Origin: a virus
Reading direction: 5' to 3' (one strand)
Length of the DNA stretch: 36,501 nt
Virus record (IMG/VR): IMGVR_UViG_3300030103_006075
Coordinates: 1 to 36,501 of that record
Positions 1 through 36,501 of the stretch are shown piece after piece. Made by a program: the position numbers and the translations under genes. Each line of letters opens with the position of its first letter. The first letter of the stretch is position 1. The notes beneath the pieces are model-generated. The model was not told the DNA's origin and searched no databases. It saw only the letters and a program-made list of their open reading frames with translations.

Positions 1-1483
1 TGGCAGCAGCACCTACATTTAGAGTTTCTTTTAATTCAGTATGTTTATTAACTGTTAGTGTATCATCAAACTGAACTTGTTGTACCGCATGTAAATCTCC
101 ATTTATGTCTACTTGGTAAGTTGGATTACTGTTATTAACACCAACTTTTGTCATCCTAAAGATGGATGCATTGTTACCAACTCCATTATATCCCCACAAA
201 TCGTTTGTAAATATGGTTGACAAACCAGTGCCAGGAAAAGTTGGATCAGCAGCAGTTGGTCTTAATGTATCTGTTCCAAGTCCAAGACTATTTCTCTGAA
301 CAAAATTTATTGTTGTAAATGATTGTGCAGCACCAACGGTCTGATGATTCTCGTCAGTGGGAAGGAATTGTCCTTCATCCTGTATGAAGATACCTTCATC
401 AAAACCTGGTGTAAGTGCTACCCATTTGATTCCAAGTTGATCTCTTCTTAACCAGTAGTTATTTTCACCAGGTGAACCAGAGGAATCATAAATGTTTCGA
501 CTTACTGAAATACTTCCTTTTACATCAAGTCTTAACTCTCCTTCTCCTGCATTATCTAAATCAGTTATAGAAAGAGGATTAGCAGGAAAAGTTGTTCCTA
601 ATCCAACTCTTGATACTCTACCTCCAACATCAGGAACAATTAAATCTCCTAGAACTGAGACACCGATTCCAGTAGTTCTGAATTTTTTTATTCCAGCATT
701 ATATAAAGCAACTCTTGCATTATTACCACCATGCATTTTTAATAATGGTTGCCAACTTTGATCAAAGAATTGATATGCTCCTGGTCCATCACCACCATTT
801 GACTTAAATATTAATCCACCCGATCCACTCTCTTCAATTAATGAGGTTCTACCATCAACAACTGAGTCTCCATTAGAATCAAGTTGATCCTTAAGAGATA
901 TGGTATGAGATATTTCTAAATCATTTCCTGTTCCAAAAGTAGCTTTTGATTCATCAACAAACTTAAGTCTATTATTAGATTTATCAAAAAATACTGATGA
1001 TATTCCACCAGACCCATTAAAAATTACATTGTCTTGAAAACTAGATATACCAACAAACGTGGATAAACCAGCGACACGCAAATTTTCAATTTCTAAATCA
1101 ATAATTTTTGCTTTTCCACCTACATCTAACAATTCTGTTGGGTTAGTACTTCCAATACCAACTTTACCAGGATTTAATCTACTGTCTGCTACTAAAACAG
1201 TACCACCAACTCCAACTGCTAATCTATCTCTTAATTCTAAATCTGTAAATGAAAGTGCTTCTGCAAAACTTACCGAATCTAAAAAATTTACTCTATTATG
1301 AAAAGTTGTTTCTGGATTTCCAAAAATATTAGATACAGTTAGGTTATCAATTGTGAGTTGTGGAAGAGGAGGTACAGTTAATGTTCCTTTTATTTCTAGA
1401 TTTCCTTGTAAATCTACATCCTTTAAAAAGGTTACCTTTTCATTAAATTGTGCCTCATTACCCGTAACATTTAAATTAGTCAT
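1..1483 (-). CDS. Fibre-like virion structural protein, C-terminus cut by window edge
   Basis: The frame is open from an ATG at 1483 to the left edge, giving 494 visible residues without a stop. The start is set by AGGAG at 1491-1495, 7 nt upstream, which overlaps the 3' end of the preceding gene. The translation has short beta-rich segments and repeated motifs such as VGIGSTNPTELLDVGG and VGLGTTFPANPLSITD. The same 'GIGTTNP' style occurs in the linkers of the 2851-aa protein near the right end of this window and is common in cyanophage fibre and baseplate-periphery proteins. It is the last visible gene of the hub operon, directly after the needle protein. I infer a virion structural or fibre protein. 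The exact role is unknown and the C-terminal part is not visible. Confidence 0.75.
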   Translation of the reverse strand, partial: MTNLNVTGNEAQFNEKVTFLKDVDLQGNLEIKGTLTVPPLPQLTIDNLTVSNIFGNPETTFHNRVNFLDSVSFAEALSFTDLELRDRLAVGVGGTVLVADSRLNPGKVGIGSTNPTELLDVGGKAKIIDLEIENLRVAGLSTFVGISSFQDNVIFNGSGGISSVFFDKSNNRLKFVDESKATFGTGNDLEISHTISLKDQLDSNGDSVVDGRTSLIEESGSGGLIFKSNGGDGPGAYQFFDQSWQPLLKMHGGNNARVALYNAGIKKFRTTGIGVSVLGDLIVPDVGGRVSRVGLGTTFPANPLSITDLDNAGEGELRLDVKGSISVSRNIYDSSGSPGENNYWLRRDQLGIKWVALTPGFDEGIFIQDEGQFLPTDENHQTVGAAQSFTTINFVQRNSLGLGTDTLRPTAADPTFPGTGLSTIFTNDLWGYNGVGNNASIFRMTKVGVNNSNPTYQVDINGDLHAVQQVQFDDTLTVNKHTELKETLNVGAAA

Positions 1484-1493
1484 ATTAATTCTC

Positions 1494-2234
1494 CTAATTT
1501 AATGAATCAAAAATTCCTTTTGCTTTATTTTGTAAATCACTTGTCGCTTGTTGCAATCCACTTCGAAGGGCATCTTTATCAATGCTATCGGCAACATTCT
1601 CTATTTTTTCAGTGATGGCAGATGCTTTCTCTTTCAGAGCATCCATATCAATTGGACTATCACCAACTCCAGGTACAACTGGTCCTGATAAAAATTCATC
1701 TAATTCAGGTGGTTGACGAAGGTAATCATCTCCAACATAAGTTGGTTTCATTATTTGTTGCACCCATGTCCCTACAGTATTTGCAACTAAATTTCCTATC
1801 TTACCGAATGCGTCCACTCTTATACCTCTGAGAAGTATTCTCGATCCAGCATTCAAAGTGATATTTCTACCTGCTTTTAAATCAATATCTTCATTTGCCT
1901 GTACAGTGACACTTCCACCAGAAATTCTTATGTCTCCATTTTTAACAACAGTAATGTGAATATCACCTTGAACTGAACTGATTTTAATCCCAACATCACT
2001 TGGACTATTTTTAGATCCTGCAATGATCTCCACTGTTCTTTCATTAAGATTTCTATAAACTCCAGATTCACTAAATGCCTCCACATTTGTCTCTTTGTTA
2101 TCTGTGACAGCATACCTCATAAAAACTTGCTGTCCATCAGTTCCCATTTGTGGATTATTGAGATCTAGTCTATACTTGGGACCTTTGCTCTCACAATATC
2201 TTGCTTCCCAATTTTGATCTGCTCTTTCTCCCAT
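1494..2234 (-). CDS. Beta-helical needle protein (gp5 C-terminal/VgrG-tip-like)
   Basis: This is a 246-aa protein. Residues about 85-150 form regular short strands with alternating hydrophobic residues and glycines (GDIHITV, GDIRISGG, GRNITLNAG, SRILLRG). This is the pattern of the triple-stranded beta-helix of T4 gp5 C-terminal domain and of VgrG tips. The C-terminal 50 residues are helical and charged. The ATG overlaps the stop of the gp5-like gene by one base (TAATG), so the two are probably translationally coupled. I infer that the membrane-puncturing needle, part of gp5 in T4, is encoded here as a separate polypeptide. It has no lysozyme domain. The beta-helix reading is fairly sure; the placement in the virion is inference. 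Confidence 0.7.
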   Translation of the reverse strand: MGERADQNWEARYCESKGPKYRLDLNNPQMGTDGQQVFMRYAVTDNKETNVEAFSESGVYRNLNERTVEIIAGSKNSPSDVGIKISSVQGDIHITVVKNGDIRISGGSVTVQANEDIDLKAGRNITLNAGSRILLRGIRVDAFGKIGNLVANTVGTWVQQIMKPTYVGDDYLRQPPELDEFLSGPVVPGVGDSPIDMDALKEKASAITEKIENVADSIDKDALRSGLQQATSDLQNKAKGIFDSLN

Positions 2235-4588
2235 TAGTAACCTCCTCCATATCCACCACCACCTGAAGGTGGAGCACTTGGTGGTGGACTACTTGGTGGT
2301 GGACTACTTGGTGGTGTTGGTGATGGTGTTGTATTATCAATCATTGGTGATGTTGGTGTTATAGTTGGTTGACTTGTTGATTCTTGTGTAGTAGTTGTTG
2401 CCACACTAACAGCAACAGGAGCAAAACTTTGTTCTGGTGTATCATAAATTATTTCATGTGGAGTTGATGTGTGTGCGATACCCACCATTTTCACTCCCCT
2501 TGTAGGATGTAAATGGAAAGGTCCATAGTATGGTTTTCCGTTCACATATCCAACCAACTTGTTTGTTTCAGGTCCTACACAATCAATTACCTGAATAACT
2601 TCTCCTTGTGGAGTTAGTGGTAGTCTACCAATTATTGGTTTAAGAAGAGCACCAACACCAGTGGGTGAAGATACAATAATTCTAGGTATTCTAGTGATCT
2701 TAACATTATTTATCGGTATTGCAGATATTATTCTTCCATTATCAATCGTGAGATTATATTGTGTGTTACCATCTGATGCAGTGGTTGAATCAACTTCATA
2801 TCCTGAACCACCATCACTTACCTTAGCTGCTATCACTCCTACAGGTATATCATCTGAATTTACAACTTCATCAGTGTTGGAGGATGGATAATTTTCTCCT
2901 TCAGAAATTATATCTACACCGATAATTTTGCCATAGGTATTAGAATCAGGATTGTAATCCACAATTGCTCTCGCATGTGCACCATATCCCTTTCGACAAG
3001 GATCTTCAATACTAACAATTGGTGGAGATGAAAAATATGAAGAACCAGGATCTGTGATCTCTACACCTATAATACTCGCTGTCCTACTCACATCAGCAGT
3101 CACATCAGATAATCCCTCTGTATTATCAACAATTCCACCCAGTATTGCTTTACCAAACCCTCCAACACCATCACCACCGAAGAAACTCACTGTTGGTGGT
3201 CCGCAGAATGTTTTAGATGCACAGTCTGGTTTCGTGATAGGACCACTATCTGCACCAAGAGTGTCTGCGATATTCATATTTTTAAGAACATTATCATAAG
3301 CGTCTTTTACATCAAATGATCTTTGAGGACCATATCCAGTAGAAAACTTCTTAATTTGTCCTACACATTTACCACTTGATTGATTGCAACTTAAAACTTC
3401 TCCAATGGATTTAAATGTATTAGAAGAACTCCGTAAAAGATCTTGAACTTTAAAACTTTTTGGAATCACATTACCCAAACCTTTGAGAGGTGCTTCCAAA
3501 GCATCCGATATATCATTAGTGATACCATTTAACAATGAACCAACGAGTTGTTCTGTGACACATGTTCCAGTATCTACAACCTCAAAGACTGCCTGTTCAA
3601 TCATACCCCTTATGGTTTTATCCAAACCACCTACAATTTTTCCTGGTAAACAATCAAGATTATCCTGTAAAGCTGCAATCTTTCCGACCTGTGCTTTTTG
3701 TGCATTAATTCCTGCTAATTTTGCCAAACCACTATTCTGTGTGGTTGCTAGTACTTTAGAAAAAGTATCATTATACAACGATTCTAACCCACCTTGAATT
3801 GTTGGAACCATGCTTGAATAAACAGATTCTGTCATAGCAGAAACAGCACCATTTGATAAAGATTGAATTTGTTTGGTGACACTTGCAACATCAGATAGGA
3901 AATCTGTTCCCTCTCCAACCCCATTGAGTAGATTATCTAAACTTGCAGAAACTTTACCTACAAAATTATCAGCACAAGCATCTGCAGGAACTTCAACAAC
4001 TCCTAAAGTAGATGAAACAGATAAATCTTTCTTTTCACCTTCCCCTTTATTTTTATTTTTTTCATCTATTTGTTTTTTATCAAGTAATGATCCAGATTTA
4101 CTAGACTCCGTATTCGTATCATTCTCCTCACCAGCATCCAACGTGCCACTTGGAGGTGGAATTTTTTCTGTATAACCTGTAAATGGCAAAAATCCCAACG
4201 ATTCTGATGGTAAATCCTGTACTACATCTCGTGTTCTACCAAATGCACCAAGTATAACTGGTTGTTGAGCCACTTCACCATCAAGGAAAAATCCAATGAC
4301 AACATCACCAGGTCTTAATGCAATTGTTGTAGAGAAACTTGCACCTCCTGTGCCTGATGTAGCAGGAAGCATAACATTAGCCCAAGGTAAATCAGCATCA
4401 GATAGTTCTGCTTTAGAAAATGGATGATATCCCATAATTCTAACTTTAAGTCGATTACCCCATGTTTCAGCACCTTTCTTTGGAGCAAGTTGTTCTCCCT
4501 GTGCAGTGGATGGTGCAATCTGTCCAACCCACCAACGAAAACCATCTTTACCTACAAAATTAGTTTTTACTAGTGATTCATCTATCAT
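2234..4588 (-). CDS. 5: Baseplate central hub protein, gp5-like (OB-fold)
   Basis: This is a 784-aa protein. Residues 1-130 match the OB-fold domain of gp5/phage baseplate V proteins: an FRWWVGQI start, RLKVRIMGYHP, LPWANVMLPATSGTGG, and LRPGDVVIGFFLDG followed by QQPVILGAFG. The long middle is Ser/Ala-rich and helical. Residues about 500-660 hold cyanophage-type beta repeats (GVEITDPGSSYFSSPPIVSI and relatives). A YYGPFHLHP...MVGIAHT motif follows, and the protein ends in a Pro/Ser and then Gly/Tyr tail. No lysozyme domain with its catalytic residues is visible, unlike T4 gp5, which agrees with other cyanophage hubs. The gene abuts the gp27-like gene with no gap; GGAGG lies 8 nt before the ATG, inside that gene's last codons. 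Confidence 0.8.
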   Translation of the reverse strand: MIDESLVKTNFVGKDGFRWWVGQIAPSTAQGEQLAPKKGAETWGNRLKVRIMGYHPFSKAELSDADLPWANVMLPATSGTGGASFSTTIALRPGDVVIGFFLDGEVAQQPVILGAFGRTRDVVQDLPSESLGFLPFTGYTEKIPPPSGTLDAGEENDTNTESSKSGSLLDKKQIDEKNKNKGEGEKKDLSVSSTLGVVEVPADACADNFVGKVSASLDNLLNGVGEGTDFLSDVASVTKQIQSLSNGAVSAMTESVYSSMVPTIQGGLESLYNDTFSKVLATTQNSGLAKLAGINAQKAQVGKIAALQDNLDCLPGKIVGGLDKTIRGMIEQAVFEVVDTGTCVTEQLVGSLLNGITNDISDALEAPLKGLGNVIPKSFKVQDLLRSSSNTFKSIGEVLSCNQSSGKCVGQIKKFSTGYGPQRSFDVKDAYDNVLKNMNIADTLGADSGPITKPDCASKTFCGPPTVSFFGGDGVGGFGKAILGGIVDNTEGLSDVTADVSRTASIIGVEITDPGSSYFSSPPIVSIEDPCRKGYGAHARAIVDYNPDSNTYGKIIGVDIISEGENYPSSNTDEVVNSDDIPVGVIAAKVSDGGSGYEVDSTTASDGNTQYNLTIDNGRIISAIPINNVKITRIPRIIVSSPTGVGALLKPIIGRLPLTPQGEVIQVIDCVGPETNKLVGYVNGKPYYGPFHLHPTRGVKMVGIAHTSTPHEIIYDTPEQSFAPVAVSVATTTTQESTSQPTITPTSPMIDNTTPSPTPPSSPPPSSPPPSAPPSGGGGYGGGY

Positions 4589-5941
4589 TTATTTACCTCC
4601 ATATAATCCAAATGTATCTCTCACTAATCTCATTGATGTAACGGATCTTTTTGCTTCAAAGTGATGACATAATTCTTTTATTAAGTATTTACCACTTGTC
4701 TCTTTATCAAATTCACCCGAATCCTCTCTTGATATCTTAGGAAAATTACAGGTAATCACATCACCTGCTTTTAAATCTGTATTACATGGCACAACCATAC
4801 TCAAACTTTGTGTCATCAGAAGATTATATCTTACTATATTCTGTCCTTGATATTTTTCAGGACCATAATTTGTGTCTTTAGATATAGTAGTCCCTGCTCC
4901 AACATCAACGATTTGTGTGATAACTCTAGTCGGTAAATCATCAAGAGTTAAATCTGACTCGTCAGATATTTTCGGTAACTGTAAATCCCCACCTAAATTA
5001 GAAATCTTTTTTTCCTTACCTATATTTTTTTGTCCGTATTTAAATTGTTCCTGCGTAAAACTAAAATTTAAAGGATTGAAAGTAAGACGTGCAAAAGAAT
5101 AAGTTCCTTTTTTTAAGTTGCCTATGATATCTTGATTCTTGTCAACACTGTAATTTAATATGTTAAAATCATTATTTCTCTCTATTGAACTTTCATTCAC
5201 CTCTGTATATGTATACGTTGCTTTTGATTCACCATCAATTAACGAATCAATTGATTTAAATTTAAATCCATCCTGTGTTTGGAAGAAAACAAAACCTGCA
5301 GACGCATCTTTTGATTTATTTGGAATCGATTTAGAAGCAAGTGAAATGAGTGTTGCGAATGGTTTCTTTAAATTACCTAAAAATTCATAAGGCAATAAAG
5401 TTTCTTCAACCTCATATCTTGATTCATCTACCTTTAAAACATCCTTAAGTATAACTTTAACAGTTTCACTTATAATACCTTTGTATCTTTTCATTACTCT
5501 TACGGTTTGATTTGTTATTGCCTCTCTGGAAACTAAATTAAGTAGAAAACTTTCTCTTTGAGTTTCTTGTAAAACTTGAGTAATACTTGAGACAAACAAG
5601 TATTTTTTAGGATCTGATGAGAAATCAAGACCAGTTTTTTCCTCACCTTTAAATGTTTTTCCCTGATCTAATATTTTCATCACCAATCTCTCTCCTCCTC
5701 GCAATGGTAATCCATTATAAATTGATTGTTTAGGACCATCAACTTTTGAATCATCTTGTGGATCTTTAGGAGAAATAGAGTCACCTGTATTGATAACTCT
5801 TACTTTTGCTGTAATATTAGGTGAAAAAATATCTTCATAGTAATCAATTGATACAATTCCTTGTTTCAGATCAGCTGTTCTTTTCTGATCATTTGATTCA
5901 AGAAATAATTGTTCGAAAGTAGCAGAGGATGATGCTGACAT
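4589..5941 (-). CDS. Baseplate hub protein, gp27-like
   Basis: This is a 450-aa protein immediately upstream of the gp5-like gene, the position of gp27 in T4. The N-terminal part (KQGIVSIDYYEDIFSPNITA, then 'RVINTGDS') and the segment around LFVSSITQVLQETQRESFLL resemble the hub beta-barrel proteins of contractile tails. The C-terminal segment (KYLIKELCHHFEAKR...MRLVRDTFG) has the typical ending of gp27 and gpD-type hub proteins, where a 'Y.I..v.H.f' strand is followed by a conserved RD.(Y/F)G. The expected role is a trimeric hub joining the tail tube to the gp5 spike. Only the general pattern supports the match, so the name is inferred mainly from position and length. Confidence 0.6.
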   Translation of the reverse strand: MSASSSATFEQLFLESNDQKRTADLKQGIVSIDYYEDIFSPNITAKVRVINTGDSISPKDPQDDSKVDGPKQSIYNGLPLRGGERLVMKILDQGKTFKGEEKTGLDFSSDPKKYLFVSSITQVLQETQRESFLLNLVSREAITNQTVRVMKRYKGIISETVKVILKDVLKVDESRYEVEETLLPYEFLGNLKKPFATLISLASKSIPNKSKDASAGFVFFQTQDGFKFKSIDSLIDGESKATYTYTEVNESSIERNNDFNILNYSVDKNQDIIGNLKKGTYSFARLTFNPLNFSFTQEQFKYGQKNIGKEKKISNLGGDLQLPKISDESDLTLDDLPTRVITQIVDVGAGTTISKDTNYGPEKYQGQNIVRYNLLMTQSLSMVVPCNTDLKAGDVITCNFPKISREDSGEFDKETSGKYLIKELCHHFEAKRSVTSMRLVRDTFGLYGGK

Positions 5942-5942
5942 G

Positions 5943-7199
5943 TTATTCTGTTAGTGCCATATTTAGTTGATCGTTTGCAGTATTGCCACTCTTGACAATA
6001 ATAATTTCACTTTTTTTTCCAGTGTTATTTGTTCCACCTGATTGTGATCCGTTATTATTTACCATCACAATTGTTTGTTTAGGTTTTCTTTGTGGAGTGA
6101 ATTTACCTGTATTTACCTGATTGTTATTAGATTTTATTAAATTAGAATTTTGTCCAGTGCTCGTAACTGTAGATTTTTTTCCTGTATTTCCATTTACAAC
6201 ACCTCCTGTATTTCCATTTACAACACCTCCTGTATTAACAGCACCATTACCACTTTCAGTGCTCATATTCATAGTTTTTGCACCACCACCCGTATTTGAC
6301 GTATTTACAGTGCCTGTATTCGTGGTGCCACTCATATTATTTTTATCAAACGCAGCATCAACCTTTTTCTTTTGTACCGCTACTTCTTTCACTCCTTCAG
6401 GTGTAGATGGGTCAATTGATTTTTCTAAATTTTCCTTACCAACAATATCGACACCTGTACCTGCCTTTTCAATTGATTTTATAGTATTATTCCAATCTTC
6501 ACTTTGTTTAGACATGGTTGATGATATGTCAGCAACAGACGCTATATTTTTTTCTTCTGTCACCTCTTTCTTGTCTAATTCAGTTTTTATCTCTTTTTTC
6601 GGTTTTTTCTTCATTCCTAAGAAATTTTTGGCAGCATCACCCAATTTATCTTTCATATTGATAAATCCATCTTTGATTTTATCAAATGCGCCCATAATTT
6701 TTTCTTTTATATTATCAAAGGTTATATTTTTTATGGCATTAAAAGCTTTTTTAATCACCTTACTAACATCTTGAAAAAAACCTTTTATGCTATTAAAGAA
6801 ATTTTTAAATTTTTCTACAATATTTTGTATTGTTTCTATTATTTTTTTAATAAATTTTATTATTTTTGGAAGTTGATTGAATATAAATCCAAACAAAATA
6901 GCTTGTAAGAATGCTATTAATCTTTGTAGAATACCTCCACCAGCACCTCCAACTTTTTTTCTTTCAGATTTTCTTTGATTTTTTTGTTGCTCTAGTGCCT
7001 CCTCCTGCTCTAATCTTCTTTTTCTCTCTCTTCTCTTTTTCATGAATTTTTTTCCCGCCACTCTCACACGTTTTTTTATTTTTGCATTTTTAGCTGCAGA
7101 TTTTGCAAATGTTTTAGTGCTCTTTGCAACACCTTTCATGGCACCTGCAGATTTTGCTGCGATTTTTGCTCCTATTTTTGCTATAGCTGCTATTGCCAT
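5943..7199 (-). CDS. Tape-measure-like tail protein, shorter of two
   Basis: This is a 418-aa protein of three parts. Residues 1-80 are very basic (Lys/Arg-rich, Ala-rich). Residues about 90-200 are hydrophobic and amphipathic helix (LQRLIAFLQAILFGFIFNQL, then many 'FKNFFNSIKGFF'-like turns). The C-terminal half is low-complexity Asn/Gly/Thr-rich. The segment RLIAFLQAILFGFIFNQ parallels RLVDAFSALFMGFVANK in the neighbouring 543-aa protein, so the two may be diverged copies or two halves of one tape-measure function. It lies between the larger tape-measure-like gene and the gp27-like hub, where T4 has genes 28 and 29. A tail-interior or hub-associated protein is likely; the specific function is unknown. 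Confidence 0.55.
   Translation of the reverse strand: MAIAAIAKIGAKIAAKSAGAMKGVAKSTKTFAKSAAKNAKIKKRVRVAGKKFMKKRRERKRRLEQEEALEQQKNQRKSERKKVGGAGGGILQRLIAFLQAILFGFIFNQLPKIIKFIKKIIETIQNIVEKFKNFFNSIKGFFQDVSKVIKKAFNAIKNITFDNIKEKIMGAFDKIKDGFINMKDKLGDAAKNFLGMKKKPKKEIKTELDKKEVTEEKNIASVADISSTMSKQSEDWNNTIKSIEKAGTGVDIVGKENLEKSIDPSTPEGVKEVAVQKKKVDAAFDKNNMSGTTNTGTVNTSNTGGGAKTMNMSTESGNGAVNTGGVVNGNTGGVVNGNTGKKSTVTSTGQNSNLIKSNNNQVNTGKFTPQRKPKQTIVMVNNNGSQSGGTNNTGKKSEIIIVKSGNTANDQLNMALTE
6181..6236 (-). repeat. 24-bp in-frame tandem repeat in the tape-measure-like gene
   Basis: The unit acctcctgtatttccatttacaac (plus strand) occurs in about 2.3 perfect copies and encodes tandem GGVVNGNT octapeptides. Copy number could vary by slippage without breaking the frame. 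Confidence 0.85.
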
Positions 7200-7201
7200 A
7201 T

Positions 7202-8833
7202 TTAACCTCCTGCGTTATATTGCATTTCAGTATAATCAACTTCCGAATTGTCACGATTCTTTGAATTCACTCTAATGTTATTAGTCGCATTACCTTCATC
7301 AGTGGGGATTTCTCCTCCAGTTCCTCCATTATTGACTACTTTTACTTCTGCTTCAACGTCATTAAGAGTTGTGACTCCCGTTTTTGTAACATTTGAATTG
7401 ATTACTGAATCATTTCCGTTAGTATTAAGGGTGGTATTAATAGCATCATCTCCAGATATAGTGACAACTTTTTTATCATATTTTTGTTGAATTTTTGACT
7501 CTGCAGCTTTCTTCAATCTATTTGTTTCTGCAATATAAGCCCGCAATTCTGGATAATCTTTAGGATCAGGAGCATCCGCTAAGGGATGACCAGGTTTTTT
7601 TAATGAATCATATAGTTGTTTATAACCTGGTTTTCTCTCTCTGTCTATTTTTTTATTTGATTCTCTTATTTCCCTCTGTCTTTGTTTATTTAAATCATTT
7701 AGATTTGTTGTGGCGGCATCCTCTTTTATAACCGCAGCTTTTTCTTCTTCTGTTAATTCATCAAATTTGAGTCTCTTGTCTTTACCGTCTCTCTTCACAA
7801 GATATCTTTTACCCTTGTATTCCATTTTAAGAAAATTCATAAATGCATTTGTATTTCTGACACCCGCTTCTTCCAATTCCCCCTTTATCTCTTTCCTTTC
7901 ATTTGCAAAAACATCTCCACCCCTTGATTTATGAATTATTTTTTTTATCGCAAAAATTGTTGCAATACCAGCAGCTATACCCAAAGCTATCAATCCAGCA
8001 GGACTAGCTAAAAATCCTATGATCGCAGTCATAACTGGTATTATCGCACCAGCAACTGTCGAAATAATACCAGGAAGTGCTAATAATCCACCATTCAATG
8101 CCAAAAATATACCACCTGCTATTGCAAGTGAACCTATTATTTGATTTCTCATCTTCTTAAAAGTCTCAGTATCACCAGACATCATTGCCTGAAACATTTT
8201 TATACCTTTATTGGCAACAAATCCCATGAAAAGAGCTGAAAATGCATCAACCAATCTTCCCATAATACCTTTAACAGTTTTTCCCACAGCTTCAACAGGT
8301 TTAAGTAAACTCTTACCAACAGACTTTCCTACACCCTCTAAAAGACCCTCTTTTTTCTTCTTTTTATCCTTTTCATCTTCTAGTTGTGTTTGTCTTTGAT
8401 CTTCTCTTTGTTCCTTTTTTTCCTTCTCGGCATCACCTTTTAATATTTTTGATACTTTTTCAATATTTGATTTTACAATGTTCTTTAATATGGTTATTTT
8501 TCTTGAATTATTTGATATCTGTTTCGAAAGAGTTTCAATTAACTTATTTTGAGGTTGAGCACCACCTGAAGATCCCTTATCTGCACTATCACTTTTAACT
8601 ATCGCACCGAATTGTGCAAGTGGTTTTGTTATTTTACCCACCTTTGATAGTTTAGAGTTAGTCTTACCAAATACCTTATTTGCATTTATTTTTCTATTTT
8701 TAAATATTGATATTCTTTCTTTTTTTGTTAAAATTCTACCTGTGGATGGATCAACACCAGTATCCGCAGCATCCAAATTTGGATTACCAGAAACGTTAAA
8801 AAATGAGTCTTTTGAGATACTTGACTTAGCCAC
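7202..8833 (-). CDS. Tail tape-measure-like protein (gp29-like position)
   Basis: This is a 543-aa protein. Residues 1-150 are charged and helical. A hydrophobic region spans about residues 185-305 (MGRLVDAFSALFMGFVANK, then long runs such as GSLAIAGGIFLALNGGLLAL and PAGLIALGIAAGIATIFAIK), which could cross a membrane on DNA ejection. The C-terminal part is charged, then Asn/Thr-rich. Hydrophobic segments within long helical flanks and a position right after the tail-chaperone pair fit a tape-measure protein. The start is a GTG whose codon overlaps the stop of the 58-aa gene (GTGGCTAA), pointing to translational coupling. It is about the size of T4 gp29 (590 aa). Homology to gp29 was not shown here. 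Confidence 0.6.
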   Translation of the reverse strand: MAKSSISKDSFFNVSGNPNLDAADTGVDPSTGRILTKKERISIFKNRKINANKVFGKTNSKLSKVGKITKPLAQFGAIVKSDSADKGSSGGAQPQNKLIETLSKQISNNSRKITILKNIVKSNIEKVSKILKGDAEKEKKEQREDQRQTQLEDEKDKKKKKEGLLEGVGKSVGKSLLKPVEAVGKTVKGIMGRLVDAFSALFMGFVANKGIKMFQAMMSGDTETFKKMRNQIIGSLAIAGGIFLALNGGLLALPGIISTVAGAIIPVMTAIIGFLASPAGLIALGIAAGIATIFAIKKIIHKSRGGDVFANERKEIKGELEEAGVRNTNAFMNFLKMEYKGKRYLVKRDGKDKRLKFDELTEEEKAAVIKEDAATTNLNDLNKQRQREIRESNKKIDRERKPGYKQLYDSLKKPGHPLADAPDPKDYPELRAYIAETNRLKKAAESKIQQKYDKKVVTISGDDAINTTLNTNGNDSVINSNVTKTGVTTLNDVEAEVKVVNNGGTGGEIPTDEGNATNNIRVNSKNRDNSEVDYTEMQYNAGG

Positions 8834-9002
8834 GTTGTTGTTTTTGCTTTAGATTTTCTTCCTCTATATATTGTTCCAGAAGAGCGACATATACATCTTT
8901 CTCCCAAGGAATCATATTTTCAATCTCAGTTAATGAGTATTTATGATGTTGCATCAAGGCAAAGTTAATTTTAAAGTATGACTCCAAATTGGTATGAGCC
9001 AT
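8826..9002 (-). CDS. 58-aa protein, likely frameshift extension of gp26 (tail chaperone)
   Basis: This short frame starts at ATG 9002, just 2 nt after the gp26 stop. It encodes MAHTNLESYFKINFALMQHH..., with a middle IPWEKDVYVALLEQYIEEEN and a basic-Gln tail. The pattern 'EIENMIPWEKDVYVALL' resembles the downstream part of tail-assembly chaperones, where 'mpw.ey.....' sits near the C-terminus. No clear ribosome site precedes the ATG, but the gene lies in the -1 frame of gp26 behind a slippery heptamer and hairpin. It is therefore probably made mainly as a gp26 fusion of about 299 aa. The frame stays open upstream through the slippery site. Its stop overlaps the GTG start of the tape-measure gene. 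Confidence 0.75.
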   Translation of the reverse strand: MAHTNLESYFKINFALMQHHKYSLTEIENMIPWEKDVYVALLEQYIEEENLKQKQQRG

Positions 9003-9017
9003 ACCTACTCGAAAAAA
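8991..9017 (-). promoter_or_regulatory. Putative -1 programmed ribosomal frameshift signal at the end of gp26
   Basis: On the minus strand, T_TTT_TTC (9017-9011) is in the correct phase with gp26 codons TCT TTT TTC. A 5-nt spacer (GAGTA) follows, then the perfect hairpin GGTATG-GCT-CATACC (9005-8991). The gp26 stop TAG lies between the two. After a -1 slip, translation reads CGA GTA GGT ATG and continues through the whole 58-aa frame. This is the layout of lambda G/GT-type tail-chaperone frameshift sites. Confidence 0.75.
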
Positions 9018-9724
9018 GATGATAACCCTTCAAGAACTATTTCATTTTCAACTTTAGTTTTTGGATTCGTAACCTTGATCGTGTGAGATAATTTAGGCAT
9101 GGTATCAAAAAATTGTTCTACATCCTTAAATTGTTTAGAATTTAATTGGTCAAGAAATTCTGTCATTTCTTTTTTTGTACAATCTGATGTATTCCATGAT
9201 TCTTCCTCATTATATATCTGATCAATACATGAAATTATTAAATCAAATGATTGTTCAACTGATATATCATCATCCAAGTTGAAATTGGTTTTGACAAATT
9301 CATTCATAGATGGATATTTCATTCTCATTGTCAAATTATCATCTAATTTGATATCCTTATTATGTTTAGGATCTCTTTTGATTTGTATTTCATCTAATGG
9401 AATAATTACAGGCACTTGCGTTTTTTCATCATCAGGACAAGTGATAAGAACTTCAACATTTTCACCGACAGATTTTCCCCTTATATTAAGAAAAAGATAT
9501 TCAATATCAAAAGTAGATAATTTTTCAACTTTGATTCCCCTTGACAAAATACAATTGTTGATAACAGTTTTAATTGCAGTTGTAATCTGTTTCATATCTT
9601 CAGATTCCATCGCAATTATTAAAATTTTCTCCTCTTTTACTAAAAATGGTCGATATTTTATTTTTCGATCACTTGACGGTAAAACCAATTCATAAGTAGG
9701 GGTGGCAATTTTTGGTAATGGCAT
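9005..9724 (-). CDS. 26: Baseplate hub assembly protein gp26-like (tail chaperone)
   Basis: This is a 239-aa protein with the T4 baseplate protein pattern. It opens with PLPKIATPTYELVLPSSDRK and continues IKYRPFLVKEEKILIIAMES. The run KQITTAIKTVINNCILSRGIKVEKLSTFDIEYLFLNIRGKSVGE is the most recognisable part of the T4 gp26/gp51 type. The C-terminus carries a FLDQLNSKQFKDVEQFFDTMPKLSH segment. In T4 these proteins act in hub assembly; the place before the tape-measure gene suggests a tail-chaperone role. It is the first gene after the TATAAATA late promoter at 9750-9757. Its last codons form a -1 frameshift site, so two products are expected: the 239-aa form and a fusion of about 299 aa. Confidence 0.8.
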   Translation of the reverse strand: MPLPKIATPTYELVLPSSDRKIKYRPFLVKEEKILIIAMESEDMKQITTAIKTVINNCILSRGIKVEKLSTFDIEYLFLNIRGKSVGENVEVLITCPDDEKTQVPVIIPLDEIQIKRDPKHNKDIKLDDNLTMRMKYPSMNEFVKTNFNLDDDISVEQSFDLIISCIDQIYNEEESWNTSDCTKKEMTEFLDQLNSKQFKDVEQFFDTMPKLSHTIKVTNPKTKVENEIVLEGLSSFFE

Positions 9725-9749
9725 AATGTTTATAACACTTCAGTATTTT

Positions 9750-9757
9750 TATTTATA
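9750..9757 (-). promoter_or_regulatory. T4-type late promoter (TATAAATA) for the hub operon
   Basis: The minus strand reads TATAAATA in the AT-rich gap, 25 nt before the gp26 ATG. It is an exact match to the T4 late-promoter -10 box recognised with gp55, gp33 and the clamp. The genes down to the left edge follow with gaps of 10 nt or less, so this box probably drives all of them. Confidence 0.8.
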
Positions 9758-9780
9758 GTGGTTTTTAAAATCCTCTCAGA

Positions 9781-9819
9781 TCAAAAATTTTGCGGGATTT
9801 TTTTTCCCCGATTTTTGGA
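9781..9819 (-). repeat. 40-bp intergenic element, copy 1 (possible terminator)
   Basis: This element lies downstream of the gp54-like gene and shares about 35 of 40 positions with the element at 18425-18464. On the minus strand it can pair CGGG with CCCG and AAAAAT with ATTTTT around an A8 run. Both copies lie at the 3' end of a minus-strand gene, which suggests termination or mRNA 3'-end protection. Confidence 0.6.
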
Positions 9820-9841
9820 ATTAAAAGTTCATTTTCGTACA

Positions 9842-10552
9842 CTAAAAGAATTCTATTGTTTGACCATCTTCAGTAAGAGTTCTACCTGTGACGACTCCTT
9901 GCTTAAGATTTTCACTTCTATTTCTATTAAATGATAAACTAGTTTCTTTACCTGCAATATATCTCTCATAACTAAATGTAACATTTAATCGAAGAATATC
10001 AGAGCTTCCGTATTGGACTGATGTGGATGACATATTTATCGGAAACAATCCAAAGAAAGTATACTCGATCTCTGATCGATAGTCAATGTTGAACTTAACA
10101 ATTTTTGTCTTATCACATTTATAACCAGAATTTCCTCTTGGATATCTCATACGATAGAAATATCCTAAATCTCTCTTATCAATCGGTGCATTTTTTTCTG
10201 ATCCACTTGCAATATAATCTATCCAATGTTCAAAAAATTTAATCATCTTGTAATCTTTATCAACGTAGAATTCTAACGACAATTCAGTGAATATTCTTGT
10301 GTGAGCAAATTTTTCTTGAACTCCTATGAAATTTCCAAATATATCTGTTGTAGCTAAAGAACTACCAGGTATAGATGCCTGACTACACAATAAACCTGCG
10401 TTCTCTGTTATAAATCTCCTGTTGACTCCCTTTGTTCCAAGAAATTTAAAGAGGTCTGGTGATAAACCATCAAAAAACACCTGATAATGAGATGTTTGTG
10501 CTACATTTGTCAGTATCGGTTTTATATCAGCTATTTTTCTAGGACGAACCAT
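9842..10552 (-). CDS. 54: Baseplate tail-tube initiator, gp54-like
   Basis: This is a 236-aa protein. SHYQVFFDGLSPDLFKFLG near the N-terminus and FTELSLEFYVDKDYKMIKFFEHWIDY around residues 90-115 are the strand-helix pattern of tail-tube-related proteins. So is the late segment YTFFGLFPINMSSTSVQYGS...LRLNVTFSYERY. This is typical of cyanophage gp54 and gp19-fold proteins. T4 gp54 nucleates the tail tube on gp48, and gp48 is encoded just across the divergent promoter region. It is somewhat shorter than T4 gp54 (320 aa). It is transcribed leftward from the 10550-10590 divergent region and followed by a repeated 40-bp element. It could be another tube-fold protein, but gp19 (about 163 aa in T4) is much shorter. 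Confidence 0.65.
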   Translation of the reverse strand: MVRPRKIADIKPILTNVAQTSHYQVFFDGLSPDLFKFLGTKGVNRRFITENAGLLCSQASIPGSSLATTDIFGNFIGVQEKFAHTRIFTELSLEFYVDKDYKMIKFFEHWIDYIASGSEKNAPIDKRDLGYFYRMRYPRGNSGYKCDKTKIVKFNIDYRSEIEYTFFGLFPINMSSTSVQYGSSDILRLNVTFSYERYIAGKETSLSFNRNRSENLKQGVVTGRTLTEDGQTIEFF

Positions 10553-10590
10553 CTAAATACTTTATATTTTATCTTATATCTATTTAGATG
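10550..10590. promoter_or_regulatory. Divergent promoter region with 10-bp inverted repeat over both start codons
   Basis: CATCTAAATA (10550-10559) and TATTTAGATG (10581-10590) are perfect inverted repeats. Each arm contains the start codon of the gene leaving on its side (gp54-like left, gp4 right). Read inwards, each arm gives TCTAAATA, one base off the late-promoter box TATAAATA, about 28 nt before the opposite gene's ATG. This fits two overlapping divergent late promoters. Confidence 0.6.
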
Positions 10591-11028
10591 TCATATAAGG
10601 GAAGATATAGACCATCCAACCCCAAAAAATACAAGGGTAACCCATCAAACATAGTTTATCGGTCACTCTGGGAGAGAAAGTTCATGGTCTATTGTGATAA
10701 TCATACTAAAATACTTGAGTGGGGTAGTGAAGAGATCATGTTACCCTATCGATCTCCAATTGATAATAAAATACATCGATACTATCCCGACTTTTATATC
10801 AAGGTGAAAGAATCGAATGGTAAAATCAAAAGATACATCATTGAGATCAAACCAAAAAAACAAACGATAGAACCAAAGGTCAAGAAAAGAAAAACGAAAG
10901 GATATATCTATGAAGTATACGAATATGCAAAAAATCAGGCAAAATGGGAAGCAGCAAAAGAATTTTGTAAGGATCGGATGTGGGAGTTCAAAGTATTAAC
11001 AGAAGATGAACTAGGTATCAAGAAATGA
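10588..11028 (+). CDS. 4: Head completion protein gp4 (TnsA-like nuclease fold)
   Basis: This is a 146-aa protein matching T4 gp4 head-completion proteins. It begins SYKGRYRPSNPKKYKGNPSN, followed by IVYRSLWERKFMVYCDN. The likely PD-(D/E)XK/TnsA-type residues are visible: E29 in the WER motif, D68 in YYPDFY, and E86 and K88 in IIEIKPKK. The protein acts late in head maturation, before tail joining. It opens a rightward operon (gp4, unknown, gp48, gp53) from the divergent region at 10550-10590. Its stop overlaps the next start (ATGA), indicating coupling. The length fits T4 gp4 (about 150 aa). Confidence 0.9.
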   Translation: MSYKGRYRPSNPKKYKGNPSNIVYRSLWERKFMVYCDNHTKILEWGSEEIMLPYRSPIDNKIHRYYPDFYIKVKESNGKIKRYIIEIKPKKQTIEPKVKKRKTKGYIYEVYEYAKNQAKWEAAKEFCKDRMWEFKVLTEDELGIKK

Positions 11029-11402
11029 ATAGTTATCCAACCGATGATAAAGAAAATAGGGTAAGGTCTGTAGTAGATAATTTACTAGGGACAGAGGATG
11101 CTGATGATATAATGATTGAGTTAATGGACAGCTTAAATAGCACGGTGACATCATCTCCAACTGTTGGAAAATATTATGTGTTCGTATATAATGCTAAAAC
11201 TCCTAACATACAATATGATTCTAATCCATTAGTGGCAGTCACCGACGTATTCGACTGGGGATTTCGTGGTGTCAATCTACACATCGGTCAATACCGTAAT
11301 TATACCACTAATGAACTGGTTGGACAGTTATACGAAGTGAATCCTGACGAACTATCAGACGTAAGGGAACTACCTTTTGGAAATATCACGCTAAATAACT
11401 AA
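11025..11402 (+). CDS. Conserved-type hypothetical protein between gp4 and gp48
   Basis: This is a 125-aa acidic protein. The N-terminal 45 residues are helical (RVRSVVDNLLGTEDADDIMIELMDSL). The rest is predicted strand (GKYYVFVYNAKTPNIQYD, then PLVAVTDVFDWGFRGVNLHI, then GQYRNYTTNELVGQLYEV). I do not recognise a family with a known function, though proteins of this appearance sit beside gp4 and gp48 in cyanophages. The start overlaps the gp4 stop by 4 nt, and gp48 follows after 9 nt, so it is co-expressed with head-completion and baseplate proteins. A virion or assembly role is inferred from position only. Confidence 0.75.
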   Translation: MNSYPTDDKENRVRSVVDNLLGTEDADDIMIELMDSLNSTVTSSPTVGKYYVFVYNAKTPNIQYDSNPLVAVTDVFDWGFRGVNLHIGQYRNYTTNELVGQLYEVNPDELSDVRELPFGNITLNN

Positions 11403-11411
11403 AAAACAATA

Positions 11412-12338
11412 ATGGCAAAGGGTAAAAAAAGAAAATTTGGTAATTTCAGATATCCGATGGCAGTATTGGATAAACATAGTGACTTTCTTGAAATTAAGGT
11501 ACTTGAATATAGAGCACCAGGATTTGAATCTTCGGGTGAGGGCAAATCATTCAGTTTGAAGGCTAGTTCTGATACACTTGGTAAAAATAAAGAAGATATA
11601 TTGGGAACAATTATTCTTCCTGTGCCACAAACTATAACAGATTCTAATGGAGTCACTTGGGGTGAGAATAGTTTGAACGGACTTGCTGCAAAAGGACTTG
11701 GCATAGCGGGAGCAATTATGAGTGCAGACTCTATGAAGGAAGCAGGTACAGAATTAACAGAGCAAAGTAAAGAAGCCGCATCAACATTTTTAAAAGATGA
11801 TATAACTAAACAAGCTATAAATGCACAATTTGCATCAATGGCGGTAAATGCTCTCGGTGGTAACACAACTAGTGGATCAATTCTAGCAAGAACTACTGGT
11901 TCAATCTTAAATCCAAATATGGAATTATTATTTGGTGGTGTTCAGTTAAGAAGTTTTAGTTTTGACTTTGATTTTGCACCCAGAGATGAAAAAGAGAGTA
12001 TCGAAATTAAAAAAATAATTCGTGCGTTTAAAGTTCATATGAATGCTAAAAGAACAACCCAAGACAATGGTGGAGGTTCTGGTTTATTCATATCATCACC
12101 TGATGTATTTCAATTAACCTACAAAACAGGAAATAAAGATCATCAATTTCTACATAAATTTAAACCGATGGCTATGTTAAATATGGCAGTCAATTATACT
12201 GGTGCAGGAACATATGCAACATATGATAATACTTCTCCAGTGCAACTTAAAATGAATCTTACATTTCAAGAATTAAATCCAATATACTCTGAAGATTATG
12301 ACGGAGTTGACAATCCAGATGGAGGAACAGGATTCTAA
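11412..12338 (+). CDS. 48: Baseplate tail-tube cap gp48
   Basis: This is a 308-aa protein. After a basic start (AKGKKRKFGNFRYPMAVLDK) it has a Gly/Ala-rich middle. The diagnostic part is NPNMELLFGGVQLRSFSFDF followed by DFAPRDEKESIEIKKIIRAF, then SPDVFQLTYKTG...LHKFKPMAMLNMAVNYTG. This is the T4 tail-cap family pattern (gp48). The C-terminal strand LKMNLTFQELNPIYSEDYDG is typical. gp48 caps the baseplate hub and, with gp54, starts tube polymerisation. It follows the 125-aa gene by 9 nt and overlaps gp53 by one base (TAATG). No strong ribosome site precedes the ATG. Confidence 0.85.
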   Translation: MAKGKKRKFGNFRYPMAVLDKHSDFLEIKVLEYRAPGFESSGEGKSFSLKASSDTLGKNKEDILGTIILPVPQTITDSNGVTWGENSLNGLAAKGLGIAGAIMSADSMKEAGTELTEQSKEAASTFLKDDITKQAINAQFASMAVNALGGNTTSGSILARTTGSILNPNMELLFGGVQLRSFSFDFDFAPRDEKESIEIKKIIRAFKVHMNAKRTTQDNGGGSGLFISSPDVFQLTYKTGNKDHQFLHKFKPMAMLNMAVNYTGAGTYATYDNTSPVQLKMNLTFQELNPIYSEDYDGVDNPDGGTGF

Positions 12339-12994
12339 TGGGATACTTCAGAGAACTACCAAATCTACAATACCAATCACCGTATTCAAATCGCATTTCG
12401 AGTGCGTCCTACATAACTGCAAAGAATATTTTTCGTCGTATGAAAATACGTGATGATCTAAAAAATGTTTTTAGTGTTTTTAATAAATATGAAATTGACG
12501 ATGGGGATAGACCAGATACAGTTGCATTAGACCTTTACGGTAAATCAAATTTAGATTGGGTGGTGCTTATCACTGCAAACATTATTAATGTTCGTGATGA
12601 ATGGCCTTTGTCAAGCAAGGAATTATATGATTTTACTGTATCAAAATATGGATTAACCGAAATTAATAACGTCAGACACTATGAAACCACTGAGATAAAA
12701 AATAATCGTGGCATAGTTGTTTTACCAAAAGGAAAAGTTGTTGATGAAGATTTTAAAATAAGGAAACCCGATATCGCAAATGAAGCAACAACAACAATCA
12801 ATCCTGTAAGAGGTATTACATATTATGAATATGAGGCAGATATTAATGAAAAGAAAAGAACGATAGATGTTTTACGTCTAGAATATTTACAACAATTTTT
12901 AAATGACATAAGAAATGAGATGACCTATAAGAGATCATCTCAATTTGTGAACGATAAGTTGATAAAAACAGAAAATACTAGAATAACTAATTAA
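12338..12994 (+). CDS. 53: Baseplate wedge subunit gp53
   Basis: This is a 218-aa protein beginning MGYFRELPNLQYQSPYSNRI, the usual cyanophage gp53 start. It continues with TAKNIFRRMKIRDDLKN and then VFSVFNKYEIDDGDRPDTVA followed by LDLYGKSNLDWVVLITANII, where the 'yg...ldWvvl..N' segment is the hallmark of gp53. T4 gp53 (196 aa) is the last wedge protein added and links wedges to the hub. Its start overlaps the gp48 stop. It is the last gene of the rightward operon; its stop codon directly abuts the stop of convergent gp32 with no base between. Confidence 0.9.
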   Translation: MGYFRELPNLQYQSPYSNRISSASYITAKNIFRRMKIRDDLKNVFSVFNKYEIDDGDRPDTVALDLYGKSNLDWVVLITANIINVRDEWPLSSKELYDFTVSKYGLTEINNVRHYETTEIKNNRGIVVLPKGKVVDEDFKIRKPDIANEATTTINPVRGITYYEYEADINEKKRTIDVLRLEYLQQFLNDIRNEMTYKRSSQFVNDKLIKTENTRITN

Positions 12995-13879
12995 TTATTC
13001 TTCTGCAAGTTTCTGAAAATAAGATAATGCATCATCATCATCCTCGTTTACGGATGACGGTGTAGTAGATACGGCAGTGGTTACTAACTCTTCAGCAGCT
13101 CCACGGTCTGTATCCTCTTCTTCAAATGAACTAGATGGTCTCTTACTACCAAGCACATACTCCAGACGTTTTTTCAAGTCATCATATGACTTGAACTGAT
13201 CTGTATCGACAAACTCTTTGAGGGAGTTTTCTTTTTTCCACACAGATTCGAGTGCATCATCATCATCAAGTAAAGGAGTAACAGCAGTGAACTCAGAACT
13301 ATCATAGTTTCTGTATCCTGCTACGTTCTTTGCCTTGAGTTTAAAATTGGCACCCTGCCAGAAATCAAATGGATCAATCGCTTCCTCATCTTCGAACTCA
13401 GGTTGCATTGCTGCTGTGAGTTTGTCAAAGATTTTCTTTCCATACTTATATAAGAATACTTTTCCTTCGTTCTCAGGATTAGCAGGATCTTTTACAACAT
13501 AGATGTTACTGATATATGTAAGTTTGCGTTTCTGTTTGCGAGCAGCATCCTTACCTGCATCTGTTCCATTGTTCCATAACTGAGAATTATACTCTGATAC
13601 GGGATCTTTCTGACCAAGTGTAGTGAGAGAGTTTTCAATATACCAACCACCAGGACCTTGGAATGCGTGACTGTACAGTTTTACAAACGGTAAGTCTTCT
13701 CCGTCTGGTGCTGGCAAGAATCGAATAACGGCATATCCGTTACCTGACTTATCGACTTCCAGTTTCCACAAACGGTCATCACCTGATGCTCCGTTAGTGT
13801 TTAGTTTTTCGACTTCCTTAACTAACTTTGCAGTTAAAGAACCTAGTTTTGATTGCTTTTTAAGATTAGCAAATGACAT
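12995..13879 (-). CDS. 32: Single-stranded DNA-binding protein gp32, cysteine-free
   Basis: This is a 294-aa protein. The N-terminal basic helix region (ANLKKQSKLGSLTAKLVKEV) serves cooperativity in T4. The OB core includes YAVIRFLPAP, LPFVKLYSHAFQGPGGWYIE and FLYKYGKKIFDKL. The C-terminal tail is acidic (NEDDDDALSYFQKLAEE) and recruits replication proteins in T4. The T4 zinc site (one His, three Cys) is altered: H71 remains, but the Cys positions read S84, D92 and S95, and the protein has no cysteine at all. GAGG lies 7 nt before the ATG. A perfect sigma70-type promoter lies about 40 nt upstream, so early host-polymerase expression is likely. Confidence 0.93.
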   Translation of the reverse strand: MSFANLKKQSKLGSLTAKLVKEVEKLNTNGASGDDRLWKLEVDKSGNGYAVIRFLPAPDGEDLPFVKLYSHAFQGPGGWYIENSLTTLGQKDPVSEYNSQLWNNGTDAGKDAARKQKRKLTYISNIYVVKDPANPENEGKVFLYKYGKKIFDKLTAAMQPEFEDEEAIDPFDFWQGANFKLKAKNVAGYRNYDSSEFTAVTPLLDDDDALESVWKKENSLKEFVDTDQFKSYDDLKKRLEYVLGSKRPSSSFEEEDTDRGAAEELVTTAVSTTPSSVNEDDDDALSYFQKLAEE

Positions 13880-13920
13880 TTGGATACCTCGGATTAAATT
13901 AGATTTCGTTGGATGTTTAG

Positions 13921-13949
13921 ATTATAATAGATTGTTTATGGTTTGTCAA
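13921..13949 (-). promoter_or_regulatory. Consensus sigma70-type promoter for gp32
   Basis: The minus strand reads TTGACA (13949-13944), exactly 17 nt, then TATAAT (13926-13921). Both hexamers are perfect. The -35 lies within the last codons of the upstream DUF1825 gene. The predicted start is about 35 nt before the gp32 ATG, so host RNA polymerase could express gp32 early. Confidence 0.85.
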
Positions 13950-14271
13950 TAGTCTCTTTGAGTTTAGAAATTGTCTTTCTCATACCATCAAAGAGCAAGT
14001 TCATATCAGTTCCTTTGGGGAATCCCATTAAAGGAATAGATTTTTGTAAGTGTTCTTTCATTTTAATTGCATCAGGATCATCAGAAAGTGACAAACGAGT
14101 ATACATAACCTTTTGTTTTTCTAATAATTCTGTCAATAGATCAATGTGTTCCACCTTTTCATCATGATCCATAGTGGGAAATTGCATTACATTACCATAT
14201 AAAGCTTTTTGAAGATCATTAATCTCCTCAAGTTCTTCTTGAATGATTTCTGAATCGAAAAAATTACTCAT
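13936..14271 (-). CDS. DUF1825 family protein
   Basis: This is a 111-aa helical protein. NFFDSEIIQEELEEINDLQ, then 'EKVEHIDLLTELLEKQKVMYTRLSLSDDP', then LLFDGMRKTISKLKETID match DUF1825, a family found throughout cyanobacteria and their phages. The biochemical role is not known to me. Its presence is one of the best indications of a cyanobacterial host. It lies between gp59 and gp32, starts within the last 8 nt of gp59, and its 3' end holds the -35 of the gp32 promoter. The replication-gene context suggests a role near DNA replication or host takeover, but that is inference. Confidence 0.85.
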   Translation of the reverse strand: MSNFFDSEIIQEELEEINDLQKALYGNVMQFPTMDHDEKVEHIDLLTELLEKQKVMYTRLSLSDDPDAIKMKEHLQKSIPLMGFPKGTDMNLLFDGMRKTISKLKETIDKP

Positions 14272-14860
14272 TTACAATCTCTCTTAAAATTTTTTTATAG
14301 TGAAATACATTAATATTTAGGAAGGGTATATATTTTTTCATTTTCATACTGACGGTTTCCCACACTGGATCTTTGAGTTTACGATTAAATTTTTTTCCAA
14401 AAGAAAATATTTTTTCAAAAATCACAAAGGTTTCTAAACTGATCTCTCCACCCAGATATTTTTTAAGTATTGGTGGATGACCTTTCGAACAATTAAATAC
14501 TTCTTCTAATTCTTTTTCCGATAATAATTTCTTTGACTGCTCCTTAAACATATACGACAAACTCTGTTGCCTTTTCATCCAATCTGCATATGTTCTCTCT
14601 CCAGAGTTTATGATTTCCCCAATCCACAAGTTCTGTGGAGTGTTTGTTGTGACGAAGTTTGCCAGTAAGAAATCAGTGATCTCCTGATCAGAATACTTCC
14701 TTGATGTTTTTTCAAACCAATACTTATCCTTTCTCTTATTAAAAGATGCCATTGTGGCTTTCGATTTACCTCCATACTTAAAAAAGTCATATCTCTTATT
14801 TGTGAAATGACTTTTCATAGAGAGATATGTCTGGTAGGTTTCAAATGGTGTCACTTTCAT
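14264..14860 (-). CDS. 59: DNA helicase loader gp59
   Basis: This protein is 198 aa from the chosen start and all-helical. VTPFETYQTYLSMKSHFTNK, RYDFFKYGGKSK, and FNKRKDKYWFEKTSRKYSD correspond to T4 gp59 segments (YKLYLMIKQHM, YDVIKYN, YQKRRDKYFFQKLSEKY). ISLETFVIFEKIF in the second half matches the T4 gp59 segment IISFETFILLDSF. The protein loads the replicative helicase on gp32-coated fork DNA. Three ATGs are tandem (14866, 14863, 14860); AGAGG is 6 nt before the third, so I chose 14860, though an upstream ATG at 14875 is also in frame. It overlaps the preceding gene by about 20 nt and precedes DUF1825 and gp32, as in the T4 33-59-32 cluster. Confidence 0.88.
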   Translation of the reverse strand: MKVTPFETYQTYLSMKSHFTNKRYDFFKYGGKSKATMASFNKRKDKYWFEKTSRKYSDQEITDFLLANFVTTNTPQNLWIGEIINSGERTYADWMKRQQSLSYMFKEQSKKLLSEKELEEVFNCSKGHPPILKKYLGGEISLETFVIFEKIFSFGKKFNRKLKDPVWETVSMKMKKYIPFLNINVFHYKKILREIVNE

Positions 14861-15044
14861 CATCATCCTCTTCACATTCTAATTCTGTAATTGCATCAAC
14901 TGGGACTTCTGCCTTTCCAATTCGATACCAATGTTGATCAACTCCAATACTATCAGGTTTAATTCCCAAGTATTCTAAATCAGGAAATGTATGCTCACGC
15001 AATATTGCCTGTAGTCGATAATGCATTAAGTCTTTTGTTTTCAT
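14841..15044 (-). CDS. Small hypothetical protein between gp33 and gp59
   Basis: This is a 67-aa protein: helix LMHYRLQAILREHTFPDLEY, then 'IKPDSIGVDQHWYRIGKAEV', ending in an acidic stretch CEEDDDESDTI. I recognise no family. It is supported by its packing: its ATG shares a base with the gp33 stop (TAATG), and its 3' end contains the gp59 start site and ribosome-binding bases. The acidic C-terminus is therefore partly dictated by the GAGGATGATGATG overlap. Function unknown. Confidence 0.65.
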   Translation of the reverse strand: MKTKDLMHYRLQAILREHTFPDLEYLGIKPDSIGVDQHWYRIGKAEVPVDAITELECEEDDDESDTI

Positions 15045-15304
15045 TATAAAGGTAGTTTAGCTCGTGATGTCTTCTTCATAAAGTTTAACTGAATCGCATC
15101 ATATTTCAACCTTTCTTTAAGAGGTTTTGTAACAAGTTTCGTCACAGATTGTATCTCTATGTCATTTACCTCACAATATTGACATATTGCATCTATGTAA
15201 TTAATTTTTTCTTCGGCAACTATTTTTTCTATCTCCATCGAAAACTTCGTAGGAGTTAGAAACTTACTCTCCATTGCCTTTTCGAGTTCTTTATTTGGTT
15301 CCAT
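15044..15304 (-). CDS. 33: Late-promoter transcription accessory protein gp33
   Basis: This protein is 86 aa from the chosen start. LTPTKFSMEIEKIVAEEKIN, then 'YIDAICQYCEVNDIEIQSVTKLVTKPLKERL' and a C-terminal KKTSRAKLPL are the cyanophage gp33 signature. In T4, gp33 co-activates late transcription by bridging the sliding clamp and the RNA polymerase beta-flap. I chose ATG 15304 because GGAG lies 4 nt upstream and because a longer frame from 15409 would overlap the nuclease gene by over 100 nt. It overlaps the nuclease stop by 14 nt. Its presence fits the NATAAATA late boxes in this window; the matching gp55 is not in view. Confidence 0.8.
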   Translation of the reverse strand: MEPNKELEKAMESKFLTPTKFSMEIEKIVAEEKINYIDAICQYCEVNDIEIQSVTKLVTKPLKERLKYDAIQLNFMKKTSRAKLPL

Positions 15305-15974
15305 AAAACTCCAGTTTGTCTGTAACAAATTTGTCGATGTATCTACCAAGAAGTCGAATATACTTGGCCTTGTCAGTTTCTTCATAAACAACGCATTCTC
15401 CATTTTCACATGCCATAATAATGACTAATTTTTTTACTGCTATATTTTTCATTTCATATAGCATACAACCATACCCCATAGCCTGAACGAAATAATGTTC
15501 AATCCATTCCCGTGGTTTAGGTTTTTTAGATGTTTTAAAATCTATGATTGCCAACTCACCATCGTGTTCCGCAATACAATCAACAGTGCCAGCAATTCCT
15601 AGTTGTTTACTATATAGGGCACCTTCTAGAGTATGAATCTGATCAATACGACTCAGTTGTTCCTTTGATATCTTAAATAAAAAATCAGATATTGGAGGAA
15701 CCTTCGGCAACTTTTCATTCTTTAGGTAATGCTCAGTGAGTGTGTGCATATCTGTTCCACGAGTCGTGGCAGCTTTGGTTATGCGGTCTGCCTCTTCGTT
15801 ACCAACTCTTTTTCTCCAATCAAGAAAAATTTGTTTGTTAAAATGACTGGTGATAGATGTGATGGATACTAATTTAAGTAACTCCTCTTCATCAGGTATT
15901 TTATAATACCTCACACCATCAATTGTTTCTCTCTCTATTGGTTTAAGATCTAAGTCTATATGGTTAAACATCAA
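15291..15974 (-). CDS. PD-(D/E)XK (RecB/MGME1-like) exonuclease
   Basis: This is a 227-aa protein with the RecB-family nuclease core: RGTDMHTLTEHYL at 72-84 (H77), GTVDCIAEHDGE (D132), IIDFKTSKKPK (D145, K147) and QAMGYGCML (Q164). The order H, D, D-x-K, Q-x-x-x-Y is that of single-strand exonucleases such as MGME1, and similar proteins are common in cyanophages. Likely roles are host DNA degradation or processing of recombination and replication ends. It overlaps phoH by 11 nt and gp33 by 14 nt. The catalytic residues all look intact. Confidence 0.85.
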   Translation of the reverse strand: MMFNHIDLDLKPIERETIDGVRYYKIPDEEELLKLVSITSITSHFNKQIFLDWRKRVGNEEADRITKAATTRGTDMHTLTEHYLKNEKLPKVPPISDFLFKISKEQLSRIDQIHTLEGALYSKQLGIAGTVDCIAEHDGELAIIDFKTSKKPKPREWIEHYFVQAMGYGCMLYEMKNIAVKKLVIIMACENGECVVYEETDKAKYIRLLGRYIDKFVTDKLEFYGTK

Positions 15975-16731
15975 AATTTATCTCTAGTTTCGATAAAAGA
16001 TATTCTTTGACAAGTCCTGAACGAACGATGTCATTAATATCAAACTCTATTATATCAAATGATGGCATTTTACGCAAGATGTTCATGAAGTTAACGATAC
16101 CATTCTTATCATTTGTTTTTACTAAGTCAGTCTGACTCGCATCACCACAGAAACATATTTTTGTATTTTCTCCCACACGAGTGATGATACTATCGAGTTC
16201 ATGAAAGTTTAAATTTTGAAACTCATCAACAATAATAATAGAATTGTCTAATGTAGTTCCACGAATAAAGGATGTGCTCCAAAACTTGATTGTCTCCTGC
16301 GCTTTCAGATTACCATAGAGCATCTCAAAATCTGCATCAGATGGCATCTGAAACATGTACTTCACCATATTTTTATATGGTATTTGATAGATATCTGCTT
16401 TATCCTCGTGATCACCAGGCAGAAATCCAATCTCCCTTGTAGAGACTAAAGATCTAACCAGATATATTTTCTCATAAGGTGTGCTCTCGTCTAAAACATC
16501 GGAAAGTGCCTTATATAAAGTGACAAAAGTTTTACCTGTACCTGCACACCCATAAGCCACAATATTTTTTTGTGCTTCATAGGAATCAAATAATCTTTTC
16601 TGATTATCTGATAATGGTTCAATGTCAACAAGATATCCATTATTCAGAGGTTTTTTCCTCTTCATTTGTTTAGCAGTCAAACCAACACCAATCGGTTGAT
16701 CAGAACTTGACCCTCTTTTTTTTCTTGCCAT
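15964..16731 (-). CDS. phoH: PhoH-like P-loop ATPase
   Basis: This is a 255-aa protein of the PhoH family. The Walker A is GCAGTGKT (61-68) and the Walker B SIIIVDEFQN (164-173). A later ICFCGDASQTD (192-202) is the sensor region shared with helicase-like P-loop proteins. The upstream LSDNQKRLFDSYEAQKNIVA motif is typical. phoH is a near-universal gene of marine T4-like phages; its role during infection is unsettled, with phosphate stress and RNA metabolism both proposed. Residues 1-35 are basic and probably flexible. It lies between the 103-aa gene (gap of 1 nt) and the nuclease. I saw no convincing Pho box before it. Confidence 0.95.
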   Translation of the reverse strand: MARKKRGSSSDQPIGVGLTAKQMKRKKPLNNGYLVDIEPLSDNQKRLFDSYEAQKNIVAYGCAGTGKTFVTLYKALSDVLDESTPYEKIYLVRSLVSTREIGFLPGDHEDKADIYQIPYKNMVKYMFQMPSDADFEMLYGNLKAQETIKFWSTSFIRGTTLDNSIIIVDEFQNLNFHELDSIITRVGENTKICFCGDASQTDLVKTNDKNGIVNFMNILRKMPSFDIIEFDINDIVRSGLVKEYLLSKLEINFDV

Positions 16732-16732
16732 T

Positions 16733-17044
16733 TTAATCTAAATCATGTGTTTCATGTGAGGATTCGGTAGAAGATTCGTAAGATCCTTTACGTGCCAATC
16801 TTCCAGAAACACCACCAGATCTTTCAGACTTTTTAATAATTTGATTCCAACTAGGATGCTTCTTATTTAATTTATCTTGCCATTCTCCAACACTTTCAAT
16901 TCCTAAACCAGGCACAGTAGAGGGATCAGAGTAATCACGAGTCCAATCTGGATTGTCTTCTTTCCATTTATCCCAGTCCATCACACTCATTACGACCTCT
17001 TTTCGGTCACCAGTTTTATTGTTAACAACAGGGTATGTAGCCAT
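16733..17044 (-). CDS. Hypothetical protein, possibly FmdB-like without zinc cysteines
   Basis: This is a 103-aa protein. It begins MATYPVVNNKTGDRKEVVMS, then VMDWDKWKEDNPDWTRDYS and 'GLGIESVGEWQDKLNKKHP', ending Ser/Thr-rich. The layout (short N-terminal strand pair, a 'm.i.e.e.fl..np' segment, then a Gly-rich flexible tail) resembles FmdB-type zinc-ribbon phage proteins, but no cysteine is present, so metal binding is unlikely. Function unknown. It is separated from phoH by 1 nt and from thyX by 24 nt. A TCTAAATA sequence at 17066-17073 lies about 20 nt before its ATG, resembling the boxes at 10550-10590. Confidence 0.7.
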   Translation of the reverse strand: MATYPVVNNKTGDRKEVVMSVMDWDKWKEDNPDWTRDYSDPSTVPGLGIESVGEWQDKLNKKHPSWNQIIKKSERSGGVSGRLARKGSYESSTESSHETHDLD

Positions 17045-17068
17045 AATTATAAAGTAATGTAAAATTAT

Positions 17069-17701
17069 TTAGACCCACTCAAGGGCTTCAGATACAGCAG
17101 GGAATTGTTCGGTAAATACCTCACGACATGCCTCTGCAATATCCATATGTTCCTTTTGAGTTCCATGTGCAGATCTTAAATTAATATAATGTATCCAAGA
17201 TCGACACGAACCTGTCATGTATATACGAGTTGGTGTACATAATGGTAAAACCATTCTAGCACATTCTTTTGCAACACCCAACTCTAACATTTGATTATAC
17301 AGTGCAAGAGATGAACCAAAAAGAGTTCCCATCTGCATATTTAATGACTGTATTACTTTAGGATCTAAATCATCCGTAGAATTTTGACGATTTTTACTAT
17401 CCTGTTTACGAAGTTTAGGTAGTTCTATGCTTCCTAGTAAGTTACTATCAGCATATCGTTGAGAAAACTCTTGGAATGTAAAACTACGATGTCTTAATAT
17501 CTGTGCTGCGATTGCACGGGTTGTTTCTATTTCAAGAGTCATTGTAGATTGTTCGAAAACAGACCAATGATTATGTTTAATACAATACTTTAATAATCCT
17601 GCATAGTTTGGATTATCTTGATTATTTGGATTAGAAACTCTGGCGATATGTGCCATAGTTTTTTCTGCATCTGGAGTGATACTTATTAAATTAACGGTCA
17701 T
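17069..17701 (-). CDS. thyX: Flavin-dependent thymidylate synthase ThyX
   Basis: This is a 210-aa protein. The ThyX signature RHRx7S is present as RHRSFTFQEFS (70-80). HWSVFEQSTMTLEIET upstream and CRSWIHYINLRSAHGTQKEH (166-185) are the other conserved regions. The enzyme methylates dUMP to dTMP with methylene-tetrahydrofolate, FAD and NADPH, supplying thymidine for an AT-rich phage genome. The length is close to that of bacterial ThyX. Its ATG overlaps the stop of the upstream 51-aa gene (ATGA). It probably belongs to a unit starting at the late-type box at 18040, though phage nucleotide genes are usually expressed earlier. Confidence 0.95.
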   Translation of the reverse strand: MTVNLISITPDAEKTMAHIARVSNPNNQDNPNYAGLLKYCIKHNHWSVFEQSTMTLEIETTRAIAAQILRHRSFTFQEFSQRYADSNLLGSIELPKLRKQDSKNRQNSTDDLDPKVIQSLNMQMGTLFGSSLALYNQMLELGVAKECARMVLPLCTPTRIYMTGSCRSWIHYINLRSAHGTQKEHMDIAEACREVFTEQFPAVSEALEWV

Positions 17702-17853
17702 TTAAATCCTTTGGATGTTTTTTCTTCAAATATTGCTATCTCATTTTTAGCAATTTCAAGTTGTTCTTTAATTAATTTTATTTGATCTTCATCAAAGAGT
17801 TCCCTTTTTTTTAATAATCTTTCAAGCAATTTTACTAATTTTTTTGCTCTCAT
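17698..17853 (-). CDS. 51-aa coiled-coil hypothetical protein
   Basis: This short frame runs from ATG 17853 to a TGA overlapping the thyX ATG (ATGA). The product begins MRAKKLVKLLERLLKKRELF, continues DEDQIKLIKEQLEIAKNEIA and ends IFEEKTSKGFK. It is highly charged with heptad-like Leu/Ile spacing, so it is probably a helical hairpin or coiled coil. Four-base overlaps at both ends support it as a real, translationally coupled gene. No family recognised. Confidence 0.65.
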   Translation of the reverse strand: MRAKKLVKLLERLLKKRELFDEDQIKLIKEQLEIAKNEIAIFEEKTSKGFK

Positions 17854-18026
17854 TCGTCGTCATCCTCAAAAATTTGATCATAATTTAAATAACTATCCTC
17901 ATCTCTTAGTTTTTTATAATCTTCATAAGTAATATATGAAGTTTTATCAGAGTAAACCTCTGCTTTTAATTCTGATACAGCACGTTCTAAATCGTTGATA
18001 AGAACTTTCAGATTTTCTACGTTCAT
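17850..18026 (-). CDS. 58-aa acidic hypothetical protein
   Basis: This short frame runs from ATG 18026 to a TGA overlapping the next ATG. It begins MNVENLKVLINDLERAVSEL, continues KAEVYSDKTSYITYEDYKKL, and ends in an acidic IFEDDDE. The N-terminal helix could pair with the coiled coil of the 51-aa protein encoded next. It lies right after a terminator and a GATAAATA late-type box, so it is the probable first gene of the unit leading into thyX. No family recognised. Confidence 0.65.
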   Translation of the reverse strand: MNVENLKVLINDLERAVSELKAEVYSDKTSYITYEDYKKLRDEDSYLNYDQIFEDDDE

Positions 18027-18039
18027 GATATTTTCATTT

Positions 18040-18047
18040 TATTTATC
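18040..18047 (-). promoter_or_regulatory. Late-type promoter box GATAAATA
   Basis: The minus strand reads GATAAATA, a match to the cyanophage late-promoter form NATAAATA, 13 nt before ATG 18026. It lies directly after a strong terminator, so a new transcription unit plausibly begins here. Confidence 0.5.
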
Positions 18048-18054
18048 ATAGCAT

Positions 18055-18079
18055 AAAAAAAGGAGGGTTTCAACCCTCC
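18055..18079 (-). terminator. Strong intrinsic terminator after the DUF4278 gene
   Basis: The minus strand forms GGAGGGT-TGAA-ACCCTCC (7-bp stem, 4-nt loop; 18079-18062) followed by T7 (18061-18055). It is 5 nt past the stop of the 47-aa gene. This is the clearest intrinsic terminator in the window. Confidence 0.9.
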
Positions 18080-18084
18080 CTGTA

Positions 18085-18228
18085 TTAACTGCAAGGTGAT
18101 GCCTTGCTTTTAACCTTAAGACCACGATACATTAAATCGTGTCTTTCACGCTTTGCTGCTTCCGCAACAACTTTTGCGTTGTACTCTTCAGTGTCATACT
18201 CGACACCACGATAAGTGACTGTTGCCAT
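18085..18228 (-). CDS. 47-aa DUF4278-like protein under riboswitch-type leader
   Basis: The product begins MATVTYRGVEYDTEEYNAKV and continues VAEAAKRERHDLMYRGLKVK. TYRGVxYD at the start and a second YRG are the pattern of DUF4278, small proteins common in cyanobacteria and cyanophages, of unknown function. GAGGA lies 7 nt before the ATG. Upstream are two tandem aptamer-like RNAs, a promoter and an NtcA-type box; downstream is a strong terminator. The gene therefore forms a one-gene unit with elaborate control. Its last codons form a hairpin (GCAAGG/CCTTGC, 18091-18107). By analogy with 'Downstream-peptide' leaders, which precede short frames of about 17-100 aa in cyanobacteria, it is probably a small regulator or inhibitor made according to glutamine level. 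That function is inference. Confidence 0.85.
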   Translation of the reverse strand: MATVTYRGVEYDTEEYNAKVVAEAAKRERHDLMYRGLKVKSKASPCS

Positions 18229-18260
18229 TGGTTTTTCCTCGGTAGTAGGGGTTTTAATCC

Positions 18261-18301
18261 CGTTCCTTCAGTCAACTGTGCGTCCTCAAAGAGGATGAAC
18301 G
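18261..18301 (-). ncRNA. Glutamine riboswitch-like aptamer, copy B (proximal)
   Basis: The minus strand has P1 CGTTC...GAACG closing two inner hairpins: TCCTC-TTT-GAGGA and CAG-TTGA-CTG, with GACGCA between and AAG before the closing strand. This is the three-way-junction outline of glnA/Downstream-peptide (glutamine-binding) RNAs: CGUUCAUCC...GGACG...CUGAAGGAACG. It ends 32 nt before the ATG of the 47-aa gene. Confidence 0.7.
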
Positions 18302-18304
18302 ATC

Positions 18305-18345
18305 CGTTCCGAGTCGGCTTACTTGCGTCCCTAGTGGGATGAACG
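18305..18345 (-). ncRNA. Glutamine riboswitch-like aptamer, copy A (distal)
   Basis: This is a tandem partner of copy B with the same CGTTCATCC...GGACGCA...GACT...GGAACGG frame and a 3-nt linker. The hairpins are TCCC-ACTA-GGGA and CCG-ACT-CGG. It keeps the GCAAGTAAG side of the consensus but lacks the AAG before the closing strand that copy B has. One copy may thus be weaker, or the two may act together. Confidence 0.68.
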
Positions 18346-18347
18346 TT

Positions 18348-18363
18348 GTGTTAATTCTAACAC
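18348..18363 (-). other. 5'-end hairpin of the leader RNA
   Basis: The minus strand reads GTGTTAGAATTAACAC, a perfect 6-bp stem with a GAAT loop. It starts at the position predicted for transcription start from the -10 at 18375-18370 and ends 2 nt before aptamer A. It probably caps and stabilises the leader RNA. Confidence 0.6.
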
Positions 18364-18369
18364 ATTCAT

Positions 18370-18405
18370 ATTATATAGGCAAGTAAAACTGTAATATCTG
18401 TTACA
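18370..18405 (-). promoter_or_regulatory. NtcA-type box and -10 element upstream of the aptamers
   Basis: The palindrome TGTAACAGATATTACA (18405-18390, minus strand) matches the NtcA consensus GTA-N8-TAC with both outer bases (TGTA...TACA). TATAAT (18375-18370) lies 15 nt downstream, and no -35 hexamer is present at the right distance, as in NtcA-activated promoters. The spacing is shorter than the usual 20-24 nt; a weaker TATGAA lies at exactly 20. NtcA activates cyanobacterial nitrogen genes when 2-oxoglutarate is high. Confidence 0.65.
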
Positions 18406-18424
18406 TTTTAAAAAATCTTAAGGG

Positions 18425-18464
18425 TCAAAAAATTTTGCCGAATTTTTTTTGCCCTATTTTTGGA
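18425..18464 (-). repeat. 40-bp intergenic element, copy 2 (possible terminator)
   Basis: This begins next to the stop of the 107-aa gene and is about 35/40 identical to 9781-9819. On the minus strand it folds AAAAAATT-CGGCAA-AATTTTTT, with AGGG (18455-18452) and CCCT (18424-18421) enclosing it. It probably ends the upstream operon before the NtcA-type promoter. Confidence 0.65.
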
Positions 18465-18465
18465 T

Positions 18466-18789
18466 TTATCTTCTCTTTTTCTTTTCCTTTGGTTTCTGAT
18501 ACATCCATAAACCTGGTCTGATATTACCTTTACCATAGTTAATCTTCTTTAATCCACCCTTAAACTTATCATAATACATATCAAACAAGGTTACCTGAGT
18601 ACCTCTTGATAGATCATGAAAGGTTTCATCATTCACCTGATATTCAATTATGTATGCATCTGTAGGAAATTGTGTGCTTGATAATTGTTCTGACTTAGCC
18701 CTCTCTACTAAAATTTCACAACCATATTTTTCCTTCAAACTATCCTTCTCTTTCTGAGACCAAGATGTTTGAGTTTTTGTTTCTTCCAT
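18466..18789 (-). CDS. Hypothetical protein, 107 aa
   Basis: The product is charged with a basic C-terminus (YQKPKEKKKRR). Residues 10-30 form a helix (WSQKEKDSLKEKYGCEILVE) and residues 45-75 strands (YIIEYQVNDETFHDLSRGTQ, VTLFDMYYDKF). The ATG overlaps the stop of the preceding 201-aa gene by one base (TAATG). I do not recognise a family; similar small basic proteins occur in cyanophages. It is the last gene of its unit, followed by a repeated hairpin element. Confidence 0.7.
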   Translation of the reverse strand: MEETKTQTSWSQKEKDSLKEKYGCEILVERAKSEQLSSTQFPTDAYIIEYQVNDETFHDLSRGTQVTLFDMYYDKFKGGLKKINYGKGNIRPGLWMYQKPKEKKKRR

Positions 18790-19394
18790 TATGTTCTATT
18801 ACCCCACTGAACATCAGGATATGCTGCAGCAACTATATCCTGAGTAATTTTATATACTTCACCCAATCTTTTGTCCTTACAGAGAATAACAATTTCTGCT
18901 TCCAATGGATGCAATCCCTCTAAAATATTAATAAACATTGATTCTCTACGAAGATTATTCATTCCATCATCACCACCTCTCAAAAAACGGTAAAAATGTT
19001 TCCACTCTCTTCTGATAGTTGTATGTCCTTGCCCATCACTAACACCTAAAGAAAAATTTCCCTGTGCATGCATTGATCTGACTTCTTCAGATATTTTTGC
19101 ACTGACTCCACCTGTATACGTATTATTATCATCGTATCCATTATAAGGAACTTCTCCATCTGGAAGAATACTAACCAAACTTTCATCAAAGTTCCAGATT
19201 AACACTGCCTTTAAAGACATATCTTCATATCTTTTAAGAACTTCAATTTTCTTTGCTTTAGTTCTTTGTTTTGATACTAAATCTAATACCTCAAAGACAA
19301 AAGGATTTCTTGGTAAGTCAAGACTTACAGGTTTTTTAACGGTGACTGTTCTAGGTTTTCTAGTTTTAGTCTTCGTCTTCTTCGTTGCTGTCAT
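18789..19394 (-). CDS. Conserved T4-like phage hypothetical protein (DUF6433-like)
   Basis: This protein is 201 aa from ATG 19394; a longer frame would need a TTG at 19418. After a Lys/Thr-rich basic leader, VFEVLDLVSKQRTKAKKIEV, then 'LKRYEDMSLKAVLIWNFDESLVSILPDGEVPY', HFYRFLRGG, and FINILEGLHPLEAEIVILCK with a final AYPDVQWGNR match a protein found in most cyanomyoviruses (DUF6433-type). Its function is unknown to me. It overlaps the membrane-protein gene by about 29 nt. Confidence 0.75.
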   Translation of the reverse strand: MTATKKTKTKTRKPRTVTVKKPVSLDLPRNPFVFEVLDLVSKQRTKAKKIEVLKRYEDMSLKAVLIWNFDESLVSILPDGEVPYNGYDDNNTYTGGVSAKISEEVRSMHAQGNFSLGVSDGQGHTTIRREWKHFYRFLRGGDDGMNNLRRESMFINILEGLHPLEAEIVILCKDKRLGEVYKITQDIVAAAYPDVQWGNRT

Positions 19395-19710
19395 AATTTT
19401 CAAATCTAAATGCGACAATATCGTCGGGAACTAAGTTCCCATTTTCATCAAACATCTCTGGATGAGGTCTTGGTATCTCTTGATAGTTCATCATATAGTC
19501 CCTGATTATCCAACCAGTCACGGCACCAACAGCAAATAATAAGAATGCTATTGGAAGTGTAACGATTGTAATAAGTTCTGTGGTCACAGTAAAACCTCCC
19601 TTTTTTGGTTTGTTAAGGATGAGCTCAACACCACGATTGACTTTGAGATCGCTTCTATTTATCTCAGACGTTGATAACTTTTTTTTCTTGGAGGAATTTG
19701 ATTGAGTCAA
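19366..19710 (-). CDS. Single-pass membrane protein, TTG start inside the glutaredoxin gene
   Basis: This is a 114-aa protein. Residues 1-40 are polar and basic, one transmembrane helix spans about 45-69 (LITIVTLPIAFLLFAVGAVT), and the C-terminus is acidic (MFDENGNLVPDDIVAFRFEN...). The 'FDENGNLVPD.IVAFRFE' motif occurs in cyanophage membrane proteins of unknown role. The start is a TTG preceded by a perfect AGGAGG 5 nt upstream; no ATG occurs before residue 73. The first 47 nt overlap the 3' end of the glutaredoxin gene, and the AGGAGG is read there as the Gly-Gly of its KLGGC motif. Confidence 0.75.
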   Translation of the reverse strand: MTQSNSSKKKKLSTSEINRSDLKVNRGVELILNKPKKGGFTVTTELITIVTLPIAFLLFAVGAVTGWIIRDYMMNYQEIPRPHPEMFDENGNLVPDDIVAFRFENYDSNEEDED

Positions 19711-19906
19711 CGCATCCTCCTAATTTTTTACCATCAACCACAACTTGTGGGAAGGTGCTTCCTTGACCAAACTCCTCATAAAAAGATTTTTTATCAAAGT
19801 GTTCTCCTAAATTATACACAACATACTTGAGGTTTGTCAAGGTCAAAACTTTTTTTATTTTTTCACAGTATGGACATCCATCCTTTGAGTAGACTGCAAA
19901 ATTCAT
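19664..19906 (-). CDS. grx: Glutaredoxin
   Basis: This is an 80-aa protein of the classical glutaredoxin fold. The active site is CPYC (11-14), the cis-Pro loop TFPQVVVDG (51-59), and the KLGGCVDSI glutathione-site motif follows (61-69). It reduces disulfides or glutathionylated proteins in the cytoplasm. In phages it commonly supports ribonucleotide reductase, but no nrd gene is visible in this window. AATAAATA (19923-19930) lies 16 nt upstream, a late-type box. It is noteworthy beside the very Cys-rich fibre-like protein encoded from 35715, which would be made late in the same cell. Confidence 0.93.
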   Translation of the reverse strand: MNFAVYSKDGCPYCEKIKKVLTLTNLKYVVYNLGEHFDKKSFYEEFGQGSTFPQVVVDGKKLGGCVDSIKFLQEKKVINV

Positions 19907-19922
19907 ACGTCCCTTAAAATTT

Positions 19923-19930
19923 TATTTATT
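19923..19930 (-). promoter_or_regulatory. Late-type promoter box AATAAATA before glutaredoxin
   Basis: The minus strand reads AATAAATA, matching cyanophage NATAAATA, 16 nt before the glutaredoxin ATG and overlapping the 3' end of the carbamoyltransferase gene. Confidence 0.45.
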
Positions 19931-21611
19931 TGATTTTGGTAATTAAGAAATTGTTAATTATCAGGTAATCCAAATCTATATTATTAAAGGTGTCAACTGC
20001 ATCCTTTGGTGTTTCAATAATAGGTTGACCATTATCATTAAAGGATGTATTAAGTAATATCGGACAACCAGTTTTTTCACGATACTTTTGTAACAATGTC
20101 GTAACTTCTGGATGTAATTTTTTATTCACAGTTTGGATTCGACATGTACCATCTTGATGTGTGATTGCACCAATGTTTTTTCTTTGATGTGGTTTTACAA
20201 CCAATGAATATAACATATACTCGTTAGGATAATCCTCTTGGAAATATTCTTTCTGATATTCTTCGAGCATAATACCTGCAAATGGTCTCCACTCTTCACG
20301 ATGTTTGATCCGTGAGTTTACGATGTCCTTATTCTTCTTTGGTTGTGGGTTCATAAGTATCGACCTTGATCCAAGCGCTCTTGGTCCGAACTCAGAACGA
20401 TTCTGAAACCACCCTATGATCTTGTTCTGTGCAAGTAAGTCAGCAGTCACCTCACATAGTTCATCAAAGTTATCGTACTTCTTATACTGCGTCTCAGACA
20501 CTGCCTCTTGGACTTCCTCTTCATCATAAGTCTTACCAAACAAAGAGATGTTATGTGGTAGAGTGACCTGTCCTTTGTTTCGGAAGACTCCATAGGCAGC
20601 AGCTCCGAATGACAGTCCTGTGTCATCAGGGAAAGGTGGTATGTGTATGTTCTCTGTAATCTCATTCTTTCTTAAAACAGAGTTGGCAAGTATGTTTAGA
20701 AAGACTCCACCCGCAAGACATAAATTATCCTCAATATATCCTTCCTTCTTCAGTTCTTTCATCCACTCAAGCATTCCCTGTTCAAAGTTATGCTGAAGTT
20801 GCTTTGCCTTATTCTCTGGTGAAAGATTGCCGTAGTTAAAGTCACGACCAGGAAATGATTCTAGTGCAACCTGTGGCATACCTTCAAAGTGTGTTCTCCA
20901 ATCTTTCTTAAACTCTTTAATGTTTCCATAGGCAGAAAGACCCATCACCTTACCACAGAAAGTTTCTCTATATTTGGGATCTGTAAGTTGTATATCTTTA
21001 CCAATCTTGTTAACATAAATGTGATATGCCCACATCCAATAATAGTTTCCTAGATTATTTGTTTGAGGAATACCAGCATAGTATTTAAATATATTTCTAC
21101 TCTTATCAAAATGTCCGAAGGAATGATTCTCACAAGCAAATATATTTCCTGTAGTATCAAACAAAACTGATCCTGCATTATCAAGTGTCAAAAATGATCC
21201 TTCATTATAATCACAGGAGAATACAGAAGAGTATGCGTGACATAGATGATGTGATACTATCTGCACCTTTGCATTAGGGAAATATCTTTTTACCTTCTTC
21301 TCAATTGTCTTATTAATATAGTTCTTATAGAATTGTTGATTCGCCATTGATGGAACAATAACTAAATCAATATCATTCTTATCTAAGTTTCCTGCTGACA
21401 GACAATACTCAATGGACTTTCTCGGAAAGTTACCATCATATTTAATTTTACTTAATCTCTCTTCACTAATACTAACACAGTGCTCACCATCCTTAATCAG
21501 AGTTACACTTGCACCATGAGTCCAAGAATCCTCTGATTGTTTTAAAAGTTTTGGATTGTCAGAAATTAAAACATTCCAACCAATCGCACCATAAAGTCCA
21601 ATTACATTCAT
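19926..21611 (-). CDS. NodU/CmcH-family carbamoyltransferase
   Basis: This is a 561-aa protein with the two-domain layout of O-carbamoyltransferases. The N-terminal Kae1-like domain contains the metal and carbamoyl-phosphate motif HHLCHAYSSVF (121-131) with D144 in LTLDNAG. LAGGVFLNILANSVLRKN follows, as does the C-terminal carbamoyl-transfer region RSEFGPRALGSRSILMNP, then EEWRPFAGIMLEEY and PILLNTSFNDNGQPII. It moves a carbamoyl group from carbamoyl phosphate to a hydroxyl, normally on a sugar or antibiotic. The ATG overlaps the glycosyltransferase stop (ATGA), so the pair probably acts on one glycan. The target, host or virion, is not evident. Confidence 0.92.
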   Translation of the reverse strand: MNVIGLYGAIGWNVLISDNPKLLKQSEDSWTHGASVTLIKDGEHCVSISEERLSKIKYDGNFPRKSIEYCLSAGNLDKNDIDLVIVPSMANQQFYKNYINKTIEKKVKRYFPNAKVQIVSHHLCHAYSSVFSCDYNEGSFLTLDNAGSVLFDTTGNIFACENHSFGHFDKSRNIFKYYAGIPQTNNLGNYYWMWAYHIYVNKIGKDIQLTDPKYRETFCGKVMGLSAYGNIKEFKKDWRTHFEGMPQVALESFPGRDFNYGNLSPENKAKQLQHNFEQGMLEWMKELKKEGYIEDNLCLAGGVFLNILANSVLRKNEITENIHIPPFPDDTGLSFGAAAYGVFRNKGQVTLPHNISLFGKTYDEEEVQEAVSETQYKKYDNFDELCEVTADLLAQNKIIGWFQNRSEFGPRALGSRSILMNPQPKKNKDIVNSRIKHREEWRPFAGIMLEEYQKEYFQEDYPNEYMLYSLVVKPHQRKNIGAITHQDGTCRIQTVNKKLHPEVTTLLQKYREKTGCPILLNTSFNDNGQPIIETPKDAVDTFNNIDLDYLIINNFLITKIK

Positions 21612-22513
21612 GATTCTTTGTCAACTGCCTCCACAATTTTATCAAAGTCAAATATATCATCATCCTCATCTACATAAGGATACTCTGCCTCCTGACCAGT
21701 AAAGTCAAAGTCAAACAATACACTGTTTGGTAACTTACACTTAGCAGGTTTCTTTGCCTGTATATTTGTATGCATATCCCACCCAAATACTTTTGGACTT
21801 GTACCATTCCATAGTACAACTGATGGTAGTTTGAGTGCTGCAGCAGCATGTTGCATACAACTATCAATCAAGATTCTTTTTTCACTGTGCAATAGAAGAC
21901 TCACCAATTCCATGTTGCTCATTGGATCTTTGATTGCCTCAACACCATCTAAAATTTCACTGGTTGGTTTTGTGACTTGGAAGATATGATAATCATCTTC
22001 ATAACGATCTACAAGTTTCTGTGCCAAAACTACAGGCATGTCTCTTGCCCACAAGTATGGTCTTTGTTCCTGATACATACCACCATTGGTTTGTATCACC
22101 ATTATCGGTTTACCGTTTGCTCGATTTGGCCAGAATTCTTTTGCTAACTTTCTTTGTAATGGATTATATTTTATCTGTGGCATCTCCCCATTATAATCAA
22201 GACCATACATCTTGCACCAAGATTCAACAAGAGGAAGTTTTTTATTTACGTGATCAGTTGTGAAGTATGGTTCATTCGCAAAGACTAATGAATCCATACC
22301 ATCAACATAAGTTTGATAAAAGTAACTTGTATTTCCCATCTGATAGACACGATCTACAAATGGAAGGTTCTGAAATATCTCAATCCAGACACCAGTTACT
22401 ATCAACTCACGACTTGGAAAGTTGTTCTTAATACACTTCGCAACTGCCGTAGCTGCAATATGTTTTCCAAATCCACCTTGTAAATGAAACAAAGAATATT
22501 TTTTTTGTGGCAT
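21608..22513 (-). CDS. Glycosyltransferase family 9-like protein
   Basis: This is a 301-aa protein. The N-terminal FHLQGGFGKHIAATAVAKCI resembles the GT9 opening 'GxlGDxlxxxPal'. The C-terminal domain has ILIDSCMQHAAAALKLPSVV (215-234) then LWNGTSPKVFGW, equivalent to the 'DSGPMHLAAALgvPvvalfG.t.p...gp' donor-binding region of heptosyltransferases. The sugar is unknown. It is coupled to the carbamoyltransferase gene by a 4-nt overlap. The two might modify lipopolysaccharide of the infected cell or a virion protein. The family is fairly sure; the substrate is not. Confidence 0.78.
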   Translation of the reverse strand: MPQKKYSLFHLQGGFGKHIAATAVAKCIKNNFPSRELIVTGVWIEIFQNLPFVDRVYQMGNTSYFYQTYVDGMDSLVFANEPYFTTDHVNKKLPLVESWCKMYGLDYNGEMPQIKYNPLQRKLAKEFWPNRANGKPIMVIQTNGGMYQEQRPYLWARDMPVVLAQKLVDRYEDDYHIFQVTKPTSEILDGVEAIKDPMSNMELVSLLLHSEKRILIDSCMQHAAAALKLPSVVLWNGTSPKVFGWDMHTNIQAKKPAKCKLPNSVLFDFDFTGQEAEYPYVDEDDDIFDFDKIVEAVDKES

Positions 22514-22534
22514 AATAAAGTATTATGATGTAAG

Positions 22535-22879
22535 TTAGAAAGGTAGATCCTTATTAACGTGTGATGGTGTAGGAGGTGTCTTAACTGAATTGATCCAAGA
22601 CTCCTGATTAACCTTTGTGTTGGAACTATCAAGATAATTCTTAACTTCAGTCCAATTTAATATTGTGTCTTGTGTCAAACTATCATATCCAACAAATCCT
22701 GCTGTCGAAGTTGTAACACCTTCAGTTGTGATACCAATACTGTCATCACCTTCAATAGTGAGATTAGCTGGATCGGAATCATCAACAGATACAGTTTTAA
22801 CAGTTACCTCTGAAACTATATTATCAGAGTTATTAACAATTTGCAATCCTGTTACGGTTTGAGTGTGTGTAATCGCCAT
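22535..22879 (-). CDS. Small cyanophage structural-type hypothetical protein
   Basis: This is a 114-aa protein beginning MAITHTQTVTGLQIVNNSDN, then 'IVSEVTVKTVSVDDSDPANL', strand-rich and acidic in the middle. It ends with a helix (ILNWTEVKNYLDSSN) and a polar tail. Proteins with this 'MAI.H.QTV..L.IVNN.D.IV' opening are frequent beside cyanophage fibre genes; the function is not known. An AATAAATA late-type box lies 21 nt upstream, so a late, virion-related role is plausible. Confidence 0.7.
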   Translation of the reverse strand: MAITHTQTVTGLQIVNNSDNIVSEVTVKTVSVDDSDPANLTIEGDDSIGITTEGVTTSTAGFVGYDSLTQDTILNWTEVKNYLDSSNTKVNQESWINSVKTPPTPSHVNKDLPF

Positions 22880-22900
22880 TTTTTAATTTACTTTATGTTT

Positions 22901-22908
22901 TATTTATT
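22901..22908 (-). promoter_or_regulatory. Late-type promoter box AATAAATA
   Basis: The minus strand reads AATAAATA, 21 nt before ATG 22879, overlapping the last codons of the sulfotransferase gene. Confidence 0.45.
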
Positions 22909-23809
22909 GTGAAAATAGGTTGTAGCTATTTCCTGTTGTTTGTGGTGTAACAACTTTCGTCTGTGTTGAAAAAGTTTTAATTGGTTCTTTCCAGAACTCA
23001 AGACTCTCTTTGTTACTATTATATAGATCGATAATAGAAGAGGGAAGAACCTCTGATGGATCTGATGAAATTTTTTCTAATTTAGAATGAACTTCATGCA
23101 TATCATCTAATCCATATGTGGTAATATCATCCTCTCGATGTTGATTTGACAAATTATCAAAGGAATGGGGGAAAGAATCCTCACCTAAAAAAGTATAAAT
23201 TTTATTTAATTCACCTTGTGGATCATCCACTAAATCATTATAGTCCACATAATGAAATTTGTCACTATACCCTTCCTCAACTCCAAGTTTAGTTGCATTT
23301 AATGATTCCCATACAATACCGTCATTATTTAAAAGATGTTGACATCTATTCTCATCATTGATTGGTATGTTTGATTTTACTAGATATTCATCTACAAAAT
23401 TAATTCTTGGTTGTCCATCCTTAAATGGATTACGTTTAATCATCATGAGGATCGATGTTAGTATCTCATCAATTCTTCGAACTGGCACAATTATCTTTGC
23501 TTCTTGCTTGATGTATCCTTCAATAAAAGGCACTCTCGCACACCAAGCACGATTCTTATCTATCACAACTGGTTTTTCTATATCATAATACCAATTTTCT
23601 ATAACTGATTCGATAATCTGATTGACAGCATCTGGTTTTGGATATCCAGTGTATAATTCATTCGATATAAAATTATTATGTATCGCATACATTGCACCAA
23701 GAACAGGACTTGATGGTCCTGAATAGAGTCTTGGATTCTGATTTAATAATGTTGACAATAGGGTGCTTCCTGCTCTCGGAAGACCTGCCATAAAATAAAA
23801 TTTCTTCAT
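22904..23809 (-). CDS. Sulfotransferase family protein
   Basis: This is a 301-aa protein with both PAPS-binding elements of cytosolic-type sulfotransferases. The 5'-phosphosulfate loop is LPRAGSTLLSTLL (10-22), and the 3'-phosphate region is IIVPVRRIDEILTSI (106-120). FHYVDYNDLVDDPQGELNKI (about 185-205) is the third familiar segment. It would transfer sulfate from PAPS to a hydroxyl or amine of a glycan, protein or small molecule. Its position among fibre genes, with a carbamoyltransferase and glycosyltransferase nearby, suggests modification of surface or virion structures, but the substrate is unknown. Confidence 0.88.
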   Translation of the reverse strand: MKKFYFMAGLPRAGSTLLSTLLNQNPRLYSGPSSPVLGAMYAIHNNFISNELYTGYPKPDAVNQIIESVIENWYYDIEKPVVIDKNRAWCARVPFIEGYIKQEAKIIVPVRRIDEILTSILMMIKRNPFKDGQPRINFVDEYLVKSNIPINDENRCQHLLNNDGIVWESLNATKLGVEEGYSDKFHYVDYNDLVDDPQGELNKIYTFLGEDSFPHSFDNLSNQHREDDITTYGLDDMHEVHSKLEKISSDPSEVLPSSIIDLYNSNKESLEFWKEPIKTFSTQTKVVTPQTTGNSYNLFSQ

Positions 23810-23832
23810 AAAAAATTCAATTTACTTAATAG

Positions 23833-24180
23833 TTATCCTTTACCAACAACAGGTAAAGACCAACTTAGATAATCCATTGTAGTGGAGTCTATTGATGATC
23901 CTCCTCCGCCTCCTCCACCGCCAGAAGTTAAATTTTTCCAACTACCATTTATATTAACATAAACTATGTCATCTGTCACGTTTTTCCAAGATCCACTGAC
24001 ATTTACGTATATATCGTCTGATTGTTTCCACGTTCCATTAACATTCACATATGCATTATTTGATACTGGTGTTCCACCTCCGCCTCCACCACCACTACTC
24101 TCAACATCCACATAAAATGATGGTAAAGACCAATCAAGATAGTCCATTGATTGTATTTGTGCTCTAGTTGGAAGTGCCAT
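23833..24180 (-). CDS. Mirror-organised small tail/fibre accessory protein
   Basis: This is a 115-aa protein of striking layout. MDYLDWSLP (12-20) and MDYLSWSLP (102-110) lie at the two ends. A glycine run follows or precedes each (29-35 and 87-94), and three copies of YVNVNGTWK-type repeats fill the centre (44-52, 59-67, 75-83). The repeats resemble 'yVnvnG.wK' beta motifs in phage tail and adhesin proteins. The gene lies between the sulfotransferase and an 80-aa gene in the fibre region, so a late virion or accessory role is likely. No known family is named with confidence. The two end motifs probably bind the same partner twice. Confidence 0.75.
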   Translation of the reverse strand: MALPTRAQIQSMDYLDWSLPSFYVDVESSGGGGGGGTPVSNNAYVNVNGTWKQSDDIYVNVSGSWKNVTDDIVYVNINGSWKNLTSGGGGGGGGSSIDSTTMDYLSWSLPVVGKG

Positions 24181-24188
24181 AGTTTACC

Positions 24189-24431
24189 TCAGATAGTTCT
24201 ACCCTCTAATGGGATATTAATTTCCTCTAATTTTTTTTGGTACTCTTGTTGTCGGGTTTCCTCTGCTGCGATTTCAGCTAAACCCTCATCTACAAGCACA
24301 TCAAGTTCAGATTGTGATGCACCAGTTTTAGTTTTAATCCACATACATTCATCTGGATCATCACTATATCGAACCTTGTATCGAGTAACTCCATCTCGGA
24401 CTAATTGTGTTTTTAATGTTGTGTATGCCAT
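24189..24431 (-). CDS. Small hypothetical protein in fibre cluster
   Basis: This is an 80-aa protein. The N-terminal half is strand-like (TRYKVRYSDDPDECMWIKTK), the C-terminal half an acidic helix (LVDEGLAEIAAEETRQQEYQ then KKLEEINIPLEG). The 'RYKVRYSDDPDE..W' pattern is unfamiliar to me. It lies 5 nt after the 894-aa gene and 8 nt before the 115-aa gene, so it is probably cotranscribed with them. It could be a chaperone or accessory for the large fibre-like protein, as small helical proteins after fibre genes often are; that is inference. Confidence 0.65.
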   Translation of the reverse strand: MAYTTLKTQLVRDGVTRYKVRYSDDPDECMWIKTKTGASQSELDVLVDEGLAEIAAEETRQQEYQKKLEEINIPLEGRTI

Positions 24432-24436
24432 AGTCT

Positions 24437-27121
24437 TTATGCCTGTGTAGCTGAAAAATCATCCAAATATACATTATGATTGCTGTTGTTCACATAATAT
24501 CCCATAGCATATATATCTACCGCACCAGCTTCTGTTGGTGTGAATGTCAAAGAACACTCAACCCATGAGTTGATTGTAGTGTCAGTGATGACTGCATCAA
24601 CTTGAGCTGTGACTCCAGCAAGTGCACCACTCTTAACTCTAAGACCACCATTAACACCCGTACCATCACGATAAACCCAAATCTTACAGGTGACTGCAGC
24701 ATTTGCATTTACAACAAGTTTTGTAAGGAGCCACTCAATTGGAGAAGCACTACCTGCACTACTACTACTTATATCAATTTTCCAAGATACACCCGATGCA
24801 GTATGTCTAATTGTTGTTTCTTTTTCAACAGTTCCATATTGATACTGAGTTAAAACTGCCCCAGAAACTCCATCATGATTTTTTGAATACCAAGCCTTTC
24901 CTGGTTGAATATTATGACTACTAGTATAATTATCAACCACATTATTAGTATATATGTCTTCATAATATATGTAATATTGTGAAGTTGTGATTCCACCCAG
25001 ATTTATTTTAATTGGACCACTTTGACCAGTATACATTGTATATTGATTCAGATTATTTCCATTTCCACCACCTGATTTGTTATATTCGTTACTTGTGAGT
25101 CTTGTCTCATAAATGTAATCTATGTCCGCAGTACAATATTGAGGTGAGACTCCATAATAGTAATCTCTATATGACATAATACCAACTTTCATTCCATTGG
25201 ATCGGTAGGGTTGAAAGGAATACCCACTTGGTCCACCACCTGGAGTTCTTCCAGTATTTAAAACTTCTACCTTAACAGAATTGTTATCATAGGTATAATA
25301 ATTATATTGCGTAGAACCATATGCTTCTATCCTGTTCCATCTATTTGTACCATGTCTTGAATATTCATGCCTAATAGTCGTATAAGCTCCAAATGCAAAC
25401 ATTGATCTTCCATAACCAACATCATAATCTTCTGTTCCACTTGAGTCACCACTATCACAACTACTGAACTGAATAGACCTATCATATCCATAACTTCCCC
25501 ATATTAACATATCCCTGTAAGCATAACAACTTTGAAAGTATAATGGATAATTACCACCCATTCCCCCAACATTCATAAAACTGCAATATTGGGCGCTATT
25601 GAAATATAGACCATAGTATCCTTTTATTCCAATCAGATTAGAAATATCAGCATAATTGCAGTCAAATCTCATTAATGCATTTCTACTATTAATTCCATTT
25701 ATCGCAGTGTATCCCCCATCATATTGAGATGCCATACTATTACTTGCATCCCATCCACCACTTATTGTAATACGATTTGTTGTACTTATACCAGAAACAT
25801 TACTAGTAAAATATGTTCCAGGGTAAGTGGTACTGCCACTACTGCCAGGATCGATATCCATGTCCTCTTTTAATCTCAATGGTTCAATTTTATACATGGG
25901 GACTGTTTGTGTTCCACCATTACTGAACGTGATACCAAGTCCTGGTGATTGGTAGGAATTAAACCCTTCAATTGGCCAAGAGCATATTTCAGGAGTATAA
26001 TAACCCACTGGATGAGCATTGTAAAACTGTGTACCATATCCTCCAGTCTCAAGTTTGATTATTTTTTCATTTATTATACTATTAATCAAATGATAACATG
26101 GCCAATCGGTTGAAGTTTTAAGTCCAACGATACTATCAAGTGTCAAACTATCGGCAGCAGAGGATGCTTTGGATGCGATAATATTATCAAGATAAATGGT
26201 TTGTGAACCATTATCAGCAGTAACATAAAGAGCTACTGATTGTATGGCGGAATTTAAATTCGTTCCAAAATCAGTTTTCATAGTTCTCCAGAAACCCTGA
26301 TTTGTCAAACTGTCAGTGCCAGTATAGATTGGTGCTGTGTGAACACCTACATCACCTTGTGTATCTGTGCATAATACTAAACTCAAGTTTGGATTGGATG
26401 GATTAGATCTAGTTCCACTATCCTGTCCCACCCAGAATGATATCTGTTGATATGAAGATAAATTAAGTGTGCCAGTTGCAAAGTATGCTGCCTTACCTGT
26501 TGTAAAGGCACCATCAATCACAAATTTATTTGAATAAGCACGACTTTTAATTCTAGTATTAGTACTCCAAATACCTGTGCTTGTCTGTAATGATGCAGTT
26601 ACATTACTCGATGCAGTCCAATTACCAGTTTGATTGTAACAAGCTACATTTTTTACCACAGCATTTGTTAAAGTAATTTGAGTGGCTTTACAATATCTAA
26701 AATACCCATTACCTGATCCAGTCGCAGGTGCCGTGTATTCATTTAATTTAAAGTTATTACTATCAACTACTGTTACTGTCCACACACCATTTGGTCTTTC
26801 ATCTTCTGTCGAGTGACTAGAATTATTCCAAATCCTTATCAGATCACCAGTTTTCATTCCATGACCACTATGATAGCAACTTGTTTCACCAGTCGTTGTA
26901 CTAAAAGTAAATTGTATATTGTGTGATCGATAGACATCCCCACTACAATTATTAATTTTTGCAGTCGCATCAAGAAGAGTGCTTGGTTGACCAGCGATTC
27001 TTATTTCATCACCACCTGTTGGTGTGCTACTAAAACTATTAATTGTCTTCTTTCTATTTGCAAAAGATGTTCCATCATTGCTATCGTTTCCATTCTTAAA
27101 ATCTAAGTAATAAACAGTCAT
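24437..27121 (-). CDS. Putative beta-helix fibre/receptor-binding protein, 894 aa
   Basis: This protein begins VYYLDFKNGNDSNDGTSFAN with RKKTINSF. This 'G.D.NDGTS......TI' opening is typical of right-handed parallel beta-helix proteins (pectin-lyase-like, DUF1565-type). A lectin-like or jelly-roll stretch (about 200-310) follows. Next comes a long Ser/Gly/Tyr/Asn-rich repeat-like region with many short strands (GINSRNALMRFDCNYADISN...). The last 130 residues form a separate beta domain resembling carbohydrate-binding modules (VTCKIWVYRDGTGVNGGLRV, YVNNSNHNVYLDDFSATQA). There is no catalytic motif I recognise. Its position next to other fibre genes suggests receptor binding or glycan recognition. 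GGAGG lies 12 nt before the ATG. TATAGATA at 27147-27154 is a weak late-box candidate. Confidence 0.65.
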   Translation of the reverse strand: MTVYYLDFKNGNDSNDGTSFANRKKTINSFSSTPTGGDEIRIAGQPSTLLDATAKINNCSGDVYRSHNIQFTFSTTTGETSCYHSGHGMKTGDLIRIWNNSSHSTEDERPNGVWTVTVVDSNNFKLNEYTAPATGSGNGYFRYCKATQITLTNAVVKNVACYNQTGNWTASSNVTASLQTSTGIWSTNTRIKSRAYSNKFVIDGAFTTGKAAYFATGTLNLSSYQQISFWVGQDSGTRSNPSNPNLSLVLCTDTQGDVGVHTAPIYTGTDSLTNQGFWRTMKTDFGTNLNSAIQSVALYVTADNGSQTIYLDNIIASKASSAADSLTLDSIVGLKTSTDWPCYHLINSIINEKIIKLETGGYGTQFYNAHPVGYYTPEICSWPIEGFNSYQSPGLGITFSNGGTQTVPMYKIEPLRLKEDMDIDPGSSGSTTYPGTYFTSNVSGISTTNRITISGGWDASNSMASQYDGGYTAINGINSRNALMRFDCNYADISNLIGIKGYYGLYFNSAQYCSFMNVGGMGGNYPLYFQSCYAYRDMLIWGSYGYDRSIQFSSCDSGDSSGTEDYDVGYGRSMFAFGAYTTIRHEYSRHGTNRWNRIEAYGSTQYNYYTYDNNSVKVEVLNTGRTPGGGPSGYSFQPYRSNGMKVGIMSYRDYYYGVSPQYCTADIDYIYETRLTSNEYNKSGGGNGNNLNQYTMYTGQSGPIKINLGGITTSQYYIYYEDIYTNNVVDNYTSSHNIQPGKAWYSKNHDGVSGAVLTQYQYGTVEKETTIRHTASGVSWKIDISSSSAGSASPIEWLLTKLVVNANAAVTCKIWVYRDGTGVNGGLRVKSGALAGVTAQVDAVITDTTINSWVECSLTFTPTEAGAVDIYAMGYYVNNSNHNVYLDDFSATQA

Positions 27122-27159
27122 TGTGAGTTACTTCCTCCCCGTGTTATATCTATACATGT

Positions 27160-30100
27160 TTAAGACGTATACTTTATCCAAATGTCACCATCACTTCCGC
27201 CACTTGGAGCCGATGTGGATGTGGTGATTTTTCTGTGTCCATTTGCACTTGATGCAGCACTGGTTGCCTGAACACATCCACCAATGACAACGTTATAGGA
27301 ACTGTCACCAGTAATCCAATTAGAAGAACCACAACCAATGACAAGTTGTGCACTACCAGTTGCAGAGGCAACATCCGCATTAGGACCAATTACTACGTTA
27401 GAACCACCAGTTGTAATACTATCACCTGCACAATATCCCAAGAGGATGTTAGCACCACCTGAAGTTAGATTAAGTCCTGCACACATTCCAATTGCGATAG
27501 TATAATCACCAGTAGCACAAGTAGATCCATCACTACATCCTGCTCCAGCTTTTGTACCTATAAAGACACTATTATCACTACCAGAAGCCTTAATACCAGC
27601 ATAACATCCAACGAAGACACTATTATTAGTACTAGTACTATATCTACCAGCACCATTACCTATGAAGACATTATCGTGTCTTCCACTTGACTGAATTCTA
27701 CCAGCTGTATTTCCGATATAAACATTACGGTAACCAGTCTGATCATCTCTTCCTGCATGTCTTCCAAATTGTACGTTATAACAACCAGTGGTATTAGCAC
27801 ATCCTGCATAATATCCAGCAAAAACATTACAACCACCATTTGTGGTTATATAACGACCAGCATTTGTTCCGAGAGCAACGTTATGTGATGCTCCTGTAGC
27901 CTCGGAACCTGCATTACATCCAAGAAAAACATTTTTGATTCCAGTGGTAATTTTTTTACCTGCATGATATCCAAATGCAACGTTATAAGAACCTGATCCG
28001 CCTGTTCCAGCACATTGTCCAGCATAATATCCTATAAAGGTGTTGTGATTACCACAAGATTTTTCTCCAGCTCCTTGACCGATGAAAACTCTCGAATTTC
28101 CTGCAGTTGGGCATTTACCTGCACCAAGACCAAACATTACATTATAACAACCAGATACGTTAGCACATCCAGCTGAGTATCCACCAAAGAAATTAGTTTT
28201 ACCAGTTGTGGTATTTCGACCTGCATTATTTCCTATGATGACGTTGAAATCACCAGCGTCTAATTTACAAGCTGCACATTGACCAATGGCAACGTTACAA
28301 AGGGAGTTAGAAGTGGAACAAGCACCAGCACTTGTACCAGCATATAAGTTTCCTTGTGAGTCTGGTGAGAATCCTGCTCCACCGCCTCCACCACCGTTGA
28401 GTTGGTTGCCATCCTTGTCGTAGATGTTATATGAACTGTCACCATAAATCCATTTATTTGCTCCGATGCCAATCGCCATTTGATTATTACCAGTGGTAGA
28501 TGGTAATTGTATATTACATCCAATTGCAACGTTATTATCTCCTGCTGTTGAGCATCGAGCAGCATATTTACCTACAAATGTATTTCCACTTTCACCACCT
28601 GTAATACATCTTCCTGCTCTAACTCCTATTATGGTATTATTATCACCAGATGTAGCTTCACCATAAGATTCAAAACCAAAGAAGGCATTGTAATTACCAC
28701 TAGTAATAAATTTTCCAGCACGAGATCCTACATAAGTGCTTGATTGAGTACTGTTGTTAGAACAATATGCTGCACAAGTACCAACCACTGTGTTCATCCA
28801 ACCATTGGTACCAGTCATAGAATATGCAGCTCTACTACCAACTGCAATTAAACTGTTGTAGCAGTAAGTTCTTGCAGCTTCACATCCAATGAAAACGTTA
28901 GCTGAGAAATTACCATTATTACCACATTTTCCTGCACCACATCCAATTACAACATTACAACCACCCCCACTAGTTCCTGATGCAACAGATCCATATCCAG
29001 CACACTTTCCTATGAAAACATTCGCACTACCATCTACTAAACAATGACCTGCATTACATCCTAAGATGATATTATCTTCAGCACTAACATTTAAACAACA
29101 TCCAGCACAAGTTCCATCAGAAACCAAGTTAGTGCTTTGGACTAACTTCAAGCAACCACCTGATCCACCGCCACCGCCTCCACCGTTGAGTTGGTTACCA
29201 TCCTTATCATAAATGTTAAAGTTACTGTCACCACAGATCCACTTACTACCTCCAACACCAATAATAAATTGTTTATCACCAGTAGCTGATGCCACCTGAG
29301 TATTATATCCAATAACAACATTACACTCACCATCTGTAATGGTGCATCCAGCACACTTACCAATGGCAATGTTACCACAACCACATTGTAATTTGTCTAA
29401 AACATAATATCCCATTCCAATATTATGTGATGTGCAACACATATAACCACTACTACCACCATTATTAGCAGCATAATATCCCATTAAAATATTATTACTA
29501 TTTCCTGTTCCATGGTATGCAACACTATTTCCAAAATAAATGTTATTACTACCACCACAGTTACAATATCCAGAATACTCACCAATAGCAATATTATTAT
29601 CACCACCACATAGTTTAGTATATGCTAATTGTCCCACCACAAAGTTATGATTTGCACCACTACCAGTATATCCAGCTTGATAACCAGCTATAAAGTTATG
29701 AGTTCCATTAGTATTTCCACCCGCTGGATTAACACCTAAGTAAACGTTACAATAACCAGTGCCACTATATCCAGGACCAGCATTATATCCAATCTGAACG
29801 TTTTTATATCCAGTGGTATTTCCTTTTCCTGCGTAAGCTCCTATGAATACATTATTATCACCCGATAGATTCGCTACACCAGCACAGCATCCGATATAAA
29901 CATTATTATCACCAGCACAATCAGCAGTTCCTGCCTTATAACCTAAGAAGATATTAAAGCAAGTATCTGCGTCTTTAGATGCACCAGCACTAGTACCTGC
30001 TGTTAAGTTCTCTTGTCCATCTGGTGAGAATCCCCCACCACCTCCTCCAGAAGCAGTCCATTTAATGGCACTACCAGTTGAACTTAATACCTGACCACTA

Positions 30101-33100
30101 GATCCAGTGGCTCCATCACAATCAATAATACCAGCGCCTGGTTTAATGTGATAAGAACTATTACCAGTTAACCAATAGTTTCCTTCAACTCCAATTGCCA
30201 GTTGAGTACTACCAGTTGCAGAGGCAACACAAGTATTTTTACCAATTGCCACATTATCAGATCCAGTTGTTATGTTACAACCTGCACCGTAACCAATTGT
30301 GACGTTATCACATCCAGTTGTTATATTGTAACCTGAAGCATAACCAAGTGCAGTGTTACATCTTCCTTCAAGATAATTAAGTGCTTGCATACCAACAGCA
30401 ACGTTCATTCCACCACTTCCAGCGGTACGACATGCCGTGTCTGCCCCAATAAAGATATTGCGATTACCAGTTTGTTTATATCCACCTGCCCATCCCATTG
30501 CAATATTATGTTCACCTACACACTTACCTGCATAAGGACCTATTGCGATATTATAATGATTACTAACACTACTTCCTGCAGCGTAACCCATTATAACATT
30601 ATGACTATGTGTTGTTAGATTATATGCAGCAAAACCCATTATGATATTATCACCACCCGTGGTTAACTGTGGTGCTGCTCGATATCCAAGAAGAACATTA
30701 CCACCACCAGATGAAAGTCCACAACCAGCCTTACATCCGATTGCAACGTTGTTAGCACCTGTTAGACCACCAGAATCACCACATCCTGCATACATACCCA
30801 TGAAAATATTTTCGTATCCAGTGGTAGAATTTCTTCCTGCCTGACATCCAATGAAAACGTTTTTATCACCACTTGTTTGATCTTGACCTGCACAAGTTCC
30901 TAGTATGATATTGTCAGTCGCACCAGAGAAATTACATCCAGAACAAGATCCATCAGAAACATAGTTTCTATCTGCTACTAACTTCAGGCAACCACCTGAT
31001 CCACCGCCACCAGAAATACCAGTTAGTGCAGAACCATCACCATATAATTTGTATGCAGATACAATACCAACACTTATTTTACTTGTAAGTCCGACACCAA
31101 CCGCATTATCTGGTGCTGTTGTTCCAATACCCACAAGAGTCTCACCAGCGGCATTTCTACATCCAACAATCCAATGAACACATCGTGCATTTGGATCTGA
31201 ATCATAAGCACAAACACCAATTACTAATTGTTTATCTGCTGTGGCAGATGGTAATAATGCTCTAACACCTATCGCAATGTTACCATCACCACAACACATG
31301 TTTGATCCTGCACGAGTTCCAAAATAAGAATTATAATTTCCACCACACTTTTGTTCGTGAGCTGTATATTTTCCAACAAATACGTTACCACTACCTCCAA
31401 TAAAGCATCTTCCCGCACAGGCACCTATCATAGTATTGCTATTACCAGTCGCACATATTCCAGCACTCTGTCCAAAGTAGGCATTGTATGTTCCACCAGT
31501 CGCACACTTACCAGCGTCTCTACCAACGTATGTGTTAAGTTGTCCTGTAACACTACAGTATCCAGCACAGTTTCCAATGATTACACTATTCCAACCATAA
31601 GTTTGGTTCATAGAATATGAAGCCTTGTTACCTATGGCTATCATACTATTAAATACATGATTGTATCCAGCACATTCACCAATTATTATATTACTACCAC
31701 CACCACTTCCATTTCCTAAGGCTTTATAACCTATGGCAACTTCTTTTGAAGCTGTGGTTGCGAGAATTCCTGCAGTATATCCGAAGAATACGTTATAATC
31801 ACCACTGGTAACACTCTTTCCAGCACAAGTTCCTAATATGATATTGTCAGTTGCACCAGAGAAATTACATCCAGAACAAGATCCATCAGAAACATAGTTT
31901 CTAGTTGCGACTAACTTCAGGCAACCACCTGATCCACCACCACCGCCAGAAGCAGCAACCCACTTAACATAGGCACCAGTTGAACTTAAGACCTGACCAT
32001 TACTTCCGACAGAACCAGTGCAATCAGTAATACCTTTTCCTGGTTTGATGTTGAATGAACTATCACCAGTAATCCAGTAATTGGTTGTGATACCGATTCC
32101 CAACTGAGTCGGACAATTTCCACCAGTTAAAGGAGGTTGTATTGAGTTTCCGATTAATATAACATCTCTTCCACACCAAGACTGCATTGAACCATGAGCA
32201 GATGGTTGTCCGTGTCCAATGATTATATTACAACAACTTTGACTACCTGACATACAGTAACCAGAACACATTCCAATGAATATTGATCCTGGACTATTTT
32301 GAGTACTACCTGCATGTCCACCAACTCCAACTGCTTGGTCTCCACCTTGATTAAGTGCATTTGCACCAAAGGCAGTTACATGGTTACCACTACCTGAATG
32401 GAAAGCCTGACATCCTACGGCAGTTGACCATTCAGTGTTACCTATACATCTCCCTGCACAAACACCAATGAAAACTGAATCATGCATATATGCATTGTTA
32501 CCACCAAGAGCTGATCCACCTGCACAATATCCCAAGACAACATTGCAACCATATGGTCCAAATGAATACTGGGAAACACCCGCATGTGCTTTGTATCCCA
32601 TTACAATATTGTAATGTCCACAATCATTACAGCAAGATGAGTCAAAACCAATCGATATATTATAACATCCAGTTGTATTAGCTAATCCAGCATTTCTACC
32701 AAGAAAAATGTTATCCTGACCTGTACAACCTGGACTAGCTGCTCCAGGAGCTGAATTTTTACCTGCACAACGACCTATAAAAATATTATCGTCTGCCGTA
32801 CCACTTAGATCACATCCAGAGCAAGATCCATCAGAAACATAGTTACCAGTACCTATTAACTTCAGGCAACCACCTGATCCACCACCAGAGATACCAGTTA
32901 AGTTTGAACCATCACCATAAAGTTGATAGGCAGATAAGATACCAACTGATAACTTCTTAGTATTTCCTGAAGTTACTGCTGCGTTTGGATTTGTAGTTCC
33001 GATACCGACATTATAATCACTATTACCAACAATCCAATTATTAGCAGCAATACCAATTGATAATTGATAATTATCAGTTCCTCCCCAATGAGCACCAGCA

Positions 33101-35715
33101 CCACAACCGAGTGCGACGTTATATGAACCTGTGGTGTTACATTGACCAGCATGCTTTCCAATAAAGACATTTCTACCACCTGATGTATTGCAAATTCCAG
33201 CAGAGGCTCCAAACATAGCATTGTAACCACCACTCGAAATCTTTAATCCAGCGCTTACGCCAATCACTGCGTTTTGACCACCACTTGTTATGCATTTACC
33301 TGCATCAGCACCTACAAAAACATTAGCACTACCAATTATCTGGTTAGCATTTCCACCGAAACCAGCCTGACTACCAATTGCAATATTAGAAAAAGCAGTA
33401 TTGCAAACATTTTTACCAGCACCTGCTCCAATGTAAACTGAACTCTGACCCTCCCTGACTCTGCAACCAGTAAGATCTCCTATAAAAACACCTGAACATA
33501 CACAGGTACCTGCACCATTGTCTCCACCATAAAGTGCCTGATTACCTAATGCAATATTAAATTGACCACGACAGAACTTTCTTGCTACTTCATTACCAAT
33601 GAATAGGTTACACTTATTTCCAACAGAACATTCACCTGCCTTCTTACCAATTATTATATTTTCTTCACCAGTTGTCTCTGATGCTCCAGCACAGAAACCA
33701 AAGAAGAGATTATAGTTACCAGATGTGACTGCCTTTCCTGCACCCACACCGATAGCAAAATTTCGATCACCTGCACAGTTAGCCTTCAGTGCATCATCAC
33801 CTATACCAATGTTAAAGCATGTATCAGCATCGGACGCTGCACCAGCATCAGTACCAGCATATAAGTTTTGTTGATCGTCTGGTGTGAAACCACCACCAGT
33901 AATTGTTACCGTGGCAATACCAGCAGATCCAGTTGTTGCAGTGACCGCAACAGCACTACCAGCAAAATTAATACAGGATATGCTACCAGCAGTACCAACT
34001 GTGGATCCCTCATCCTGAATTGTTAATCCACCAATCGCACCAGTTCCTGATGCAGTAATACCAGTCAGACATGAACCATCACCACAGAACTTGGTTGCAC
34101 AGAAGATACCACCAGAATTCATTGCCTTGATAGTGGATCCTGCTAGGCATACGTTAAAGGAATTGTCACCAGTGATCCAACGATCTGTTGCATTACCAAT
34201 CGCAAGTTGACAATTGCTTATCGCAGAGGGAGCTTGCACTTGAGTACCAATTAAAATATTTCTTTGACCAGATGTGACTGCACATCCTGATTGTCTTCCA
34301 AGTAATACGTTATAACTACCACTTGTGATTGCAAATCCACTTCCCTCACCTATGGATACGTTGCTACCACCAGTATTACTACCTGGTGAGCTACTACCCA
34401 TCATTGCACAATGTCCTAGAGCAACGTTATCGTCACCACCAGACTGACCCATGCATCGACCAGATCCACATCCAATATATACATTTCTCCTTCCTATCTT
34501 ATTACAATAACCTGCATTTGTTCCAATGAAAACATCATTATTCGCACAACATATGGCATATCCTGCTGCTTGTCCAATGGCAACATTATTATATCCTGTT
34601 GCACCAGATGAAAATCCAAGTCCTGCACTATGACCAACGTATATATTTTGATATCCAGTGGTAACACATTTACCTGCACTCTTTCCAATCAAAAGGTTAT
34701 CATTACCAGAGGCTATACAATTACCACTATTTTGACCCAGAGCAATGTTATGAGTACCAGTTACAACACCAGTTCCTAATGACTTACAACCGATTGCAAT
34801 ATTTTCACATCCAGTTGACAAATTTTGACCAGAAGTTTTTCCTAGGAAAACATTATATAAACCAGACGTAATGGACATACCCGCCTCTTGTCCCAACCCA
34901 ATATTATTAGTAGCACCTTGTGCATTGCACAATGCCTTACAACCAATTGCAATGTTACCATTACCTGAAGTGATTTTTCTACCTGCTTCTGTACCAAACA
35001 AAACATTATGTGAACCAGTGGTCAAGTTCCGTCCAGAGAAATCTCCTAATGCAATATTAGCATTTCCTGTTAATGCAGTTGCACTAGAACCGAGAGCACA
35101 TCTACCTATTGAGATGTTGCAACATCCAGTTGTGTTGTTACACCCTGCATACCATCCAACAAAATGATTGTGACAACCACTGGTATTTTTATATCCAGCT
35201 CTCATACCAATGAAGGTATTACATCCACCACTATCGTTCTCTTCACCTGCCTGACCAAAGAATACGTTATAATCTCCACTTGTTGTATTCTGTCCTGCAG
35301 CACATCCTATAAAGACGTTTCTATTAGCACTATTAACCTTACATCCAGCTTTATGTCCAAGCGCTACGTTATTTTCTGCTGAACCACTAGCACACTTACC
35401 AGCATCTGTACCAGCGAATAAGTTTTCTTTTGCGTCTGGTGTGAATCCTGCATCAATACCAGTTAAACAAGCTCCGCTTCCAAAGAAACAAGTAGCAGTT
35501 ACAGAGTTAATTCCAGATATATTTGTCGAACTATCACCAATTATATTTCCATTCGCAGTTATATTTCCCGTAAAAGTAGATGCACCACCAACCGTAAAAT
35601 TTGTACTTATTGCAACTTTGTTGGCATTTAAGTTTAAGTCACCCTGACTATCAATGGACGGGGTTCCACTACCTAATATATTCAGTTGCCTTACGCCAAA
35701 ACTTTTATCTGCCAT
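27160..35715 (-). CDS. Giant Cys-rich solenoid repeat protein, eight modules (2851 aa)
   Basis: The gene spans 8.6 kb and begins MADKSFGVRQLNILGSGTPS. Most of the protein is a repeat of about 17 residues, consensus N-V-x-I-G-x-x-A-G-x-x-x-T-T-G-x-x, with well over a hundred units, like a YadA-head-type beta-roll. These are packed into eight modules. Each has a header, either GF(T/S)PDxQxNLxAGT (modules 1, 2, 6, 8) or GGCLKLVxxxxYVSDGSCSGC (3, 4, 5, 7). Each closes with a 'QLxIG...WIxGDSSYNI' cap; linkers are polyGly, GIGTTNP or DKDGNQLNGG. The C-terminus ends SAPSGGSDGDIWIKYTS. Cysteines recur at set positions (IGxCAGxC). I infer a virion fibre or adhesin. TATAAATA lies 13 nt upstream; no clear ribosome site is seen. 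Neighbouring modules share near-identical DNA. Confidence 0.85.
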   Translation of the reverse strand: MADKSFGVRQLNILGSGTPSIDSQGDLNLNANKVAISTNFTVGGASTFTGNITANGNIIGDSSTNISGINSVTATCFFGSGACLTGIDAGFTPDAKENLFAGTDAGKCASGSAENNVALGHKAGCKVNSANRNVFIGCAAGQNTTSGDYNVFFGQAGEENDSGGCNTFIGMRAGYKNTSGCHNHFVGWYAGCNNTTGCCNISIGRCALGSSATALTGNANIALGDFSGRNLTTGSHNVLFGTEAGRKITSGNGNIAIGCKALCNAQGATNNIGLGQEAGMSITSGLYNVFLGKTSGQNLSTGCENIAIGCKSLGTGVVTGTHNIALGQNSGNCIASGNDNLLIGKSAGKCVTTGYQNIYVGHSAGLGFSSGATGYNNVAIGQAAGYAICCANNDVFIGTNAGYCNKIGRRNVYIGCGSGRCMGQSGGDDNVALGHCAMMGSSSPGSNTGGSNVSIGEGSGFAITSGSYNVLLGRQSGCAVTSGQRNILIGTQVQAPSAISNCQLAIGNATDRWITGDNSFNVCLAGSTIKAMNSGGIFCATKFCGDGSCLTGITASGTGAIGGLTIQDEGSTVGTAGSISCINFAGSAVAVTATTGSAGIATVTITGGGFTPDDQQNLYAGTDAGAASDADTCFNIGIGDDALKANCAGDRNFAIGVGAGKAVTSGNYNLFFGFCAGASETTGEENIIIGKKAGECSVGNKCNLFIGNEVARKFCRGQFNIALGNQALYGGDNGAGTCVCSGVFIGDLTGCRVREGQSSVYIGAGAGKNVCNTAFSNIAIGSQAGFGGNANQIIGSANVFVGADAGKCITSGGQNAVIGVSAGLKISSGGYNAMFGASAGICNTSGGRNVFIGKHAGQCNTTGSYNVALGCGAGAHWGGTDNYQLSIGIAANNWIVGNSDYNVGIGTTNPNAAVTSGNTKKLSVGILSAYQLYGDGSNLTGISGGGSGGCLKLIGTGNYVSDGSCSGCDLSGTADDNIFIGRCAGKNSAPGAASPGCTGQDNIFLGRNAGLANTTGCYNISIGFDSSCCNDCGHYNIVMGYKAHAGVSQYSFGPYGCNVVLGYCAGGSALGGNNAYMHDSVFIGVCAGRCIGNTEWSTAVGCQAFHSGSGNHVTAFGANALNQGGDQAVGVGGHAGSTQNSPGSIFIGMCSGYCMSGSQSCCNIIIGHGQPSAHGSMQSWCGRDVILIGNSIQPPLTGGNCPTQLGIGITTNYWITGDSSFNIKPGKGITDCTGSVGSNGQVLSSTGAYVKWVAASGGGGGSGGCLKLVATRNYVSDGSCSGCNFSGATDNIILGTCAGKSVTSGDYNVFFGYTAGILATTASKEVAIGYKALGNGSGGGSNIIIGECAGYNHVFNSMIAIGNKASYSMNQTYGWNSVIIGNCAGYCSVTGQLNTYVGRDAGKCATGGTYNAYFGQSAGICATGNSNTMIGACAGRCFIGGSGNVFVGKYTAHEQKCGGNYNSYFGTRAGSNMCCGDGNIAIGVRALLPSATADKQLVIGVCAYDSDPNARCVHWIVGCRNAAGETLVGIGTTAPDNAVGVGLTSKISVGIVSAYKLYGDGSALTGISGGGGSGGCLKLVADRNYVSDGSCSGCNFSGATDNIILGTCAGQDQTSGDKNVFIGCQAGRNSTTGYENIFMGMYAGCGDSGGLTGANNVAIGCKAGCGLSSGGGNVLLGYRAAPQLTTGGDNIIMGFAAYNLTTHSHNVIMGYAAGSSVSNHYNIAIGPYAGKCVGEHNIAMGWAGGYKQTGNRNIFIGADTACRTAGSGGMNVAVGMQALNYLEGRCNTALGYASGYNITTGCDNVTIGYGAGCNITTGSDNVAIGKNTCVASATGSTQLAIGVEGNYWLTGNSSYHIKPGAGIIDCDGATGSSGQVLSSTGSAIKWTASGGGGGGFSPDGQENLTAGTSAGASKDADTCFNIFLGYKAGTADCAGDNNVYIGCCAGVANLSGDNNVFIGAYAGKGNTTGYKNVQIGYNAGPGYSGTGYCNVYLGVNPAGGNTNGTHNFIAGYQAGYTGSGANHNFVVGQLAYTKLCGGDNNIAIGEYSGYCNCGGSNNIYFGNSVAYHGTGNSNNILMGYYAANNGGSSGYMCCTSHNIGMGYYVLDKLQCGCGNIAIGKCAGCTITDGECNVVIGYNTQVASATGDKQFIIGVGGSKWICGDSNFNIYDKDGNQLNGGGGGGGSGGCLKLVQSTNLVSDGTCAGCCLNVSAEDNIILGCNAGHCLVDGSANVFIGKCAGYGSVASGTSGGGCNVVIGCGAGKCGNNGNFSANVFIGCEAARTYCYNSLIAVGSRAAYSMTGTNGWMNTVVGTCAAYCSNNSTQSSTYVGSRAGKFITSGNYNAFFGFESYGEATSGDNNTIIGVRAGRCITGGESGNTFVGKYAARCSTAGDNNVAIGCNIQLPSTTGNNQMAIGIGANKWIYGDSSYNIYDKDGNQLNGGGGGGAGFSPDSQGNLYAGTSAGACSTSNSLCNVAIGQCAACKLDAGDFNVIIGNNAGRNTTTGKTNFFGGYSAGCANVSGCYNVMFGLGAGKCPTAGNSRVFIGQGAGEKSCGNHNTFIGYYAGQCAGTGGSGSYNVAFGYHAGKKITTGIKNVFLGCNAGSEATGASHNVALGTNAGRYITTNGGCNVFAGYYAGCANTTGCYNVQFGRHAGRDDQTGYRNVYIGNTAGRIQSSGRHDNVFIGNGAGRYSTSTNNSVFVGCYAGIKASGSDNSVFIGTKAGAGCSDGSTCATGDYTIAIGMCAGLNLTSGGANILLGYCAGDSITTGGSNVVIGPNADVASATGSAQLVIGCGSSNWITGDSSYNVVIGGCVQATSAASSANGHRKITTSTSAPSGGSDGDIWIKYTS
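30890..31011 (-). repeat. 122-bp direct repeat in the 2851-aa gene, copy 1
   Basis: This is about 95% identical (6 mismatches by eye) to 31823-31944 and encodes the module 5 header (GGCLKLV...SDGSCSGC) with its first repeat. The two copies lie 933 bp apart, a whole number of codons, so recombination would delete or duplicate one module in frame. Confidence 0.8.
31823..31944 (-). repeat. 122-bp direct repeat in the 2851-aa gene, copy 2
   Basis: Partner of 30890-31011; it encodes the module 4 header. Weaker copies of the same header lie near 29100 and 32850. Confidence 0.8.
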
Positions 35716-35728
35716 TGATATTTTTAGT

Positions 35729-35736
35729 TATTTATA
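35729..35736 (-). promoter_or_regulatory. T4-type late promoter (TATAAATA) for the giant repeat protein
   Basis: The minus strand reads TATAAATA, a perfect match, in the 31-nt gap before the 2851-aa gene, 13 nt from its ATG. The mRNA leader would be under 10 nt and has no Shine-Dalgarno sequence. Confidence 0.75.
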
Positions 35737-35746
35737 AGTGAAATTG

Positions 35747-36501
35747 TTAATATCCATATCTGGATTTGAGTGCATTATAATTTTGTTGAATTAGATCATC
35801 TGATAATGCAGAACTGTAAGCCAAAACTTGTCCAATCTTTCCATCAAAATTATTTTTGTAGGCAGGGGGAGGTGCATTGTTCTTATTCGCACCAATAGTA
35901 GTTGGACTATGAGTAAAACTATGACTAATACCTGTTAAACTAGAAACAGAACTACCATTAATATACAAGGTGTATGTGGTAGATGATTTAGTAAACGTAA
36001 TGTTATACCAAGTGTTTGTTGATAAAGTTGAAGAAGAAAAACTACCAAGAATTTCTGTATTACTATTAACTAATTGTATACCATTATTGTATCTTAAAAA
36101 TAAACTTTGTGAATTATCAACATCTGCAACAAAAGTTCTTTGTACTGCAAAACTATCTGAATTAAACCACATAGAAAATGTAAAATTAGCATTTGCATTA
36201 AACATATCAGAACTTGTTACTACATAGTCATCGGTTCCGTCAAAAACTAAAACACCACCATTATCTGAACTATAAGTTACCCCATTTGTTAACGTTCCAT
36301 TATTTGAGCTACTGCTTAAATCAGTCCAAGTTGTTCCACTACCAGAATATGAACTACTATTACCAGCATCTAAGTGTAGAACTAAGTTTGTTGTGTTAAT
36401 CTTTGGTGGAGTTTTGATTGTAAGTGCACCTGACAATATTAAATTACCAGTTGAGAATTTTAATGCAAATACATCAGGTATTGGTGTTGATACTGCAGCA
36501 T
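35747..36501 (-). CDS. LamG/concanavalin-like lectin protein, N-terminus cut by window edge
   Basis: The frame stays open to the right edge (visible part starts AAVSTPIPDVFALKFSTGNL), so the true start lies outside; an internal TTG at 36436 is not a credible start. The 251 visible residues contain a LamG/ConA-like jelly roll: TTNLVLHLDAGNSSSYSGSG, TTWTDLSSSSNNGTL, VLVFDGTDDYV, FTFSMWFN, WYNITFTKSSTTYTLYINGS, and a closing FDGKIGQVLAYSSALSDDLI. Such domains bind glycans. With the neighbouring fibre genes it probably takes part in host-surface recognition. The stop is 10 nt upstream of the late promoter of the giant repeat gene. Confidence 0.82.
   Translation of the reverse strand, partial: AAVSTPIPDVFALKFSTGNLILSGALTIKTPPKINTTNLVLHLDAGNSSSYSGSGTTWTDLSSSSNNGTLTNGVTYSSDNGGVLVFDGTDDYVVTSSDMFNANANFTFSMWFNSDSFAVQRTFVADVDNSQSLFLRYNNGIQLVNSNTEILGSFSSSTLSTNTWYNITFTKSSTTYTLYINGSSVSSLTGISHSFTHSPTTIGANKNNAPPPAYKNNFDGKIGQVLAYSSALSDDLIQQNYNALKSRYGY

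Follow-up and report, generated by a model that had tools for sequence, protein, structure and literature searches.

A probable composite glutamine riboswitch with interlocked halves upstream of a DUF4278-like gene in a T4-like cyanophage

Identification of the element

Within a 36,501-nucleotide stretch of viral DNA (IMG/VR record IMGVR_UViG_3300030103_006075; hereafter, the window) we have analyzed two short repeats, copy A and copy B, that lie upstream of a small gene. We interpret the element as a probable composite glutamine riboswitch with interlocked parts that, in a T4-like cyanophage, most likely acts as a translational ON switch for a DUF4278 protein. The repeats most likely each supply half of a single interlocked RNA in which two glutamine pockets may form. 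Its motifs and pairing are best described by a single glutamine-I aptamer that carries, in helix P3, another pocket in circularly permuted order. The flanking genes (thymidylate synthase, PhoH and baseplate proteins), together with the nearest records (P-TIM68, P-SSM2 and the single-cell viruses AG-345), assign the window to a T4-like cyanophage. Elsewhere on its minus strand, the window encodes a 561-aa NolO-like carbamoyltransferase (phrog_1601; 19926-21611) and a 2851-aa open reading frame that is possibly a large structural protein (27160-35715).

An earlier note on this DNA had described two 41-nt units, read as tandem glutamine aptamers of the glnA/Downstream-peptide type. The units were confirmed at 18345..18261 on the minus strand, joined by GAT (Table 1). 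An Rfam search of the entire window at gathering score returned no match, and a permissive search gave two matches below threshold. Against RF01739, copy B scored 34.6 bits over 18303..18257 (E 5.9e-4 for the whole window; cut-off 35) and copy A scored 23.6 bits over 18347..18305 (E 0.63), which likewise does not reach the gathering score of 35. The RF01704 scores of the two units, 29.0 and 22.7 bits, lie below the gathering score of 33. Homologous loci in P-TIM68 (L123) and AG-345-P14 (L126) exceed the RF01739 gathering score with 35.4 and 37.8 bits, respectively. A covariance model of the whole composite unit, whose training set includes the window itself, matched end to end at 18345..18257 with 98.4 bits and matched nothing else in the window.

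The glutamine-riboswitch part of the proposed family assignment is supported by the RF01739 match of copy B, sub-cut-off as it is, and the Downstream-peptide part has to be given up. Membership of RF01704 was rejected on the alignment of copy B, in which the pseudoknot stem P2 after GAACGG is largely mispaired (six positions, or three pairs, are non-standard). The note had suggested that its reading would fall if covariance models found no match and related phages showed no covariation. The models were run, with a best match under the curated cut-off of 35, and covariation among related phages proved strong; the joint absence of the two was not what we observed. The placement of a glutamine-riboswitch-type RNA ahead of a small phage gene also holds, the ATG of a 47-aa open reading frame being located 32 nt downstream of the RNA.

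Table 1 Features of the riboswitch locus in the window
Feature	Position	Strand	Evidence or remark
NtcA-box-like palindrome GTA-N8-TAC, upstream of promoter	18391..18404	.	exact match
Promoter-like -35 TTGCCT / 17 nt / -10 TAGAAT	18354..18382	-	consensus scan, weak by itself
Copy A	18345..18305	-	41 nt, CGTTCATCCCACTAGGGACGCAAGTAAGCCGACTCGGAACG
P1 5' strand CGTTC, copy A	18345-18341	-	composite fold and covariation
P2A	18339-18336 with 18331-18328	-	composite fold and covariation
CGCA of copy A	18327-18324	-	composite fold and covariation
Loop E 5' strand AAGTA, copy A	18324-18320	-	composite fold and covariation
P3 5' strand AGCCGACT, copy A	18319-18312	-	composite fold and covariation
Inner P1 strand GAACG, copy A	18309-18305	-	composite fold and covariation
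Linker GAT	18302..18304	-	first base G18304; predicted partner C18280 in copy B (inner pocket)
Copy B	18301..18261	-	41 nt, CGTTCATCCTCTTTGAGGACGCACAGTTGACTGAAGGAACG
CGTTC of copy B	18301-18297	-	RF01739 34.6 bits; composite model 98.4 bits
P2B	18295-18291 with 18287-18283	-	RF01739 and composite model
CGCA of copy B	18282-18279	-	RF01739 and composite model
P3 3' strand AGTTGACT, copy B	18277-18270	-	RF01739 and composite model
Junction GAAG, copy B	18269-18266	-	RF01739 and composite model
Outer P1 3' strand GAACG, copy B	18265-18261	-	RF01739 and composite model
Base N' (G) after outer P1	18260	-	predicted pair with C18325 of copy A (outer pocket)
Shine-Dalgarno GAGG of 47-aa gene	18237..18240	-	sequence; predicted largely paired in ligand-free ensemble
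47-aa DUF4278-like gene, MATVTYRGVEYDTEEYNAKVVAEAAKRERHDLMYRGLKVKSKASPCS	18085..18228	-	phrog_5049 E 5e-22; PF14105 E 4e-5
Intrinsic terminator directly after gene	18050..18081	-	9-bp stem and T run

Composite fold of the two repeats

Helices P1 and P2 with CGTTC/GAACG are present as in the RF01739 glutamine-I RNA. Loop E, however, is split: its 5' half AAGTA occurs only in copy A, which ends in C-GGAACG, and its 3' half only in copy B, which lacks AAGTA and ends in GAAGGAACG. No single copy contains a complete loop E (AAGTA plus GAA) with a local P3, since P3 spans the copies. By its motif content, then, neither copy is a complete glutamine-I aptamer alone, and A and B together supply the full glutamine-I set. 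The earlier note had traced the differences between the copies to junction residues; the copies do differ, but more widely than by junction variation, with the halves of loop E divided between them.

In the proposed fold, the 5' strand of copy A would pair with the 3' strand of copy B as outer P1, followed by P2A. The AAGTA of A would then stand opposite the GAAG of B as loop E, with P3 formed by the A and B strands listed in Table 1 (18319-18312 with 18277-18270). Within P3, the GAACG of A would pair with the CGTTC of B and lead into P2B, generating a circularly permuted second junction. This inner junction would carry the pocket bases of the glutamine riboswitches. In the window, seven of the eight P3 pairs are formed, with one C.A mismatch.

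Comparison of related sequences supports this structure well. Helix P3 shows compensatory changes between A and B in about 200 related phage loci (among the matches listed). AGTCG of A faces CGACT of B, AGTCA faces TGACT, and S-TIM4 and P-RSM4 carry the variant ATTCG/CGAAT. In a longer form, AGCCGAC[T/A/G] of A pairs with [A/T/C]G..GACT of B, with U-A, A-U or G-C predominating at position 8. In a subset chosen without regard to B, P3 was paired in 83% over five positions and 79% over eight, versus 10-40% in slid registers; in the less biased subset the pairing exceeded that of 5000 of 5000 shuffles and every slid register. Composite pair counts reached 98%, versus 26-57% when slid, with the qualification that all covariation counts include related sequences and that the collections were fetched by patterns. 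RNAalifold, applied to 26 unaltered sequences without the fold being supplied, returned the composite with outer P1 (A5'/B3') and the inner GAACG/CGTTC hairpin. When the RNA was simply folded together with its downstream sequence, outer P1 rarely formed. Because P1 is invariant, the choice of partner for its strands was made from P3, the long-range pair and the energies.

In the pocket of glutamine-I and -II riboswitches, two bases form a long-range pair that lies past the P1-equivalent helix (PMC6698751). The pair involves CG[N]A and the nucleotide following GAACG in the consensus sequences, a rule that single canonical aptamers also follow. The outer pair, between the N of CG[N]A in A and the base after the GAACG of B, is compatible throughout the less biased subset (110 of 110 units), with nine cases swapped from C:G to G:C, and also in 109 of 109 unique cores. 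The corresponding inner pair, between the CG[N]A of B and the linker base after the GAACG of A, is compatible in 107 of 109 unique cores. Two rare composites, L029 and L076, have a linker that does not begin with G and an inner pair that is G:C (swapped) and G.U, respectively.

These pairs bear directly on the tandem reading of the earlier note. Two autonomous glutamine aptamers in a row, each complete with P1, P2 and P3, would give a steeper response, as Weinberg et al. 2010 stated for some glnA RNAs. Each copy does contain CGTTC/GAACG and P2, RF01739 matches each separately, and tandem glnA RNAs are on record (PMC2864571). We nonetheless consider independent tandem aptamers unlikely. Each copy has only part of P3 and of loop E, and the covariation runs between copies; a complete pocket and P3 were not found in each unit, as judged by the cross-copy P3 and long-range pairs. 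The local long-range pairs of the tandem model would be mismatched as G.G in nine of the 110 units and as C.C in nine, and for all 42 compact sequences compared the composite was the more stable of the two folds. One relative (L160) lacks the CGTTCA of B, yet keeps the 3' half of that copy. Since A and B are connected through P3, through the strands of loop E and through the long-range pair of the pocket, the suggestion that two separate aptamers might differ in affinity has been set aside in favor of the composite fold.

Glutamine pockets

In the composite fold the outer junction, and perhaps the inner one too, would bind glutamine, as their motifs suggest. The two sites could act together because P3 is shared. 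The same composite fold also accommodates a reading with one functional, outer pocket, which differs solely on the second pocket and treats the inner junction as a structural cap and a scaffold for P3 and for the open reading frames embedded in relatives. It is a serious contender, to which we give somewhat less than even credence. The inner junction is without a loop E and its linker is just 3 nt long, L160 has lost the 5' half of this junction, and two units have A.G at the inner long-range position. Against a purely structural role, the pocket bases of the inner site are all kept in nearly all units, and the inner pair has changed along with the linker base in both L029 and L076.

Variant riboswitches with altered specificity are known in general. 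The composite might accordingly sense another ligand (another amino acid, a protein or a phage RNA) on a kept glutamine-riboswitch skeleton. This appears quite improbable: none of the pocket bases named in PMC6698751 has been lost, and in hosts the gene family found downstream is under glutamine control.

Downstream gene and its control

The 47-aa protein carries two YRG motifs and scored 24.3 bits against PF14105 (E 4e-5), slightly under the gathering score of 25.3; close relatives exceed that cut-off with 28.2 and 32.0. A tblastn search with this protein matched 44 cyanophage records, and among solved structures no significant relative was found. In the at least 206 phage units collected, 195 have a YRG-bearing or MNT-type product downstream, one further unit has YRG, two have a different product and eight gave no call. 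The MNT-type product shows the same YRG motifs and a weak DUF4278 match. Nearly all collected units place the downstream start codon 31-39 nt after the RNA. In the window a terminator immediately follows the gene, and the unit therefore looks monocistronic. In P-TIM40 (L132), a strong manA RNA (RF01745, 141.7 bits) was observed at 1703-1897, between the DUF4278 gene and talC.

Cyanobacterial DUF4278 genes are the main partners of glutamine riboswitches, and IF17, the glutamine synthetase inactivating factor, has DUF4278 as its N-terminal part (PMC6316151). A single aptamer, glutamine-I or -II, was present in 10 of 17 host DUF4278 loci. The 47-aa protein, as a relative of the N-terminal part of IF17, would act on host nitrogen assimilation. 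The link of the phage protein to IF17 is remote, and according to a review the N-terminal part is dispensable for IF17 function (PMC6316151).

Glutamine-I and -II riboswitches are ON switches (PMC6316151, PMC6698751), and the same direction of control may apply to the phage RNA. In the glutamine-free state, the ribosome-binding site would be paired with the 3' junction or with early codons; glutamine binding would hold those strands in the aptamer and the 47-aa protein would be made. In relatives, the sequence CT[R]AAG would mask the Shine-Dalgarno sequence in the absence of ligand and would be held by the aptamer in its presence. The R of CT[R]AAGG and the Y of TT[Y]AGGAG, located before the downstream gene, form A-T, G-C or G-T combinations and never A-C (AT 31, GC 24, GT 15 and AC 0 in the less biased set, counted again without the loci fetched by a second DNA pattern that partly fixed these bases). 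On a tree of the embedded open reading frames described below, about 13 branches show a joint AT-to-GC change, an approximate figure from a short and poorly resolved tree. This covariation between the junction and the Shine-Dalgarno region suggests translational control. The window itself is without the conserved CT[A/G]AAG x CTT[T/C]AG mask, and its Shine-Dalgarno context, CCGAGG, is predicted to pair elsewhere. The masking step is consequently weakest for the window copy, where masking is predicted through other pairing. Enforcing the composite in folding calculations did not clearly free the Shine-Dalgarno sequence.

Transcription is predicted to start a few bases upstream of copy A. A promoter pattern of the form TTG..-N15-19-TA...T directly precedes A in 171 of 195 unique upstream sequences. 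GTAN8TAC is the NtcA consensus used for cyanophages (PMC3037559). It occurs 10 times in the window, with 7.7 expected by chance. In relatives, 113 of the 195 unique upstream sequences have it ahead of A, usually at a distance of 43-47 nt, compared with about 7 predicted by shuffling. An NtcA-type site combined with glutamine sensing would put the gene under two nitrogen signals.

Open reading frames inside the aptamer of relatives

The window represents a compact form, with no open reading frame in either P2 loop. In the at least 206 units, an open reading frame was found in P2B in 138, in both P2 loops in 21, in P2A only in three and in neither in 44, frequencies that depend on the search patterns. 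The P2B frame, phrog_504 (T4-GC 430), lies wholly in the P2 loop of the second half (for example in L129, L131, L136 and L279). The ATG of this frame comes 9-11 nt into copy B; with few exceptions the frame terminates at a TAA or TGA in the junction, 10 nt short of where B ends. The P2A frame, phrog_6471 (T4-GC 429), occupies the P2 loop of the first half in a subset of relatives. A weak tblastn match of the phrog_6471 protein was also observed in the 45-kb cyanophage genome P-GSP1 (HQ332140.1, 41588-41722).

Pairing of P2 is kept across the embedded frame, more weakly so in a second analysis in which one of 5000 shuffles was as good. Over CGCA, the codons are GAC in 67 of 67 frames and GCA in 67 of 67, versus 23% and 40% inside the frame, counting only frames not fetched by the sequence of that end. 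This codon fixation indicates that the RNA is constrained where gene and aptamer overlap. For T4-like cyanophages as a group, we regard as evenly balanced between right and wrong a broader reading in which these RNAs form an interlocked riboswitch class, with two glutamine pockets sharing one helix and two P2 loops acting as gene slots (none, one or both filled), the start codon in an aptamer helix and the stop at or near the junction. Glutamine binding and translation of the embedded gene would be mutually exclusive and the downstream DUF4278 gene would be switched oppositely, giving a three-gene, metabolite-controlled RNA device.

Distribution and comparison with known systems

The composite was found in all 23 named cyanophages examined (isolates or single-cell genomes), with two compact, 13 carrying one open reading frame and eight carrying two, and on this basis it looks widespread among cyanophages. 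A chance match, or an inert remnant of a host riboswitch, would agree with copy scores just under the Rfam cut-offs. Such an origin is very hard to credit for an element that is conserved and covarying across the approximately 200 listed phage loci and present in every named genome examined.

The composite model found nothing in about 290 cyanobacterial genomes except one cyanophage-like contig, and a 23-letter pattern did not find the composite in 121 genomes. A host origin of the composite was rejected on its absence from the cyanobacterial genomes searched other than the phage-like contig. In a large genome collection, five of 37 listed pattern matches had the motif context, all in cyanophage-looking contigs: L276 (Prochlorococcus AG-418-C09, a 189-kb contig), L266 (Nonlabens), L253, L267 and L274. 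L276 aligns to P-HM1-like phages and therefore looks like cyanophage DNA in a host assembly; the phage alignment was made for this contig, and the other four look similar. Ordinary single or true tandem glnA aptamers were observed in other viral contigs (L012, L017, L036 and L060), L036 having two complete glnA aptamers in a row; these contigs can serve as controls.

The phage composite shares with the glutamine-I riboswitch (glnA RNA, RF01739) the P1 strands CGTTC/GAACG, P2, CG[N]A-AGTA, GAAGGAACG and the pocket long-range pair, and both stand upstream of DUF4278 genes. Unlike glutamine-I, the phage RNA spreads these parts over two repeats, each under the gathering score alone, and its P3 contains a second, permuted junction. 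With glutamine-II (Downstream-peptide RNA, RF01704) it shares a CGTTCA, CGCA and GAACG-G core and a position before a small DUF4278-like gene, as glutamine-II precedes short DUF4278 genes in marine picocyanobacteria; it differs in having loop E strands instead, the glutamine-II pseudoknot stem being largely mispaired in the window. Tandem riboswitches, noted for glnA RNAs (PMC2864571), likewise have two repeats of the same aptamer per leader, but the phage units are interdigitated, with pocket-forming strands contributed by different repeats.

A gene in the loop of a folded RNA is also a feature of group I introns, in which open reading frames for homing endonucleases sit in peripheral loops of the structured RNA. 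The RNA of the phage relatives differs in that it is not self-splicing and in that the start and stop codons lie within aptamer helices and junctions.

In the passages compared, previous reports describe glutamine riboswitches in phages Melnitz, Mosig and AG-345-P14 (PMC9004378) and in S-CREM1 and other cyanophages (PMC9964418), as predicted riboswitches with possible gene control. These are glnA-type RNAs of marine phages, and AG-345-P14 has a direct homologue of the window locus. Neither paper, in those passages, mentions the composite fold, a second pocket or open reading frames in the aptamer. Among the papers cited here, we found no earlier account of the composite fold or of frames inside it.

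Interleaved repeats with a shared P3 and use of a second glutamine pocket would constitute a new riboswitch architecture, and the double pocket around a shared P3 is a natural candidate for cooperative sensing. Genes nested in the aptamer would couple translation directly to ligand sensing. An NtcA-type promoter site and a glutamine switch here precede a relative of the glutamine synthetase inactivating factor, and the element makes it testable how cyanophages sense, and perhaps influence, the nitrogen status of their hosts.
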